Shown: one piece after another, positions 1 to 64,000 of the stretch
How the letters are laid out: every line of letters begins with the position of its first letter
Position numbering within the stretch: the first letter of the stretch is position 1
NCBI RefSeq assembly: GCF_003010965.1
Contig: NZ_PGGM01000013.1
Location: forward strand, 124,001-188,000
Length of the DNA: 64,000 nucleotides
Reading direction: 5' to 3'
Origin: Phyllobacterium sophorae
Lineage (GTDB): Bacteria > Pseudomonadota > Alphaproteobacteria > Rhizobiales > Rhizobiaceae
The notes under the pieces: generated by a model
Databases searched by the model: none
Seen by the model: only the letters and a program-made list of their open reading frames with translations
What the model was told of the DNA's origin: nothing
Position numbers and translations under genes: made by a program

Positions 1-351
1 CTGATTTTGATTTCTGCCTGTAATGGATCGGACTCCAAGCCGGATGACAGTGTTGCCAGGTCGACTTTCGATGCGGTGACCGCAGAGCTGAAGGAAACCA
101 AAAGTGCGTTGGCCAAAGCGCAGCAGGATAATGCTGATCTTGCCGGTCAGCAGGGGCAAATTCAGACCGCCCTCGACGCAAAATTGGCTGAACAGGAAGA
201 GCTCCTCCAGAGGTTACAGCGGGCCGACCTTACTGAAGCTGAGCGGGATGAGCTTAAACGGCAGTTGGGTAATGTCACAAAAGAGCGCGATCAGCTCATT
301 GCAAATAAAGCCAAGCTTACCGCATTGCTCAAGAGTGCTGTTTGTCAATGA
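1..351 (+). CDS. Lipoprotein with coiled coil, 5' end outside window
   Basis: The reading frame is open from the first base of the window, so the start codon lies upstream and only the C-terminal part is seen. The first visible residues, LILISAC, look like the end of a lipoprotein signal peptide, with ISAC as a lipobox and the Cys as lipidation site. The rest, about 105 residues, is rich in Ala, Glu, Lys and Gln with heptad-like spacing (LKETKSALAKAQQ, ERDELKRQLGNVTKERDQL). This predicts a long alpha-helical coiled coil in the periplasm. The gene ends about 110 bases before the phospholipase C gene on the same strand. No enzymatic motif is visible and I do not recognise a family. A structural or envelope role is only an inference. 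Confidence 0.6.
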   Translation: MILISACNGSDSKPDDSVARSTFDAVTAELKETKSALAKAQQDNADLAGQQGQIQTALDAKLAEQEELLQRLQRADLTEAERDELKRQLGNVTKERDQLIANKAKLTALLKSAVCQ

Positions 352-461
352 TGCAATATTGTTCCGCTGCGTATTGCTGCAAAGAATGAATGCAGCGTTC
401 TCTGAATCAAAATAAGCATCAAACAACATTTCAATAACCGACTTATTTCAGGAAGTTTATT

Positions 462-2885
462 ATGGATAGACGCGATTTCATCAAGATGCTGGGTCTTGCG
501 GGCACGAGCGCCGCAGCCTACACCGCCTGCTCAAACTATATGAGCGAAGCGCTTGCTCAATCGACGGTGGTCGACGATCTGTTGGCAGCAGGCGTGGAAT
601 GCGAGAAGGGATCGCTTGCTGATATCGAACATGTGGTGATCCTGATGCAGGAAAACCGTTCCTTCGACCATTATTTCGGAACCTTGCGCGGCGTGCGCGG
701 CTTTGGGGATCCGAGGCCGATGAAGAAGCAGGACCGAAAAAGTGTCTTTGACCAGCTGGGTTGGGCGCGGCCTGTGAAGAATGCGGCTGGCAAGTGGGTC
801 ATGGAGCTTGACGCACTGAAGGACGGCAAGCCGGATTTCGAGTTTGCAGAGCTGAATGCTGATGGAACTCCAGCATACAACTTTACCGGACAGACGAAAT
901 CCGGCAAAGCCAGAAAGCAACAGTGGGTCAAGCCCTATCATTTGCCCAAAATGACCGTCAATGAGCCTGAAGGCGATATCGATCCGAACAGTTCCGGAAC
1001 GGTCTTCCTGCAGGATCCATGGCACGGGTATCAGGACGGTATTGCTGCGTGGAATGCAGGCAAGAACGACCAGTGGATGCCATTCAGGGACATCGTCTCC
1101 ATGGCGCACTATACGCAGAATGATATTCCGCTCTATTTCAAGCTGGCGAAGACATTCACGCTTTGCGATGCCTATTTCTGCTCGGTCAATGGTCCGACAG
1201 ACCCCAATCGCAGTTACTTCTGGACCGGCACCTGCAAGGGCCGGACCTCCAACGGTTTTTTCAGTTCAAAGGACGACGATGTTTCTGACAATGATCCGTC
1301 CCGGGCCGACTGGAAGTCTTATCCGGAGAAACTTGAGGACCTTGGCGTCGACTGGAAATTTTACCAGGACGGCTTGACGTGGACGAGCGATCCGTTCGCT
1401 GGAAACTACGGCGACAATACGCTTGAGTTCTTCAGACAATACCGCGACCGGACGACATCGATCTACAAGAAGAACCAGTCTGTAAACTCGGTTCTGCGGA
1501 CCGATGCGAGCAAGCCATCGCAGTTTGAACAGGATATCATCGACAACAAGCTTCCGGCCGTATCCTGGATTGTTCCAGCAGAAGCCTTCACCGAACATCC
1601 GAAATATCCGCCGCATTTCGGTGAGTTCTATCTGAACGAGATTTTGCGCGCCTTTCTTGGCAACAGGGAAGTCTGGCACAAGACCGTGTTTATTATTACC
1701 TATGATGAGAATGGCGGTTTCTTCGATCATGTGCTCCCGCCTGTGCCACCGTTGACATCGGACAACGGACAGACTTCGCCCGGCATCACCCTGGCGGCCG
1801 CGGGTGAGATCAATTCCGAAACGTCAATCGAACAGGCAACCCCCATCGGCATGGGGCCGCGTGTTCCGACGCTGGTTATTTCACCCTGGAGTGCCGGCGG
1901 GCGGGTCTGTTCGGAAGTTTTCGATCATACCTCCGTCATCCGCTTTCTCGATAGCTGGCTCACGGCAAAAGAAAAACAGAAAGCGTATACGCCTGCGTCT
2001 TCCAGTATCTCGTCCTGGAGGCAGGCCATCGCCGGTGATCTGACCAGTGCATTCGATTTTGACCGCACCAAAATGGGCGCAATGGACGAACTGATCGACG
2101 CGATCAAATCCGAAAGAACTTTTGCGGCGAAAGTAAAAGGCAATTCGACAGGTGTCGGTGCTTTCCAGCCGGAATATTCTCATGTCCTGGCCGACCCGGA
2201 GGCGAAAAAGCCGGTGCTGGTCAAACAGGACAAGGCGCAATGTGCGCTATTGCCGGTCGGCTATGATTTCCAGGTGTTCTTCAAATATGGAACTCACACC
2301 GACGGCAAGACAAGGGTGGAGTGGGTCATCAGAAATTCCGGCCCGCTTGGCGCATCGTTCTATGTCATACCCTATTCGAGGAGCGATGGCCCCTGGTTCT
2401 TTAGTGTCGAAGGCACGAAGGTCGGCGGGACGCCGGTCACACTATCAGAGAATAGCTATGCCCAGGTCGCCAATGGCGATTATGCCCATGCCATCCACGG
2501 CCCGAATGGTTATCTATTCGAGTTCGCAGGCAATACCCTGGATACGGTCCAGATGCAGCTTCCAAATATTGTCGATGTAAAATCTTTGAATGACGGAGCC
2601 ACGATCCAGATCGTCTTCGACGAATGGCCGACAGCCAATGGCAAGTTGAAGCTGGTCAGCGCCTATACCGGCGATAAGGCTGTCATCGAAAACGGGACGG
2701 CAAGCATCGATGTCGCGACAAAGGACGGCTGGTACGATGTTTCCGTCGCCGATGCGGTTAATAGCAACAGCTTCCTGCGCCGCTATGCGGGTCATCTCGA
2801 AAATGGCAAGATCAGCAAGAGCGACCCGGCCATCGGCCTGCAGTATAATGAAACGACGCGGGTTTATGATCCGGTAACGGCGTAG
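462..2885 (+). CDS. plcC: Tat-exported phosphocholine-type phospholipase C
   Basis: This 807-residue protein of the bacterial phosphoesterase/phospholipase C family should hydrolyse phosphatidylcholine to diacylglycerol and phosphocholine outside the cytoplasm. The N-terminus MDRRDFIKMLGLAG is a twin-arginine signal. The family motif ENRSFDHYFG is at residues 64-73, and TYDENGGFFDHV lies near residues 413-424. The C-terminal region, from about residue 590, has the beta-rich repeats (DUF756-like) found after the catalytic domain in PlcN/PlcH enzymes. It is longer than the roughly 690-730 residues I remember for the Pseudomonas enzymes. The class is well supported; the exact substrate (phosphatidylcholine, sphingomyelin or another lipid) is not. 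Phosphocholine release would fit with the choline genes at 50.5-56 kb, although these are not linked in an operon. Confidence 0.9.
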   Translation: MDRRDFIKMLGLAGTSAAAYTACSNYMSEALAQSTVVDDLLAAGVECEKGSLADIEHVVILMQENRSFDHYFGTLRGVRGFGDPRPMKKQDRKSVFDQLGWARPVKNAAGKWVMELDALKDGKPDFEFAELNADGTPAYNFTGQTKSGKARKQQWVKPYHLPKMTVNEPEGDIDPNSSGTVFLQDPWHGYQDGIAAWNAGKNDQWMPFRDIVSMAHYTQNDIPLYFKLAKTFTLCDAYFCSVNGPTDPNRSYFWTGTCKGRTSNGFFSSKDDDVSDNDPSRADWKSYPEKLEDLGVDWKFYQDGLTWTSDPFAGNYGDNTLEFFRQYRDRTTSIYKKNQSVNSVLRTDASKPSQFEQDIIDNKLPAVSWIVPAEAFTEHPKYPPHFGEFYLNEILRAFLGNREVWHKTVFIITYDENGGFFDHVLPPVPPLTSDNGQTSPGITLAAAGEINSETSIEQATPIGMGPRVPTLVISPWSAGGRVCSEVFDHTSVIRFLDSWLTAKEKQKAYTPASSSISSWRQAIAGDLTSAFDFDRTKMGAMDELIDAIKSERTFAAKVKGNSTGVGAFQPEYSHVLADPEAKKPVLVKQDKAQCALLPVGYDFQVFFKYGTHTDGKTRVEWVIRNSGPLGASFYVIPYSRSDGPWFFSVEGTKVGGTPVTLSENSYAQVANGDYAHAIHGPNGYLFEFAGNTLDTVQMQLPNIVDVKSLNDGATIQIVFDEWPTANGKLKLVSAYTGDKAVIENGTASIDVATKDGWYDVSVADAVNSNSFLRRYAGHLENGKISKSDPAIGLQYNETTRVYDPVTA

Positions 2886-2966
2886 CGATTTCACGCTGGG
2901 CTTTGAGAAAGTGTCGAGGCGTGCTATTTTCTTACCGGATTGTTATCGATCGGAGAAGAGTACGAC

Positions 2967-3179
2967 ATGCCTGACACTGCAACACTTTCGACGAAGTTCC
3001 AGATTTCGATTCCGAAAGCTGTTCGTACTGCACGCAAATGGAAGGCCGGGCAGGAGTTTGTCTTCATACCGAAGGAAACTGGGGTATTGCTCATCCCCGT
3101 TCCCGAACAGGCCGACCTCGCGGGGATTGCCAAGGGCGCCACTTCGAAGAACTATCGCGACCGCAAAGACCGGTTCTGA
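2967..3179 (+). CDS. AbrB/MazE-type antitoxin
   Basis: A 70-residue protein with an N-terminal AbrB/SpoVT swapped-hairpin DNA-binding domain (TLSTKFQISIPKAVR, then WKAGQEFVFI) and a short basic tail. It is expected to bind and neutralise the PIN toxin encoded next and to repress the operon. The ATG at 2967 is chosen because GGAGAAGAG lies just upstream; an in-frame TTG at 2940 would add nine unlikely residues. Its stop codon overlaps the start of the toxin gene (TGATG), which implies translational coupling. No convincing inverted repeat is visible in the roughly 80 bases upstream. Confidence 0.85.
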   Translation: MPDTATLSTKFQISIPKAVRTARKWKAGQEFVFIPKETGVLLIPVPEQADLAGIAKGATSKNYRDRKDRF

Positions 3180-3559
3180 TGCGTCTCGTCGATACGTCAG
3201 CCTGGATCGAATGGCTGATTGCCTCACCCACCGGAAAAATAATAGCACCTCTCATGCCGGCGCGGGAAGATTGGCTGGTTCCGGCGATTGTAGAGCTCGA
3301 ACTTGCGAAATGGCTTACCCGGGAGCTAAGTGAGGACAAGACGGATCAGGTTATTGCTTTCACCCAAATGTGCCTTATCGCCCCCCTCGATACGAAGATC
3401 GCTCTGGCGGCTGCAGCGATTTGCGTCCAGCAAAAACTTGCGACTGCCGACGCAATTGTTTACGCGACTGCATTGGAATATGACGCAGAACTTTTGACAT
3501 GCGACGCTCATTTCGACGGCCTGCCCGGCGTCACGTTCATTGCGAAGATCAGCGGCTGA
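3179..3559 (+). CDS. vapC: PIN-domain toxin, VapC family
   Basis: A 126-residue PIN-domain ribonuclease, expected to cleave RNA with Mg2+ when its antitoxin is degraded. The first acidic residue is in MRLVDTSAWIEWL, a middle acidic cluster is in ELELAKWL, and the third is in ATADAIVYATA, followed by LLTCDAHF near the C-terminus. This is the normal acidic constellation and length for VapC. The start at 3179 overlaps the antitoxin stop; a longer frame from 3038 would overlap the whole antitoxin and is not credible. The pair forms a compact type II toxin-antitoxin operon between the phospholipase and DUF1499 genes. Confidence 0.85.
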   Translation: MRLVDTSAWIEWLIASPTGKIIAPLMPAREDWLVPAIVELELAKWLTRELSEDKTDQVIAFTQMCLIAPLDTKIALAAAAICVQQKLATADAIVYATALEYDAELLTCDAHFDGLPGVTFIAKISG

Positions 3560-3568
3560 AAGGAACCC

Positions 3569-4366
3569 ATGCGAACGCATTATCGACGCCGCCAATCGAT
3601 TTCAGCCAAATGGTCGGTACGCTTTGCCTTTCTTTCGGCGATCCTCTTTGTGCTCTCGAGCCTGGGGCATCGATTCGAGCGCATCGAAACACCTGAGTTT
3701 CTCTGGCTGCTTGCCATCGTTGCCGGTCTGGCGCTGTTCGCGGTCCTGCTCAGCATCAAGGGCTTCACCAGTGTATGGCGCCGCGGCGATCGCGGTTTTG
3801 CGAGCGCGTTCTGGGGTGCAGTGATTGCGCTGCTGGTGCTCGCACCCTTCGTCACCACGCTCTATCAGGCACTGGCGCTTCCAACGATATACGATGTCTC
3901 GACCGATGTTACTGACCCGCCTGAACTGTTCGCCGCGGGACAGCGGACAGAGCGGATGAATCCGCTTGTCAATGATGAGGATAGCCGTGGGCTTCAATCC
4001 AGTGCCTATCCTCAAGTGACGGGCCGCCGCTATGAGGGTTCGCCCGACCGGATTTTAACCGCGGTGAATACCGTCATCGCCAATAACGGCTGGACGATCA
4101 TAAGCCAGAGAGGCGAGCCGGGCGAGGACGAGGAAATCCTGCTGGAAGTGGTGGCGCGGACCTGGCTCATGGGCTTCACCAGCGATGTGGTCATCCGCCT
4201 CGCCGACGAGGGCGAGACCACCTACGTCGATATGCGCTCGGTTTCCCGCTACGGCATTCACGACCTCGGCGAGAATGCCGACCGCATCACCGCCTTCATG
4301 ACGGCACTCGATGCGGAAGTGCAGGGCGCCCAGCCGGAGGAAGAAACGACCCAGCCGGCGCAGTGA
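3569..4366 (+). CDS. DUF1499 membrane protein
   Basis: A 265-residue protein with three hydrophobic segments (about residues 17-35, 46-64 and 85-105) followed by a soluble domain of the DUF1499 family. That domain includes IYDVSTDVTDPPEL and a region of mixed strands ending in an acidic, Gln-rich tail. DUF1499 has no established biochemical function. The gene begins nine bases after the toxin gene but is probably not functionally related to it. Its 3' end faces the metallo-hydrolase gene, with 18 bases between the two stop codons and no clear terminator hairpin. Confidence 0.8.
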   Translation: MRTHYRRRQSISAKWSVRFAFLSAILFVLSSLGHRFERIETPEFLWLLAIVAGLALFAVLLSIKGFTSVWRRGDRGFASAFWGAVIALLVLAPFVTTLYQALALPTIYDVSTDVTDPPELFAAGQRTERMNPLVNDEDSRGLQSSAYPQVTGRRYEGSPDRILTAVNTVIANNGWTIISQRGEPGEDEEILLEVVARTWLMGFTSDVVIRLADEGETTYVDMRSVSRYGIHDLGENADRITAFMTALDAEVQGAQPEEETTQPAQ

Positions 4367-4384
4367 TGCTACCATTGTAAGAAA

Positions 4385-5284
4385 CTACCAATAAACCCCA
4401 TCAATCGCCGGGTTTCCTTCGGTCTGCACAATTCCGCGGCCGACAAGGTCCTCAAGATGCGCGAGAACCGAGAGAGCGGCAGCGCCATGCAACCGCGGAT
4501 CGGTTTCCCGGTAGATCACCCTGACCATGGCTGGAATGTTGCGGTCGCCGGCCCGCACACGCTCCAGTATCGCGCGCTCACGCATCTTCCTGTGGGCTTT
4601 CAAGCCGCGAACGAAGGTCCTGGGCTTGGTCACCGGGCCGCCATGGCCGGGAAAATAGACGCGGTCGTGCCGCTGCAGCAGGCGGTCGAGCGACGCCATG
4701 TAGTCCGACATGGCACCATCGGGCGGGGCGACGATGGATGTGGCCCAGGCCATGACATGATCGGCCGAAAACAGAATTCCGGTGCTCTCCAGTGCGAAAA
4801 CCACATGGTTTGCGGTGTGGCCGGGTGTGTGAATGACGCGTAGCGCCCAGCCATCGCCCTCGATGAGAGCGTTGTCCGGCACTGCGATATCCGGAACGAA
4901 TTCCATATCTCCGCTGGCATCCAGCAGGTTGACCTCGCCTATGTGCAGGGCGCGGGCCGGCCGATGCGGGCCCTCCGCGACGATCGTGGCGCCGAGCTCA
5001 TCCTTCATCACGGTCGCCAGCGGCGAGTGATCGCGGTGGGTGTGACTGACGAAGATGTGGCTGACCGGGCGGCCGGCTATGGCGCGCAGAAGCGTTGCGT
5101 GATGCGCCTCGTCGAGGGGCCCGGGATCGATCAGTGCCAGCGTGTCCCGCCCAACCAGATAGGAGTTGGTGCCGTGAAAAGTGAAAGGACTGGGATTGTT
5201 GACCGTGATTCGTTGGACATTTGGCGCAATATCAACGAATTCGCCATAGCGCGGCGCAAAACTGCTGTCGAAAACGAGAGACAT
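4385..5284 (-). CDS. MBL-fold metallo-hydrolase
   Basis: A 299-residue cytoplasmic metallo-beta-lactamase-fold hydrolase of the LACTB2/glyoxalase II-like type. The metal-binding HTHRDH motif is at residues 81-86, followed by HTPGHTANHV and SADHVM, and then PGHGGPV; together these supply the ligands for a dinuclear zinc site. The C-terminal 60 residues (HRKMRERAILERVR to the end) fit the small helical winged domain common in this subgroup. No signal peptide is seen. It is transcribed divergently from bioY. The substrate cannot be predicted from the sequence; a thioester, lactone or nucleic-acid ester is possible. Confidence 0.85.
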   Translation of the reverse strand: MSLVFDSSFAPRYGEFVDIAPNVQRITVNNPSPFTFHGTNSYLVGRDTLALIDPGPLDEAHHATLLRAIAGRPVSHIFVSHTHRDHSPLATVMKDELGATIVAEGPHRPARALHIGEVNLLDASGDMEFVPDIAVPDNALIEGDGWALRVIHTPGHTANHVVFALESTGILFSADHVMAWATSIVAPPDGAMSDYMASLDRLLQRHDRVYFPGHGGPVTKPRTFVRGLKAHRKMRERAILERVRAGDRNIPAMVRVIYRETDPRLHGAAALSVLAHLEDLVGRGIVQTEGNPAIDGVYW

Positions 5285-5405
5285 TAATGGATACTACCTT
5301 TGTAGGGCTTTCGACGTATTGCGGTGCGACATAAACCCCAATATACCGTTTTCATGACGTGGCGAAAGCCGCCTTTGGGCGAAGGCCGATCTGGAGGTTA
5401 AAGAA

Positions 5406-5993
5406 ATGATTGCAGTTCAAACCCGTTCTCTTGCCGAAGAATTCCAGCCGGAAGGCCAGCTTGCCAAGGCGATCTGGTATGTTTCGCTCGCTCTCGCGGG
5501 GACGGCATTGATGACCCTGGCCGCCAAGACCAAGGTCGACATGGTGTTCGTGAACGTGACGATGCAGACTTTCGCCGTCTTCGCCATCTCTGCGGCCTAT
5601 GGCTCGCGGCTCGCAGTTGCAACCATGGCGCTTTATTTGCTTGAAGGCGCACTCGGCATGCCGGTATTCACCGGAACGCCGGAAAAGGGCATTGGCCTTG
5701 CCTATATGGTTGGACCCACGGGCGGCTATCTTCTTTCCTATCTCGCAGCCGCCTGGATTGTTGGCCGTGCGGCCGACAAGGGCTTCGCCCGCAATCCGGT
5801 CTTGCTCGGCCTGGCCATGCTTGCCGCTGAAGTGGTCATCCTGGGCATGGGCTTCCTGTGGATGGCCTACCTCCTTGGTTTTGAGAAAGCCTTTACCTTC
5901 GGCGTGGGCCCTTTCATCGTTGCCGACATCCTCAAGCTGGCTCTCGCAGCTGCCATTGTTCCGGCGGTGGGATCGGTGTTCAAGCGCCGGTGA
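5406..5993 (+). CDS. bioY: Biotin transporter BioY
   Basis: A 195-residue membrane protein of the BioY family, the substrate-binding S component of biotin energy-coupling-factor transporters. About six hydrophobic helices are visible. The conserved glycine-rich segment GPTGGYLLSYLAAAWIVG is near residues 107-124, and the family region GALGMPVF precedes it. A strong ribosome-binding site, GGAGGTTAAAG, lies upstream of the ATG. No BioM/BioN ATPase or T component is adjacent, so it is a solitary BioY that must share modules encoded elsewhere or act alone, as known for some proteobacterial BioY proteins. I see no TTATMKATAA-type BioR site in the 120-base leader. Confidence 0.9.
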   Translation: MIAVQTRSLAEEFQPEGQLAKAIWYVSLALAGTALMTLAAKTKVDMVFVNVTMQTFAVFAISAAYGSRLAVATMALYLLEGALGMPVFTGTPEKGIGLAYMVGPTGGYLLSYLAAAWIVGRAADKGFARNPVLLGLAMLAAEVVILGMGFLWMAYLLGFEKAFTFGVGPFIVADILKLALAAAIVPAVGSVFKRR

Positions 5994-6004
5994 CACCGGC
6001 GCTT
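5982..6004 (+). terminator. bioY terminator hairpin
   Basis: AAGCGCCGGTG and CACCGGCGCTT form a perfect 11-base inverted repeat around a single A. It overlaps the bioY stop codon and is followed by CATTTTTG. This is a Rho-independent terminator, although the very short loop means the top pairs must open. Confidence 0.75.
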
Positions 6005-6026
6005 CATTTTTGACCGCGCGATTTTA

Positions 6027-6299
6027 TTGAAGTTTTTCCGTAATTTATTGCTTCTACCCGGTGTAATATTGGATATTTTTACCACGGTTCACAATGAGCG
6101 GACGAAGCTGACAGCAGCTTGGTTTAATGGGGCCTCTGTTGCGCTCTATGCCGTGGGCGGCTTGGCTCCCATGGCATCAAGTATCTACAATTCAGGCGGG
6201 CCGAACCTATTGATTGCAGGCGGCACGGTGATTTGTATTTTGGCTGCGACTGCATTACATTTATTTGCGAGACGGATCTTGAAGGGATTGAAGCCATGA
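6027..6299 (+). CDS. Small membrane protein, unknown
   Basis: A 90-residue protein with a TTG start in the predicted frame and two hydrophobic helices (roughly residues 30-50 and 60-80) ending in a basic tail, RRILKGLKP. I recognise no family. Its stop overlaps the ATG of the next small gene (ATGA), which suggests the two are translated together. The upstream terminator hairpin of bioY implies its own promoter or read-through. The start is uncertain because no good ribosome-binding site precedes the TTG. Confidence 0.5.
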   Translation: MKFFRNLLLLPGVILDIFTTVHNERTKLTAAWFNGASVALYAVGGLAPMASSIYNSGGPNLLIAGGTVICILAATALHLFARRILKGLKP

Positions 6300-6418
6300 G
6301 CTTGGAACAGTTTTTGCTTTTCATGATCATGCCAGTCGGTGGATTGGCGATGGCAGGCTTCATGATGTACATTACACGCAAAGATCGCAGAGACGATAAG
6401 CCGAAACACTCGCATTAG
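6296..6418 (+). CDS. Very small membrane protein, unknown
   Basis: A 40-residue product, MSLEQFLLFMIMPVGG onward, consisting of one hydrophobic helix (about residues 5-26) and a highly charged C-terminus with Lys, Arg, Asp and His. The ATG overlaps the previous stop codon as ATGA, which is the main support for it being real. A longer frame beginning at 6233 would overlap the preceding gene heavily and is less likely. A role as a small membrane partner of the preceding protein is an inference. Confidence 0.5.
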   Translation: MSLEQFLLFMIMPVGGLAMAGFMMYITRKDRRDDKPKHSH

Positions 6419-6429
6419 TTATTCCAGCC

Positions 6430-7356
6430 TTGTCCGACTATCCCCGCAATCTCATTGGCTATGGCCGCAATACGCCCGACCCGAAATGGCCGGGCGGCGC
6501 CAAGATCGCCGTGCAGTTCGTGGTCAATTATGAAGAGGGCGGCGAGAGCTCGATCCTCGACAATGATCCGGCATCGGAGTGCCTGCTTTCTGAGATCGTC
6601 GGGGCCCAGCCCTGGCCCGGCCAGCGCAATCTCAACATGGAATCGATCTACGAATATGGCTCGCGCGCCGGTTTCTGGCGGCTATGGCGCATGTTCACCG
6701 CTCGCAAGATGCCTGTCACCGTCTATGGCGTGACGCTCGCCATGGCGCGCAATCCCGAGGCGGTCGCGGCGATGAAAGAGGCGGATTGGGAGATTGCCAG
6801 TCATGGGCTGCGCTGGCTGGAATACAAGGATTGCCCGGAAGAACTTGAGCGTCAGCATATCCATCAAGCAGTGCGCCTGCATACGGAGATCACTGGTACG
6901 CGGCCGCTGGGCATATATCAAGGCAAGCCTTCGGACAACACGCTGAAGATCGTCATGGAGGAGGGCGGGTTTGTCTATTCCGCCGACAGCTATGCCGACG
7001 AACTGCCCTATTGGGTCGAGGGTCCGAAGGGGCCGCATCTGATCGTGCCCTATACGCTCGACGCCAATGACATGCGCTTCGCGACGCCGCAGGGTTTCAA
7101 CTCCGGCGAACAGTTCTTCACCTATCTGAAAGATACGTTCGACGTGCTCTATCGCGAGGGCAAGCAGGGCGCGCCGAAGATGATGTCGATCGGGCTGCAT
7201 TGCCGCCTCGCCGGGCGCCCGGGCCGTGCCGCCGCGCTGGAGCGGTTCCTCGATTATGTTCAACACCATGAAGAAGCCTGGATCACGCGCCGCATCGATA
7301 TTGCAAGGCACTGGCACGACCTGCATCGGCCGGAGACCCCTGCCAATTCACCCTGA
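6430..7356 (+). CDS. puuE: Cofactor-independent allantoinase PuuE
   Basis: A 308-residue polysaccharide-deacetylase-fold protein that matches the PuuE type of allantoinase, which opens the allantoin ring to allantoate. Family features include the N-terminal YPRNLIGYGRNTPDPKWPGG, the segment VVNYEEGGESSILDND, EIASHGLRW, and YSADSYADELPYW. The start is TTG at 6430, giving MSDYPRN as in homologues. It is the first gene of the purine/ureide group and is followed by a 116-base gap holding a small repeat, then allA. The metal-binding residues of true deacetylases are not all conserved in this subfamily, which fits known PuuE biology. Confidence 0.9.
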   Translation: MSDYPRNLIGYGRNTPDPKWPGGAKIAVQFVVNYEEGGESSILDNDPASECLLSEIVGAQPWPGQRNLNMESIYEYGSRAGFWRLWRMFTARKMPVTVYGVTLAMARNPEAVAAMKEADWEIASHGLRWLEYKDCPEELERQHIHQAVRLHTEITGTRPLGIYQGKPSDNTLKIVMEEGGFVYSADSYADELPYWVEGPKGPHLIVPYTLDANDMRFATPQGFNSGEQFFTYLKDTFDVLYREGKQGAPKMMSIGLHCRLAGRPGRAAALERFLDYVQHHEEAWITRRIDIARHWHDLHRPETPANSP

Positions 7357-7376
7357 TGGCCATCTGATGCGACTTT

Positions 7377-7417
7377 CTGCGCTTCCGGTGCTCACCCATA
7401 TGTCCGCTGCGCTCCGG
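7377..7417. repeat. Short intergenic repeat with paired CTGCGCTYCCGG
   Basis: CTGCGCTTCCGG (7377-7388) and CTGCGCTCCGG (7407-7417) are near-identical direct repeats separated by about 18 bases, in the gap between puuE and allA. The composition and the GCGCTCCGGTTCTCG ending resemble small intergenic repeats common in Rhizobiales. Only one copy is seen in this window, so the classification rests on resemblance. Confidence 0.45.
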
Positions 7418-7472
7418 TTCTCGAAACCCACACCAGCTGCCTCACCAGGCCGAATTCTCAGAGGTCTCCGAT

Positions 7473-7982
7473 ATGAGGATTGCAAGCATTGATGTCCGGC
7501 CGCTGACGAAGGCGTTGTTCGCGCCCTACGGCGATGTGATCGAAACCGAAGGTGCCGAACTGCGCCTCATCAACAATGGCACGACGGAACGGTATCACGA
7601 TCTCGCCAATCTCGATGTTACGGGCGCAGCTGCGCGGGTGCTGGTCAACATCTTCCGGGGCAAGGCTTTTGGGACGCCAATTGATATAACGATGCTGGAA
7701 CGCCATCCGCTTGGCAGCCAAGCCTTCATGCCGCTGCAGAACCGGCCGTTTCTGGCCGTCGTGGCGGAAGATGAGGAAGGACGGCCCAGACACCCCGTCG
7801 CCTTTCTGTGCAAGGGAAATCAGGGCGTCAATTATGGCCGCAATGTCTGGCATCACCCGCTGATTTCACTGGAAGAAACGTCGGATTTTCTCGTGATCGA
7901 TCGCGGCGGCGAGGGGAATAATCTCGAAGAGTTTTTCTTTGACGATGTGGTCTACAGGATTGACAATCCCCAACCCTCTTGA
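7473..7982 (+). CDS. allA: Ureidoglycolate lyase AllA
   Basis: A 169-residue cupin-fold enzyme that cleaves ureidoglycolate to glyoxylate and urea, the last step of allantoin breakdown. The N-terminus ([19 protein letters not shown]), the [12 protein letters not shown] segment, and [13 protein letters not shown] toward the C-terminus are characteristic of the AllA family, and the length is normal. It is followed 32 bases later by xdhA on the same strand. No regulator for this operon is encoded in the window. Confidence 0.92.
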
Positions 7983-8014
7983 CGCCCGCGCGCAGCCGGT
8001 CGAAGCTGCCAGCC

Positions 8015-9469
8015 ATGTCACAAACAATACGTTTTTTTCTCAATGGTCAAAAGCAGGAAGCCTCGGTCCGGCCGGATATGACAGTGCTGGACTGGCTGCG
8101 CAGTACGCCGCGTCTGACCGGTACCAAGGAAGGTTGCGCCGAGGGCGATTGCGGGGCTTGCTCGGTGCTGATCGGCGATCCGTGGTTCGCCCCTCGACAA
8201 ACTCAGGGTGAGGAAACGCACCATGAGGGCGAGGTTCATTACCACGCCGCCAATAGCTGCATTCTCGCCATGGGCCAGATCGACGGCCGTGCGCTGGTGA
8301 CTGTCGAGGGTCTGAAGGGCGAGCAACTGCACCCGGTGCAGGAGGCGATGGCGGAAAACGGTTCCTCGCAATGCGGCTTCTGCACGCCGGGTATCGTGAT
8401 TTCGCTGGCTGGTCTTGCGGCGGGCAAAGCCGGGGCCAATGACGACGATATTCACGATGCGCTGGCGGGCAATCTCTGCCGCTGCACCGGCTACCGGCCC
8501 ATCGTCGAAGCCGGACGCAAGGTGATTCGCGCCGGCGGCGCGAAGATCGCCGGGCCGCAGGTGGCCGCCTTCGCAAAGATCGAACCGCACGCAACGATCT
8601 CGGCTTCCGGCGCGACATTCCACCAGCCGGCTTCGCTCAATGTTCTCCTGCAGCTGCGCAAGGAGAGGCCGGAGGCGATCCTGCTCGGCGGCGGCACGGA
8701 TCTCGGCGTTGCGCTGGCGGATTATCATTCCGGCTGGGACGAGGTGGTCTCGCTTGCCCATGTGAGTGAACTGCGTGCGGTCCGCGAAACGGAAAATCAT
8801 CTGAGTTTCGGCGCTGCGGTGACGTGGGAAGAAGTGCTGGAACGGGTCGCGGGCTTCTACCCGTCCTTCGCCACGCTCATCCGCCGCTTCGGCTCGACAC
8901 AGATACGCTCCATGGGAACGATCGGCGGCAATATCGGCACGGCGAGCCCGATTGGCGATGGTCCGCCCGCGCTGATTGCGCTTGGCGCCGAGGTGGAACT
9001 TGCATCGTTGAGCGGCCATCGCTTCCTGCCGCTCGAAGACTTCTTCCTCTACTATCGCAAGACAGAATTGCGCCCCGACGAGGTGATCGCATCGGTGTCG
9101 ATCCCCAAGCCAGGCGAGGGACAGGAGTTCCGCGTCTACAAGATCTCCAAGCGTTACGATCAGGATATCTCGACAGTCTGCGCGGCATTTTCGATTGTCC
9201 GCGAGGAGGGGCAGGTGCGCAGCGCCCGCATCGCCTATGGCGGCATGGCAGCGACGCCGCAGCGCGCCGGCCAGGCGGAACAGGCACTGGTCGGCAGCAG
9301 CTTTGACCGCAAAGCAATCGACGCCTGCGCTGCTGCGATTACGGCGCAATTCAAGCCGCTCACCGACTGGCGCGGCAGCGCCGATTACCGGCTGAAGGTG
9401 GCGGCAAATCTCGCCGAGCGGTTCTGGCGCGATGTGGCTGGCGAGACCGTGGAGGTGATGGCGCTATGA
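8015..9469 (+). CDS. xdhA: Xanthine dehydrogenase iron-sulfur/FAD subunit XdhA
   Basis: A 484-residue small subunit that passes electrons from the molybdenum site to NAD+ through two [2Fe-2S] clusters and FAD. Residues C41, C46, C49 and C82 fit the plant-ferredoxin-type cluster. C120, C123, C155 and C157 (QCGFC and CRC) fit the second. The FAD domain starts near residue 205, with LLGGGTDLGV, and MGTIGGNIGTASPIGD follows. The ATG at 8015 is chosen over an upstream in-frame site at 7979 that overlaps allA. Between C49 and C82 there are about 13 residues more than I expect for homologues; this stretch coincides with a repeat insertion (see separate entry). The last codons overlap xdhB as ATGA. 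Confidence 0.93.
   Translation: MSQTIRFFLNGQKQEASVRPDMTVLDWLRSTPRLTGTKEGCAEGDCGACSVLIGDPWFAPRQTQGEETHHEGEVHYHAANSCILAMGQIDGRALVTVEGLKGEQLHPVQEAMAENGSSQCGFCTPGIVISLAGLAAGKAGANDDDIHDALAGNLCRCTGYRPIVEAGRKVIRAGGAKIAGPQVAAFAKIEPHATISASGATFHQPASLNVLLQLRKERPEAILLGGGTDLGVALADYHSGWDEVVSLAHVSELRAVRETENHLSFGAAVTWEEVLERVAGFYPSFATLIRRFGSTQIRSMGTIGGNIGTASPIGDGPPALIALGAEVELASLSGHRFLPLEDFFLYYRKTELRPDEVIASVSIPKPGEGQEFRVYKISKRYDQDISTVCAAFSIVREEGQVRSARIAYGGMAATPQRAGQAEQALVGSSFDRKAIDACAAAITAQFKPLTDWRGSADYRLKVAANLAERFWRDVAGETVEVMAL
8189..8227 (+). repeat. REP-like repeat inserted in frame within xdhA
   Basis: The segment CCCCTCGACAAACTCAGGGT and the following GAGG match a palindrome-like intergenic repeat widespread in alphaproteobacteria (its reverse reads CCTCACCCTGAGTTTGTCGA). 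It lies inside xdhA and encodes about 13 extra residues, APRQTQGEETHHE, without breaking the frame. Boundaries are approximate. Confidence 0.6.
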
Positions 9470-11775
9470 ATATCGACGCCAAGGTCGTCCACCGCAGTAT
9501 CGTCGGCAAAGGCATTGCCCATGACAGCGCCGCGCGCCATGTCTCGGGTGAGGCGAATTACATCGACGACATGCCGGAACTGCCGGGCACACTGCATGCG
9601 GCCTTTGTATTGTCGCCGGTCGCCCATGGCACGCTGAAGGGCTTTGACGCATCCGCAGCGCTGGCAGTGCAAGGCGTTGCAGGCGTCTGGTCGGCGAAAG
9701 ACGTGCCCGGACACAATGAAGTCGGGCCGATTCTTCATGGCGAGACACTCTTCGCCGAAGACATCGTCGATCATGAGGGCCGGGTGATCGCTGTCGTCGC
9801 GGCACACGATTTCGAGACGGCCTATCGCGCCGCAAAGCTGGTCAAACTGGATATCGAACCCCTGGAGCCGGTGCTCGATGTGGAAGAAGCGCATCGGCGC
9901 AGGAGCTATGTCCTGCCGCCGCAGGAGGTTATCGACGGTGACGTCGATACCGCCCTGGCCAGGGCGCCGCACGTGTTTTCCGGCAAGCTGCGCATGGGCG
10001 GGCAGGATCATTTCTACCTGGAAACCCACATCGCCTATGCCATTCCCGGCGAGAACGGCGAAATGCTCGTGCATTCCTCGACGCAGCACCCAACCGAGGT
10101 GCAGCACCACGTAGCGGGTATTCTTGGCATCCACGCCAATGCAGTGGAATGCCAGGTGCGCCGCATGGGCGGGGGGTTCGGCGGCAAGGAAAGCCAGCCG
10201 ACGATCATCGCCGGTGCCGCGGCGCTGATCGCGGCCAAGACCGGCAAGCCTTGCAAGATGAGGCTGAAGCGCCGCGATGATATGGCGGGGACGGGCAAGC
10301 GCCACGACTACGTCGCCAATTGGAAGGTCGGGGTGGACAACCGGGGCCGCATTCTCGGCCTCGATGTTGAGTATCTGGCGCGGGCCGGCAATCTGCCGGA
10401 TCTGACCGGGCCCGTTATCACCCGTACACTCACCCATACCGATAATTCTTACCACATTCCCCATGCGCGCTTCATCGGCCATGCCTGCAAGACCAACACT
10501 GTCTCCAACACGGCGTTTCGCGGCTTTGGCGGGCCGCAGGGCATTATCACCATCGAATGCGTTATCGATACGATCGCCCGTGAGTTGAAGCTCGACCCCA
10601 ACAATGTCCGCGCCATCAACTACTATGGCGAAGATACGGGGGACATGACCCCCTACGGCCAGAAGGTCGAGGACAATCGTCTTGTCGAGGTGACGCAGGC
10701 GGTTATGGCTTCGGCTGACTGGCAGCGCCGCCGCGCGACAATCGATGCGCACAATTCAGAAAATCCGGTGATCCGGCGCGGACTGGCGATGATGCCGGTC
10801 AAGTTCGGTATCTCGTTCAATCTGACATCGCTCAATCAGGCCGGTGCGCTGGTGCACGTCTATCTGGACGGGTCGATCTTCCTCAATCATGGCGGCACGG
10901 AAATGGGGCAGGGCCTTTTCGTCAAGGTTGCGCAGGTCGTTGCCGAGGTGTTTCAGGTAGACCTCGATATGGTGCGTATCTCTTCGACCGCTACCGGCAA
11001 GGTACCGAACACCAGTGCGACGGCTGCCTCTACCGGCTCGGACCTGAATGGCATGGCCGCCTTCAAGGCGGCGACGGCCATCAAGGCGCGCATGACGAGG
11101 GTAGCGGCCGAGCATTTCGATGTGGAAGAGGACGTGATCGTTTATCGCGAAAGCCGGGTCCACGCCGGTAACGAATCGATTTCGTTCGGTGAACTGGCGA
11201 AAATGGCCTGGGCCAAGAGGGTTCAGCTTTCAGAAGCCGGACACTATGCGACGCCGAAAATACACTGGGATGGCAAGACGATGAAGGGCCGGCCCTTCTT
11301 CTATTTCAGTTACGGCGCGGCGGTGGCGGAAGTCGCGATCGATACGCTGACCGGCGAAACGCGCTGCCTGCGCGCCGACATTCTGCAGGATGTCGGCTCG
11401 CCGCTGAACCCAGCCATCGATCTTGGCCAGATCGAAGGTGCTTTCGTGCAAGGCATGGGGTGGGTGACGTGCGAGGAACTGTGGTGGGACAAGTCCGGGC
11501 GCCTGCGGACCGTCGGGCCATCGACTTACAAGATACCGGGATCGCGCGACGTGCCGCCGGAATTCAATGTCCGTATTCTCGACAATATGCCGAACCGGGA
11601 GGAGACTGTGTTCCGTTCCAAGGCGATCGGCGAGCCGCCGCTGATGCTGGGCATTTCGGTCTGGCTCGCCATTCGTGACGCCATCGCTTCGATGAGAGGC
11701 GGGGTGCCGCAGCTGGACTCCCCGGCAACGCCGGAAAATGTCCTGCGTTCAATAAGGGCAAGCATGAAGAGTTGA
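9466..11775 (+). CDS. xdhB: Xanthine dehydrogenase molybdopterin subunit XdhB
   Basis: A 769-residue catalytic subunit that hydroxylates hypoxanthine and xanthine to urate at a molybdenum centre. Visible signatures are RRMGGGFGGKE for cofactor binding, TAFRGFGGPQG, HGGTEMGQG, and KAIGEPPLMLG near the C-terminus, which contains the catalytic Glu. The length is normal for bacterial XdhB. It overlaps xdhA by four bases and is followed 12 bases later by uraD. The XdhC insertion chaperone is not encoded next to it, so it must lie elsewhere. Confidence 0.95.
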   Translation: MNIDAKVVHRSIVGKGIAHDSAARHVSGEANYIDDMPELPGTLHAAFVLSPVAHGTLKGFDASAALAVQGVAGVWSAKDVPGHNEVGPILHGETLFAEDIVDHEGRVIAVVAAHDFETAYRAAKLVKLDIEPLEPVLDVEEAHRRRSYVLPPQEVIDGDVDTALARAPHVFSGKLRMGGQDHFYLETHIAYAIPGENGEMLVHSSTQHPTEVQHHVAGILGIHANAVECQVRRMGGGFGGKESQPTIIAGAAALIAAKTGKPCKMRLKRRDDMAGTGKRHDYVANWKVGVDNRGRILGLDVEYLARAGNLPDLTGPVITRTLTHTDNSYHIPHARFIGHACKTNTVSNTAFRGFGGPQGIITIECVIDTIARELKLDPNNVRAINYYGEDTGDMTPYGQKVEDNRLVEVTQAVMASADWQRRRATIDAHNSENPVIRRGLAMMPVKFGISFNLTSLNQAGALVHVYLDGSIFLNHGGTEMGQGLFVKVAQVVAEVFQVDLDMVRISSTATGKVPNTSATAASTGSDLNGMAAFKAATAIKARMTRVAAEHFDVEEDVIVYRESRVHAGNESISFGELAKMAWAKRVQLSEAGHYATPKIHWDGKTMKGRPFFYFSYGAAVAEVAIDTLTGETRCLRADILQDVGSPLNPAIDLGQIEGAFVQGMGWVTCEELWWDKSGRLRTVGPSTYKIPGSRDVPPEFNVRILDNMPNREETVFRSKAIGEPPLMLGISVWLAIRDAIASMRGGVPQLDSPATPENVLRSIRASMKS

Positions 11776-11787
11776 GAGGGAGGGACT

Positions 11788-12291
11788 ATGACGCTTGAAA
11801 AATTGAACAATTCAAGCACAGAGGAATTTATCGCGGCGCTCGGCAGGATATTCGAACATTCGCCATGGGTGCCAGAAGCAGTGGTGCAGATGCGCCCGTT
11901 TTCCAGTGTTGATCGCCTGCATGGAGCAATGGTGGCCGCCGTTGAGAAAGCGGGTCAGGTCGCCCAGCTCCAGCTCATTCGCGCGCATCCGGATCTGGCC
12001 GGCAAGGCCGCGCGGCAGGGCAGCCTGACGGCAGAATCCACCAGCGAGCAAAAGGGAGCCGGCCTTGACCGCCTGACGGACAATGAATTCGAGGAATTCC
12101 ATCGGCTCAACAATGCCTATCAGAGTCGTTTTGGGTTCCCGTTCATTCTGAGCGTGCGCGGCCATGACAAACACTCGATCATGGCAGCATTCCGCCAGCG
12201 CCTGAGCCACAATGCCGGGGAAGAGGTGGCAGAGGCACTACGGCAGATTGCTTTGATCGCGCGTTTTCGCCTTCACGATTTAATTGCCTAA
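11788..12291 (+). CDS. uraD: OHCU decarboxylase UraD
   Basis: A 167-residue 2-oxo-4-hydroxy-4-carboxy-5-ureidoimidazoline decarboxylase, which makes S-allantoin from the product of UraH. Family motifs are [21 protein letters not shown] with the catalytic His, [11 protein letters not shown], and [15 protein letters not shown]. The start follows GGGAGGGACT, a good ribosome-binding site. It is in one operon with xdhB and uraH. Confidence 0.93.
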
Positions 12292-12301
12292 GGGGGCTCT
12301 T

Positions 12302-12655
12302 ATGGGAAAGTTATCCACGCACGTGCTCGATACCGCGGCGGGCTGCCCCGCTGAGGGCATTGCAATCACCTTGCACCGCATCGAAGAAGGTGGCCGGGTG
12401 CTGCTCAAGACACTCGCAACCAATGCGGACGGGCGAACGGACGAGCCTTTGCTTTCGGCCGACGAAATGAAGGTTGGCCGTTATGAACTGATTTTCTTCG
12501 TCGAGGATTATTTCAAGCACAGGATGGTTGCTCTTGATACGCCAGCCTTTCTCGACGAGGTTCCCGTCCGCTTTGCCATTTCCGATGTCGAGGCGAACTA
12601 CCATGTGCCCTTGCTGGTGACGCCGTGGTCTTATTCGACTTACAGGGGGAGTTAG
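12302..12655 (+). CDS. uraH: 5-Hydroxyisourate hydrolase UraH
   Basis: A 117-residue transthyretin-like protein that hydrolyses 5-hydroxyisourate to OHCU. The family marks are the N-terminal [16 protein letters not shown] with a catalytic His, the Arg-containing [12 protein letters not shown], and the C-terminal tetrapeptide YRGS. The ATG at 12302 is used because [10 protein letters not shown] matches the usual beginning; it follows AAGGGGGCT. It is the last gene of the purine/ureide operon, and a palindromic repeat follows 30 bases later. Its partner enzyme, a urate oxidase or hydroxylase, is not in the window. Confidence 0.93.
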
Positions 12656-12684
12656 CTTTGAAGGATGCAGAATTGAGCACCGAT

Positions 12685-12811
12685 TATCTCCCCCCTTGCG
12701 GGGAGAGAGGGGGAAACGCACCATCAAAATCCCTTCTCTTGGATTTTCTAAGGATTTAGCAAAGCGGCTAAATCCAAGAAAATCCTTTCTCTCCCACAAG
12801 GGGGAGAGATA
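12685..12811. repeat. Paired-arm palindromic repeat, copy 1
   Basis: The element begins TATCTCCCCCCTTGCGGGGA and ends with a CCCACAAGGGGGAGAGATA hairpin. The right arm carries the A-type inner hairpin (GGATTTTCTAAGGATTTAGC paired with GCTAAATCCAAGAAAATCC). The left arm is truncated to its outer hairpin. It sits between the convergent uraH and DUF2793 genes, where it could also act as a transcription barrier. Confidence 0.85.
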
Positions 12812-12830
12812 ATCGGCACCGTCTATTTCT

Positions 12831-14021
12831 TTATCCATACACCCCGATCACGCTGAAGCTGCGTTGTTCATCCCCTCTGAAATAGGCGAGGTTGGACGAT
12901 GATACTGGCGAAGCGTCCTTGCATGCGATGGTCATGTTTGTTGCGTCCTTGGTGCCAAGCAGGAGGCCGTCCTGCATAAAGACGCCGCCCAGAAGTTTCT
13001 GCATCATCGGAGAAATATCGACGGCGATATTCTTTTTGACTGGATCGACGATCTGGATCGTATCGCCGGCCGACCACTGCCTGACGTGATCGGCGCTACT
13101 GACCTGCAATCCATTCAACGTTGTATCCCATTCGGCCCAGGCCGATTGTGCGGGCGATCTGGTTACATTCCATATCCGGATCATCGCCATGCCCCGCATG
13201 GGCGAACCGAAGAACGCCGATACGGCGTCAGTCGTAAAGGTCAGGATATCCGAGGCAACCGATGCGAGCTTGGCGGTTGTGGGATTCTGGCTGCCCGCCG
13301 TTTGATAAATGGTGGCTTCCATCTCTGTGGCGGGCACGAAAATCAGGCCGGATTGCTTCTTGCCGGTGGCGGCGTTGGCAATGCCGCCGGGAAACCGCAC
13401 CGACCCGCTGGCGTTGTCGGCGACCAAGGCATCGTGCCATTGGTCGCCGTCGGCGCTGGTCTTGATTCGAAAGTCGCGGCCCCACATCGTGCCCATTTCC
13501 GCGCAACCCTGATAGTTGGACTGAAACAATAGCGATGCGGCCTGATTGTCATCCGCCTTGTTTATCTTCAGCTGATGACTTTGGCCGGCATGATCGAACA
13601 GTGAGGCAGGGCTTTTCAGCGCTAGCCGGTTGGTTTCATCGGCTATCGTGTTGATGCCAACGGCTGGAACAGGATTGGTACCCGCCTTTGCTCCACTCCA
13701 TGCCGCCTGACTGAAGACCGCGAAAGTCCGCTCCTCCATCACCCAGGCATACCAGCCCTCCTGCGGCTCGAAGAACGCCCAGGCTCCATCCTGCCAGGCG
13801 GCAACCTGGTTGTCCTTGCCGGACCATTGGCCTGACGCGGCGGATGCAACGATGTAGCGGGCGCCTTCCTGAGGCTCCGCTGGCGGTTCGGCAGCGTTAC
13901 GGCCGGCCACCGACAGCTGAACCAGAGCATCGAGCGCACGAATGGCTTCGTTATGGGTGACGTGTTTCTGCGCCTGGGACGGCGCTATATAGGGCAGTTT
14001 GAGATTTGATGTCTGTTCCAT
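12831..14021 (-). CDS. DUF2793 phage-type protein
   Basis: A 396-residue protein with the DUF2793 signature at its N-terminus (NLKLPYIAPSQAQKHVTHNEAIRALDALVQLSV), followed by a chitin-binding-like segment (GARYIVASAASGQWSGK, WAFFEPQEGWYAWV). DUF2793 proteins are usually encoded among tail or gene-transfer-agent genes, but no other phage-like gene is nearby. The C-terminal 200 residues are beta-rich and unrecognised. There is no signal peptide. It could be a relic or a domesticated tail-fibre-like protein. Confidence 0.75.
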   Translation of the reverse strand: MEQTSNLKLPYIAPSQAQKHVTHNEAIRALDALVQLSVAGRNAAEPPAEPQEGARYIVASAASGQWSGKDNQVAAWQDGAWAFFEPQEGWYAWVMEERTFAVFSQAAWSGAKAGTNPVPAVGINTIADETNRLALKSPASLFDHAGQSHQLKINKADDNQAASLLFQSNYQGCAEMGTMWGRDFRIKTSADGDQWHDALVADNASGSVRFPGGIANAATGKKQSGLIFVPATEMEATIYQTAGSQNPTTAKLASVASDILTFTTDAVSAFFGSPMRGMAMIRIWNVTRSPAQSAWAEWDTTLNGLQVSSADHVRQWSAGDTIQIVDPVKKNIAVDISPMMQKLLGGVFMQDGLLLGTKDATNMTIACKDASPVSSSNLAYFRGDEQRSFSVIGVYG

Positions 14022-14442
14022 GTGGCTGTCCTTTCAGCTTTGCGCCAAGACAACCAAGATTAATGCCTTTCCATATGTGTTGGATAAACCGCCTGCCGCG
14101 GAACCGTCAGGACAACAACCTTGCAAGGCATTTCAGCCAGCTTGATGCAACCCAGCATTCGCTGCCCTGGCAGAAATCAAACCATGACTGGCAGGTATAC
14201 AGGATCGGCCGCTCCGGCTGAGGCGAGGGCTCGCCCGTAAGCTCGGAGGTGAGGGCCGTGTTCCGGGTCCAATTCACACGTTAAGGAAAGGAGGGCGGGC
14301 GTGATCTCGTCCTCTCTCCAATCCGTAACACAACGAGTTTCCTGTTGATTTCCAAGCACGTGGGGGTTGATCACCAGACGAGCATTGCATTTTGATTACC
14401 CTATGCTACTGGTCTGGCGTTTGTTTCAAGCACCGAGGATCA
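14022..14442. other. Intergenic region with no convincing gene
   Basis: The 421 bases separate two divergent genes and should contain both promoters. A small GC-rich hairpin, GGCGAGGGCTCGCC, lies near 14224-14237. A possible 71-residue frame here has no recognisable features and is not called. Confidence 0.5.
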
Positions 14443-16311
14443 ATGAAATTGGAAAATTTTCGGCAAAGCATCTCGATGATGCCGCGTCGTTACAAGCAAC
14501 TGATCCTTGTCGCTTTCGACGTGGTCACGCTGACATTCGCCGTTTGGCTCAGCTATCTGTTGAGATTCAGTGCGTTTTTCATACCGAACAGCGAGCAGGC
14601 CCTGTTGATGGTTGCTGCGCCGATGATCGGCCTGCCGGTATTCGTCCGTTTCGGCCTCTATCGTTCGGTAATCCGCTATCTGCCTGACAAGGCAATCTGG
14701 ACGATGATCCAGGCGGTAACAATATCCGTGATTCTGTGGGTCTGCCTCGCGTTCCTGACGCTGATGACCGGCGCCGAAGGTGTGCCCCGTGCGATTCCAT
14801 TCCTCTATTGGGTCTTGAGCATCGGCCTTATCTGCGGCAGCAGGTTCGCTGCCAAATGGATATTGTGGAGCTCGCTTCGCCAGCAGCTCATGGAGAGACA
14901 ATGTCTCATTTTCGGGGCGGGTGATGCGGGCCGCCAATTGGCCAATGCGCTCAGGAGCCAGAACGAGGTTTTTGTGGCCGGCTTTGTCGATGATGACAAA
15001 AGCCTTCACGGCATGGATATCCTCGGTATCCGCGTCTACCCGACGTCGCAGCTCGAGACGCTGATCGATAATTTCGGCATAAACGAGATGATCGTGACCA
15101 CATCTGCCTTAAGCGGCATTCAGCGCCGCAGATTGATTGGCAAGCTGAAGGCTCTCGACGTCAAGGTGCGGATCTTGCCGGCGATTTCCGACCTGACGGC
15201 CGGTAAATATCTTGTCAGCCATCTGCGCGATATCGATATTGACGATCTGCTTGGCCGTTCGCCGGTGCCCGCAGACCCAAGCCTGCTCGACAAGACCGTG
15301 GAGGACCGGGTCATCCTCGTCACCGGCGCCGGCGGATCGATCGGTTCGGAGCTTTGCCGCACCATCGTCAAGCTTGCTCCGGCCAAGCTGGTGATTTTCG
15401 ACGTCAACGAGCACGGTATTTACCAGCTTCAACGGGAACTGACGGCAATCAGTGATTGCGTGATCGTGCCCGTCCTCGGTTCGATCAGCGACGCGGCATT
15501 GATCAAGTCCGTCCTTGCCGAGCACAAGGTGGAGAACGTCTATCATTGCGCCGCATACAAGCACGTTCCCCTGGTCGAAGAGAATGTTGTTGAGGGCGCT
15601 CGCAACAATGTGCTCGGCACGGATGTATTGGCCGGTATGTCCCGCGAAGCTGGCGTTCGCAATTTTGTTCTCATCTCGTCCGACAAGGCAGTCCGGCCGT
15701 CGAATGTCATGGGGGCGACGAAGCGGTGGGCTGAGCTGATCGTGCGCTATCATGGCAATATAGCGAGCGAACAAGGCACCGGGCAGATCTTTGCTTCGGT
15801 CCGTTTCGGCAATGTGATCGGGTCGAGCGGTTCAGTCGTGCCGTTGTTTCGCGAACAGATCGCGCATGGGGGTCCGTTGACCGTAACGCATGACGACATG
15901 ACGCGGTATTTCATGTCCGTGCGCGAAGCCGCAGAACTGATCATCCAGGCCGGGGCGCTTTCCGAGGGCGGCGATATTCTGCTGCTTGAGATGGGCGAGG
16001 CGGTTCGCATACGCGACCTGGCCGAAAACATGATCCTGTTGGCCGGGCTATCGGTCAAGGATGCCGCACACCCAGAAGGCGACATCGAAATCGTTACCGT
16101 GGGAATACGTGATGGCGAAAAGCTGCACGAGGAGCTGTTCTACGATCCCGTTGGCGTTGCACCGACGATCCATTCGAAAATTCTCCGTGCCAGGCGCAGT
16201 GTCAATTCCGTCGGTCACTTGCCCGAAGCGGTCGCTGAATTGCGCCGGCTGATCGATGAGCGGGACACGGAAGCGGTTCGCAAGCTGCTGTTCGAGGGCG
16301 CGAGCGCTTAG
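14443..16311 (+). CDS. NDP-sugar 4,6-dehydratase/epimerase, membrane-bound (WbpM/CapD type)
   Basis: A 622-residue polysaccharide biosynthesis protein, probably a UDP-N-acetylhexosamine 4,6-dehydratase acting at the inner membrane. Four or five membrane helices occupy about residues 20-150. A CoA-binding-like nucleotide domain follows (LIFGAGDAGRQLANAL), then a short-chain dehydrogenase domain with VTGAGGSIGSELCR, and SSDKAVRPSNVMGATKR. There the usual Tyr of the YxxxK site is replaced by Met, as in the WbpM/FlaA1 family. The ATG at 14443 follows a GAGGAT ribosome-binding site. It forms a surface-glycan group with the two genes downstream. Confidence 0.88.
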   Translation: MKLENFRQSISMMPRRYKQLILVAFDVVTLTFAVWLSYLLRFSAFFIPNSEQALLMVAAPMIGLPVFVRFGLYRSVIRYLPDKAIWTMIQAVTISVILWVCLAFLTLMTGAEGVPRAIPFLYWVLSIGLICGSRFAAKWILWSSLRQQLMERQCLIFGAGDAGRQLANALRSQNEVFVAGFVDDDKSLHGMDILGIRVYPTSQLETLIDNFGINEMIVTTSALSGIQRRRLIGKLKALDVKVRILPAISDLTAGKYLVSHLRDIDIDDLLGRSPVPADPSLLDKTVEDRVILVTGAGGSIGSELCRTIVKLAPAKLVIFDVNEHGIYQLQRELTAISDCVIVPVLGSISDAALIKSVLAEHKVENVYHCAAYKHVPLVEENVVEGARNNVLGTDVLAGMSREAGVRNFVLISSDKAVRPSNVMGATKRWAELIVRYHGNIASEQGTGQIFASVRFGNVIGSSGSVVPLFREQIAHGGPLTVTHDDMTRYFMSVREAAELIIQAGALSEGGDILLLEMGEAVRIRDLAENMILLAGLSVKDAAHPEGDIEIVTVGIRDGEKLHEELFYDPVGVAPTIHSKILRARRSVNSVGHLPEAVAELRRLIDERDTEAVRKLLFEGASA

Positions 16312-16389
16312 GGGTCAGGACCTCATTCTTGGCCATTTTGACTGTCAAACAATGGCGGCGCCGAGTCGAAGACAAACCAGGGTTGAGCA

Positions 16390-17274
16390 TTGTTGAAACG
16401 CACACCATCATCGGGAACGGTTGCCGTCCTCATGGCAACCCGCAATGGCGCGGCGTTTCTGGATGGACAGTTGGCCTCCATTGCAGCCCAGACCTATCCC
16501 GACATTGACCTGTGGGTGTCGGACGACGGGTCGAGCGACGAGACAGTCGCCATCCTGAATGATTGGGCGGGGCGCTGGCCCAAGGGGCGGATGCGTATCG
16601 TTCAGCAACCGGGTGAAGGCCGGGCGGAGAACTTCAGCTCCCTGATCGTCAGCGCCGAAAACCAGGCTGATTATTACGCCTTTGCGGACCAGGACGGCCT
16701 GTGGGAGGCGGAGAAGATCGCCGTTTCCGTTCGCTGGATCGAACAAAACGCTTTTGCCGTGCCTTCGGTGTTCTGCACATCGCCGCAGTGCGGTTGCGAG
16801 CCCGATTTCCGCAATGCACTCGTGCAGAACATCGCGGCCGGAAACACGATGCTTTACAACAGGATGGCGCATGATCTTCTGGCGGAATCCTGCCGGAGGA
16901 CCGGGTTTCATAGCCATGACTGGTGGCTATACCTGATCGTTTCCGGTGCGGGTGGCGTTGTTCATTGCGACCCCCGCCCAATGCAGCGCGAGCGTCAACT
17001 GGAGCCTGAAACGGGTTGGCGCACCTGGATTGCCCGGGCGCTGCGACGTCGAGCCGGCCGCTTTGCCGAACAGGCGGATGTCAACCTCCAGGCGCTGGTC
17101 CGCAATCGTGATCTGTTGAGCGGCGAAGCCAGAGCGATCTGTGACCTCTACTGGAAGGTGCGATCAGATAATTTCATCAAACGGCTTTACTATTTGCGCA
17201 AGTCCGGTGTGTACCGGCAGACGGTGCAGGGCCAAGCAGGGCTTTACCTTGCTGCACTGTTGCGCCGGCTCTGA
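16390..17274 (+). CDS. Family 2 glycosyltransferase, possibly degenerate
   Basis: A 294-residue GT-A glycosyltransferase of the rhamnosyltransferase-like type. The N-terminus has VLMATRNGAAFLDGQLASI and VSDDGSSDET. The metal-binding region reads FADQDGLWEAEKI, where most relatives have DQDDVW, so one acidic residue is lost. The segment after it (SVFCTSPQCGCEPDFRNALVQ) is shorter than I expect, as if a piece had been deleted. HDWWLYLIVSGAGG and a C-terminal helical region remain. The start codon is TTG. Activity is doubtful. Its stop is one base from the stop of the convergent WecA-like gene. Confidence 0.7.
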   Translation: MLKRTPSSGTVAVLMATRNGAAFLDGQLASIAAQTYPDIDLWVSDDGSSDETVAILNDWAGRWPKGRMRIVQQPGEGRAENFSSLIVSAENQADYYAFADQDGLWEAEKIAVSVRWIEQNAFAVPSVFCTSPQCGCEPDFRNALVQNIAAGNTMLYNRMAHDLLAESCRRTGFHSHDWWLYLIVSGAGGVVHCDPRPMQRERQLEPETGWRTWIARALRRRAGRFAEQADVNLQALVRNRDLLSGEARAICDLYWKVRSDNFIKRLYYLRKSGVYRQTVQGQAGLYLAALLRRL

Positions 17275-17275
17275 C

Positions 17276-18292
17276 TCATGCCGGCAACTGCTTCTTGCCG
17301 CGAAAACGGTACAGGAGCAGCGCAACGCCAACGAGCGCCATGAGAATGCCGGCAAGACGCACCGGGCCATGCTGCGCCGAGGCAAGCGCACAGGCGCCGA
17401 GAACAAGATTGAGCGCTCCAACGCTCAGGATGACTTGCCACACCGTCCAGCCCGAACGTTTGGCCACCTGGTAGGCGTGCCGGGAATGGGCGGCAAGGAT
17501 GTTCTCGCCTGCAGCAAGCCGCATCAGCAGTGTCGATGTTGCATCGGCGATGAAGAAGAGCGGCAGGATCAGCCCTGCCCAGACCGACATGTCTCGAGCT
17601 ACGAGGAAGAATGCGAGGCCGCTCAGAAGGCCAACGGGCAGGCTGCCGGAATCGCCCATAAAAACCTTTGCTTTCGGCCGGTTGAAGACGGCGAAACCAG
17701 CAAGGCTGCCAGCAATCGACGCAGCGAGATTGCCCGTGCCAAGTGCGGTAAGCCCAAACGCAGAAAAGCCAGCCAGCAGCGCCAGAGGTATGCCGAGACC
17801 GGAGACGACCATCAGGTCGAGGCCATCCATGAAGTTGGTCAGATTGATGAAATAGACAAGTGCCAGCACAAGGAGGCCACGCTCCAGAAAAAGCGGCAAA
17901 AGGTCGGGCAGCAGGCGGAAATCCGGGCCAAGGCCATAGACGGCAATGGCGGAAGCAAGGAGCTGCGATACGAGCCGGATGCTCTCCGGCAGATGATGGC
18001 GGTCGTCGAGGAAACCGGTAATCCACAGCAGAAGGGCGGCAATGGTTGCGGTGACCACAAATTGGCGGTCGAGCCCGTTCTCCGGTGCATAAATCCAGAG
18101 AGATATGAGAATCGCTGGGACAATGGCCAGACCACCAAGCTGCCTCGCGGCCTGGGTGTGATTGGAGCGTTCTGTAACCGCCGCGCCAAGGAAATCAGCC
18201 GGGAGGAGGCGCATGACGATCGCCAGCAGCACCGCGCTTGCAATGGCGGTGACGAGAAAAGAAGAAATGATTGTAGCCAATGCTGGATCCAC
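17276..18292 (-). CDS. Undecaprenyl-phosphate sugar-1-phosphate transferase (WecA/MraY family)
   Basis: A 338-residue multi-pass membrane enzyme that transfers a sugar-1-phosphate to the lipid carrier, the first step of O-antigen or exopolysaccharide assembly. About ten hydrophobic helices are visible. The catalytic loops are TNFMDGLDLMVV and KVFMGDSGSLPVG, and the C-terminal cytoplasmic motif is HSRHAYQVAKRSGW. The predicted start is GTG at 18292; no better ATG is available without losing the first helix. The sugar specificity is unknown. It is transcribed towards the glycosyltransferase gene. Confidence 0.85.
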   Translation of the reverse strand: MDPALATIISSFLVTAIASAVLLAIVMRLLPADFLGAAVTERSNHTQAARQLGGLAIVPAILISLWIYAPENGLDRQFVVTATIAALLLWITGFLDDRHHLPESIRLVSQLLASAIAVYGLGPDFRLLPDLLPLFLERGLLVLALVYFINLTNFMDGLDLMVVSGLGIPLALLAGFSAFGLTALGTGNLAASIAGSLAGFAVFNRPKAKVFMGDSGSLPVGLLSGLAFFLVARDMSVWAGLILPLFFIADATSTLLMRLAAGENILAAHSRHAYQVAKRSGWTVWQVILSVGALNLVLGACALASAQHGPVRLAGILMALVGVALLLYRFRGKKQLPA

Positions 18293-18335
18293 GTCCTTAT
18301 TCCCAGGGCTTGCTCAGAGATGGCACTTAGCACTG

Positions 18336-18363
18336 TTGGAAAATATCTGAAAAGCGTTATTGT
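18336..18363 (+). promoter_or_regulatory. Possible promoter of candidate small RNA
   Basis: TTGGAA at 18336-18341 and TATTGT at 18358-18363 are separated by 16 bases. They would place a transcript start near 18370, just before the first hairpin of the candidate small RNA. The match to consensus is weak. Confidence 0.3.
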
Positions 18364-18364
18364 G

Positions 18365-18458
18365 GACTTGGTCAGGAGGCAGGCTGAAGCCCACCTCCAA
18401 ACCTAAGACAATGCAAATGAGACCCGTACCTTGAGTGTCCAGCTCGTACGGGTCTTTT
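18365..18458 (+). ncRNA. Candidate trans-acting small RNA
   Basis: Two stable hairpins lie in about 90 bases of otherwise gene-free DNA. The first pairs GGAGG (18375-18379) with CCTCC (18394-18398) and, inside, GGC with GCC around a TGAA loop. The second pairs GACCCGTAC (18421-18429) with GTACGGGTC (18446-18454) and is followed by TTTT, so it reads as a Rho-independent terminator. Size and layout are like alphaproteobacterial small RNAs such as the suhB/mmgR (ar8) family. That family assignment is only a guess from memory of the layout. A covariance-model search with RF00519 and other Rhizobiales models would decide. Confidence 0.4.
18421..18458 (+). terminator. Rho-independent terminator
   Basis: A nine-base perfect stem, GACCCGTAC with GTACGGGTC, has a 16-base loop and four T residues after it. 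No protein gene on the plus strand ends here, so it most likely ends the candidate small RNA. Confidence 0.6.
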
Positions 18459-18807
18459 GCAATTCCAGGGTGATGCTTAGTGGTAGATACCACATTCGCT
18501 TCACTCCAAGTTTTGACAGCATATTGGCCGTATGCCTCAGCCAGGGAGACCCATCCCCCTGATTGCACCGGCTGGCACAGTGCTGCTGCTTCGCCGCCAA
18601 AACTCAACTTTGCCCCCAGCCTATCTCTATGCATCTCTGAATAGAATCCCGACTTAAGTCCAATGTCCGGTCCCGGCATTCATGAAAATTATGCGGAAAC
18701 AATTGTGAAGAGCGACAAACTGGCCGATCATTCGCATTGCGCAAGCTGGAACCAGAGGTTATAAGGCCGCGCTATCACGCGGAAAATTCAAATCGGCGAT
18801 GATATTT

Positions 18808-18882
18808 TGGGGCGTAGCCAAGTGGTAAGGCAGCGGTTTTTGGTACCGCCATTCGGAGGTTCGAACCCTCCCGCCCCAGCCA
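18808..18882 (+). tRNA. tRNA-Gln (anticodon TTG)
   Basis: The acceptor stem TGGGGCG pairs with CGCCCCA. The D arm and the anticodon stem GCGGT/ACCGC enclose the loop TTTTGGT, giving anticodon TTG. The T arm is GGAGG TTCGAAC CCTCC. The discriminator G and the CCA tail are encoded. All parts are standard. Confidence 0.95.
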
Positions 18883-19015
18883 AATCTTTCTCTTCCACGA
18901 TTTCCGGACTATTGCGCTCAAACGCATTCCACAGCGATGTGACGTGTCAGGCGTTTCTTTCGCGGAAATCATTGATATAGAACATTGCCCAACAGCTTCG
19001 AGGAGGAAGACCATC

Positions 19016-19945
19016 ATGGCACATCGTATCGCCGTCGTCGGCAGCAACATGACCGATCTCGTCACATCGATCATCCGCATGCCTGCACCGGGCGAAACGC
19101 TGGAAGCACCGTCATTCTTCATGGGGTTCGGCGGAAAGGGCGCCAATCAGGCGGTGGCCGCGGCAAGACTTGGCGCCGACGTGATGATGCTCACCAAGGT
19201 CGGTGACGATGTCTTCGGTCAAAGCACGATCAAGAACCTCAAAGACAATGGCGTCGACATCTCCCATGTCGGCATTGTTGCCGGCAAGTCGAGCGGTGTT
19301 GCGCCGATCTTTGTCGACGAGAGCGGCGAGAATTCCATCCTCATCATCAAGGGCGCGAACAATGAACTCAAGCCCGCCGATATCGACGCGGCGGCGGAAG
19401 ATCTGAAGGGCTGCGATCTTATCCTGATGCAATTGGAAGTGCCGCTGGAGACGGTCTACCACACGATTGCCTTTGCCGATCGCCATGGCATCGAGACGAT
19501 CCTCAATCCGGCGCCAGCCGCGCCCGATCTCGATCCGAAGCAGGTCGTCAAGGCAACGTTCCTCGTTCCCAACGAAACAGAGCTTGCCCTTCTGACCGGC
19601 ATGCCGACCGGTACCGATGCCGAGATCGAAACGGCGGCTCGCTCGCTGATCGACAAGGGCATACGGACCGTCATCGTCACGCTGGGCTCGCGTGGCGCCC
19701 GGCTTATCACTGCAGATATCTCGACGCTCATCGAACCGCTCAGGGTCAAGCCGAAGGACACGACAGGGGCAGGCGATGCATTCATCGGCAGCTTCGCGCG
19801 GTATTATGTGGAAAGCCGTGAACTCGAGGCTTCCCTCCGAAAAGCGGCGCTCTATGCGGGCGATTCCATTACACGCGAAGGCACGCAGAAGTCCTATGCG
19901 ACGGCCAAGGAGTTTGACGGATTCGTTGCGCGCCTTCAGCCATAG
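19016..19945 (+). CDS. rbsK: Ribokinase
   Basis: A 309-residue PfkB-family sugar kinase, expected to phosphorylate ribose at C5. The substrate-binding region GFGGKGANQAVAAARLGADV is near residue 40. The ATP/anion-hole motif DTTGAGDAFIGSF, with the catalytic Asp, is near residue 250. The ATG at 19016 follows a perfect AGGAGGAAG site; a longer frame from 18944 has no support. No ribose transporter is adjacent, so substrate is inferred from family resemblance; another pentose or nucleoside is possible. The tRNA-Gln gene lies 130 bases upstream. Confidence 0.85.
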   Translation: MAHRIAVVGSNMTDLVTSIIRMPAPGETLEAPSFFMGFGGKGANQAVAAARLGADVMMLTKVGDDVFGQSTIKNLKDNGVDISHVGIVAGKSSGVAPIFVDESGENSILIIKGANNELKPADIDAAAEDLKGCDLILMQLEVPLETVYHTIAFADRHGIETILNPAPAAPDLDPKQVVKATFLVPNETELALLTGMPTGTDAEIETAARSLIDKGIRTVIVTLGSRGARLITADISTLIEPLRVKPKDTTGAGDAFIGSFARYYVESRELEASLRKAALYAGDSITREGTQKSYATAKEFDGFVARLQP

Positions 19946-19969
19946 AACAGCGCTAAGCTTGTTCTATGG
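19940..19969. terminator. Bidirectional hairpin between convergent genes
   Basis: CCATAGAACA (19940-19949) and TGTTCTATGG (19960-19969) form a ten-base perfect stem. It overlaps the stop codons of both the ribokinase and the convergent cyclase gene. No T tract follows on either side, so termination efficiency is uncertain. Confidence 0.5.
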
Positions 19970-21892
19970 CGTCTTCGGCGACTTGTCCTGGTCCGCACTG
20001 CATTCTTCCAGCCGCACAGGCTTGGTGAGTTTCGCCAGCGCTTCCGGCGTGGCGCAGGGCGGGAAACCAGCGAGCCGCATGGTCTCGATATGTCGCTGGT
20101 GCTCGGCAGCACTGAAGGCCTGGTCATTGGAAATCGCTTCGATGGTAAGGTCCGGGTAACGCTGGAGGGCTTCCTTGACGGTTGCCTCCGCCTCTGCCTT
20201 CCGGCCGAGAACCGCAAGGATGCCGGCGCGTTCGGCCCAAGCGTATTTGCTGTAATTGTCGGGAGTCTGGCGCTCCATCACCTTCAGCGCGTCTTCGTAG
20301 CGGCCGGCCATAAAATAGGCATAGCGCAGGCCGCCGCTTGCCCACGGCTTATAGTTGGGGTTGAGCCGAACCGCGCGATCAGCCAGTTCCGCCCCAAGCG
20401 CCGGCTCACCGAAAGCGCTCGCCCAGCTAAGATAGTTGGTGAGAACCGTAAAAGAACCAGGATTGAGCCGCAGCGCGATGTCGAGTTCAGTCTTGGCTCG
20501 GCCGAACTCCCCGTTATGGGCGAGTATCTCACCGAGCGCGGCACGCGTGGCGTCATCGTTCGGGTCCAGCGCCACGGCGCGTTCAGCCGCTTCCATTGCC
20601 GCCCGGTTCGAACCTTCCCAGTCGGCACCATAATTTGCAGCCATACTATACGACTCAGCGAGACTGGACCAAGCCCGGGCGTAGCCCGGGTCGATGGCGA
20701 CCGCCTTTTTGAGAATTTCGGTCGACTCCGCAACGCTCTCAGCGGTCGGGCTAAGCTGCTTCTCGACTCCCAGAAGGGTGAGTTCGTAGGCTGTCAAACT
20801 CTGCGGCTGTTTTCGCCTCGCGACACCGAGGTCAGCGTTCTTGATCGGACCCGTGGTCATTTCGAGCTGACTGGAAATATGATTCGCGATTTCGGTTTGA
20901 ACAGCGAAAAAGTCTTGCTCGGGTCTGTCCCAACTCTGCGACCAAACGTGCGCGCCAGTCGTCGTGTCGATGAGCTGTGCTGTGGCGCGGATGCGCTCGT
21001 CCTGGCGCTGGATCGAGCCTTCCAGCACATAGCGGACTTTCAGATCGCGTCCGATCTGCCGCACGTCCGCCGACTTGCCCTTGTAGAGTTCAGTCGAATT
21101 GCGGGCAATCACATCGAACTCGCGCATGCGGGAAAGATCGGTAATGACGTCTTCGGTCAAACCGTCGGCGAGCCGCGCGCTCGCAGCATCGCCGCCGTAG
21201 TTGTCAAAAGGCAGGACCGCAATCGACGGCTTGGCGCTGACGATTGCAGCCGGCCAGAATTGCCAAGTGCCTGCCGCGAGAAGGAAGGCAAGAATTGCGG
21301 CCAGTATCCCCATCATCGCCGGGCGCGGGAGCATCTTGGCGCGCAGGCGCGGCGCTTTCTTGCCATCGAGCCGCACGCGATAGACGCGCACGGGCCTCGC
21401 GATATTTTTCACATGCTGCTCGCCGACGAAATCGAGGGGGAAATCGAGTTTGCCCTGGAGATGGTCGAAGGCTGTGCCCGATATCAGCACGCCCCCTGGC
21501 GCGCACAACTGCTCAAGCCGCGCTGCCACATTAACGCCGTCGCCATACACATCGCCTTCCAGCAGCACCACATCGCCCAGGTTCACCCCGATGCGCAGCA
21601 CCAACCGATCAGGTTCAGCCAATCTGGCATTGCGCGAGCCCATGCCCTTCTGGATCTCAGCGGCGCAGGCGACCGCGTCAACAACGCTGTCGAAGGCGAC
21701 AAGCGTGCCATCGCCCATCAGCTTAACGGTGCGGCCGTGGTGCCGAGCGATGGCGGGATCGATCAAATCGGCGCGCATGGTTCTTAATCGCGCGATGGTG
21801 CCGGCCTCGTCGGCCTCCATCGCTCTCGAATAGCCAACGATATCTGCTGCCAGGATCGCCAGCAGCTTCCGATCAAGCGGGGGAACCTCCAT
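19964..21892 (-). CDS. Class III adenylate cyclase with TolB-like and TPR regions
   Basis: A 642-residue signalling protein. Residues about 8-180 form a class III nucleotide cyclase domain with both metal-binding sites visible (ILAADIVGYSRAM and KLMGDGTLVAF), so cyclic AMP synthesis is plausible. One membrane helix near residues 195-215 follows. The periplasmic or distal part begins with a TolB-like segment (PSIAVLPFDNYGGD, LADGLTEDVITDLSR, YVLEGSIQRQ). It ends with about five TPR-like repeats rich in Ala and Leu. This architecture is repeated many times in rhizobial genomes, with largely unknown inputs. It converges with ribokinase and has no other gene in its transcript. Confidence 0.88.
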   Translation of the reverse strand: MEVPPLDRKLLAILAADIVGYSRAMEADEAGTIARLRTMRADLIDPAIARHHGRTVKLMGDGTLVAFDSVVDAVACAAEIQKGMGSRNARLAEPDRLVLRIGVNLGDVVLLEGDVYGDGVNVAARLEQLCAPGGVLISGTAFDHLQGKLDFPLDFVGEQHVKNIARPVRVYRVRLDGKKAPRLRAKMLPRPAMMGILAAILAFLLAAGTWQFWPAAIVSAKPSIAVLPFDNYGGDAASARLADGLTEDVITDLSRMREFDVIARNSTELYKGKSADVRQIGRDLKVRYVLEGSIQRQDERIRATAQLIDTTTGAHVWSQSWDRPEQDFFAVQTEIANHISSQLEMTTGPIKNADLGVARRKQPQSLTAYELTLLGVEKQLSPTAESVAESTEILKKAVAIDPGYARAWSSLAESYSMAANYGADWEGSNRAAMEAAERAVALDPNDDATRAALGEILAHNGEFGRAKTELDIALRLNPGSFTVLTNYLSWASAFGEPALGAELADRAVRLNPNYKPWASGGLRYAYFMAGRYEDALKVMERQTPDNYSKYAWAERAGILAVLGRKAEAEATVKEALQRYPDLTIEAISNDQAFSAAEHQRHIETMRLAGFPPCATPEALAKLTKPVRLEECSADQDKSPKTP

Positions 21893-22315
21893 GTCGCACC
21901 CCTTCAGAACAAGAGCGTGAGTCTATACCTGTCGAAGTGTCGTGGCCAGCAGAGGCAAACATCACGGAGGAAGCGTTCTTGCTCTTGCCAGACAGCGTCC
22001 ATTGACAAGACGGTCGATCCTGCTAATCTCTACTAATCGAGTAGTGATAAAGCGCTGGATGAATTTTCCACGGACGGCGGGTTTTAAAAAAGCCCGACGC
22101 CGACTTCGTCGTTCAGTGGAATAGCGTTCTGATATTTTGTCTTTCGCGGCAATAAATTGGCGCGGATTTCGCTCGCCTTGTGAAACCATCCTTTTCTTAA
22201 TGTTTCCCCTTCCACTATGTTGGCCGCACGTACCGGCACGTCGTTTGATGCCGAAAATTTGGATCGATGTTTGTTGCCTGGCTGATACCCTGCAACACAG
22301 TGGATAGTGATTTTC
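21893..22315. other. Leader region between cyclase and cysD
   Basis: These 423 bases hold a candidate promoter (22002-22029), and CTACT/AGTAG form a small inverted repeat at 22030-22044. No convincing gene is visible; a long minus-strand frame overlaps cysD and is not called. A leader of nearly 300 bases between promoter and cysD could carry control elements. Confidence 0.5.
22002..22029 (+). promoter_or_regulatory. Candidate sigma-70-type promoter upstream of cysD
   Basis: TTGACA (22002-22007) and TAATCT (22024-22029) are separated by 16 bases. The -35 match is perfect and the -10 match is partial. It reads toward cysD, about 285 bases away. Confidence 0.45.
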
Positions 22316-23221
22316 ATGACCAAGAACCTGACGCATCTGCAGCGTCTTGAAGCCGAAGCAATTCATATTTTCCGTGAGGTCGCGGCGACATTTTCCAATC
22401 CGGTGATGCTCTATTCCATCGGCAAGGATTCGTCCGTCATGTTGCATCTGGCGATGAAGGCGTTTTATCCGGCCAAGCCGCCATTTCCGTTCCTGCACGT
22501 CGATAGTAAGTGGAAATTCAAGGAGATGATCGCGTTTCGTGATTCAGAAGCTCAGCGTCTCGGCTTCGATCTGCTCGTCCACAGCAACCAGGAAGGCATC
22601 GAGCAGGGCATCAGCCCGTTCGAGCATGGTTCCAACACGCACACTCACATCATGAAGACGGTAGCGCTCAGGCAGGCGCTCGACAAATACGGTTTCGATG
22701 CGGCATTCGGCGGCGCGCGGCGCGACGAGGAGAAGTCCCGGGCCAAGGAGCGCATTTTCTCGTTCCGCAACGCCCAGCACTCCTGGGATCCGAAAAACCA
22801 GCGGCCGGAAATGTGGAAGATCTACAACACGCGCGTCGCCAAAGGCGAATCGATCCGGGTATTTCCGATCTCCAACTGGACCGAACTGGACATCTGGCAG
22901 TACATCATGCAGGAGGAAATCCCGATCGTACCCCTGTATTTTTCCGCGTCACGTCCGGTGGTGGAACGGGACGGGATGCTGATCATGCGCGACGATGAGC
23001 GGATGAAAATGCTGCCGGGCGAAGTGCTGCAGGAGAAGATGGTACGCTTCCGTACGCTTGGCTGTTATCCGCTGACCGGTGCTGTTGAGTCGGATGCGGC
23101 GACATTGCCCGAGATCGTCAGCGAAATGCTGGTTTCCCGCACCTCCGAACGGCAGGGCCGCATGATCGACAAGGACGAGGCCGGTTCGATGGAAAAGAAG
23201 AAGCGTGAGGGCTATTTCTGA
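22316..23221 (+). CDS. cysD: Sulfate adenylyltransferase subunit 2 CysD
   Basis: A 301-residue ATP sulfurylase catalytic subunit that makes adenosine 5'-phosphosulfate from sulfate and ATP. The PP-loop motif [14 protein letters not shown] is near residue 38. [15 protein letters not shown] and the [10 protein letters not shown] segment are typical, and the C-terminus EKKKREGYF is the normal end. The ATG at 22316 gives [18 protein letters not shown] as in homologues. The stop overlaps the ATG of cysNC (TGATG). Confidence 0.96.
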
Positions 23222-25170
23222 TGTCTAAATTGGCCCAAGTCGAGATTTCACCTGCAATGTCAGCCGCCGAAGAGATCAGCGCCTATATGGCCGAACAGGA
23301 GAAGAAATCGCTGCTGCGCTTTCTCACTTGCGGTTCCGTCGATGACGGCAAGTCCACGCTGATCGGCCGGCTGCTCTACGACACCAAGCTGATCTTCGAG
23401 GATCAACTGGCGGCGCTCACCAATGACAGCCGCAAGCACGGCACCAATGGCGAGGATATCGATTTCGCCTTGCTCGTCGACGGTCTCGAAGCCGAGCGCG
23501 AACAGGGCATCACCATCGATGTCGCCTATCGCTTCTTCTCGACGCCGAAGCGCAAATTCATCGTTGCCGACACGCCGGGGCACGAGCAATATACCCGCAA
23601 CATGGCCACCGGTGCGTCGACTGCCGATCTCGCGATTGTTCTCGTCGATGCGCGGCAGGGTATCTTGCGCCAGACGCGGCGGCACAGTTTCATCGCGTCG
23701 CTGCTCGGCATTCGCAACATTGTGCTTGCCGTCAACAAGATCGATCTGGTCGATTATTCGCAAGACATCTTCGACGCGATTGTCGCGGATTATCAAGCGT
23801 TTGCGAGCAAGCTTGGATTCAACACAATACAGGCAATCCCGCTGTCGGCGCGCTTTGGCGACAATGTGATCGGCCCATCTGCCAACCTTCCCTGGTACAA
23901 GGGACCGGCACTGCTGCAGCATCTGGAGAACGTGCCGCTGGACAGCGCCGATGCCGCGCGTCCCTTCCGCTTCCCCGTTCAGTTCGTCAACCGGCCCAAT
24001 CTTGATTTCCGTGGGTTTGCCGGCACGATCGCCTCAGGCACGGTCTCGCCGGGAGACGAGGTTGTCGTCGCAAAATCCGGCAAGTCTTCCCGGGTCAAGC
24101 GCATCGTTACATGGGACGGCGATCTCGAAAAGGCCAGCGAAGGTCAGGCGGTCACGATTGTGCTCGATGACGAGATCGAGGTATCGCGCGGCAATATGCT
24201 GGTGGCTCCCGAAGCGCGGCCGGAAGTAGCGGACCAGTTTGCCGCCCATCTGGTATGGTTTGCCGAACACGCGCTGATTCCGGGCCGGTCCTATATCCTG
24301 CGGACCGAGACCGACCAGGTGACTGCGACCGTCACCGACCTCAAACATCGAATCGATATCAATACGTTTGCCGAGGTTGCGGCCAAATCGCTTGACCTGA
24401 ATGAAGTGGGCGTCTGCAATATCTCGACGCAGGAGCCCATCGCGTTTGATTCCTACAAGTCGAACCGCTCGACTGGCTCGTTCATCCTGATCGATCGCCT
24501 GACCAATGCAACAGTTGGCGCCGGGATGATCGATTTCGCCCTGCGCCGTGCGTCCAATGTGCATTGGCAGGCGCTGGACGTCGACAAGGCATCGCGCGCA
24601 GCGCAGAAGGACCAGAAGCCGGCCGTGCTGTGGTTCACCGGGCTTTCCGGATCGGGCAAGTCGACCATCGCTAATCTCGTCGAGAAGCGGCTGTCCTCGC
24701 TGGGCAAGCACACTTATATCCTCGATGGCGATAATGTGCGCCACGGCCTTAACCGCGATCTCGGCTTCACCGAAGAAGACCGGGTGGAAAATATTCGCCG
24801 CGTCGGCGAAGTGGCGAAGCTGATGGTGGATGCGGGCCTGATCGTGCTGGTCTCGTTCATTTCGCCCTTTGTCACCGAGCGCCGGATGGTGCGCGAATTG
24901 CTGAGCGATGGCGAGTTCATGGAAATCTTCGTCGACACGCCGTTCGAGGAATGCGCCCGGCGCGATCCGAAGGGGCTCTATGCCAAGGCACTGCGCGGCG
25001 AGATCAAGAATTTCACTGGCGTGGATTCGCCCTACGAGCCCCCGGAAAATCCGGAGCTGCACCTGAAGACTGTGGGCCGGACGACGGAAGAGCTTGCTTC
25101 GGAGGTCGAAAAGCTGCTCACTGAACACGGCATCATCTTCAATTACGATCAAAGTTCGTGGTCGATTTAA
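23221..25170 (+). CDS. cysNC: Bifunctional sulfate adenylyltransferase subunit 1/APS kinase CysNC
   Basis: A 649-residue fusion. Residues about 25-445 are the CysN GTPase that drives ATP sulfurylase, with [17 protein letters not shown] and NKIDL as nucleotide-binding motifs. Residues about 455-649 are the CysC adenylylsulfate kinase, with GLSGSGKST as P-loop and [17 protein letters not shown] as substrate region. Together with CysD it converts sulfate to PAPS. This fused form (as in NodQ) is common in rhizobia. A palindromic repeat follows nine bases after the stop, before cysQ. Confidence 0.96.
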
Positions 25171-25178
25171 ACGCTGGC

Positions 25179-25355
25179 TATCTCTCCACTTGCGGGAGAG
25201 AAAGGATTTTCCTGGATTTAGCTTCTTTGCTAGATCCTTGGAAAATCCAAGTGAGGGGGTAGTCAGTGAGGCAAATCCCCTCTCTTGCGATTTCTGGCAC
25301 CTGAGCGAAGGGCTCAAGGTGCTGAAATCGCTTTCTCCCCCACAAGGGGGAGATA
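25179..25355. repeat. Paired-arm palindromic repeat, copy 2
   Basis: A complete element: outer TATCTCTCCACTTGCGGGAGA hairpin with A-type inner hairpin (GGATTTTCCTGG to CCTTGGAAAATCC) on the left. A short linker between GAGGGGG and CCCCTCTC follows. The B-type arm (GCGATTTCTGGCACC to GGTGCTGAAATCGC) with CCCACAAGGGGGAGATA closes the right end. It separates cysNC from cysQ on the same strand. Confidence 0.88.
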
Positions 25356-25385
25356 AACAGCGCTATAACTGGAAATCCCGTGACG

Positions 25386-26189
25386 ATGCTTTCGCAATTC
25401 AATCACTCCGCTCTGCTTCAGATCTTTGAAACCACGGCGATCGCCGCCGGGCTTGAAATCCTGCGCATCTATGAGGAAGGCTGCGACGTTGCGTTGAAGG
25501 ACGACAAGTCGCCAGTGACGGCAGCAGATCATGCGGCCGAAGCCATGATTGTCGATGCGCTGCGCCGGTTGACGCCGGATATTCCGATCGTCGCGGAAGA
25601 GGAGATCTCAGGCGGCCATGTGCCCGGCGATCTCGGCGAGCGCTTTTATCTTGTGGATCCGCTCGACGGCACGCGCGAATTCGTCAATCGCAATGGCGAT
25701 TTCACCGTCAATATCGCCCTGATCGAAAACGGCGCGCCTGTACTTGGCATCGTCTATGCGCCGGTACGAGGCTGGCTGTTCACTGGCGGTCCCGAGGGCG
25801 CCGGGGAAGTGACGGTCGATCACAACGGAACGATCGTATCGCGCAAGGCCATCTCCTGCCGGGTTGCGCCGGTACAGATGATTGCCGTTGCCAGCCGCTC
25901 GCACCGCACACCGGAGACGGACGACTATCTGAAGGATTTCAATATAGCCGACTGCGTGTCGGTCGGCTCGTCGATCAAGTTCGGTCTGCTGGCGCGGGGA
26001 GAAGCGGATATCTATCCGCGGCTCAGCCGGACGATGGAATGGGATACGGCGGCTGGCGACGCGGTGCTGCGTGCCGCGGGCGGGATAACGCTGACGCTCG
26101 ACGGCAAGCCGCTCACCTATGGCCGCCGCAACCAGGCAGAGGATGCAGATTTCGCCAACCCCAGCTTCGTGGCACGCGGGAAGCTCTAG
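25386..26189 (+). CDS. cysQ: 3'(2'),5'-Bisphosphate nucleotidase CysQ
   Basis: A 267-residue inositol-monophosphatase-fold enzyme that removes 3'-phosphoadenosine 5'-phosphate, the by-product of PAPS use. Metal-binding motifs are EEEIS (near residue 75), DPLDGTREFV (near residue 94) and MEWDTAAGDAVLRAAGG (near residue 218). The ATG at 25386 is preferred over a GTG six bases upstream. It is in line with cysD and cysNC but separated from them by the palindromic repeat, so it may be partly uncoupled in expression. Confidence 0.94.
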   Translation: MLSQFNHSALLQIFETTAIAAGLEILRIYEEGCDVALKDDKSPVTAADHAAEAMIVDALRRLTPDIPIVAEEEISGGHVPGDLGERFYLVDPLDGTREFVNRNGDFTVNIALIENGAPVLGIVYAPVRGWLFTGGPEGAGEVTVDHNGTIVSRKAISCRVAPVQMIAVASRSHRTPETDDYLKDFNIADCVSVGSSIKFGLLARGEADIYPRLSRTMEWDTAAGDAVLRAAGGITLTLDGKPLTYGRRNQAEDADFANPSFVARGKL

Positions 26190-26191
26190 AG

Positions 26192-27214
26192 CTATCCCGT
26201 CCGCCTGCGCAGCAATGTCGTCACCACGAAGAAGGCCCCGACGGAGCTAGTGACGATGCCGATCGGCAGTTCCTGCGGTGCAAGCAGAAGCCGTGCAGCA
26301 AGATCGCTGAGGAGGATCAGCATTGCACCCAGCAGCGCGCAGGTAACGACGAGTCCCGCATGCAGCTGGCCAGTGAAGCGGCGGGCGATATGCGGGATCA
26401 TCAGGCCGACAAAGCCGATCACGCCCGCCACCGAAACGAAAATCGCAGTGGAGAACGCGCAGACGATGAACACCGTGTTGCGGGTGCGGGTGACGCGCAC
26501 GCCGAGACTTTCCGCCGTGTTCTCGCCGGCGAGAAACGCATCGAGATTGCGGTGGTTGGCGAGGGCGTAGACGAGGATGGCGAAGAGGCCGATCATCGCC
26601 AGCGGCAGATTATCCCAGCGTGCGAGACCTAATCCGCCAAGTGTCCAGAACAGCACGGAATGGGCGGCGCGCTGATCGCCGGAAAACACCATGTAGTTGG
26701 TGAGCGCAGCAAACAGGAACGAGACCGCGAGACCGGCAAGGATCAGACGTTCCGGTCCCTGGCCGTGCACGCGGCGCACCAGCAACAGCACGATGATGGC
26801 CGCGAGCATGCCGCCGCTGAAAGCAGCGATCGGCAGGGTCCAGATGCCGAAGCGGTCACCGAATATGCTGATCACCGAGACCGCGCCTGCGGCCGCCCCG
26901 GAGGAAAGCCCGAACAGGAAGGGATCGGCGAGATCGTTACGCGTTACCGTCTGCAGCATCGCGCCGATAATGCCGAGCCCCGCACCGGCGCAAATCCCCA
27001 GCACCACGCGCGGCAGGCGAAGGTCGACGACGATGCGCTCGATGGGTCCGCTGGTTGTCAGGTCGCTGAATCCGGCCGCATGGGCAAGCGCATTCAATAC
27101 CGCCGGCAGTGGAATGACCGTCGAACCATAGGCAATGGAGGAGAGGGCGAGGGCGATGACAAGCATCAGCCCTGCAGCAAGCATTATGCGTTGATTGATT
27201 CGAGCGGGAAACAT
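26192..27214 (-). CDS. btuC: FecCD-family ABC importer permease (corrinoid/iron type)
   Basis: A 340-residue permease with about ten hydrophobic helices. It contains family motifs LRLPRVVLGICAGAGLGIIGAMLQ and VAGVIGFVGLMIPHIARR. It should form the membrane channel with the ATPase and binding protein encoded upstream on the same strand. The three genes lie behind a cobalamin riboswitch, which makes vitamin B12 or a related corrinoid the likely cargo. That is inference, because the same families move iron-siderophores and haem. A nested palindromic repeat of about 250 bases separates it from the binding-protein gene. The gene ends two bases from the convergent cysQ stop. Confidence 0.85.
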   Translation of the reverse strand: MFPARINQRIMLAAGLMLVIALALSSIAYGSTVIPLPAVLNALAHAAGFSDLTTSGPIERIVVDLRLPRVVLGICAGAGLGIIGAMLQTVTRNDLADPFLFGLSSGAAAGAVSVISIFGDRFGIWTLPIAAFSGGMLAAIIVLLLVRRVHGQGPERLILAGLAVSFLFAALTNYMVFSGDQRAAHSVLFWTLGGLGLARWDNLPLAMIGLFAILVYALANHRNLDAFLAGENTAESLGVRVTRTRNTVFIVCAFSTAIFVSVAGVIGFVGLMIPHIARRFTGQLHAGLVVTCALLGAMLILLSDLAARLLLAPQELPIGIVTSSVGAFFVVTTLLRRRTG

Positions 27215-27251
27215 TGGAAGGGTTCTCTTAATTCATGGCGTCAGATACCGA

Positions 27252-27497
27252 TTATCTCCCTTGTGGGAAGCACGCTGCCCTTATCTCCCCCCTTGTGGGG
27301 GAGAAAGCGATTTCAACATCTTAGCGTCAGATAAGTGTTAGAAATCGCAAGAGAGGGGATTTCGATGGTACGCTTCAAATCCCCTCTCTTGAGTTTTCCA
27401 AGGATTTAGCGAAGAGGCTAAATCCAGGAAAACTCTTTCTCTCCCGCAAGGGGAGAGATAAGGCGCCCGGGCCCGCCTTCGGCCACCAGGGGGAGAT
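27252..27497. repeat. Paired-arm palindromic repeat, copy 3, nested in an older copy
   Basis: The main element runs from 27282 (TATCTCCCCCCTTGTGGGGG) to 27460 (GGGGAGAGATA). It has a B-type left arm (GCGATTTCAACATC to TGTTAGAAATCGC), a linker ATTTCGATGGTACGCTTCAA, and an A-type right arm. Outside it, the fragments TATCTCCCTTGTGGG (left) and CCACCAGGGGGAGATA (right) look like the ends of a second, interrupted copy. It lies inside the importer operon. Confidence 0.8.
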
Positions 27498-27503
27498 AAT
27501 CAC

Positions 27504-28451
27504 TCAGAAGGCTTCCGGATGCATTGCTTTGGCGATTTTCTCGATCGCTTCGATGTTGGCGGGTCCGGGGGTCAGCTCGGCATAGCGCAGGGCAACGAAG
27601 CGCTCATTCTTCACCGCGTCGGTCTCCTTCATGGCGGGGTGCGCCTTGAGGAAGTCGAGCAGTTTCCGGTATCCGGCATTATCCTGATAATCGAGCAGGA
27701 TGAGGAACTGCGGATTGCGGGCGGCGACTGTTTCCCACGAGGTGGTGCCCCAGCTCGTCTCCATGTCGGCCATGATGTTGGTGCCGCCGGCCTCGCTGAT
27801 CAGCGCCGTGGGCATGGCAAACTTGCCTGCCGTGAACGGCTTGTCCTCACCGGAATCGTAAAGGAAAACACGGGTATCGCCGGTGTTGTTGATTCTCTTT
27901 TTGATGTCCGCAAGCTGCGCCTTCCAGCCGGACACCAGTTTCTCGGCTTCCGCATCCTTACCGAAAATCTGGCCGAGTTTCGTTATGTCGCCGTAGAGCA
28001 GGTCCATCGAGGCGGCAGGGCGGTTCTTGTCGAGATGCACGCAACTTTCGGTCAGGACCAGCGTCTTGATCCCATGGGGCGCCAGCGTATCGGGCGTGAC
28101 ATCGCCGCCTGGCTTCATGCCGTAATACCAGCCGGCGAAGAAGAAATCCGGGTTGGCTGCGACAAGGTTTTCGAGGGTCGCATATTTGGGGGCGAGCTCC
28201 GGAATGGAGCCCTGCTGCTGCTTGAAGGCATCGTCCAGCTTGTACCAGCCGGTAATCCCGGTAACGCCGGCGATCGACGGCTGGAGGCCGAGGGCAAATG
28301 CCATCTCGCTCATGTTGATGTCGTGGATGACGGCGCGTTTCGGTGCTGCTTCGAAGGTCAGCGGTTTGCCGCAGCTGTCGACGGTAACGGGAAAGGCCCA
28401 GGAAGGTGCGGACAGAAGCGCGAAGGCGAGGGCGAGGACGGCTCTTTTCAT
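27504..28451 (-). CDS. btuF: ABC importer substrate-binding protein (corrinoid/iron type)
   Basis: A 315-residue periplasmic binding protein with a Sec signal peptide (MKRAVLALAFALLSAPSWAF, cleavage about residue 19). It has the two-lobe fold of the BtuF/FepB class: KRAVIHDINMSEMAFALGL, then NLVAANPDFFFAGW, and later WETVAARNPQFLIL. It resembles proteins sometimes named F420-0 binding proteins, but the riboswitch upstream favours a cobalamin-like ligand. Its ATG overlaps the stop of the ATPase gene by one base. Confidence 0.85.
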   Translation of the reverse strand: MKRAVLALAFALLSAPSWAFPVTVDSCGKPLTFEAAPKRAVIHDINMSEMAFALGLQPSIAGVTGITGWYKLDDAFKQQQGSIPELAPKYATLENLVAANPDFFFAGWYYGMKPGGDVTPDTLAPHGIKTLVLTESCVHLDKNRPAASMDLLYGDITKLGQIFGKDAEAEKLVSGWKAQLADIKKRINNTGDTRVFLYDSGEDKPFTAGKFAMPTALISEAGGTNIMADMETSWGTTSWETVAARNPQFLILLDYQDNAGYRKLLDFLKAHPAMKETDAVKNERFVALRYAELTPGPANIEAIEKIAKAMHPEAF

Positions 28452-29251
28452 CAGATACTCCGTGAGTGGGTAAGTGCGGATTTTTCGGGTGTTTCGAACA
28501 CCATCAGCTCGCGATCCTGTGATGGATGACGCAGGCGAAGGACATCAAGGTCGAAGACGTCGCTGACGATGCGCGGCGTCAGGGTTTCGTCGGGGGTGCC
28601 CGCCGCCACCAGCTGGGCGCTGTGCATGACCGCGACATGGGTGGCGAATGGCGCAACCAGCGGCAGGTCGTGCAGGACAGCGATTGTCGTCACGTCCAGC
28701 CCCGCCACCAGCGACAGGAGTTCGCTGCGCGCCTTTGGATCGAGATGATTGGTCGGCTCATCAAGGAACAACACCGCGGGAGCTTGCGCAATCGCCCGCG
28801 CCAGTTGCACACGCTGGCGCTCGCCGCCGGAAAGCGATCCAATGGAACGGCGCGAAAACGGTAAAATCCCGGCGCGATGCAGCGCTTCCGCGACGATTTC
28901 GCGGTCCCTTGCCCTGGTGAAGGTGCCGATATGGGGAATACGGCCGAGCGAGACGTAGTCTTCGACAAGCAGCTGCAGGTCCGGCGTGTCGGTCTGGCCG
29001 ACAAAGGCGAACTGCTGCGCGCGTGCAAGCGGCGTCAACCGGCTGATGCTGCTGCCGTTCACATAGACATCGCCTGATGTGGGTTGCAGAAGACCGGCGA
29101 GCATACGCAGAAAAGTCGACTTGCCGGCACCATTCGGACCGATGATCGCCAGCCGGGAGCCGCATTCCACTGTCAGGGATGCCGCGTCGACGAGAGTCTG
29201 GCCGGAGGTGCGATATGTCACCGCGTCGGCATTGAGGACAAGATGGCTCAT
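28451..29251 (-). CDS. btuD: ABC importer ATP-binding protein (corrinoid/iron type)
   Basis: A 266-residue ATPase with Walker A IGPNGAGKST, signature LSGGERQRVQLARA, Walker B VLFLDEPTNHLD and the H-loop His in VLHDLPLV. The ATG at 29251 (MSHLVLNADAV) is chosen; an in-frame TTG upstream at 29281 is less likely. It is the first gene after the cobalamin riboswitch, with about 300 bases of leader between the aptamer and this start, longer than usual. It provides energy for the binding protein and permease encoded next. Confidence 0.88.
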   Translation of the reverse strand: MSHLVLNADAVTYRTSGQTLVDAASLTVECGSRLAIIGPNGAGKSTFLRMLAGLLQPTSGDVYVNGSSISRLTPLARAQQFAFVGQTDTPDLQLLVEDYVSLGRIPHIGTFTRARDREIVAEALHRAGILPFSRRSIGSLSGGERQRVQLARAIAQAPAVLFLDEPTNHLDPKARSELLSLVAGLDVTTIAVLHDLPLVAPFATHVAVMHSAQLVAAGTPDETLTPRIVSDVFDLDVLRLRHPSQDRELMVFETPEKSALTHSRSI

Positions 29252-29317
29252 GGGCAAAGTTTCCCGCAGATTGTAACGCAACAGGATTCCACTGGCGTAA
29301 CGGATGCGTACAGTAAT

Positions 29318-29325
29318 GTTATAAC
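29318..29325. promoter_or_regulatory. GTTATAAC palindrome in importer leader
   Basis: The eight-base palindrome GTTATAAC within CAGTAATGTTATAACGTATG lies about 67 bases before the ATPase start. It resembles the core of Fur-family (Zur-like) operators, but the flanks are only weakly symmetrical. Function is uncertain. Confidence 0.3.
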
Positions 29326-29550
29326 GTATGTAAAGGGATTCTGTTTGCCGGTGATCAAGAAATCACTGGATGGAATTGGCAGATGAGGGAGGGTTCGGGT
29401 GTTCATGCCTGCCCACTTGTCAGGACAGGAATCAGGAACGCACGCGAGATATAGCCGCTATCCGGCAGCCCCGTACGTCCGGGCCCTCGTCAGCGGTAAA
29501 CATCGCATCGCTCCCGGCACACCCCGTCCGGTTCGAATTTCAGGTTCGAT

Positions 29551-29729
29551 GGCAGGTCTCCTGGCTCGCGGGTCTCGGCTTCGCCTTGCCTTCCCGGCTC
29601 ATCACCAGTGGCATAGTTCAGGCGTCGCTCACCGCTTACAGTTGCGGGGGCAGCCACGGTTTCGGTCCCTATTGGGTACGCCTCACCGTGTTCCCTTTTC
29701 ATCTCCGGCGTTGTCTTGCCGAAGAAACC
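29551..29729 (-). promoter_or_regulatory. Cobalamin riboswitch
   Basis: On the minus strand the aptamer shows the full set of conserved elements in order: AGGGAACACGGTG, GGCTGCCCCCGCAACTGTAAG (the core up to 29633-29656), GCCACTGG followed by GCCGGGAAGGC, and the B12 box GCCAGGAGACCTGCC at the 3' end. It is placed to control the ABC importer genes downstream and would lower their expression when adenosylcobalamin is plentiful. No clear terminator was identified in the 300-base expression platform. Confidence 0.93.
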
Positions 29730-29794
29730 ATCAGTACCGATCAATAGAGGAAAAAATGCTCAAAGCAATCAGTTTCATTTGCCTCGATGGCGCT

Positions 29795-30325
29795 TATCTC
29801 CCCCCTTGCGGGGGAGAAAGCGATTTCAGCATCTTAGCCCTTGCCAAGTGCTAGAAATCGCCCGAGAGGGGAATGTGAACTCCGCTTCGTCGCTTGTTGG
29901 CTTCGTGTAGAATCTGCGAACATACCCCGTCCAGATTGCGAATGATCTCATCGTTCCAGAAGCGCAGCGTTTTGAAACTTGATGCGTTCAAACATTTATC
30001 GCGTTCCACATCTGAGTTGGACCCTGAATGTTGACTCCCATCCAGTTCTATAATCAGCCTTGATCTGAAGCAGGCGAAATCCACTATGTAGCCGAGAAGC
30101 GGCGCTTGCCGTTTGAATTTCAAACCGCCCAATTGATTGTTTCGGATTGCTTGCCACAGGATGTTCTCCGCCAAAGTTGCATCCCTGCGCATTTTCCGCG
30201 CGTATGTTCGAATGATTGGAGGTGTGTCTTGACGGATCTCTCAATCCCCTCTCTTGGATTTTCCAAGGATTTAGCAAAGAGGCTAAATCCAGGAAAATCC
30301 TTTCTCCCCCACAAAGGGGGAGATA
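29795..30325. mobile_element. Paired-arm repeat carrying a DUF559 gene
   Basis: The left arm (29795-29871) is the B type: TATCTCCCCCCTTGCGGGGG hairpin, then GCGATTTCAGCATC to GTGCTAGAAATCGC, ending GAGAGGGG. The right arm (30246-30325) is the A type: CCCCTCTC, GGATTTTCCAAGGATTTAGC to GCTAAATCCAGGAAAATCC, ending CCACAAAGGGGGAGATA. Elsewhere in the window the arms are joined by a linker of about 20-40 bases. Here 374 bases with a DUF559 gene lie between them. It looks like a full-length element of which the others are short derivatives, or a gene captured by a repeat. Confidence 0.65.
29851..30192 (-). CDS. DUF559 endonuclease-like protein
   Basis: A 113-residue protein of the DUF559 family, related to the very-short-patch-repair (Vsr-like) nucleases. 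The order AENILWQAIRNNQLGGLKF, YIVDFACFRSRLIIELDGSQH and TLRFWNDEIIRN is typical, including the acidic residues (D in VDFAC, E and D in IELDGSQH) that form the nuclease-like centre. The frame remains open for about 17 codons upstream of the ATG, encoding residues that also look like DUF559 (PPIIRTYARK), so a non-standard upstream start is possible. The last residues and stop codon are encoded by the left repeat arm. The gene lies wholly inside the repeat element. Confidence 0.8.
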   Translation of the reverse strand: MRRDATLAENILWQAIRNNQLGGLKFKRQAPLLGYIVDFACFRSRLIIELDGSQHSGSNSDVERDKCLNASSFKTLRFWNDEIIRNLDGVCSQILHEANKRRSGVHIPLSGDF

Positions 30326-30575
30326 AGCGGTGCCCTTAAGTTATGCGCTAACTGTCGCTCGGTTTAATGCGAGCGGCAACGAATGCAAGGTTGCATTGTT
30401 GTGAACAGCATGACGTTGCGGGTTGTGGGTCGACTGGCCGCTGCACGCTTGTAAATGCGGCAAATTCTAATTGTGCTAAAATATTTGGCAGAGCCGCATT
30501 TAAAGACGTGAACTGCGCAATAGAGTACGCTAGGTTTCTCGGGAACGCGCATTTAGAAGAACAATTTGAGGCGAC
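30193..30575. other. Right repeat arm and leader of the transglutaminase cluster
   Basis: This stretch of about 380 bases includes the right arm of the DUF559 element (30246-30325) and about 250 bases of AT-richer leader before the DUF2126 gene. The leader probably contains the promoter for the three-gene cluster. No small gene or RNA is apparent. Confidence 0.5.
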
Positions 30576-33500
30576 ATGGCAATTCACGCTGCAGTCTATC
30601 ATTTGACGCACTACAAATATGACCGTCCCATCATGCTGGGGCCGCAGATCATCCGCCTTCAGCCCGCGCCGCATTCCCGCACGAAAGTGTTGAGCCATTC
30701 GCTGAAGGTCAGTCCGGCCAATCATTTCGTCAATCTGCAACAGGATCCCTACGGCAATTTCCTGGCCCGCTTCGTCTTTCCGGAGCCCGTGACGGAGCTG
30801 AAGATCGAGGTCGATCTCGTCGCCGATATGACTGTCTACAATCCGTTCGACTTCTTCGTCGAGCCGGTCGCGGAGACCTGGCCCTTTACCTATCCGCAAG
30901 ACATCAGCGAAGACCTTTCGATTTATCTGAAGCCGGAACCGGCCGGACCGCTGCTGCAAGCGTTTCTCGATACGATCGATCGCACACCAACCAACACCGT
31001 GAACTTTGTGGTGGATCTCAATGCGCGCATCCAGCGCGAGGTCGGCTATGTCATCCGCATGGAAACGGGCGTGCAGGAACCCGAGACGACGCTGAACGTG
31101 CGTACCGGTTCCTGCCGCGATTCGAGCTGGCTGCTGGTGCAGGCCTTGCGTCATCTCGGGCTCGCCGCGCGATTTGTTTCGGGTTACCTGATCCAGCTGA
31201 AGCCTGATCTGGTTTCGCTCGACGGACCTGCCGGTACCGACAAGGATTTCACCGATCTTCACGCCTGGTGCGAGGTCTATCTGCCGGGCGCCGGCTGGAT
31301 CGGTCTCGATCCGACGTCGGGCCTTTTGACAGGCGAAAGTCATGTGCCGCTTGCCGCTACGCCGCATTATCGTAACGCCGCACCGATTTCCGGCATGGCG
31401 GAACCCGCCAATGTCGAATTCGGCTTTGACATGCGTGTCACCCGCGTTTCGGAGCACCCCCGCATCACCAAGCCGTTCTCCGATGAATCCTGGTCCGCGC
31501 TGGATGCGCTCGGAGAAAAGGTGGACAGTATTCTGAAGGAGCGGGATGTACGCCTTACCATGGGCGGCGAGCCAACCTTCGTCTCCATCGATGATTTCGA
31601 ATCCGGCGAATGGAACACGGACGCTGTCGGCCCGACCAAGCGCGACAAGGCCGACAAGCTCATCCGCCGTCTGCGCGAACGTTTCGCACCGGGTGGATTT
31701 CTGCATTATGGACAAGGAAAATGGTATCCCGGCGAAAGCCTGCCGCGTTGGACCTTTTCGCTCTATTGGCGCAAGGACGGCAAGCCGATCTGGGTCAATC
31801 CGGATCTGATTGCGCCGGAAAACAGCAAGGCGAATGTCAAGCCGGACGATGCCGGAAAGCTTCTCACCGGGATTGCCAGCGTGCTCGGCGTCGAAGACGA
31901 GATGGTCACGCCTGCCTATGAGGATCCGGCCGAATGGATCGTCAAGGAAGGCAACCTTCCGGCAAATGTCGATCCGTCCAATTCAAAGCTTAAAGACCCC
32001 GAAGAGCGCAGTCGAATTGCCCGCGTCTTCGAGCGCGGTCTGACCGAGCCAACTGGCTTTGTCCTGCCCGTGCAGCGCTGGAACAGCCAGGCAGCCGCCG
32101 GCCCGCGCTGGCGCAGTGAAAAGTGGAAGACACGTCGTGGCAAGCTTTTCCTGGTGCCGGGGGATTCGCCTGTTGGCTATCGTCTGCCGCTTGGCTCTCT
32201 TCCGCATGTTCCTCCATCGGAATATCCTTTTATCGTCCCGCTCGATCCATCGGTCGACCGCGATGCTCTGCCGGATTCAGTAGCGCAACCGGGAGCTCCG
32301 GCCGCGCGGGATGCGCCGCAGGCGGTGGCTTCGTTCACCGCGGCCGAAGGCACTCAACAGGAGCGCGTCGAACAGGAACTCGGTGAAATCGGCGGCGCGG
32401 TGCGCACGGCCATCTCGGTCGAGCCGCGTGACGGCCGCCTGAGCGTCTTCATGCCGCCGGTGGAGGCGCTGGAGGATTATCTGGAACTGGTTGGCGCCGC
32501 GGAAGCTGCCGCAGCAAAGCTCGGTCTTCCGGTCCATATCGAGGGCTATGGGCCGCCGCAGGATCATCGCATCAATGTCATCCGCGTTGCGCCCGATCCG
32601 GGTGTCATCGAGGTGAATATCCATCCAGCCTCCAACTGGCGCGAATGCGTCGAGACGACGACGGCGATCTATGAGGAAGCCCGGCAGACCCGGCTTGGCG
32701 CCGACAAGTTCATGATCGACGGCCGCCACACCGGCACCGGCGGCGGCAATCATGTGGTCGTCGGCGGTGAAACGCCGAACAACAGCCCTTTCCTGCGGCG
32801 CCCTGATCTTCTGAAGAGCCTCGTGCTGCACTGGCAGCGCCACCCCTCGCTGTCCTACCTGTTTTCGGGCATGTTCATCGGCCCGACCAGCCAGGCGCCG
32901 CGTTTTGACGAGGCGCGGCACGACAGTCTTTACGAACTCGAGATCGCCATGGCACAGGTTCCGTTACCAGGCAGGGGTACGCCGCCGCTTCCCTGGCTGG
33001 TGGACCGGCTTTTCCGCAATCTGCTGGTCGATGTCACCGGTAATACCCATCGCTCGGAGATTTGCATCGACAAGCTGTTTTCGCCCGACGGTCCGACAGG
33101 CCGGCTGGGGCTCGTCGAGTTCCGTGGTTTCGAGATGCCGCCCAATGCACGCATGAGCCTTGCACAGCAGCTGCTCGTTCGCGCATTGATCGCCCGGTTC
33201 TGGAACAGCCCGATCGAGGGTAGCTTTGTCCGCTGGGGCACGTCCTTGCACGACCGTTTCATGCTGCCGGCCTTTGTCTGGCAGGACTTTCTCGATGTTT
33301 TGGCGGACCTGCGCCAGCACGGTTTCGATTTCCGTCCCGAATGGTTCGAGGCACAGCTGGAATTCCGCTTTCCGTTCTGCGGCGAAATCGAGAATGAGGG
33401 CGTCAAACTCGAACTGCGGCAGGCGCTGGAGCCGTGGCATGTCATGGGTGAACAGGGGGCCATCGGCGGCACGGTCCGCTTTGTCGACAGTTCGGTTGAG

Positions 33501-33917
33501 CGGCTTCAGGTCAAGGTCGAAGGCTTCAATGCCGCGCGCTACAGCGTTGCCTGCAACGGCCGGGAAGTGCCGCTGAAAATGACCGACGTCAATGGAACCG
33601 CCGTTGCCGGCGTGCGCTACAAAGCCTGGCAGCCGCGCTCGGGCTTGCATCCGATGATCCCGGTCAACACGCCGCTGGTCTTCGATATTTACGACCAGTG
33701 GTCGGGCCGGGCGATTGGCGGTTGCGTCTATCATGTCGCACATCCCGGCGGCCGCAGCTATGATACGTTTCCTGTCAATTCGAACGAGGCCGAGGCGCGC
33801 CGCCTGACCCGGTTTGAGCCACGCGGGCATACGGCCGGAGGATATGAGCTCAGGAAAGAAACGCCATCGGCTGAATTTCCGATGACTCTCGATCTGAGAA
33901 GGCCGCGCCAGAATTGA
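30576..33917 (+). CDS. Transglutaminase-like/DUF2126 fusion protein
   Basis: A 1113-residue cytoplasmic protein. The first 290 residues form a bacterial transglutaminase-like N-terminal domain plus a transglutaminase core. The core has the Cys in [13 protein letters not shown] (near residue 178), the His in [15 protein letters not shown], and the following Asp in GLDPTSG. The rest is the DUF2126 region, with [38 protein letters not shown] and [14 protein letters not shown]2126 has been proposed to be a carboxylate-amine ligase of the glutamine-synthetase type; I recall this from comparative work and cannot verify it here. It is the first gene of a three-gene cluster of unknown product. Confidence 0.88.
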
Positions 33918-33931
33918 GACCGAAAGGAAGC

Positions 33932-36352
33932 ATGACTGCAAGCAAACCAGCACAATCGCTGCCCGGAGCCGGATCAGAAACCCGGCCCGGCCTGCTTGCG
34001 AGCTACAGGCCCCTGCCCAATGTCGCCGACGAGATGATCGATCCGTCAGGCGCGGTCCGCCCCGGCTGGGAAACCCTGCTTCACACACTCGACGAGATCG
34101 GCCCGGAAAAGCTTGCGACGCGCTTTGCCCGCGCCAATCAGTATTTGCATGATGCTGGCGTGTTTTACCGTGTCTATAACGAGAACGGTACGCAGGAGCG
34201 CGAATGGCCGCTCGCCCACATTCCGATTTTGATCAATGAGGATGAATGGCGGTCGATCACCCTTGGCCTGACGCAGCGGGCCGACCTGCTCGAAGACATC
34301 GTTGCCGACGTTTACGGCGAGAACAAGCTGATACGGGACGGTTTGCTTCCCCCTGACCTGGTTGCCTCGAATCCGGAATTCCTGCATCCCGTGGCGGGGG
34401 TAAAGCCCGCGAGCGGTCATTTCCTGCATTTCTGTGCCTTTGAACTCGGGCGCGGGCCGAATGGTCAATGGTGGGTGCTTGGCGACCGGACGCAGGCGCC
34501 GTCCGGTGCAGGTTTCGCGCTGGAGAACCGCGTCGCGACGACCCGCGCGCTGTCGGACATTTCGGGCGCCATGAATGTTCACCGGCTGGCGGGCTTCTTC
34601 AAGGATTTCCGCGACAGTTTGCAAGGGCTGATCAATAGTCCGCAAGGGCGCGCCGCGATCCTGACGCCCGGACCGAACAATGAAACCTATTTCGAACACG
34701 CCTACATCGCCCGCTACCTCGGCATCATGTTGCTGGAAGGCGATGACCTGACGGTCAGCAAGGGCAAGGTGATGGTGCGGACCGTTTCCGGTCTCAAGCC
34801 CGTCGATGTCCTTTGGCGGCGCATGGATGCTGCCTATGTGGACCCGCTGGAACTGAAGACCGATTCATGGATCGGCACGCCGGGCATGGTCGGCGCATTG
34901 CGCCGGCGCTCAGTCTCGCTGGTCAATGCGCTCGGATCGGGGATACTCGAAACCCGTGCACTGCTGGCTTTCCTGCCGGCCATTTCGCAGGCGCTGCACA
35001 ATCGCGAACTCGCATTGCCGAGCATCGCGACCTGGTGGTGCGGGCAAGAGAAGGAGTGCAAGCATGTGATCGACCGGCTCGACCAGATGATGGTCGGTCC
35101 AGCAATGTCGACGCGGCTGCCCTTCGAGGATGGCAATGTAACGGTACTTGGTTCCAGCCTCGACGACGTAGCGCGCCAGGGGCTGCTTGCCAGATTGCAG
35201 AAGGACGGGCGCGGGCTGGTCGGCCAGGAGGCCATCAAACTCTCGACTACGCCGGTCTATGTCGACGGCAGGCTCGAGCCGCGGCCATTCGTGCTGCGCG
35301 TCTTTGCGGCACGGCACAAGGATGGCTGGAGCTTCATGCCGGGAGGATTTGCCCGGGTCGGTTTCACGCTCGATACCGCTGCGATCGCCATGCAGAGGGG
35401 CGGACAGGCCGCCGACGTCTGGATCACCTCGAGCGGTCCGGTCGCCAAGGATACGCTTCTGCCACGTGAGGACGATACGTTCCGGCGCAATGTGCCGGGG
35501 ACGCTGCCAAGCCGCGCTGCCGAAAACCTGATGTGGATGGGCCGCTACATTGAGCGCGCGGAAGGGACGGCGCGTATCCTGCGTGCCTGTCATGCGCGCT
35601 ATGCCGAGGCGGCCAATATGGAACTGCCGCTGCTGGCGGAAATGCGCGATTACCTGAAGCCGCTGGGCGTCAATCTCGATACCGCCATTCCCAAGGGGCT
35701 GCAGCGCTCCATCGATGGCGCGATGCTCAGCGCCGGACGCATTCGCGACAGATTTTCGCCCGATGGCTGGCTGGCCCTGCGCGATCTGTCGAAGACGATC
35801 CATCGTTTTCAGGACGTCGTATCACCTGGCGACGACACTACGCGTGCCATGACGATCATCCTGCGCAAGCTCGCCGGTTTCTCCGGTCTCGTGCATGAAA
35901 ACATGTATCGCTTTACCGGCTGGCGTTTTCTCGAAATCGGCCGCCGGCTCGAGCGCGGCATTCAGATGGCGCGGATCCTGGCGACGTTGTCGCGCCATGA
36001 TGCGGCGGATGGCGCGCTGGAAATGCTGCTGGAGATCGGCGACAGCGTCATGACTCACCGGCGGCAGTACAGCGTTTATTCCGGCCGGATCAGTGTCCTT
36101 GATCTGCTGGCGCTCGATCCGCTCAACCCGCGTTCGATCATCTTCCAGCTCGATGCGCTGAAGACGGAGTTCAGCCTGCTGCCGTCGCGAGAGGCGGGTG
36201 CCAACATGCCGGCGTTTTCCAAGAAGGTGTTGCGCCTCCACACGGATCTCGCGATCATGGAGGCAACCGACCTGACGCCGGAAAAACTCGGCACGCTCGC
36301 CTTCGAAATCGGCACGCTGTCCGATACGATTTCCGATACCTATTTCGCGTGA
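33932..36352 (+). CDS. Circularly permuted ATP-grasp plus alpha-E protein
   Basis: An 806-residue fusion. The N-terminal about 470 residues form the circularly permuted ATP-grasp type (DUF404/407-like), with VYNENGTQEREWPL, YGENKLIRDGLLPP, GPNNETYFEHAYIARYLG and EGDDLTV. The C-terminal about 320 residues are the all-helical alpha-E domain (DUF403), starting at ENLMWMGRYIERAEGTARI. ATP-grasp enzymes ligate carboxylates to amines, so peptide or isopeptide bond formation is a reasonable inference. The ATG at 33932 follows GAAAGGAAGC. It lies 14 bases after the DUF2126 gene and 12 bases before the second transglutaminase gene. Confidence 0.9.
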   Translation: MTASKPAQSLPGAGSETRPGLLASYRPLPNVADEMIDPSGAVRPGWETLLHTLDEIGPEKLATRFARANQYLHDAGVFYRVYNENGTQEREWPLAHIPILINEDEWRSITLGLTQRADLLEDIVADVYGENKLIRDGLLPPDLVASNPEFLHPVAGVKPASGHFLHFCAFELGRGPNGQWWVLGDRTQAPSGAGFALENRVATTRALSDISGAMNVHRLAGFFKDFRDSLQGLINSPQGRAAILTPGPNNETYFEHAYIARYLGIMLLEGDDLTVSKGKVMVRTVSGLKPVDVLWRRMDAAYVDPLELKTDSWIGTPGMVGALRRRSVSLVNALGSGILETRALLAFLPAISQALHNRELALPSIATWWCGQEKECKHVIDRLDQMMVGPAMSTRLPFEDGNVTVLGSSLDDVARQGLLARLQKDGRGLVGQEAIKLSTTPVYVDGRLEPRPFVLRVFAARHKDGWSFMPGGFARVGFTLDTAAIAMQRGGQAADVWITSSGPVAKDTLLPREDDTFRRNVPGTLPSRAAENLMWMGRYIERAEGTARILRACHARYAEAANMELPLLAEMRDYLKPLGVNLDTAIPKGLQRSIDGAMLSAGRIRDRFSPDGWLALRDLSKTIHRFQDVVSPGDDTTRAMTIILRKLAGFSGLVHENMYRFTGWRFLEIGRRLERGIQMARILATLSRHDAADGALEMLLEIGDSVMTHRRQYSVYSGRISVLDLLALDPLNPRSIIFQLDALKTEFSLLPSREAGANMPAFSKKVLRLHTDLAIMEATDLTPEKLGTLAFEIGTLSDTISDTYFA

Positions 36353-36364
36353 GGGTTGCGACGC

Positions 36365-37243
36365 ATGCTTTATAACATCCGTCTTCACCTCCATTACGAC
36401 TACGAGCGGTCGGCAGCGGGCGGGCGGCATCATATCCGCGTCATGCCCCAGACAATGACGGGTGTCCAGCGCGTGATAGCTTCCAGCCTCTCCTTCGATC
36501 CGGTCTCGACAGAGCGGTCGGAATTCACGGACTTCTTTTCGAACACTGTCACCTCGATTGTCTATCGCAATCCGCATGAGACGCTGGACGTGACAATGAC
36601 CGCCCGTGTCAATGTAACCCGTCCGCCAAACATGCTTGATGTTTCGCCCGATCTCGCCGGCCTGCAACGGGAGATCCGTAGCGTCTGGTCGATTGCAGCC
36701 GATGCGCCGCATCACTTCCTGACCAGCAGCGCCCATGCAACGATCGATCCGGAAATCACGGCCTATGCGGCGAAGAGCCTTGCAGGTACACGCACGGTAA
36801 TGGAAGCGGTCAAACATCTGAACAATCGTATCCATGCTGACTTCACCTATGAATCCGACGTCACCGATGTGAGAACGAATGCGCGCCAGGCGTTCGATCT
36901 CCGGGCAGGGGTGTGTCAGGATTTCAGCCATGTCATGATCGCCGGCCTGCGCGGCATCGGCATCCCGGCCGGGTATGTCAGCGGCTTCCTGCGCACCATT
37001 CCGCCACCCGGCGAGGAACGGCTCGAGGGCGCTGATGCAATGCATGCCTGGGTTCGCGTGTGGTGCGGACGCGAGGCTGGCTGGCAGGAGTTCGACCCGA
37101 CCAACGCCATGATTGCCGGCAACGACCATATTACTATCGGCTACGGCCGCGACTATGCGGATGTGTCGCCGATTGTCGGCGTCCTCAAGACCAGCGGCTC
37201 GCAGGAGGGCAAGCAGTCGGTCGACGTCATTCCGCTGGAGTGA
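36365..37243 (+). CDS. Transglutaminase family protein
   Basis: A 292-residue protein with the bacterial transglutaminase-like N-terminal domain and a catalytic core. The Cys is in LRAGVCQDFSHVMI (near residue 183), the His in AMHAWVRVWCGREAGW, and the Asp in FDPTNAMIAGNDHI. No signal peptide is seen, so it acts in the cytoplasm as a transglutaminase or, running the reaction backwards, as a peptidase. It completes the cluster DUF2126/ATP-grasp-alpha-E/transglutaminase, an arrangement conserved in many bacteria but without a known product. Confidence 0.9.
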   Translation: MLYNIRLHLHYDYERSAAGGRHHIRVMPQTMTGVQRVIASSLSFDPVSTERSEFTDFFSNTVTSIVYRNPHETLDVTMTARVNVTRPPNMLDVSPDLAGLQREIRSVWSIAADAPHHFLTSSAHATIDPEITAYAAKSLAGTRTVMEAVKHLNNRIHADFTYESDVTDVRTNARQAFDLRAGVCQDFSHVMIAGLRGIGIPAGYVSGFLRTIPPPGEERLEGADAMHAWVRVWCGREAGWQEFDPTNAMIAGNDHITIGYGRDYADVSPIVGVLKTSGSQEGKQSVDVIPLE

Positions 37244-37278
37244 GGGGTGGAAGAGCGAGGCCGAGCCTCGACGCTTGC

Positions 37279-37302
37279 CATCTCTCCCGCAAGGGGAGGG
37301 AT
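37279..37302. repeat. Relic of palindromic repeat (outer hairpin only)
   Basis: CATCTCTCCCGCAAGGGGAG and the next GGATA form the outer hairpin of the paired-arm repeat, without inner hairpins or second arm. It lies downstream of the transglutaminase cluster, where it may help end transcription. Confidence 0.6.
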
Positions 37303-37415
37303 AATCGGCATCAACGTTTCCTGAATTATTGGAATGGTTTTTCTTGGTTTCCGGCAATACGGAGAATAAGGTCTGCATCCTGAGCAGATTATCAAGAATG
37401 GGATGAAATTCCGAA

Positions 37416-38537
37416 GTGCGATCAATGCTTCCCATCCCGCCGCTCATGCTCACCACCGGACCAGTGCCGGCCTATCCCGAAGTGCTCGCCGCGCTTGGCA
37501 AGCCGGTGCTCTATGATTATCACCCGGCGTTCCAGACCTACTATGCCGGCGTCGTCGAGAAGCTGCGGCAGGCGTTGAGGACCGACAATGATCCGGTGAT
37601 CATGCAGGGCGAGGCCATCCTTGGCATCGAGGCTGCGGCCGCGGCACTCATTGCCAGAAACGACGTGGTTCTCAACCTGGTTTCGGGTGTCTATGGCAAG
37701 GGTTTCGCTACCTGGGCGGCGCGATATGGGAAGGAAGTCGTTGAACTTGCCGTGCCCTATGACGAGATCATTGACGCTCAAGCGGTGCGCGAGGTCTTGC
37801 GCAGGCGTCCTGACATTTCAGTCGTGTCGCTATGTCATCACGATACACCGTCCGGCACGCTCAATCCCTTGCATGAAATCGGGGCGGTTGTCGCCGAGCA
37901 CGGCGCTTATCTGATCGTCGATGCCGTATCGTCATTCGCCGGCATGGATACGCATCCACAAGATGCACATGCGGACATTTTCATCACCTCGCCTTCGAAA
38001 TGTCTCGGCAGCACACCCGGTCTCAGTCTCATCGCTGTCACCGAACGCGCCTGGGCGAAGGTCGAGGCCAATCCCGATGCGCCGCGCGGCTCGTTCCTCA
38101 GCCTTCTTGCATGGAAGGGGGCGTCGGAGGCCGGCAAGCCTTTCCCGGTAACGCCATCCATCGCCGAAATATACGCACTGGACGCAGCGCTCGATCGCTA
38201 CACGAGGGAAGGTCCGGCCAATGTATGGATACGCCATGCACAAACGGCCCTGGTCGCACGCCAAGGATTACTCGGGCTTGGCCTCGCACTGTGGCCGAAG
38301 CAAGAGGCCTGGTGCGCCCCGACGGCGACTGCCTTTAAAGTACCTGAGGGCATCAGCGACGTAACGCTTCGGGACAGCCTGTTGCAGGACCACGGCATAC
38401 TGGTCTCGCTTGGGCGCGGCGAGACCGCAGGCAAGATCCTGCGCATCGGCCATATGGGAGCTTCCGCCGAGCCGGCTTTTGCCCGCACCATCATTTCCGC
38501 ACTGAGCGGTATTCTATCCCGAACCCCTGCCGAATAA
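37416..38537 (+). CDS. ppaT: Class V aminotransferase, pyridoxamine-pyruvate type
   Basis: A 373-residue pyridoxal-phosphate-dependent fold type I enzyme. It resembles the Mesorhizobium loti pyridoxamine-pyruvate aminotransferase in TGPVPAYPEVLAALG, YDYHPAFQ, NLVSGVYGKGFATWA, CHHDTPSGTLNP, VDAVSSFAGM and SPSKCLGSTPGLSL, with the active-site Lys in PSKCLG. That enzyme converts pyridoxamine and pyruvate to pyridoxal and alanine without bound cofactor. A related amino-donor specificity is equally possible. The start may be GTG at 37416 or ATG at 37425. An oligopeptide-type ABC importer follows 13 bases later, suggesting that it acts on imported material. Confidence 0.75.
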   Translation: MRSMLPIPPLMLTTGPVPAYPEVLAALGKPVLYDYHPAFQTYYAGVVEKLRQALRTDNDPVIMQGEAILGIEAAAAALIARNDVVLNLVSGVYGKGFATWAARYGKEVVELAVPYDEIIDAQAVREVLRRRPDISVVSLCHHDTPSGTLNPLHEIGAVVAEHGAYLIVDAVSSFAGMDTHPQDAHADIFITSPSKCLGSTPGLSLIAVTERAWAKVEANPDAPRGSFLSLLAWKGASEAGKPFPVTPSIAEIYALDAALDRYTREGPANVWIRHAQTALVARQGLLGLGLALWPKQEAWCAPTATAFKVPEGISDVTLRDSLLQDHGILVSLGRGETAGKILRIGHMGASAEPAFARTIISALSGILSRTPAE

Positions 38538-38550
38538 GAGGATTGCAACA

Positions 38551-40167
38551 ATGTCCCGTATCCTGTTGAACCGACGCGCTTTTCTCGCCACGACCGCCAG
38601 CATCGGGGCGATGACGATCCTGTCTGACCTGAGCTGGGCACAATCGGCAACACCTGCGAAGGGTGGGCGTCTGGTTGTCGCTGGCGATAGTGAGCCCGCC
38701 AACCTCAATCCGGCCATCGTTGCCTCGAACGGTGTGTTCTTCGTCGCCAGCAAGGTCATCGAGCCGTTGGCCGAACAATCCTATGACGGCAAGGACGGGC
38801 TGTCGCCGCGCCTCGCCACATCCTGGGAAGGGTCCGCTGACGGTTTGACGGTGACGTTCAAGCTGCGCGAGGGTGTGACCTGGCATGATGGCAAGCCGTT
38901 CACCTCGGCCGACGTTGCGTTTTCGGCCCTTGAGGTCTGGAAGAAACTGCAAAATCTTGGCCGCGTGGTTTTCAAGAACCTCGAAAGCGTCGAGACGCCG
39001 GACGAGCACACCGCGATCTTCAGATTCTCGCAACCGACACCATTCCAGCTCATCCGCAACGCTCTGCCGGTGGTAACCTCGGTCGTGCCGAAGCATGTCT
39101 ATGAGGGGACGGACATCGCCAAGAATCCGGCCAATCAGCAGCTCGTTGGAACAGGTCCATTCAAGTTCGGCGAGCACAAGCCCGGCGAATATTATCTGCT
39201 CAAGCGCAATGACGCCTATTGGCAAAAGGACGAGCCGCTGCTGGATGAGATCGTCTACCAGTTCCTGCCTGACCGCGCTGCAGCGGGCAATGCGCTGGAA
39301 GCCGAGCAGATACAGCTTGCGGGTTTCTCCGCCGTCCCGCTTGCCGATCTGGACCGTATATCCAAGGTGCCGGGCCTGAAGGTCTATTCCAATGGCTATG
39401 AAGGGCTGACCTATCAGCTGATCGTCGAGATCAATCATCGCCGCAAGGAGCTTGCCGACGTCAAGGTACGGCAGGCGCTTGCCCATGCAATCGATCATGA
39501 TTTCGTCGTCAAGACCATTTTCCTCGGCTATGCCAAGTCATCGACGGGACCGGTCCCCGCCTACGACAAGACTTTCTATGAGCCGGATGTGACCAAATAT
39601 GCCTTCGACCCGGCCAAGGCGGAAGCGCTGCTCGATGAAGCCGGCTACAAGCGTGGAGCAGACGGCAAACGCTTCAAGCTGAAGCTTTTGCCCGCGCCAT
39701 TCTTCAACGAAACCAAGCAGTTAGGCGATTATCTTCGTCAGGCTTTGGCCAAGGTCGGGATCGATGCGCAGGTGGTCAGCAATGATACCCCCGCGCATCT
39801 GAAGGCGGTCTATACCGACCATGATTTCGACATCACGGTCGCGACGCCGGTCTATCGCTCCGACCCGGCGATTTCCACCACGATCCTGTTCGAAAGCGGC
39901 CTGCCTGCGGGTGTGCCGTTCTCCAACCAGTATGGCTATGCCAATCCGGAAGTGGACAAGCTGATCAAGGAGGCTGCATCAACTGTCGATGCGGAAAAGC
40001 GCGCCGGACTCTACAAGGAACTGCAGAAGAAAGCCGCCGACGACCTGCCGCTGATCAATGTCGCCGAGTTTTCCTTCATCACCGTGGCGCGCGACACTGT
40101 GCAGAACGTCTCCGACAACCCGCGCTGGGCCGTGTCGAACTGGGCGAATGTGTGGGTGAAGGGGTAG
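38551..40167 (+). CDS. Oligopeptide-type ABC importer substrate-binding protein
   Basis: A 538-residue family 5 solute-binding protein (DppA/OppA/NikA type). The N-terminus, LLNRRAFLATTASIGAM with cleavage after SWAQ, has a twin-arginine-like pair before a hydrophobic stretch. This fits Tat export, although Sec is possible. Typical segments are YEPLAEQSYD-like EPLAEQSYDGKDGLSPRLA, VTWHDGKPFTSADVAFS, and VRQALAHAIDHDFVV. It is linked to the aminotransferase upstream. The permease genes begin 811 bases downstream, with a vapBC pair on the other strand in between. Confidence 0.9.
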   Translation: MSRILLNRRAFLATTASIGAMTILSDLSWAQSATPAKGGRLVVAGDSEPANLNPAIVASNGVFFVASKVIEPLAEQSYDGKDGLSPRLATSWEGSADGLTVTFKLREGVTWHDGKPFTSADVAFSALEVWKKLQNLGRVVFKNLESVETPDEHTAIFRFSQPTPFQLIRNALPVVTSVVPKHVYEGTDIAKNPANQQLVGTGPFKFGEHKPGEYYLLKRNDAYWQKDEPLLDEIVYQFLPDRAAAGNALEAEQIQLAGFSAVPLADLDRISKVPGLKVYSNGYEGLTYQLIVEINHRRKELADVKVRQALAHAIDHDFVVKTIFLGYAKSSTGPVPAYDKTFYEPDVTKYAFDPAKAEALLDEAGYKRGADGKRFKLKLLPAPFFNETKQLGDYLRQALAKVGIDAQVVSNDTPAHLKAVYTDHDFDITVATPVYRSDPAISTTILFESGLPAGVPFSNQYGYANPEVDKLIKEAASTVDAEKRAGLYKELQKKAADDLPLINVAEFSFITVARDTVQNVSDNPRWAVSNWANVWVKG

Positions 40168-40185
40168 GGGGATATTGTTAGATAG

Positions 40186-40590
40186 CTAGATGGTCCAGTC
40201 TTCGACCTTCAGGCCCTCCACCCTTTGAAACTCGCGAACATTGTTGGTTATGAGAATCAGGTCGCGGGCTTTTGCCTGGCCCGCGATGAGCACATCGTAA
40301 GGCCCTATGGGCTGGCCGGCCTGTGCCAGCGTGCTGCGCAGCTCTCCCGATACCCGCGCATCTTCCTGATCAAACTCCAAAATGGGAAAATCGAGAAGAA
40401 GCAGACGGAGAGCTTCCAGGTTGAAGGAAATCTTTTGGCTCTTGTAGACACCGAAATAGAGCTCATGCGCGACGACCGAAGGGATACCAATCTCCCCCTC
40501 GCGCTTTTCAAGGATGAGGCGGACCAAGCCGTCCGATTTCCGCGAGACCAACTGAATTACAGCATTGGTATCAAGCACATAGCGCATCAT
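40186..40590 (-). CDS. vapC: VapC toxin, PIN domain
   Basis: A 134-residue PIN-domain ribonuclease toxin. The first acidic motif is MRYVLDTNAVIQLV, the second VVAHELYFGV, and the third GPYDVLIAGQAKAR, followed by ITNNVREFQRV. The start at 40590 overlaps the antitoxin stop (ATGATGA context), so the two are translationally coupled. A longer frame from 40701 would run across the antitoxin and is rejected. The gene ends 18 bases from the stop of the transporter binding-protein gene. Confidence 0.9.
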   Translation of the reverse strand: MMRYVLDTNAVIQLVSRKSDGLVRLILEKREGEIGIPSVVAHELYFGVYKSQKISFNLEALRLLLLDFPILEFDQEDARVSGELRSTLAQAGQPIGPYDVLIAGQAKARDLILITNNVREFQRVEGLKVEDWTI

Positions 40591-40847
40591 TTGAACAACG
40601 TGTCCAATTCCGGCCGCTCCTGCGCCGCGGGTTGCTCGCGACCGCCGTCCAGAAAGTCTGGGCTGAAGCCATGATCGAGGGCCGCTTTGAGCGAACTCCA
40701 TGCCTGCTTGTCGGCCTTGTGGGGACGCAGGATAAGAGCATCGCCCTCGCGCGAAATTTCAACTTCCTCGACATTCAAGCGGAATTCCTTCGGCAGGCGT
40801 ACAGCCTGCGAATTCCCGGAGTTAAATACTTTTGCAATCTGCGGCAT
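40587..40847 (-). CDS. vapB: VapB antitoxin, AbrB/MazE type
   Basis: An 86-residue antitoxin with an AbrB-type DNA-binding domain at the N-terminus (IAKVFNSGNSQAVRLPKEFRL, then VEISREGDALILRP). The C-terminal tail (AALDHGFSPDFLDGG) should wrap around the toxin. The ATG at 40847 is chosen because it begins the domain; a longer frame runs through the operator. The palindromic operator lies 22 bases upstream. Confidence 0.9.
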   Translation of the reverse strand: MPQIAKVFNSGNSQAVRLPKEFRLNVEEVEISREGDALILRPHKADKQAWSSLKAALDHGFSPDFLDGGREQPAAQERPELDTLFK

Positions 40848-40868
40848 GTTCGTATTCCTCGACAAAAA

Positions 40869-40890
40869 GTATATACGAGTGTGTATATAC
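40869..40890. promoter_or_regulatory. vapBC operator
   Basis: Two copies of the self-complementary octamer GTATATAC, at 40869-40876 and 40883-40890, are separated by GAGTGT. The core is ATATAC-N6-GTATAT. Its position just upstream of vapB fits autoregulation by the VapBC complex. Confidence 0.75.
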
Positions 40891-40978
40891 CTTTTGGCCG
40901 TATAGTACAAACCCGTTTGTTTTCCAGAGCCAATCCCTCTAGACTCCAAACCTGTTCGCCTGACAGCCGGAGCAATTC

Positions 40979-41959
40979 TTGCCGCCTTTCGTTTCCTTTT
41001 TCCTGAGACGCCTTCTTGGTGCGCTTCCGGTTCTTATCGTGGTGCTGGTTGGCAGCTTCCTGCTGCTTGAGGCCGCTTCCGGCGATGCGGTCGATTCCTA
41101 TGTGGCGCGGTCCGGCGCCATGGATGCCGAGCAAATGGCGCAGTTGCGGCAGGAATGGGGGCTTGATCAGGGGCCGCTCCACCGTTTCAGGGCCTATGCA
41201 TCGGCGCTGGCGCAAGGCGATCTCGGCTGGTCCACCGCCTTCGAGCGGCCCGTTGGCTCGGTGATTGCCGAGCGCCTGCCGGTCACGCTGCTGCTCATGG
41301 GTATTGCCACGGCGCTGGCTTTCTTCCTTGGTTCCCTGCTCGGCGTTCTCGCTGGCGCAAGACCTGGATCGTTTCGCGACCGTTTCCTCTCCATTACATC
41401 GCTGGCGCTTTATGCGGTGCCGGGTTTCTGGCTTGGCCTGGTCCTGATCGTGATCTTTGCCGTGGACCTGCGCTGGCTTCCCATCGGCGGTATCGAGACC
41501 GTCGCTTCCGGCAAATCCGGCCTGGCGCGTATCGGCGATATCGCCGCCCATCTGGTCTTGCCCGTCGCGTCACTCGCCATGGTCTATATGGCGCTCTACC
41601 TGCGGCTGATGCGTGACCGCATGGGCGAAATCTGGCGCGATCCCTTCGTCAGGGCTTTGGAAGCGCGAGGCCTCAGCCGCCGGCGCATCGTCTGGCGCCA
41701 CGTCGCCCGAAACGCCGTGCTGCCGGTTGTGACCATGCTGGGATTGCAGGCGGCAGCGATGCTGGGCGGCAGTGTCGTGGTGGAAAGCGTCTTCGCCATT
41801 CCGGGCTTCGGCCGCCTCGCCGCGGAAGCCGTGGCGCGCCGGGATACGCCGCTGCTGCTCGGTGTGATCCTGTGCAGTGCCGTCACCGTAATCATCGCCA
41901 ATCTCCTCGTCGATCTTGCCTATGGCAAGCTCGATCCTCGTGTGAGGGCCGGGCGATGA
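40979..41959 (+). CDS. Oligopeptide-type ABC importer permease, DppB-like
   Basis: A 326-residue permease with six hydrophobic helices and the conserved cytoplasmic loop (FVRALEARGLSRRRIVWRHV) that contacts the ATPase. The start is TTG at 40979, giving MPPFVSFFLRRLLGALPVL. It overlaps the second permease gene as ATGA. With the next three genes and the binding protein upstream of vapBC, it forms a complete peptide/nickel-class importer. Confidence 0.9.
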   Translation: MPPFVSFFLRRLLGALPVLIVVLVGSFLLLEAASGDAVDSYVARSGAMDAEQMAQLRQEWGLDQGPLHRFRAYASALAQGDLGWSTAFERPVGSVIAERLPVTLLLMGIATALAFFLGSLLGVLAGARPGSFRDRFLSITSLALYAVPGFWLGLVLIVIFAVDLRWLPIGGIETVASGKSGLARIGDIAAHLVLPVASLAMVYMALYLRLMRDRMGEIWRDPFVRALEARGLSRRRIVWRHVARNAVLPVVTMLGLQAAAMLGGSVVVESVFAIPGFGRLAAEAVARRDTPLLLGVILCSAVTVIIANLLVDLAYGKLDPRVRAGR

Positions 41960-42771
41960 TCTTCTGGAGACAGATGAACTTCGAGGGGCGCGCCGGTTTG
42001 ATTTTGCTCGCGATCCTTGTCCTGATGGCGCTGCTGGCACCCTTGCTTGCGCCCGGCGATCCGCTGGCCATTACCGGCGAGCCGATGCTGCGGCCATTCA
42101 CATCCGGGACGCACATGCTTGGGACTGACCGGCTCGGCCGCGACGTGCTTGCGGGTCTGTTGCATGGAACGCGCACCACACTGCTTGTTGCTTTCTCTTC
42201 GGCGGCAGTCGCGCTGATCGCCGGCAGCATCGTTGGCACGCTCGCGGGTTTCCTCGGAGGCATTGCCGATACGGTGCTGATGCGCATTACCGAGGCTTTT
42301 CAGACCGTTCCCGGGTTCCTTCTGGCGCTTGCATCGATCAGCGTGACTGGACCGAGCGTCGCGACACTGATTTTCGCCATCAGCCTTGGCAACTGGACCC
42401 AGGCCGCCCGTGTGACCCGCGCCGAGGTCTTGTCCCTGCGCGAGCGTGATTTTGTCGCCGCCGCGCGAACACTCGGCATGCGGCCGCTGGAGATCGCCTT
42501 TCGCGAGATATTGCCCAATGCCTTCGGCCCGACAGCTTCGCTTGCCGCCATATCCGTCGCAGCTGCCATTCTGATCGAGGCGGCACTGTCGTTCCTCGGT
42601 TTTGGCGACCCGAACCGCGTGACCTGGGGCAGCATGATCGCGGAAGGGCGTGCCGTGTTGCGCGCCGCGCCCTATCTGTCGATCGTTCCGGGATTGGCAC
42701 TGGTCATTACCGTCCTCGGTATTCACCTGATCGGCCGGGGGCTCTCACGCACCGAGAGGCTGCAGCCATGA
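41956..42771 (+). CDS. Oligopeptide-type ABC importer permease, DppC-like
   Basis: A 271-residue second permease, with the DppC hallmarks GTDRLGRDVLAGLLHGTRTTL near residue 60 and a cytoplasmic loop FVAAARTLGMRPLEIAFREI. The ATG at 41956 overlaps the previous stop; a longer frame from 41872 is not supported. It overlaps the next gene by four bases. Confidence 0.9.
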   Translation: MIFWRQMNFEGRAGLILLAILVLMALLAPLLAPGDPLAITGEPMLRPFTSGTHMLGTDRLGRDVLAGLLHGTRTTLLVAFSSAAVALIAGSIVGTLAGFLGGIADTVLMRITEAFQTVPGFLLALASISVTGPSVATLIFAISLGNWTQAARVTRAEVLSLRERDFVAAARTLGMRPLEIAFREILPNAFGPTASLAAISVAAAILIEAALSFLGFGDPNRVTWGSMIAEGRAVLRAAPYLSIVPGLALVITVLGIHLIGRGLSRTERLQP

Positions 42772-43568
42772 GCGAACCTTACCTGCGCATCCGGAACCTC
42801 ACCGTGGATTATGGCGGGACCGCTGCCCTGCAGGACGTATCGCTGCAGCTTGCCAAGGGCGGAAGGCTGGCGCTCATTGGCGAGAGCGGGTCCGGTAAAT
42901 CGACGCTTGCCATGGCAATCGCCGGCCTCTTGCCACGGCGGGCACGTTCCGGCGGGACAATCGAGTTTCCCGCCTTGCCGCGCCAGCCAAGCCTTGGCAA
43001 GGACATCGGCGTGTTGTTTCAGGACCCTAGCGGCAGTCTTGACCCGGTGATGACGATAGGAGACCAGATTGCCGAAGTGGTGATGACGCATCGGGGCCTG
43101 AGCTGGATATCGGCGCGTTTGATGGCCGCCGAATTGCTTGATCGTGTTCATATTCCAAAGCCGCTTTCCCGGCTCAACAGCTATCCGCATGAATTTTCGG
43201 GCGGGCAGAAACAGCGCATCGCTCTCGCCGCCGCCCTGGCAGGCAATCCGTCGCTGCTCATTGCTGACGAGCCAACCAGCGCGCTCGATACGGTGGTGCA
43301 GAGGCATATCGTCAATCTTCTCGATGAACTGGTGCGGGACAATGGCCTGACCCTGCTGTTCGTCACCCATGATATAGCCCTGGCTTCCGAGCGCGCCGAT
43401 ACGATCGGGGTGCTTTACAAGGGAAAGCTGGTTGAATGCGGGCCCACCGCCGGGGTCCTGGGTGAACCGGAGCATGCCTACACGAAAGCGCTGATCGCCA
43501 CGCATATTTCACTGGATATGCCGCGCCGGAAGCGGCTCGCCGAAATCAATGCGGATGGCCTGCAATGA
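42768..43568 (+). CDS. Oligopeptide-type ABC importer ATPase, DppD-like
   Basis: A 266-residue ATPase with Walker A IGESGSGKST, signature EFSGGQKQRIALAAALAG, Walker B LLIADEPTSALD and an H-loop His in FVTHDIAL. It is somewhat shorter than typical DppD (about 320 residues), lacking the C-terminal iron-sulfur cysteines often seen in that subunit. Its start overlaps dppC and its end overlaps the second ATPase. Confidence 0.9.
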   Translation: MSEPYLRIRNLTVDYGGTAALQDVSLQLAKGGRLALIGESGSGKSTLAMAIAGLLPRRARSGGTIEFPALPRQPSLGKDIGVLFQDPSGSLDPVMTIGDQIAEVVMTHRGLSWISARLMAAELLDRVHIPKPLSRLNSYPHEFSGGQKQRIALAAALAGNPSLLIADEPTSALDTVVQRHIVNLLDELVRDNGLTLLFVTHDIALASERADTIGVLYKGKLVECGPTAGVLGEPEHAYTKALIATHISLDMPRRKRLAEINADGLQ

Positions 43569-44335
43569 TGCAGCGCGCGTCCCCCATACTCGAGGTCAGG
43601 AACCTTGCCAAACGCTTCGGGGATCACGGTGCGGCCGGGCTCAGGAACGTGGATTTCTCGGTCTCAAACGGGGAAACACTGGCGGTGGTCGGTGCCTCGG
43701 GCTCCGGAAAAACGACGCTGGCGCGTCTCGTCATGCGGCTATTACCGCCTGAGGCTGGTTCGATTCATTTCCGCGGGCAGGATATTACTGCGTTACGCGG
43801 CGAAGGTTTGCGGCGCCTGCGTCCGCATTTCCAAATGGTGTTCCAGGACCCGCTGGCAGCGTTCAATCCGCGCGCCAGTGTCAGGCGCGTTCTGGAGGAT
43901 CCGCTGCGGCTGCACGGGCTTGCGGCGAAGGCCGAATACGATACCGTCATCGGCGCGACGCTGGAGCGCGTCGGTCTGAGCGCAGATCTGATAACGCGGC
44001 TTCCGCTGGAATTGTCCGGCGGACAACGGCAGCGTGTCGCGATTGCGCGCGCAATTCTGACCAAGCCCGACCTTATCGTGCTCGACGAACCGGTATCGGC
44101 CCTTGATGTCTCGGTGCGTGCGCAAATCCTCAATCTGCTGCTCGATCTGCAGGAGGAGACAGGGGTCGCCTACCTCTTCATCTCGCACGATCTTGCCGTC
44201 GTCCGCGCCTTTGCGGACAGAATGATCGTGATGGAGGAGGGGCGCATCACCGAAACTGGAATGACCGAACAGGTGCTTGCAAATCCGCAGTCGAATGCGA
44301 CGCGTATTCTGATCGCCGCCGTTCCGCGGCTATAG
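43565..44335 (+). CDS. Oligopeptide-type ABC importer ATPase, DppF-like
   Basis: A 256-residue ATPase with Walker A VGASGSGKTT, signature LSGGQRQRVAIARAILT, Walker B LIVLDEPVSALDVSV and H-loop FISHDLAVV. It is shorter than the classical DppF (about 330 residues) because it ends soon after the nucleotide-binding domain. It is the last gene of the importer operon and is followed by a strong hairpin. Confidence 0.9.
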   Translation: MMQRASPILEVRNLAKRFGDHGAAGLRNVDFSVSNGETLAVVGASGSGKTTLARLVMRLLPPEAGSIHFRGQDITALRGEGLRRLRPHFQMVFQDPLAAFNPRASVRRVLEDPLRLHGLAAKAEYDTVIGATLERVGLSADLITRLPLELSGGQRQRVAIARAILTKPDLIVLDEPVSALDVSVRAQILNLLLDLQEETGVAYLFISHDLAVVRAFADRMIVMEEGRITETGMTEQVLANPQSNATRILIAAVPRL

Positions 44336-44341
44336 GATGGA

Positions 44342-44364
44342 GCCCGCCGCTTTCCGCGGCGGGC
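44342..44364 (+). terminator. Terminator hairpin of importer operon
   Basis: GCCCGCCGC and GCGGCGGGC form a perfect nine-base stem with the loop TTTCC, seven bases after the last importer gene. The T tract is weak (CTTGC). Confidence 0.65.
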
Positions 44365-44385
44365 CTTGCAGCAATGGTCCAGAAC

Positions 44386-44745
44386 TCAGGCGTGTGCGTG
44401 GGGGTGATGAACGTCCCAGACCGCCCAGGCCGATACGGCGGCGACGAGCAGCCCCAAAACGACGCTAGTCCACATCGCGTTCACATTGGCCGTAAAACCG
44501 AGCACCCAAGGGGACGCGACCAGCCAGAGACCAAGGACCAGGTTTGCCCATTCCTCCCATTCGGCGAATGCTGAAATCGCTGCGACCGCCAGAGCACCGA
44601 GCGCGATGCCGACGATCCATGCGTTCCAGGTCGGCGTGGTTTCAGCCATAAAGCCGAAGAACCAAGGGGAGATGAACAAGCATACCGCCAGGACCAGATT
44701 GGCCCAATCCTGAGGCTTCCTGCCTTCCATCAGAGTGTTTGCCAT
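44386..44745 (-). CDS. SPW-repeat membrane protein
   Basis: A 119-residue membrane protein with four hydrophobic helices. It carries two SPW motifs (FISPWFFGF and VASPWVLGF), each after a WANLVL segment, and so is a duplicated two-helix unit of the SPW family. The ATG at 44745 follows TGGAGGTTGTC, a strong ribosome-binding site. The function of this family is unknown. The C-terminus ends in a His-rich tail, VHHPHAHA. Confidence 0.88.
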   Translation of the reverse strand: MANTLMEGRKPQDWANLVLAVCLFISPWFFGFMAETTPTWNAWIVGIALGALAVAAISAFAEWEEWANLVLGLWLVASPWVLGFTANVNAMWTSVVLGLLVAAVSAWAVWDVHHPHAHA

Positions 44746-44953
44746 GACAACCTCCAATTATGAAGCGTAAGCAAAGCACCAATGTTCGCGTGCACTGCAC
44801 GCTTCAAGATAAAAATAATTGCTGCCGAGGGTCCATTCAAGAGGTTCTGCGTTAGATATTGCGGTGTTTACAATGTCTGACGGCCCAAGGCTTCAACAAA
44901 TACTGTAGAGGGTGTCAAGGGCGGGCGGCGTTACGCCAACCCGCCCCATCCGG

Positions 44954-46825
44954 TCATTGGATAAACTGGATTTCGGGTTCTTTCTTCAAATTTGATGGTG
45001 GATTGCTGGCGACGAGTGTATGTGCGGCAACGGGCTTGTCTGAATTGTCGATATCCAGCGACCAGACGGTCACATTGCTCCAGGACATGTTATCCAGAAT
45101 CTCCGGAATGACCCCAATGACTGGCGAAGCGACCGGAACGGCTGTTTTGCCTTTGACAAAGACAGGGACCTCACCCTCGAGAGGTTTTAGATCGGTATCG
45201 GCTTTGAATTTGCCCTTCTCGTCAAGGCAGTTGATGACGCCGTTCTTGTCATAGCTTAGTTTCCTGATTTGCGGATTCGTGCTACCCGCAACCAACCTGC
45301 CATCATTGCGGATCGCATATTGTATGGTCGGCGTGGTTTTGAAATTGCTCTCCATCAGCGCCTGACTACACGCAATAAGGAAGTCCAGTTTGAACTTGCT
45401 CTTGTCGAGTTCATCCCTGCGGGCGCTCGTCTCTACACTGGCATCCATATGATCCAGACAAATATCAATACCAAAGGGCAGACCGTCTATTATGTCGTTT
45501 TCGAATTTTCCCGGGAGCACATTACCCTGCGAGTCAAATGACTGCCCTTTGAATGAACTGGTTTTCTTGATGTATAGTTTCAGGCCTCCTTTGGTCGTGT
45601 CACACCATGTTACTTCCATATCGACAGCCGGAACTGTCTTGATTTTTCCAGATGTGCAAGCCGGCCCAACCGCAGGAGGACCCGCCATACCACCAATAGT
45701 GGTCAGAGATCGATAGTAATCGAGATCCGATACGACTCGCTTGGGCCAGATCATATAAGCCGGCCGCGGATAGTTTTTGTCGTCCGTTGGCAGGTTGTGG
45801 ATGCAGACAACGCGATTGGTCGGCTCGTATATGGTGCTGCTGAGGCCTGCTGGCGGATTGCCTGCGAGCTTGGTCTCAGGCATTGCCCTGAGCACCGCGA
45901 TCGTGCCTGGCAACAGGACAATATGGCCGTATTCTTCGATGGGAAAGAGGGATATCAGTGTTCTGACGTTGCGTGTTACCGTATCGAGGATTAAATCCGC
46001 AATCGTTTTCGATCCGTCGTTTTCTAGCGTTTTCACCAGTTCGGTTTCATCCAGGAAATCGCCCCACGGCACGTTCCAGAAGAATTCCGGCGCGGTGAAA
46101 AAGCTGACATCGAATTTTCTATCGAGCGGAGGATGCGCTTTAAAGGCCTCCGCCATGGCCCGGTACAAAAGCGCGAACTTGTTGTCCAGCGCACGCTTCA
46201 GACAGGTCTCGATCCCTTCAAAGGTTTTGGTTTTGGTTATTTTCTTGTTCTTGTCAGCCGGATCTGTAACCGCATAGGTATACAGAACCGAACCTTGCGT
46301 GCCCTCCGACACTTCCTTGCGGCCAAGACCCTGCGAGAACGTATTATACTGAAGACTGTATATCCCGACTTTCCCCGGCCAGGAAGACTGCGGCCGGAAA
46401 GACGCAATGACAGGTGCTGGTGCATCGGCCGACGATGCATCAGCAATCGAAGTGGCAGGCGTCGATGTGGCAGGCGTTGATACACCGGGCGACGCAGCGT
46501 CGCCGGTGTCCGGTTGTCCGCGCTGTGTCTGCTGGGATGCAAGTACGCCTGTATCCCCGGGCGCGCTGAACGGCGGCAGTGGTATTCGCAACCCGTCTGG
46601 CGCGGGGATGGGCGGCGAAATCTCGGCCGTCGATGCCGGAGGCTCGAATGTCGATGGAGCATCGGCGTCCGAAATTGCATTGTCGCTGTCATTGCAGCCA
46701 CCCAGCATCGCGAGAAGCGGCGCGGCCGGCAACCAGGCGCATCCCATCAGCAGCTTGCGGCGCGATTGCGAGATCTGATCGGTGTCCGAAGTGGGCGTGC
46801 GGCCCGTTCCAAAGTTTTTCTTCAT
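44954..46825 (-). CDS. Tat-lipoprotein with nitrilase-like catalytic residues
   Basis: A 623-residue exported protein. SRRKLLMG (Arg22, Arg23) and the lipobox LGGC (Cys44) indicate Tat export and lipid anchoring. Residues about 50-140 are a low-complexity Pro/Ala/Ser/Thr linker. The core, about residues 150-620, resembles a carbon-nitrogen hydrolase: Glu247 in FTAPEFFW, Lys362 in MIWPKRVV, and Cys456 in GIDICLDH could be the E-K-C triad of the nitrilase superfamily. The spacing between them is larger than usual, with insertions. The ATG at 46825 is chosen because upstream in-frame residues do not look like protein. The substrate is unknown. Confidence 0.65.
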   Translation of the reverse strand: MKKNFGTGRTPTSDTDQISQSRRKLLMGCAWLPAAPLLAMLGGCNDSDNAISDADAPSTFEPPASTAEISPPIPAPDGLRIPLPPFSAPGDTGVLASQQTQRGQPDTGDAASPGVSTPATSTPATSIADASSADAPAPVIASFRPQSSWPGKVGIYSLQYNTFSQGLGRKEVSEGTQGSVLYTYAVTDPADKNKKITKTKTFEGIETCLKRALDNKFALLYRAMAEAFKAHPPLDRKFDVSFFTAPEFFWNVPWGDFLDETELVKTLENDGSKTIADLILDTVTRNVRTLISLFPIEEYGHIVLLPGTIAVLRAMPETKLAGNPPAGLSSTIYEPTNRVVCIHNLPTDDKNYPRPAYMIWPKRVVSDLDYYRSLTTIGGMAGPPAVGPACTSGKIKTVPAVDMEVTWCDTTKGGLKLYIKKTSSFKGQSFDSQGNVLPGKFENDIIDGLPFGIDICLDHMDASVETSARRDELDKSKFKLDFLIACSQALMESNFKTTPTIQYAIRNDGRLVAGSTNPQIRKLSYDKNGVINCLDEKGKFKADTDLKPLEGEVPVFVKGKTAVPVASPVIGVIPEILDNMSWSNVTVWSLDIDNSDKPVAAHTLVASNPPSNLKKEPEIQFIQ

Positions 46826-47255
46826 TAAAATACCCCAGAGAAAATTGTTGCAGACGGTTAAAAACAACCCGTCACAACCATGAAAGCAGGTTTCATGCCA
46901 AGTGATCTGCCAAGGGCAACCTGACGTCCGCATTGACATGATTGGGGGAAAGTATCGCCAGTGCAGTGCGCATAGGCGGCTGAACCTACTTATATGCAAG
47001 CGATTACTGGGAGTTGAATTGGGTTGCACTATGGTCGCGCGGATGGAGGGTGATTAAATCTTGTGCGTAAAACAGTAATTGCACATTTAACAGGCGTACA
47101 ACATGGCCCCGCTGTTAGCTTTAATGCACGGTCAGGCGACTCAAGGGGTATCGGCCCGATCCTTTCGGCCGAGAAGACGGAAAGCCTGCATTTGAGCGGG
47201 TAGAGCACAATCTGTGGGGTAATAGCGGGCTGGCGCACAAAACCCATGAAAACAC
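46826..47255. other. Intergenic region, nothing recognised
   Basis: These 430 bases contain the promoter for the nitrilase-like gene and end at tRNA-Pro. A short minus-strand frame (47029-47247) has no domain or ribosome-binding site and is not called. Confidence 0.5.
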
Positions 47256-47332
47256 TGGTCGGAGTGAGAGGATTCGAACCTCCGACCCCGTCGTCCCGAA
47301 CGACGTGCGCTACCAGGCTGCGCTACACTCCG
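47256..47332 (-). tRNA. tRNA-Pro (anticodon CGG)
   Basis: On the minus strand CGGAGTG pairs with CACTCCG. The D arm has GCGC/GCGC. The anticodon arm CGTCG TTCGGGA CGACG gives CGG. The T arm starts with a G-T wobble pair. The discriminator A and CCA are encoded. Confidence 0.95.
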
Positions 47333-47524
47333 AAACCAGTGACGGCCGGTATATAACGTCCGGTTTCCACGCCTGCAAGTCGTTTTCTATGCACTATTTG
47401 ATTATGCGCGAGAAACACCTTTTGAATCAACCTACTCCCTATTTCCCTCTGTGATCGGCATCCAAATTCCTGTATCGGTTGGCGACACGGGTTACAGTGC
47501 GTTGCAAGGGCAGGACCGCAATCA

Positions 47525-49774
47525 ATGACGGCAAAAAAGCAAAAGATCATCAGCTTTGTCATGAGCGGTGGCGTCGGTTCACGGCTTTGGCCCTTGTCCC
47601 GTGAGGATTTCCCCAAGCAGTTCCATAATCTTTCCGGACAAGGCTCGATGCTGCTGCGTACCGTCAAGCGCATGGGCGCGCGGGAGGGGGACGTGGCCGT
47701 TCCAGTCTATTTGCTGGCATCCGAGCGCCATTCAAACCGCATCAATCAGGATCTCGCCGGCATAGACCTTGCCGGCGGCAGGCCGGTTCTTGAGCCGATG
47801 GGCCGTAATACTGCGGCGGCCGTGGTGCTGGCAACGGAGGTAACCTTACGCGAGCACGGCGACGAGCTGGTGCTTGTCGTGCCTTCCGACCATGAGATCA
47901 CCACCGATCGCGATTTCTGGAACACGGTCGAGGCGGGCGTGGAAGCCGCGCAAGCCGGCCGCATTGTCGTTTTTGGTATTCAGCCCGACCGCCCGGAAAC
48001 CGGATTTGGCTATATTGAAGTCGGTCCGCAAACCGCGGGCACGCGCGACGTGGTGCGCTTTGTCGAAAAGCCAAACGAAGAGACTGCCAAAGGATATCTC
48101 GAATCCGGGCATTTCCTCTGGAATGCCGGGATTTTCCTCTTCCGCGCCAGCGTGATGCGCGATGCCTTCAAGGCGCATGCGGCGGATATCTGGGATAAGG
48201 CCGTTGCAGCGCTTGATCAGGCGAATTCCAATATTTCAGGTACCTACCTGCCACATGACCTTTACGCCGCCGTTCCATCAATTTCGGTTGACTATGCGAT
48301 TATGGAACATGCTTCGGACATCGCGCTCGTACCCGCGACGTTCCGCTGGAATGATCTCGGTTCCTGGCAATCCCTGCTGGAAGTGGGGTCGGTCGACGGC
48401 AATGGGAATGTGATCGTGGGCGACGTCGTTGCGATCGATTGCGAGCACAGCTATCTGCGCAGCGACGGACGGTTGCTTTCGGCGGTCGGTTTGCGCGACA
48501 CGGCCGTAGTGGCGACATCAGACGCAACATTCGTTGCGCCGGTAAGCGAGAGCCAGAATGTTCGCAAGATCGTCGAACAACTGGAAAAGACCGGCCGGCT
48601 TGAAACCAAGTTCACTCCTGCTCAGGATCGCCTGCCGCAGGTGGGCGCCTATGGTAACCGTGTCCGTCATTGGCTGTTCGATGAAACGCTGCCGCTCTGG
48701 TCCACCGTCGGCGTGGATGACAAACATGGCGGGTTTCATGAAGCAATGTCCTTCGAGGCAACCCCAATCATCCGCCCCAAACGGATGCGGACCATGGCGC
48801 GGCAGATTTATGCTTTTGCCGTCGCTTGTGAAATGGGCTGGCAGGGACCAGGGCACGCGCTGATCGACCATGGCATCGATTTCATCACCGCCAATGGGCG
48901 CACGGATCGAGGCGGCTGGGTCAGGACCTTCAATCCGGATGGCAGTGTTCTCGACGCCACGGAAGATGCCTATGACCAGTCCTTCGTGCTGCTTGCCCTG
49001 GCGCATGCGCACAAGGCGGGGCACAGCAAGGCGCTGGCGCTGGGCACCGAAACCTTTGCGTTTATCGACGAGTATCTGGCGGATGCACGGTTGACGGGGT
49101 TCCTGGAGACTCCCGATGACAAGGGGCTGCGCCGGTCAAACCCGCATATGCACCTCCTGGAAGCCTTCCTCGCCTGGTACTCCGCGACCGGCAATCGCGA
49201 CTATCTGCAGCGGGCGGCACGCATTGTCGACCTGTTCCGCCATCACATGTTCGATCCGGAAACCTGGACCCTCGGCGAATATTTCAGCAGCGACTGGGAA
49301 CGCGCACCGGGCGAACAGGGCGAGTGGACCGAGCCCGGCCACCACTTCGAATGGGCTTCCCTGCTGGTGAACTTCGCAGCGGCATCCGGTCAGAAAGACG
49401 TCACGCGCTTTGCCCGCAAGCTTTATTCATCGGCTATTGCCAACGGTCTGAACCGGGCCACCGGTCTTGCCTACGGCGCCGTCTCGCGCCACGGCCTGCC
49501 GCTTGACACGAATTCCCGCAGCTGGCCGCAGACCGAAGCGGTCAAGGCCGCCATGGCGCTTGACGGGAATGGCGGGCCGGACCTCAAGCCGGAAGTGGAG
49601 GCCCGCGTCGGCCGGCTCTTCCGCTGGCATATCGAACCGGCGCCGAAGGGGCTTTGGATCGACCTGATCGATGAGACTGGAAGAGCCAAGGCCGAAGATG
49701 TTCCGGCCTCGATCTTCTATCACCTTGTCTGCGCGCTGACGCAGTACGTGGATTATGTAGGTAAAGGGAGATAA
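47525..49774 (+). CDS. Mannose-1-phosphate guanylyltransferase fused to an AGE-type isomerase
   Basis: A 749-residue fusion for GDP-mannose synthesis. The first about 355 residues are the guanylyltransferase, with SGGVGSRLWPLSREDFPKQF, EPMGRNTAAAV, VVPSDHEI and RFVEKPNEET. The remaining about 390 residues are an AGE-family (N-acylglucosamine 2-epimerase-like) alpha/alpha barrel: KRMRTMARQIYAFAVA, AYDQSFVLLALAHA, NPHMHLLEAFLAWY, GHHFEWASLL and WPQTEAVKAAMAL. This family includes phosphomannose isomerases, so the protein probably combines mannose-6-phosphate isomerase and GDP-mannose pyrophosphorylase steps. The usual isomerase partner is a cupin domain, here replaced. The product would feed polysaccharide or glycolipid synthesis. 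Confidence 0.88.
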   Translation: MTAKKQKIISFVMSGGVGSRLWPLSREDFPKQFHNLSGQGSMLLRTVKRMGAREGDVAVPVYLLASERHSNRINQDLAGIDLAGGRPVLEPMGRNTAAAVVLATEVTLREHGDELVLVVPSDHEITTDRDFWNTVEAGVEAAQAGRIVVFGIQPDRPETGFGYIEVGPQTAGTRDVVRFVEKPNEETAKGYLESGHFLWNAGIFLFRASVMRDAFKAHAADIWDKAVAALDQANSNISGTYLPHDLYAAVPSISVDYAIMEHASDIALVPATFRWNDLGSWQSLLEVGSVDGNGNVIVGDVVAIDCEHSYLRSDGRLLSAVGLRDTAVVATSDATFVAPVSESQNVRKIVEQLEKTGRLETKFTPAQDRLPQVGAYGNRVRHWLFDETLPLWSTVGVDDKHGGFHEAMSFEATPIIRPKRMRTMARQIYAFAVACEMGWQGPGHALIDHGIDFITANGRTDRGGWVRTFNPDGSVLDATEDAYDQSFVLLALAHAHKAGHSKALALGTETFAFIDEYLADARLTGFLETPDDKGLRRSNPHMHLLEAFLAWYSATGNRDYLQRAARIVDLFRHHMFDPETWTLGEYFSSDWERAPGEQGEWTEPGHHFEWASLLVNFAAASGQKDVTRFARKLYSSAIANGLNRATGLAYGAVSRHGLPLDTNSRSWPQTEAVKAAMALDGNGGPDLKPEVEARVGRLFRWHIEPAPKGLWIDLIDETGRAKAEDVPASIFYHLVCALTQYVDYVGKGR

Positions 49775-49800
49775 TCAAAGCTCACCTTGCTTTTACGAGA

Positions 49801-49844
49801 ATATACGCTTATGTATATTCGCATATGCATAAAATGAATATGCG
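49801..49844. promoter_or_regulatory. vapBC operator with two inverted repeats
   Basis: ATATAC (49801-49806) and GTATAT (49813-49818), six bases apart, form the first inverted repeat. CGCATAT (49820-49826) and ATATGCG (49838-49844) form the second. Both precede the vapB start at 49854. The first has the same ATATAC-N6-GTATAT core as the vapBC operator at 40869-40890. Confidence 0.7.
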
Positions 49845-49853
49845 AGGCGCGAA

Positions 49854-50099
49854 ATGTCCCTTTATATCAGAGACGATGAAGTCGATGCTCTCGCCAAGCA
49901 GGTGCAGCAGGCGATAGCAGCGCCCACCAAGACAGAAGCTGTGCGGATTGCCTTGCAGCATGAACTTGAAAATGCTCGAAAAAGCATACCGTTGTGGGAA
50001 CGCATAAAGGCCATTCAGGAGGCGGCGCGGCAAATTGGCCCAGACGATCCCAATTTCGATATGAAGGCGTTTACGGATGAAGGGTGGGATGGTCTGTAA
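49854..50099 (+). CDS. vapB: VapB antitoxin, Rv0623/PSK type
   Basis: An 81-residue antitoxin of the Rv0623-like type, with an N-terminal segment SLYIRDDEVDALAKQVQQ, then PTKTEAVRIALQHELE typical of ribbon-helix-helix VapB proteins. The acidic C-terminus, DMKAFTDEGWDGL, is expected to block the toxin site. The stop overlaps the toxin start as TAATG. The fold differs from the AbrB-type antitoxins elsewhere in this window. Confidence 0.88.
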   Translation: MSLYIRDDEVDALAKQVQQAIAAPTKTEAVRIALQHELENARKSIPLWERIKAIQEAARQIGPDDPNFDMKAFTDEGWDGL

Positions 50100-50536
50100 T
50101 GTTTCTGGATGCATCGGCAATTGTTGCTATCGTTGGGGGTGAACCTGAAGCCAGGCATCTGGCCAACAAGATTGAAATGGCCGTCACCCCCATCTGCTAT
50201 TCGTCGCTTTCGGTATATGAAGCCATAATGAGTTTTGCACGAAAAAAACGTGGTGAAACGCTTGGGGGTCAATTGCCGATTCCTGCACATCTCATTGATC
50301 AATCGCAAGAGCTCATCGAAAGGTTTCTCATCGAAGTTGATGCACAAGAAGTGCCGATTGACATGGCCATGCATCGCGTGGCGATCAAGGCCAGCCGGGA
50401 TTACGGACGTGCGGTGGCACACCCGGCGCGATTGAATTTCGGCGATTGCTTCGCCTATGCATGCGCCAAGGTCCACAATATCCCGCTGCTATATAAGGGA
50501 GATGACTTCCCATTGACGGATATTGAATCCGCTTGA
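50099..50536 (+). CDS. vapC: VapC toxin, PIN domain
   Basis: A 145-residue PIN-domain ribonuclease. The first acidic motif is FLDASAIVAIVGGE, the second SVYEAIMSF, and the third RLNFGDCFAYACAK, followed by LLYKGDDFPLTDI. The ATG at 50099 overlaps the antitoxin stop; the longer frame from 50084 is not needed. It ends 13 bases before the stop of the convergent betB gene, so the module sits at the end of the bet operon. Confidence 0.9.
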   Translation: MFLDASAIVAIVGGEPEARHLANKIEMAVTPICYSSLSVYEAIMSFARKKRGETLGGQLPIPAHLIDQSQELIERFLIEVDAQEVPIDMAMHRVAIKASRDYGRAVAHPARLNFGDCFAYACAKVHNIPLLYKGDDFPLTDIESA

Positions 50537-50548
50537 AGCCATCAAACC

Positions 50549-52012
50549 TCAATACGGGCTGTCGACCTTGCCCGTTTCCACATAGACCGACTTGATCTGG
50601 CTGTAGTGATAGAGCGCAGCTAAACCGTTCTCGCGGCCGACGCCGGATTGCTTGAAGCCGCCGAACGGCATCTCGACCGGCGCGAGGTTGTAGGTGTTGA
50701 TCCAGCAGGTGCCGGCCTTGAGCTGGCTGATCACGCGGTGCGCGCGCGACAGGTCCTTCGTGAAAACACCGGCCGACAGGCCGAACTCCGTATCATTGGC
50801 GCGGGCGACGACCTCGTCCTCGTCATTGAAATCGAGAACGGCCATGACCGGCCCGAAGATCTCCTCGCGGGCGATGACCATGTTATCGGTCACATTGGTG
50901 AAGATCGTCGGCTCGACAAAACAGCCGCCCTCAAACCCCTGCATCTGCGGCACGCCGCCACCGAAATGCAGCGTTGCTCCTTCGGCCTTGCCCTTTTCGA
51001 TATAGGACACGACCTTGTCGCGCTGGGATGCATTGACCAGCGGTCCGAGATGGATTTCCGGATCAAGCGGATCGCCGAGGCGAATGGCCTTGGTGCGCGT
51101 GGTCAGGCGGTCGAGGAACTGGTCCTTGATGCCGCTCTGCACGAAAACGCGCGTGCCATTCGAGCAGACCTGGCCGGTCGAATAGAAATTGCCGAGCAGC
51201 GCGCCGCCGACCGCATTTTCCACATCGGCATCGTCGAAGATGATCAAGGGCGACTTGCCGCCCAGCTCCATGGTGGCGTGCTTCATATGCGAGCCGGCCT
51301 GTGCCAGCACGCGCTTGCCGGTTGGGACCGATCCGGTCAGCGATACCTTGGCGACCAGCGGGTGATCGACGAGTTGCGAGCCGACATCGCCAAAGCCCTG
51401 CAGCACATTGAAAAGGCCGTCTGGCAAGCCCGCTTCCTTGTAGACTTCGGCGAGGGCGAGGGCGGAGAGCGGGGTGTTTTCCGAAGGCTTGAAGATCATG
51501 GCATTGCCGGCAGCAAGCGCCGGAGCGGATTTCCAGCCCGCGCCCTGTATAGGGTAGTTCCATGCGCCGATGCCGACGCAGACGCCCAGCGCCTCGCGCC
51601 TCGTATAGGCGTAGGAGCCGCCAAGCTCGATCATCTCGCCGTTGAACCCGGCGATGATACCGCCATAAAATTCCAGGGCATCGGCGGCGGAGGCGGGGTC
51701 TGCGACCAGCGTTTCCTGAATGGCCTTGCCGGTATCGAGCGTTTCCAGCTCGGCGATTTCGGCATTGCGTGCGCGAAGGATATCGGCGGCACGGCGCAGG
51801 ATGCGGCCGCGCTCGACTGGCTTGAGCGCTGCCCACGCCGGTTGCGCGGCTGCCGCTGCGTGCACTGCCTGCTCGATCAGAGCGGGCGTGGCACCGAAGA
51901 GCCGGGCGATGATCTCGCCGGTCGCCGGGTAGATCACATCAAGCGGCTTGCCTGCCTTGTCCTCGACGAAGCGGCCATTGATGAAATGCGAGGCTGATGG
52001 CTGTGCGCGCAT
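50549..52012 (-). CDS. betB: Betaine aldehyde dehydrogenase BetB
   Basis: A 487-residue NAD(P)-dependent aldehyde dehydrogenase that oxidises betaine aldehyde to glycine betaine, an osmoprotectant. The catalytic Cys is in [13 protein letters not shown] and the catalytic Glu in [33 protein letters not shown] and the C-terminal [17 protein letters not shown] segment are typical of BetB. The ATG at 52012 ([15 protein letters not shown]) follows AGGAG. It is the last bet gene and is separated from betA by a palindromic repeat. Confidence 0.95.
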
Positions 52013-52059
52013 GGTGTTCTCCTGAAGTTTGTTCATTTGTATCGTATTTGGCCGCCGCT

Positions 52060-52233
52060 TATCTCCCCCTTTGTGGGGGAGAAAGGATTTTCTTGAATTT
52101 AGCCCTTCGCTAAATTCTTAGAAAATCCCAGAGAGGGGGTAGTCTGTTTGGCAAATCCCCTCTCTTGCGATTTCTAGCACTTAGCAAGGGCTAAGGTGCT
52201 GAAATCGCTTTCTCTCCCACAAGGGGAGAGATA
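52060..52233. repeat. Paired-arm palindromic repeat, copy 4
   Basis: The left arm has TATCTCCCCCTTTGTGGGGG and the A-type hairpin (GGATTTTCTTGAATTTAGC to CTAAATTCTTAGAAAATCC). A linker TAGTCTGTTTGGCAAA follows, then the B-type right arm (GCGATTTCTAGCACTTAGC to GCTAAGGTGCTGAAATCGC) ending in GGGGAGAGATA. It lies between betA and betB inside the operon. Confidence 0.88.
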
Positions 52234-52249
52234 ACCAGCACCGTTTCAC

Positions 52250-53899
52250 TTATCGATCACTTACCTGCCAGCGCGGATTGATCCAGGGTTCCTGGTTGGA
52301 GCGTGGCAGGGGATCGCGGCCAAGGATATGGTCGGAAGCCTTTTCACCGGTCATGATCGACGGCGCGTTGAGATTGCCATTCGTCACCCGCGGGAAGATC
52401 GAGCTGTCGGCAACGCGGAGTCCTTCGACACCGATGACGCGGCATTGGGGATCGACCACCGCGGTCCGATCATTCGCCGCACCCATCCTGCAGGTCCCGC
52501 AGGGGTGGAAAGCGCTTTCCGCATGTTCGCGCAGGAAGTCATCGATCTCCTCGTCAGTCTGCACATGGCTACCCGGCGAAATCTCGCGGCCGCGATAGGG
52601 ATCGAGCGCCGCCTGGGCGAAAATCTCGCGCGTCAATCGCACGGCATGGCGGAAATCCACCCAGTCATCGGGATGCGACATGTAATTGAAGAGGATCTTC
52701 GGCTTCTCGAAAGGATCGGAAGAGCGGAGCGTGACGCTGCCACGCGATTTCGAACGCATCGGCCCGACATGCGCCTGGAAGCCATGACCCTTCGCCGCCG
52801 CCTTGCCATCGTAGCGGATGGCGGCCGGCAGGAAGTGGTACTGGATATCCGGGTAATCGATGCCGGGCTTCGAACGCACGAAAGCGGCGGATTCGAAATG
52901 GTTGGTCGCGCCATGGCCGCTCTTGAAGAACAGCCATTCGGCACCGATCAATGCCTTGGAGAAAAGTCCAAGCTTGGAATTCAGCGTGATCGGCTTCAGG
53001 CTCTCCTGCTGGATGTAGACCTCCATGTGGTCCTGCAGGTTCTGGCCGACCCCGGGCCGGTCGGCAACGACCGGAATGCCAAGTTCCTTCAGATGCGCGG
53101 CGGGGCCAATACCCGACAGCATGAGCAGCTTGGGTGAATTGATGGAGGAGGCAGCGACGATCACTTCACGGCGAGCGCGGATCACTTCCGTCTTGCCGCG
53201 CCGGGCAATCTCCACCCCCACGGCGCGTTGATTCTCGATGATCACACGCCGGGCGAAGCCGTTGACGAGATTCACATTTTTACGTTTCAGGGCAGGGCGC
53301 AGATAGGCGTTGGCGGTTGACCAGCGGCGCCCCTGATAGATCGTCTGCTCCATGGCGCCGAAGCCCTCCTGCTTCGAGCCGTTGTAATCGTCGGTAACCT
53401 CAAATCCGGCTTGCTTTCCCGCGTCGACGAAGGCGTGGAAAAGCGGATTGTCGCGCCGGCCGCGCTGGACATTCAACGGACCGCTCGTTCCGCGCCAGCC
53501 GGCTTCGCCGCCGTGCGAATTCTCCATGCGCTTGAAATAGGGCAGCACGTCCGCATAGGACCAGCCCGCCGCGCCGCTTTCCGCCCAATGGTCGAAATCA
53601 TGCGCGTGACCGCGCACATAGACCATGCCGTTGATCGAGGACGATCCGCCGATTACCTTGCCGCGTGGCGTCACCAGTGTGCGCCCGCCAAGATGCGGTT
53701 CCGGCTCAGAGTTGAAGCCCCAGTCATAGGCGCTCATGTTCATCGGGAACGACAAGGCCGCCGGCATCTGGATGAAGGGGCCAATATCTGTGCCGCCAAA
53801 TTCAATGACGATCACGGAGTACTTGCCGTCCTCCGACAGGCGGTAAGCCATGGCGGAACCGGCCGACCCTGAACCAATGATGACGAAATCTGCTTCCAT
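52250..53899 (-). CDS. betA: Choline dehydrogenase BetA
   Basis: A 549-residue FAD-dependent GMC oxidoreductase that oxidises choline to betaine aldehyde at the membrane. The dinucleotide motif [16 protein letters not shown] is at the N-terminus. [18 protein letters not shown] is a family signature, and the C-terminal active-site His is in HPCGTCRMG. The ATG at 53899 ([11 protein letters not shown]) is preferred to an upstream in-frame start that would overlap betC. It follows betC by 14 bases. Confidence 0.95.
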
Positions 53900-53913
53900 G
53901 GCCGGGCCCTTAC

Positions 53914-55437
53914 TCACTCGCCGCGCGGATAGCGGGCATTCTCTTCCAGGACATTCAAATCCATATGATTGCGCATGTAGCGCTCCGAGGCCTTCTGCAG
54001 CGGCTGATAGTCCCAGGGATAGTAGGAGCCGTTGCGCAGCGCCTCATACACAACCCAGCGCCGTGCCTGGCTTTCGCGCACGGCCGCGTCAAACGCCGCC
54101 ATGTCCCAGCGCTTGCCCGCCCTTGCCTTGAAATCGGCAAGCAGTTTCTCATGCGCGGGATCGCTGGCGAGGTTGGTCAGCTCCCGCGGATCCGATTCAA
54201 GATCAAAGAGTTGCGGCGGGTCGATCTCGCAATGCACGAACTTGTATTTGCCGTCCCGCATGCAGACCAGCGGCGCATTCGAGCCTTCCGCTGCATATTC
54301 CATCAGGACTGGTCCGGCGCGGTCCTGGCCTTGCATGACGGGCGTGAGGTCTTCACCATCGGTCCACTGCAGGACTTCGGCAATATCGATGCCGCCCAGG
54401 GCAGCGAGGGTTGGATTGATGTCGAGCGTCGAAACCGGCTGGCTGATCAATTGTGGCGCGATGCCCTTGCCCGCAATCATCAGCGGTACGCGGACCGAGC
54501 CTTCGAAGAAGTTCATCTTGAACCACAGACCGCGCTCACCCAGCATGTCGCCATGGTCTGAGGTGAAGACGATGATCGTGTCTTCCAGCATGCGCGTCGT
54601 ACGCAACACCTCGAGGATTTCGCCGACCTTGTCGTCGATATATGAGATGTTGGCGAGATAACCCTGCCGTGCTCGCCGCACCTGTTCCGGGGTGATATCG
54701 AACTCCCGGTGTTCGCAGGCCTCCATCAGCCGCTGTGAATGCGGGTCCTGTTCCTCGAAGGAAATGCCGCCCACGACCGGATCGAGCGCGGGTGACCCTT
54801 CATAGAGGTCCCAGTATTGGCGCCGCGCCACGTAAGGGTCGTGCGGGTGGGTGAAGGACACGGTCAGGCACCAGGGTCGCCGCGACGCATCATCGGACTC
54901 CCGCGACAGCTGGTAGAGTTTCTGCCGCGCGTGGAACGCCACTTCGTCATCATATTCCATCTGGTTGGTAATTTCGGCAACGCCAGCGCCGGTGACGGAA
55001 CCGAGATTGTGGTACCACCAGTCGATGCGCTCGCCCGGCTTGCGATAGTCCGGTGTCCAGCCGAAGTCAGCCGGATAGATGTCGGTCGTCAGGCGCTCTT
55101 CGAGACCGTGCAACTGGTCCGGGCCGACGAAATGCATCTTGCCGGAAAGCCCCGTATAGTAGCCAGCCCGGCGCAGATGATGCGCGTAGGTCGGGATGTC
55201 GGAAACGAACTCGGCGGCATTGTCATAGACCCGGGTGCGCGACGGCAATTGGCCGGACATGAGGGACGCGCGGGCAGGGGCACAGAGAGGCGAGGCCGTA
55301 TAGGTGTTGGCAAAGCGGGCCGAACGCTTGGCCAGCGCCTTCAGATGCGGTGCATGGATGAATTCCGCCGGGCCATCCGGGAACAGCGTTCCATTCAGCT
55401 GATCAACCATCAGTATGAGGATATTCGGCCTTGTCAT
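53914..55437 (-). CDS. betC: Choline-sulfatase BetC
   Basis: A 507-residue alkaline-phosphatase-fold sulfatase that hydrolyses choline-O-sulfate to choline and sulfate. The formylglycine site is C52 in [14 protein letters not shown] (CxPxR type). Metal ligands appear in [11 protein letters not shown] and [13 protein letters not shown]. The ATG overlaps the betI stop by four bases. It feeds choline to BetA and BetB, so imported or host-derived choline-O-sulfate becomes glycine betaine. Confidence 0.95.
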
Positions 55438-56027
55438 TGCGATGCTCCGGCGGCGGCTAGTTTCGTCGTTACATAATCTTCTACGAGCGCTATGGCATTC
55501 GCTGCTTCAGGCGCGCCATTGCGCAGCGCATGGCGGATATAGAGCCCGTCAATCATTGCGCCCGCTCCCTCGGCGATCTGCATCGCCGTATCCCGCCTCG
55601 TCAGCTGCTGCAGCGCATGCACGAGATTGGAATGCATGCGCCGCGCGTACACGCGTAGCAGGCGGCGCGTATCTTCCGACTTTTGCGCGTGGACGTAGAA
55701 AGTCAGCCAGGCGGCAACGGTTTGCGGCGCAAACTGCGAGGCCGAGAAATTGACGGCAATGATCGCCGCGATGCGTGCGGCGGGCGTTGCGGCGGTTTGC
55801 AAGGCTGACAGCAGGTCGCGGCCGAGTTCCTTCAAAAGATGTCGCATAGTGGCGAGGATCAGCTGTTCCTTGCCGCCAAAGTAATGATGCGCGAGGGCAG
55901 GCGAAACGCCGGCCTCATGGGCAATCTCGGCGACCGTCACATCAAGCGAGCCGCGCTGGCCGATGGTGCGGATAGCAGCATCGATCAACTCCCGCTTGCG
56001 CAGTGGTTCCATTCCGACTTTGGGCAT
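55434..56027 (-). CDS. betI: TetR-family choline-responsive repressor BetI
   Basis: A 197-residue TetR regulator with its helix-turn-helix near residues 25-50 ([26 protein letters not shown]) and the BetI-type N-terminus [18 protein letters not shown]. It represses the bet operon when choline is absent. It is the first gene of the operon and overlaps betC. A palindrome at 56061-56080 is the likely operator, and is shared with the divergent thiolase gene. Confidence 0.94.
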
Positions 56028-56060
56028 GTTGAGAAACCTCGTTTGATCGGCATATTATTA

Positions 56061-56080
56061 TTGATTGACTGATCAATCAA
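56061..56080. promoter_or_regulatory. Candidate BetI operator
   Basis: TTGATTGACTGATCAATCAA is an inverted repeat of TTGATTGA and TCAATCAA with a four-base spacer. It lies 34 bases upstream of betI and 101 bases upstream of the thiolase start, and is the only strong palindrome in the gap. Confidence 0.7.
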
Positions 56081-56181
56081 TAAAAATCGAAGAGCTATTT
56101 CGTCGCGATATTGCGGGCTTTACCTTGAATGGCTGGCGGTTCATGGTTAGGTCAAAGACAAGACATTTGTGGAGGAAAGAG

Positions 56182-57348
56182 ATGACAGCCTGTATCGTTG
56201 GATGGTCGCATCTGCCGTTCGGAAAACTCGAAGGCGAAACTGTCGAAAGCCTGATCGTCAAGGCCGCCCTTGGAGCGCTGGACCATGCTGGCATTGGCCC
56301 TGAAGACGTTGACGAGATCGTGCTTGGTCATTTCAATGCCGGGTTCTCGCCGCAGGATTTCACTGCCAGCCTTGTGCTTCAGGCAAGTGATGCGTTCCGC
56401 TTCAAGCCGGCGACGCGTGTTGAAAACGCGTGCGCGACCGGCTCGGCAGCCGTGCATCAGGGCATCAAGACCATTCGCGCCGGTGCTGCGAAAGTTGTGC
56501 TTGTCGTCGGCGTCGAGAAAATGACATCGACGCCCGGTCCGGAAATCGGCAAGAATCTCTTGAAGGCGTCCTACCTGCCGGAAGAGGGCGACATCCCTGC
56601 CGGATTTGCCGGAGTGTTCGGCCAGATCGCCGCCGCCTATTTCCAGAAGTATGGCGATCAGTCGGATGCGCTGGCAATGATTGCCGCCAAGAACCACAAG
56701 AATGGCGTGGGCAATCCCTATGCGCAGATGCGCAAGGATCTGGGTTACGAATTCTGCCGCCAGGAAAGCGAGAAGAACCCCTTCGTCGCCGGACCATTGA
56801 AACGCACGGACTGCTCGCTGGTATCCGATGGCGCCGCCGCGCTGGTGCTGACCGACACGCAGACGGCGCTGAAGATGAAGCGAGCAGTGGCATTTCGCGC
56901 CGCGCAGCACGTTCAGGATTTCCTGCCAATCTCCAAGCGCGATATCCTGGCTTTCGAAGGTTGCGCCGAGGGCTGGAAGCGCGCGCTGAATCAGGCGGGC
57001 GTGACTATCGACGACCTTTCATTCGTCGAGACCCATGACTGCTTCACCATTGCCGAACTGATCGAGTATGAGGCGATGGGGCTGGCGAAACCGGGTGAGG
57101 GCGCCAAGATTGCAATGGAAGGCCAGACCGCCATGGGCGGCCGCCTGCCGGTCAACCCTTCCGGTGGCCTCAAGGCCAAGGGGCATCCGATCGGCGCCAG
57201 CGGCGTATCCATGCACGTGCTGTCGTCGATGCAACTGACAGGCGAAGCCGGCGGCATTCAAGTCCCCGATGCAAGACTTGCGGGCATCTTCAACATGGGC
57301 GGCGCAGCGGTTGCGAACTACGTGTCGGTGCTTGAGCGGATCAAGTAG
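56182..57348 (+). CDS. Thiolase-family acetyl-CoA acetyltransferase
   Basis: A 388-residue thiolase-fold enzyme. The nucleophilic Cys is in VENACATGSAAVHQG (near residue 86). The C-terminus has NPSGGLKAKGHPIGASG with the His, and a second conserved segment ETHDCFTIAELIEYEAMG. The latter places it in the SCP2/acetyl-CoA C-acyltransferase-like branch rather than classical PhaA. The ATG at 56182 follows GGAGGAAAG. It is divergent from betI and may share the operator, so a link to choline or betaine metabolism is possible but unproven. The substrate is unknown. Confidence 0.85.
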   Translation: MTACIVGWSHLPFGKLEGETVESLIVKAALGALDHAGIGPEDVDEIVLGHFNAGFSPQDFTASLVLQASDAFRFKPATRVENACATGSAAVHQGIKTIRAGAAKVVLVVGVEKMTSTPGPEIGKNLLKASYLPEEGDIPAGFAGVFGQIAAAYFQKYGDQSDALAMIAAKNHKNGVGNPYAQMRKDLGYEFCRQESEKNPFVAGPLKRTDCSLVSDGAAALVLTDTQTALKMKRAVAFRAAQHVQDFLPISKRDILAFEGCAEGWKRALNQAGVTIDDLSFVETHDCFTIAELIEYEAMGLAKPGEGAKIAMEGQTAMGGRLPVNPSGGLKAKGHPIGASGVSMHVLSSMQLTGEAGGIQVPDARLAGIFNMGGAAVANYVSVLERIK

Positions 57349-57351
57349 GCG

Positions 57352-58131
57352 CTACCGCCAAATGCCGATCCTGCCGAATCCGGGCACTTTAAGTCCCGGA
57401 TTCAGAATATCAAACCCGGCAACCAAGCCCATGAAATTAATTTCGAATCCGCTGCGTGCGCCAGCGGCAAAGCCGATATAGCCGAAGAGCGTCGCACGGA
57501 AATTCCGCCAGTCATCATCGATGGCAAACAGCCTGCCATCGGTCGGGAAATCACGGCCAACCGCGTTGGATGGCAATACGACGCCGATTTCCGGAACCGA
57601 GCGCAGGACGTGTGCGACGAAACTGTTTGAGTTCGGGCCCGGCCATAGCACGTAGCTACCGGGCCTCGCATAGGGGTATTGCCTGATGGCAGCTTCGATC
57701 TTCGGGATCAGCCCTCGCGCCCCGGTGCCATGGATCTCATGCACGATGGAAGGTGTATTGGAGTACCATCGCCCATCGGCATCGTAAGCGTTCTTGCGCA
57801 CCGGCGTACCCCAGCCGACGACGTCATAACGGTCGTAGCTGATTGTTCCGGGACGTTTTACCACCAGCCAGGAATGCAACGAAAGTGCCCCCTTCAAGCC
57901 GCCTGTACGGGCGGCCAGAATATAGATTGACGCGTCGCTGGCCTCCAGCCTGGAAGGTAACACGCCGCTGGAGCTCCAATCGGCTGCACGCCAGTTGTCA
58001 GCATGATGCTGGGTCATCCACCATCCGGCCGCAGCCAGCGAAGGGACAATGAAGAGCACGAGGATTGCCAGCGCCAGCCGGGTCAACAAACTGATCAAGA
58101 AGTTTCTCCATTGGAAAGGCAGGCAGACCAT
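57352..58131 (-). CDS. DUF3750 protein
   Basis: A 259-residue protein with one N-terminal membrane helix (LLTRLALAILVLFIVPSLAAAGWW) followed by the DUF3750 region: YILAARTGGLKGALSLHSWLVV, YDVVGWGTPV, WPGPNSNSFVAHVLR and GRDFPTDG. The family has no known function. The Asn-Ser pair and His in LHSW and NSNSFVAH recall NlpC/P60-like or lipid-processing folds, but this is speculative. The start is uncertain (ATG at 58131 or a nearby TTG). It converges with the thiolase, with three bases between stops. Confidence 0.75.
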   Translation of the reverse strand: MVCLPFQWRNFLISLLTRLALAILVLFIVPSLAAAGWWMTQHHADNWRAADWSSSGVLPSRLEASDASIYILAARTGGLKGALSLHSWLVVKRPGTISYDRYDVVGWGTPVRKNAYDADGRWYSNTPSIVHEIHGTGARGLIPKIEAAIRQYPYARPGSYVLWPGPNSNSFVAHVLRSVPEIGVVLPSNAVGRDFPTDGRLFAIDDDWRNFRATLFGYIGFAAGARSGFEINFMGLVAGFDILNPGLKVPGFGRIGIWR

Positions 58132-58190
58132 CCTATAAGAGCAGCAATTCCGGCTGATTTCAGCCAAATTCGTGGGAAAAGTTGGGTATC

Positions 58191-59210
58191 ATGAGCAATC
58201 CGGTTCTGGTTGAAGTTTTTAGAGGCGAGACGGTCGAAAGCCGTCATCGCGGTTCGGTGATTGTAACGGACGGCGACGGCAAGATCGTCTTCTCGCTCGG
58301 CGATATTGAACGCCCGACCTTTCCGCGTTCGGCGATCAAGGCCATCCAGGCGCTGCCGCTGGTCGAAAGCGGCGCGGCGGATGCCTATGGCTTCGGCAAT
58401 GAGGAACTGGCCATGGCCTGCGCTTCGCACTCAGGCGAGCCCGAGCATGTGCGCAAGGCCGCCGACATGCTGGGCCGTGCCGGCCTCGATGTTTCAGCGC
58501 TCGAATGCGGGGCGCACTGGCCATACCAGCAGCCGGTTCTCATAGCGCTTGCACAAAGCGGCGAGACACCGACAGCGCTGCACAATAACTGCTCCGGCAA
58601 GCATGCGGGCTTTCTGTGCACGTGCCGGCATCTCGGCATTGAAACGCGGGGCTATTCGGCACTCGGTTCGCCCGAGCAGGATATGGTACGCGATGCGATG
58701 GAAGCGGTGACGGGTGCCGCCCATACGCTGGATCATTGTGGCACCGACGGCTGTTCCATTCCGACATATGCCATTCCGCTGAGAAACCTGGCACACGGCT
58801 TTGCTCGCATGGCGACTGGTTCCGGGCTCGAGCCCATACGCGCCGCGGCGGCGCGGCGGTTGCTGGATGCCACGATGGCGGCGCCGTTCTATGTGGCAGG
58901 CACGCACCGGGCCTGCACGGAACTGATGGAGATGGCGCCGGGGCGGATATTCGTGAAGACGGGGGCGGAAGGCGTTTTTGTCGGGGCGCTGCCGGAACTC
59001 GGGCTGGGCATCGCCGTCAAATGCGATGATGGCACGGCACGTGCGTCCGAGGCGATCATTGCGACAGTTCTGGCGCGTATTTTCCGCAACGAGCCGGAGC
59101 TGGAATCGAAACTTGACCGGTTTGCCGATCGTGAGATGCGCAACTGGAATGGCATTACCTACGGTGTGATCAGTCCGGCAGAGACGCTGACCGACGCGGA
59201 CATCAACTGA
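58191..59210 (+). CDS. ansA: L-asparaginase, rhizobial AnsA type
   Basis: A 339-residue asparaginase of the Rhizobium-type family, unrelated to the E. coli AnsA/AnsB fold. Typical segments are EVFRGETVESRHRGSVIV, RSAIKAIQALPLVESGAA, CASHSGEPEHV, NCSGKHAGFLCT and DHCGTDGCSIPTYAIPL, in which Ser, Lys and Cys residues contribute to the active site. The ATG at 58191 is chosen over a weak in-frame start nine bases upstream. Its 3' end overlaps the convergent TIGR03808 gene by eight bases. Confidence 0.92.
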   Translation: MSNPVLVEVFRGETVESRHRGSVIVTDGDGKIVFSLGDIERPTFPRSAIKAIQALPLVESGAADAYGFGNEELAMACASHSGEPEHVRKAADMLGRAGLDVSALECGAHWPYQQPVLIALAQSGETPTALHNNCSGKHAGFLCTCRHLGIETRGYSALGSPEQDMVRDAMEAVTGAAHTLDHCGTDGCSIPTYAIPLRNLAHGFARMATGSGLEPIRAAAARRLLDATMAAPFYVAGTHRACTELMEMAPGRIFVKTGAEGVFVGALPELGLGIAVKCDDGTARASEAIIATVLARIFRNEPELESKLDRFADREMRNWNGITYGVISPAETLTDADIN

Positions 59211-60552
59211 CAACATTCCGCTCAAGGATCAAATTGGGGTAGTCGGACGCGCCTTTCCGGGTCAGATCCTTGACGGTGATATCGGCCCAACTGTGACCGA
59301 CAATGCCGCCATTCTTGGCGTCTTGGATGATGTTGTCGCTTATGATGGCAGAGCCAGCGCCTTTGACGACGCTGACATATATCCCTTCGCCCGATGCGCG
59401 AACAATATTACCGGTGGCGATGACATTGCGCATATAGGTGCCCCAGCCAAGCTGAATGCCATAAAGCGGTGCGCTTTCAATAACGTTGCCTGTGACCGAT
59501 ATATCTGCCTCGACGGCGATGCCGATACCGAAGGTACCCGGATAGGGTCCCCTGGTTGAGAGATTTCTGACGACATTGCCGCTGCACGTACCCATGCGGC
59601 CGCCGCTGTCGAAATTGACCATGGATATGCCATTGCTGGCGCCATCGACCAAATTGTTCGCGATCACCGCGCCTTCAAACGCAAATTCGGAATAGATGGC
59701 GGTTTCGCCGCTTGCTGTGCAATTGTTGCCGGTGATCTGCAGATTGCTTGCACTGTTGCCGCGGATCGCCGTGAAGGCGCTATCGTTGATGACATTGTTG
59801 GACACGATGACATTGTCGGCCCGGAAGACATTGATCGCATTGCCGTTCTGACCCGTACCACCAGCATCCGCCCGGATCTTTTCAACACGGTTTCCCACTA
59901 TGATCGTACTGTCGCGGCCTTGCTCATAGCGCTGAACGAGAATGCCGCCATTGCCGCAATCACTGATTTCATTTTGCGTGATCCGCAGCCCCGTCGAATC
60001 CGCCGCAAAGATAGCGGCGTCGGTGGCGCCGGAAATACGCGTCCGCTCTATCCTTCCACCGCATTTGAAAAGGTCCACGGCATTTTTTCGTGCCCCGATG
60101 ATCTGGCAGTCGTCAAGCACGAGATAGCCGACATTGCTGAGCTCAACGAGTCCGCGCACGCTCTCACTCAACCACCTGTCGTCACCATCGATAAGCAAAC
60201 CGCTGAGTTGAACATGATCGGCGCCATTCGCGCTTATCAAGCCATTCCTGCCGCCGAAAACGATACGTGATTTTCCTGACATACCAGCGAGATTGACATA
60301 GGCCGGAAACTGGAGGCCGGATGCGATATAAGTCCCCGGCGGAAGGAAAATCTGCTCGCCCGCAGCACTTGCCTTGGTCAGCAGTGCATTGAACTTGGCG
60401 GTCTGATCGTCCGGCGATCCGGGCTGCAGGCCGAACTCAACAGCATTTATCATCCCCGTTGCCGCTGCCATTTGCGCCTGCGCGAAACGAGGTAGGGTGC
60501 TTCCGCTGGCGAGCCCGGCCAGACCTGCAAGGACAAGACGTCGGTTTATCAT
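59203..60552 (-). CDS. TIGR03808-type Tat-exported beta-helix protein
   Basis: A 449-residue exported protein. INRRLVLAGLAGLASGS is a twin-arginine signal, with cleavage near FAQAQ. The rest is a right-handed parallel beta-helix with many repeated turns such as ITQNEISDCGNGGI, IVGNRVEKI, VSNNVINDSA and ITGNNC. This fits the TIGR03808 family, known in Rhizobiales but without function; polysaccharide binding or lysis is possible. The ATG at 60552 places the signal at the N-terminus; a longer frame from 60612 does not add a sensible sequence. Confidence 0.85.
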   Translation of the reverse strand: MINRRLVLAGLAGLASGSTLPRFAQAQMAAATGMINAVEFGLQPGSPDDQTAKFNALLTKASAAGEQIFLPPGTYIASGLQFPAYVNLAGMSGKSRIVFGGRNGLISANGADHVQLSGLLIDGDDRWLSESVRGLVELSNVGYLVLDDCQIIGARKNAVDLFKCGGRIERTRISGATDAAIFAADSTGLRITQNEISDCGNGGILVQRYEQGRDSTIIVGNRVEKIRADAGGTGQNGNAINVFRADNVIVSNNVINDSAFTAIRGNSASNLQITGNNCTASGETAIYSEFAFEGAVIANNLVDGASNGISMVNFDSGGRMGTCSGNVVRNLSTRGPYPGTFGIGIAVEADISVTGNVIESAPLYGIQLGWGTYMRNVIATGNIVRASGEGIYVSVVKGAGSAIISDNIIQDAKNGGIVGHSWADITVKDLTRKGASDYPNLILERNVVS

Positions 60553-60684
60553 TTGATTTATCCGGGATTGCACGAGGGGCAGGCTGGCTGGGTCGGGACC
60601 TCTAGTATGCATATTAATACGTACTAGTCCCTAGACCGAAGGATTACACTTGCTGTTGGGGCTAGCAAGACCTACCTTGGACTC

Positions 60685-61158
60685 ATGAGCGGCGCATTTA
60701 CCAAGCAAGATGACAGCAATTCCTCGATTGACCTCGGGGAACGACCGGTCAGTCCGCATCGTAATCTGGTCACCGAGCATGGACTTGCACTGATCGACGC
60801 CGAGATAGCCGCACTGCATGAGGCTTTGGCCAAGGGCAATGCCGAGGCCGATCGCGAGCTGATTGCCCGCGCCTCGCGCGATTTACGCTACTGGACCGCA
60901 CGGCGGGAAACAGCGGAAATCTCACACCCGGATCCGCACAGCGACGTGGTGCGGTTTGGCATGAGCGTGACGATCACCGACGGCAATGGCAAGACGCAGA
61001 CCTGGGCAATCGTCGGCGAGGATGAAGTGGATGCCAGTCATGGCAAGATTTCACATGTTTCACCCATGGCGAAGATGATGTTCGGCAAGGCCGTTGGCGA
61101 TACGTTCGAGCTCAACGATCACGAGTGGGAAATTACTGCGATCAACGCTGCACCTTGA
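60685..61158 (+). CDS. GreA/GreB-family transcription factor
   Basis: A 157-residue protein of the GreA/GreB family, which enters the RNA polymerase secondary channel. The N-terminal coiled coil (LIDAEIAALHEALAKGNAEAD) has the usual acidic tip region, and the C-terminal FKBP-like domain has VRFGMSVTITDGNGK, IVGEDEVD and PMAKMMFGKAVGD. It is more divergent than canonical GreA, so it may be a paralogue with a regulatory role. The ATG at 60685 has no strong ribosome-binding site. Confidence 0.85.
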   Translation: MSGAFTKQDDSNSSIDLGERPVSPHRNLVTEHGLALIDAEIAALHEALAKGNAEADRELIARASRDLRYWTARRETAEISHPDPHSDVVRFGMSVTITDGNGKTQTWAIVGEDEVDASHGKISHVSPMAKMMFGKAVGDTFELNDHEWEITAINAAP

Positions 61159-61212
61159 GGTTGAATCCCTCTGGGAGCGCCTGCGCGTAACCGATTCAAA
61201 TCACAGAATTTT

Positions 61213-61596
61213 TCAGATCAGTTCGATGTGATCGCGGAAAAATGCCGCCGCACCTGTCTCGTCGATTTCGCCCGAAGCAACGCTCATGACAAACGAGTAG
61301 AGTGTGCCATGGTCAGCAGTTGGCATGTAACCGTTGACAACGAGGAAGGCGAGTGCTGAAGCAAGCGCCGCACGCTTGTTTCCATCAACAAAGGGGTGAT
61401 TTCGTGCAAGCCCGAACATGTAGGCTCCGGCCAGTTCGGCTATATCCGGGTCGCCATAATGAGATTTGTTTTCGGCACGCGCCAATGCCGATTCGAGGGC
61501 ATTTTCATCCCTCAAGCCGTGAGCACCACCATGGCGATGCAATTGTTCCGCGTGCATTGCTTCTACGGATAAGCGGGAAAGAAATTCCCAACTCAT
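61213..61596 (-). CDS. doc: Doc-type toxin, Fic fold
   Basis: A 127-residue death-on-curing toxin of the Fic fold. The catalytic motif is HPFVDGNKRAA near residue 68, matching the HxFx(D/N)GNKR signature, so the active site looks intact. Doc proteins phosphorylate elongation factor Tu and arrest translation. The start at 61596 overlaps the antitoxin stop. The Doc is paired with an AbrB-type antitoxin rather than a Phd protein. Confidence 0.92.
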   Translation of the reverse strand: MSWEFLSRLSVEAMHAEQLHRHGGAHGLRDENALESALARAENKSHYGDPDIAELAGAYMFGLARNHPFVDGNKRAALASALAFLVVNGYMPTADHGTLYSFVMSVASGEIDETGAAAFFRDHIELI

Positions 61597-61814
61597 TCAG
61601 CGAGCTTTTGAAAAACGGTTTTGTACTTGTCCATCATACTGCGTGCCGCTTTCATCTGACGTTCGAAAGAATCGTCAGTCGGCTTCAGCGTGAACCCGTC
61701 GGCGGTGTCGATCACTTCAAGCTGATCGCCTGCTTTCAGATTGTGCCGGTCAAGCACATCCTTGGGCAGGATGACACCTTCCGAATTGCCGATCTTGCGT
61801 AGTGTTACCTTCAT
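61593..61814 (-). CDS. AbrB-type antitoxin of Doc
   Basis: A 73-residue protein with an AbrB/SpoVT DNA-binding domain (VTLRKIGNSEGVILPKDVL, then LKAGDQLEVIDTADG) and a helical tail (FERQMKAARSMMDKYK) likely to bind the toxin. The gene precedes and overlaps doc. An operator-like inverted repeat lies 16 bases upstream of its start. Confidence 0.9.
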   Translation of the reverse strand: MKVTLRKIGNSEGVILPKDVLDRHNLKAGDQLEVIDTADGFTLKPTDDSFERQMKAARSMMDKYKTVFQKLAE

Positions 61815-61829
61815 GGCCGTAACTCCAAA

Positions 61830-61868
61830 GTTATAACGAGGCTTATAACATTAGCGTCAGGCGCTAAT
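61830..61868. promoter_or_regulatory. Operator region of the AbrB-Doc module
   Basis: GTTATAA (61830-61836) and TTATAAC (61843-61849), six bases apart, form one inverted repeat. ATTAGCG (61850-61856) and CGCTAAT (61862-61868) form a second with a five-base spacer. Their location upstream of the antitoxin fits autoregulation. Confidence 0.65.
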
Positions 61869-61910
61869 CAAGCAAAGAATTAGCGGGAGTATTTACGATA
61901 GGGCCGCTTC

Positions 61911-62900
61911 TTACAACCAGCCCTTTCTGCGGAAGATCAGCAGCGGGATAACTGCCGAAGCGATCATCAGGCCGATTGCCATCGGGTAGCCCCAGACCTC
62001 GTCGAGTTCGGGCATGAAATGGAAGTTCATGCCGTAGATCGATGCAACCAGCGTTGGCGGCATGAAGGCAACGGCCGCAACCGAGAAGATCTTGATGATC
62101 GCGTTCTGCTCGATCGAGATCAGGCCGACCACCGTGTCCAGCAGGAACGTGACCTTGTTGGACAGGAAGTCGACATAGGTGCTGAGCGACTGCGTATCGC
62201 GCTCCAGCGACTTGATCCAGGCCCGTGCGTCTTTCTTGACGTTCTCGTCGGGAATAGCTGCCGTATAGACGAGCAGGCGACTGACTCCGGCGATACTTTC
62301 ACGAATCTTGGACAGAAAAGCCCCCTGGATACCGATGTTGTTGAGGCTGTCCCTGAAATTCTTCGTGGTCATCGGCTTGTCGTTCTCGGACCGCCGGAAG
62401 ATCGCATGGGAATTCACATCGATGTCACCGGCAACGCCCTCAAGAATATCGGCGATGCGATCGGTCACGGCTTCGACAAGGCCAAGCAGGATGGTGATCC
62501 CGCTGCACTTGGGTGAAATCAGCCCGTTTCCCGGCTTGGTCGCGCGGCCGATGAACAGGCTGAACGCCTTTGGTTCAGTATAGCGGACGGTTACAAGCCG
62601 CTTTCCTATAAGAATGAACGATACCGGCGCGATGCCGTGATGTTTCATTTCAGTGGAATGCAGGATCGAAGCTGTCAGGTATTGCGCGCCGTTCTCCGCA
62701 TAAAAGCGGCTCGATTCCTCGATCTCGATCATGTCCTCGTGGGTTGGTATGGCGGCGTTGGTCCACGCTTCGGTCTGGACGTCTTCCTCATGCGTCGGAT
62801 TGATCAGATCGATCCAGACCGCATTCGGCGGCAGCTCCGCGCCGGCCAAGGCGGCGCTTGGCATCAGGAAATCGTCTTCCAGGGTGTAGACATAAATCAT
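61911..62900 (-). CDS. corA: CorA-family magnesium transporter
   Basis: A 329-residue divalent metal channel. The N-terminal cytoplasmic domain is alpha/beta. The two C-terminal membrane helices include the signature YGMNFHFMPELDEVWGYP (GMN pore motif), followed by the basic end RRKGWL. Length and motif are normal for CorA, and it imports Mg2+ or a related ion. It begins one base after the methylmalonyl-CoA mutase stop, so they are probably co-transcribed, although no functional link is known. Confidence 0.93.
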   Translation of the reverse strand: MIYVYTLEDDFLMPSAALAGAELPPNAVWIDLINPTHEEDVQTEAWTNAAIPTHEDMIEIEESSRFYAENGAQYLTASILHSTEMKHHGIAPVSFILIGKRLVTVRYTEPKAFSLFIGRATKPGNGLISPKCSGITILLGLVEAVTDRIADILEGVAGDIDVNSHAIFRRSENDKPMTTKNFRDSLNNIGIQGAFLSKIRESIAGVSRLLVYTAAIPDENVKKDARAWIKSLERDTQSLSTYVDFLSNKVTFLLDTVVGLISIEQNAIIKIFSVAAVAFMPPTLVASIYGMNFHFMPELDEVWGYPMAIGLMIASAVIPLLIFRRKGWL

Positions 62901-62901
62901 T

Positions 62902-64000
62902 TCAAAGCGAATCCAGCAAAGTATCGATCAGTTTCTCGGCTGCCTCGCCAATGACTGTGCCAGGCGGGAAGATCGCAGTGGCGCCTGCCTTGAGAACTGC
63001 GTCGAAATCCTGGGGCGGGATCACACCGCCAACGATGGTGAGAATATCGTCGCGCTCCCGCCGCTTCAGCGCTTCCTTCAGTTCCGGCACGAGCGTCAGA
63101 TGACCCGCCGCCAGCGAAGAGACACCGACTATGCGCACATTACTGTCGGCAGCAAGTTCCGCGACTTCGTCGGGCGTCTGGAACATGGCACCGACTATGA
63201 CTTCAAAACCGAGGTCGCCAAAGGCGGTGGCGATGACCTTCTGACCGCGATCATGTCCGTCCTGGCCCATCTTGGCGACGAGTATGCGTGGTTTTTCTCC
63301 GGTGCGCTTTTCAAAAGCCGCCGCCTTGGCCTGCACGCGGTCGATAACCTCGCTCTTTCCAACCTCCTTGCGATAGACTCCCGAAATCGTGTGGATCTCG
63401 GCAACGTGACGCCCATAGGCCTTTTCCAGCGCCAGCGAGATTTCGCCGACCGTTGCCCGTGCCCGCGCCGCGCGAATAGCGAAGTCGAGCAGGTTGCCGG
63501 TTCCTGTCTTCGCTGCCGTGGTCAGTGCTGAAAGCGCCGTATCGACGGCGGCGACATCGCGCGTGCCTTTCAGCTGCTGCAGCTTGGAAAGCTGGCGGGC
63601 TCGCACCTCGGCATTGTCGACCTTCAGCACATCGACTTCCATGTCCTCAGCCGGGCGGAAGGAATTGACGCCGATGACCGGTTGCTGGCCGCTGTCGATG
63701 CGGGCTTGCGTGCGGGCTGCCGCCGCCTCGATGCGCATCTTCGGGATGCCCTGTTCGATGGCCTTGGCCATGCCTCCCAGCGCTTCTATCTCCTCGATAT
63801 GGGAGAGGGCGCGTGCCGCAAGATCGTGGGTCAGGCGCTCGACATAGGCCGAACCGCCCCACGGGTCGATGATGCGCGTCGTGCCGGATTCCTTTTGCAG
63901 GACCAGCTGCGTGTTGCGGGCGATGCGCGCCGAATGATCGGTCGGCAGCGCCAGCGCCTCGTCGAAGGAGTTGGTGTGCAGTGACTGGGTATGGCCCTGC
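62902..64000 (-). CDS. scpA: Methylmalonyl-CoA mutase, C-terminal part
   Basis: The gene continues past the end of the window; the visible C-terminal about 365 residues include the end of the substrate barrel (GHTQSLHTNSFDEALALP and the IIDPWGGSAYVE segment) and the whole cobalamin-binding domain. The cobalamin ligand motif is KMGQDGHDRGQKVIATAFGD, and GVSSLAAGHLTLVPEL and GGVIPPQD are typical. The enzyme interconverts methylmalonyl-CoA and succinyl-CoA using adenosylcobalamin. It would depend on cobalamin supply, possibly from the riboswitch-controlled importer at 26-29 kb. Confidence 0.94.
   Translation of the reverse strand, partial: QGHTQSLHTNSFDEALALPTDHSARIARNTQLVLQKESGTTRIIDPWGGSAYVERLTHDLAARALSHIEEIEALGGMAKAIEQGIPKMRIEAAAARTQARIDSGQQPVIGVNSFRPAEDMEVDVLKVDNAEVRARQLSKLQQLKGTRDVAAVDTALSALTTAAKTGTGNLLDFAIRAARARATVGEISLALEKAYGRHVAEIHTISGVYRKEVGKSEVIDRVQAKAAAFEKRTGEKPRILVAKMGQDGHDRGQKVIATAFGDLGFEVIVGAMFQTPDEVAELAADSNVRIVGVSSLAAGHLTLVPELKEALKRRERDDILTIVGGVIPPQDFDAVLKAGATAIFPPGTVIGEAAEKLIDTLLDSL

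Follow-up and report, generated by a model that had tools for sequence, protein, structure and literature searches.

A DUF559 nuclease gene enclosed by twin hairpin arms in Phyllobacterium sophorae: a probable small mobile element with gene-less derivatives

A DUF559 gene and the two hairpin arms that enclose it in Phyllobacterium sophorae probably make up one small mobile element (~0.55 kb in this case), which would act by the mechanism proposed below. Comparison of genomes indicates that the gene and its arms form a unit, that this unit and its short derivatives are dispersed, that the hairpins are maintained, and that the families of arms are largely lineage-specific. The short, gene-less copies are best read as non-autonomous derivatives of an element composed of a nuclease gene and hairpin ends, and we infer that DUF559 is the enzyme that mobilizes the repeats. 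The element lies in a 64,000-nucleotide stretch of DNA (hereafter the window), to which all coordinates refer unless another locus is named.

Structure of the Element

The whole element (TTATC...GATAA) spans 533 bp (29794..30326, unstranded); pairing reaches 29791-30329, and homology to a related locus, L019, covers the same 29791-30329. Two mirror-image arms of ~80 nt (29794-29871 and 30246-30326) enclose the DUF559 gene, and each consists of an outer hairpin (TTATCTCYCCC-loop-GGGRGAGAAAG), a second hairpin and an inward GAGGGG tail. In the left arm (plus strand) the outer hairpin, TTATCTCCCCC-CTTGCG-GGGGGAGAAAG (29794..29820), is the same helix as helix 1 of the short-copy alignment, and the second hairpin, of A type (GCGATTTC...GAAATCGC, 29820..29861), is the same as helix 2 and contains the DUF559 stop codon; the tail CCGAGAGGGG, read from the sequence, faces the gene (29862..29871). 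The nuclease ORF (PF04480; 113 aa from the ATG, 29851..30192, minus strand) is defined by the Pfam match, alignments and a structure model. The right arm (minus strand) begins with its inward tail (GAGAGGGG on the minus strand, 30246..30253, also read from the sequence), followed by a second hairpin of B type (GGATTTTCC...GGAAAATCC, 30256..30300), the same helix as helix 4 of the alignment, and by the outer hairpin (30301..30326), which was located from the sequence and an inverted-repeat search. The inverted repeat 29791-29827 / 30293-30329 (37 nt, 86%) is the outer part of these longer arms.

The gapped inverted-repeat score of the window arms is 34, against a mean of 9.5 and a maximum of 14.5 in 200 controls with shuffled flanks, which confirms the nesting of the gene between two repeat arms reported in the preliminary description. 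The stop codon does lie in the left arm, as had been stated, with 29851-29853 inside the second hairpin. It falls within the aligned 3' arm in 16 of the 48 enclosed loci examined, so coding end and arm often overlap. A cobalamin riboswitch is located directly to the left of the element (window 29534-29747, minus strand).

The DUF559 Protein

The window ORF matches Pfam DUF559 with an E-value of 4.8e-37, and residues E9, D38, E49, D51, H55, D61 and R77 are invariant in both protein alignments. Their role is presumed by analogy with PD-(D/E)XK enzymes, and their conservation is consistent with an active nuclease. Among four DUF559 proteins searched for a known transposase domain none was found, DUF559 and the related MTES_1575 models being the sole matches. 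The AlphaFold model of the window protein has a mean pLDDT of 81.5 and a pTM of 0.75, with residues 55-57, including the invariant H55, below 50. Its best fold match is 3HRL, an endonuclease-like protein of Neisseria gonorrhoeae (E 5.8e-9) that is also the best PDB sequence match, followed by the homing endonuclease I-Bth0305I (Foldseek E 1.3e-4, TM 0.68/0.77); Escherichia coli Vsr ranks 15th (E 0.27, TM 0.50). The core is Vsr-like, as proposed earlier, but Vsr is not the nearest structural neighbor of the model; a solved DUF559 structure and I-Bth0305I come first.

The reading frame stays open for 16 codons 5' of the ATG (30193-30240, minus strand) and encodes residues shared with relatives (..RTYARK), but this extension holds no ATG, GTG or TTG. 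Translation may thus begin at a rare codon, or else the protein may have lost its N-terminus.

Gene-less Short Copies

Four further copies of the element, all gene-less and unstranded, lie in the window; the earlier count was three, and one of the four is truncated. The truncated copy (12684..12812) lacks part of its left arm here, whereas the copy of the closest relative has both arms. The others have a B arm followed by an A arm (25175..25355), an A arm followed by a B arm (27281..27461), and, at 52059..52234, a counterpart in the closest relative that is an empty site (L239, genome G018).

Short copies were matched 35 times in this and related genomes, and 34 of them could be oriented with the A arm first. 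These 34 measure 174-196 bp with a tail-to-tail linker of 17-25 nt, which is short, as claimed, but below the 20-40 bases first given. The inward GAGGGG tail is conserved in the aligned copies. In 15 short copies the five helices are 98.6% paired, and both-sided changes occur in 9 of 56 pairs, a value reached by none of 500 shuffles; the number of further pair types (18), one of five covariation measures, is not above that of the shuffles (20.2). Because related copies inflate covariation tests, weight was put on specific C-G/T-A exchanges, which are seen at three helix pairs in 7, 6 and 5 of the 15 copies. Folded as single-stranded DNA, the copy at 27281 reaches -64.2 kcal/mol (z -13.5). The linkers (alignment columns 83-106) are very variable despite the conserved arms, with a few linker types common to several copies, and this variability is not explained by simple copying.

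Enclosure of DUF559 Genes in Related Genomes

The genome of the window has two DUF559 genes, the second of which (L002) is enclosed by the same kind of arms. Within the genus, DUF559 is present in 16 of 20 genomes (0-3 genes per genome; 26 matches, one with an internal stop). Bilateral arms with scores of 24-71.5 are found at 7 of these 26 genes, and the other 19 score 13 or less. A CTCCC/TCTCC hairpin lies at most 200 bp from 24/26 of the genes vs. 9/65 control ORFs (p 1.6e-12), a conservative test, since the control stretches were picked around short copies; it stands on the 5' side in 21/26 and on the 3' side in 10/26. Seventeen of the 19 genes without bilateral arms have a one-sided hairpin repeat and two (L009 and L020) have none; by eye, the repeats beside the one-sided genes are different repeats. 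Several of the 19 share neighbors and seem to have been inherited vertically.

The arm pattern matches 14 of 19 genus genomes (1-71 matches each) and its reversed control none; among the matches listed, arms pair at ~136-153 bp from start to start. Enclosed DUF559 genes occur in 6 of the 10 genus genomes with at least 10 arm matches vs. 0 of the 9 with fewer (p 0.011, at a cut that was chosen after the counts were seen). Genome G004, which has 71 arm matches and no enclosed DUF559 gene, counts against a link between nuclease and repeat.

Beyond the genus, bilateral inverted repeats were scored within 300 bp of each gene and called at a score of at least 15. The genes sampled were hand-picked down the listed matches, ranked by E-value, for contig room and before their flanks were seen, and several come from the same genome. 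Enclosure was found for 14/20 DUF559 genes of the order vs. 4/217 ORFs in the same stretches (up to 20 kb), or 0/63 ORFs with 60-bp gaps on both sides; for 19/20 in other orders of the class vs. 5/221 (2/74 with such gaps); and for 12/20 in other classes of the phylum vs. 8/205 (1/57). At a score of at least 20, the respective counts are 13/20, 15/20 and 10/20 vs. 1/217, 0/221 and 0/205. Of the 30 top-scoring loci of the order, 3 had flanks too short to score and 17 of the other 27 are enclosed; the figure for the phylum is 13/22. Five multi-copy genomes give 21/25, with 2 of 27 loci dropped and two loci in common with the sample of 20. ParE toxin genes, an imperfect control because they usually have a partner gene beside them, are enclosed in 0/26 cases (4 of 30 dropped). 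Taken together, the ORF, ParE and shuffle controls rule out chance or base composition as the source of the arms around DUF559.

A DUF559 match at an E-value of 0.001 or better, in some cases weak, is present in 145 of 398 phylum genomes sampled. Among the 80 named public loci most similar to the window protein, 73 have enough flank, of which 48 score at least 17 (one of them an N-run artifact) and 25 score below. The enclosed loci include Mesorhizobium, Azospirillum, Luteimonas, Caulobacter and a Devosia MAG with arms like those of the window, as well as a Legionella anisa locus with 147-nt arms; MAGs filed as Nitrospirae, Melainabacteria and Desulfuromonadales, labels that may be wrong, are also enclosed. 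Both Haemophilus parainfluenzae loci and several from Mesorhizobium and Rhizobium fall below 17. As to the possibility that DUF559 genes of relatives rarely accompany such arms, the association is frequent and far above the ORF and ParE controls, but in the genus it is bilateral only in the minority given above.

Many arms share the plan of two hairpins plus tail. Both tails point toward the gene in 1/26 DUF559 loci of the genus, 6/27 top loci of the order and 8/20, 12/20 and 4/20 loci of the three samples, vs. 0/63, 0/74 and 0/57 control ORFs, as judged by a regular expression narrower than the real arms. Arms with the tail pointing away are found in the same sets at 13/26, 12/27, 6/20, 4/20 and 7/20 loci on the 5' side and at 3/26, 5/27, 8/20, 2/20 and 5/20 on the 3' side; among control ORFs, each set of 57-74 yields between 0 and 5 for any one side and direction. 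Arm direction was thus only partly useful as a signature, tail-away arms being common beside DUF559 as well, in part a consequence of the twin arrangement of the arms.

Co-occurrence of Arms and DUF559 Across Genomes

Matches to a generic arm pattern (TCTCCC-loop-GGGAGA-3 to 33 nt-GAGGGG) were tallied in the 297 genomes of this order that had been searched for DUF559, and single genomes hold up to hundreds of them. Genomes were taken as DUF559-positive at a best E-value of 1e-9 or better, and 12 with only weak matches were counted as negative. On this definition, at least four arm matches are present in 110/140 genomes with DUF559 vs. 15/157 without (OR 34.7, p 4e-36), and cuts at 1, 10 and 20 matches give ORs of 29-37. 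When the labels were permuted within families, the observed 110 was never reached in 5000 permutations (mean 90.9). The presence of arms is statistically dependent on DUF559. The reversed control pattern is absent from 286/297 genomes; in one genome, G291, its matches and those of the pattern itself are roughly equal in number. The genome of the window has only two matches, as the generic pattern misses most of its own arm family, and was counted as arm-poor. At least 10 arms occur in 7/157 genomes without a strong DUF559 match (G314, G023, G024, G242 and G271, plus G149 and G244, which have weak matches).

Y1 transposases are present in 29/297 genomes of the order, and at least four arms are found in 11/29 of these vs. 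114/268 of the rest (OR 0.83, p 0.70); the genome of the window has no match to PF01797 at an E-value of 1e-9. Since arms are associated with DUF559 and not with Y1, the repeats follow DUF559 rather than RAYT/IS200-type genes, and co-occurrence lends no support to RAYT/IS200 enzymes as movers in this order.

Arms and Protein Lineages

The arms of 85 enclosed loci with a score of at least 20 were compared with their proteins. At a protein identity of 0.4-0.6, mean arm similarity is 0.26-0.30 between different genomes and 0.30 within the same genome (32 pairs); above 0.6 it rises to 0.64 (different genomes, 48 pairs) and 0.72 (same genome, 7 pairs). Over all pairs, the mean is 0.36 within genomes (44 pairs) vs. 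0.27. For the most part, then, paralogues that share a genome retain distinct arms. Between different genomes the correlation (Spearman rho 0.15, Mantel p 0.005) is carried by pairs above 60% identity; its weakness is explained by the arms of distant lineages having no more than the plan in common. Exceptions are L164/L161 (86% protein identity, arms 0.28) and L181/L169 (45%, same genome, arms 0.82). Unrelated histories of arms and gene, raised earlier as a possibility, are thus disfavored in that the arms follow DUF559 similarity more than the genome, with the reservation that the correlation is weak and has exceptions.

Filled and Empty Sites

The window element (L001) shares 92.8% identity with L019 of the closest relative, G018, along a 540-bp stretch matching the extent of the element, and BLAST found no match between their flanks; by eye, a stretch of ~26 nt located ~40 nt outside the right end is alike in the two. 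Similarly, G266 contains three copies of DUF559 plus arms (91-94% identity over 577-635 bp) with unrelated flanks, and G312 two copies of a 931-bp stretch (95%), in which the arms are direct repeats within a more complex array. The seven enclosed elements of the genus occupy six sites, one of which is shared by L014 and L019. A gene that we take to be ttcA has L002 on one side and L006 on the other; the names transglutaminase and GFA-type gene are likewise presumptive, assigned by sequence recognition.

All 18 relatives lack both the element and any arm at the window locus, and the gene was not found there without arms. Downstream of the ttcA-like gene (the L002 site), the element is present in 0 of 18 others, with the neighborhood rearranged in some. 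In G013 (L283, L284) the ttcA-like gene beside the DUF559 element matches in two different frames. The place of the window element is occupied in G018 by a block of ~324 bp (L207 974-1298), a stretch of which (GTGTCCAGCTCGTCCGGGTC...) also flanks the L019 and L004 elements. These two both adjoin an alike 96-bp stretch, apparently the same block as that at the window locus of relatives. The block may thus be another repeat or a small-RNA gene, and it may be an insertion hot spot.

Gene-less copies are also polymorphic. The short copy at 52059 is absent from G018, whose site reads ...GCCGCCGCTTATCTATCACTTACC, and where the site is filled, TTATC borders the insert at either end. A short copy of G018 is missing from the window near 4380. 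Among the copies of G004, that at 96267 is missing in G001, G010 and G017 and that at 148489 in G010, with imprecise junctions, and that at 66387 is missing in G017 and represented in G010 by a single outer hairpin. In filled/empty pairs, TTATC on both sides is thus seen in one (52059 vs. L239), boundaries elsewhere are mostly imprecise, and no general target duplication was seen; that insertion favors a TTATC-like site is a guess from one site.

L234 contains a lone outer hairpin (7091-7119; TTATCTCCCCC-CGCAAC-GGGGGAGATAA) where G004 has a full two-arm copy, and this could be an excision scar, a deletion product or a precursor. At the position of a G004 short copy, G010 carries a different inverted-repeat element of ~274 bp (L235, about 6124-6399; TTAGGCCGTACACTCATTATAG...). 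G018 has, at L238 (about 10095-10250), a second twin-hairpin family (ACCCCCCTCTG...CAGAGGGGGGT) that resembles the repeat next to one of the genus's one-sided DUF559 lineages; the window lacks it at about 9469-9485. Another inverted repeat lies in these intergenic places, in L231 (about 15150-15320), L272 and L282.

A phage or plasmid origin of the element was considered and set aside: relatives of the protein are encoded in 43 plasmid records and in 2 of 50,697 phage records, all at <60% identity. Arm sequence without the gene does occur on plasmids, namely one of Rhizobium and two of Phyllobacterium zundukense, of which one matches along 180 bp that extend into both arms and the other in a single arm.

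Relation to Known Systems

The analogy with REP sequences and their RAYT transposases, drawn at the outset, fits in that the repeats form inverted pairs, many copies are gene-less, and repeat families are lineage-specific. REPtrons (REP-RAYT, TnpA_REP) are likewise built on short hairpins that carry a conserved, unpaired tag; their repeats form inverted pairs, flank a nuclease gene, belong to lineage-specific families and are patchily distributed, and many copies have no gene (PMC6006769, PMC8266576, PMC3733652). The nuclease of a REPtron is of the HuH/Y1 kind, whereas that of the DUF559 element is PD-(D/E)XK, and the tag is GTAG or CGTC rather than the GAGGGG of the DUF559 arms, which have two hairpins each. 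A further contrast with RAYT REPtrons is that the DUF559 gene seems to travel together with its arms. TIRtrons, which contain RAYT-like genes, are comparable in having a small nuclease gene between long inverted repeats and gene-less repeat families (PMC3733652), but they use a different nuclease superfamily, and the DUF559 arms in many cases follow the two-hairpin-plus-tail plan. Insertion sequences with MITE derivatives also combine long autonomous and short non-autonomous copies that share ends and are dispersed and polymorphic, and the DUF559 unit with its defined ends is similarly found at different loci; it differs from them in having no known transposase domain, no general target duplication seen, and hairpin ends instead of simple terminal inverted repeats.

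Homing endonucleases of the I-Bth0305I kind belong to introns and inteins. This subject is touched on in a paper that assigns a DUF559 gene to the family of EDxHD homing endonucleases (PMC9403480). These enzymes have the characterized fold closest to the DUF559 model, but the DUF559 gene differs in being enclosed by inverted hairpin arms and accompanied by gene-less copies. The likeness to Vsr lies in the Vsr-like core and in Caulobacter VsrA, itself a DUF559 protein, for which an SOS response when a cytosine methyltransferase is missing has been described and very short patch repair, which would nick T:G mismatches in a methylase motif, proposed (PMC12907096). The words "hairpin," "flanking," "inverted" and "palindrom" are absent from the main text of that paper. 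DUF559 also features in a prophage list (PMC8861277). The search covered the open-access literature, with subscription papers and preprints outside it, and in the parts of the sources available no description of DUF559 with palindromic repeats was found.

Alternative Explanations and Proposed Mechanism

One alternative, which we regard as unlikely, is homing into repeats: a free-standing homing-type DUF559 enzyme would cut pre-existing twin arms and be copied between them by recombination, the repeats themselves spreading otherwise. The nearest characterized fold, the EDxHD assignment cited above and the fact that gene-less repeats far outnumber filled ones argue for it. Yet at the two testable loci of the window's own genome the 18 relatives have no arms rather than empty twin arms, the homology of filled copies spans arms and gene and stops at the arm ends, and in 5/5 elements with unlike arms (L001, L004, L006, L014 and L019) the B arm is 5' and the A arm 3' of the gene, as expected for descent as a whole unit. 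A second alternative is a role in host maintenance or regulation, in which DUF559 would be a mismatch-repair (Vsr-like) or palindrome-processing enzyme and the hairpins terminators, attenuators or autoregulatory sites. The excess of 5' hairpins in the genus (21/26 vs. 10/26), the seemingly conserved loci of several lineages, the VsrA data on SOS and proposed very short patch repair (PMC12907096) and a DUF559 gene among those changed in a Deinococcus methylase study (PMC6712171) are in keeping with such a role, which is nonetheless quite improbable: it leaves unexplained the dispersed whole-unit copies, the genome-wide co-occurrence with arms and the differing arms of same-genome paralogues.

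It is more improbable still that DUF559 is a passenger, merely captured by repeats that another transposase or repair process spreads. The 7/157 genomes with at least 10 arms and no strong DUF559 match speak for this, and we know of no transposition chemistry for DUF559. Against it, the arms are not associated with Y1/RAYT-type transposases across the 297 genomes, ParE, another accessory family of small genes and an imperfect control, is never enclosed (0/26), and different DUF559 lineages are enclosed by different arm families. The preferred reading, that gene and arms are one mobile unit, has its own difficulties. Nineteen of the 26 genus genes have no bilateral arms, several of them at seemingly conserved loci; 25/73 named loci are not enclosed; 15/157 DUF559-negative genomes have at least four arms; and the Mantel correlation is weak and has exceptions, tail direction is not clean and boundaries are mostly imprecise. 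A single nuclease domain with no joining activity would, moreover, need host factors.

If gene and arms do move as one unit, the DUF559 protein, with its PD-(D/E)XK, homing-endonuclease-like fold, would recognize its own arms as folded hairpins plus GAGGGG tail and nick or cut at them. Host repair or replication would then copy or insert the unit, possibly next to a TTATC-like site. Short copies would be moved in trans, and each DUF559 lineage would serve its own arm family.

Implications

On balance, we lean toward the view that DUF559 defines an unrecognized class of bacterial mobile elements, in which a nuclease with a homing-endonuclease fold and no known transposase chemistry propagates hairpin-ended units as DNA; many alphaproteobacterial genomes may owe a large part of their CCCTCTCCC...GGGAGAGGG-type intergenic palindromes to it, as REPs are thought to come from RAYTs. 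With this, a common "domain of unknown function" would acquire a probable role together with a cognate DNA, and palindromic intergenic repeats that Y1 transposases do not explain would acquire a candidate origin. It also offers an alternative reading of the VsrA-dependent DNA damage reported in Caulobacter. If this is true, the REP-RAYT problem has been solved twice, by unrelated chemistries, and one would have to ask how a homing-type nuclease can spread hairpins.
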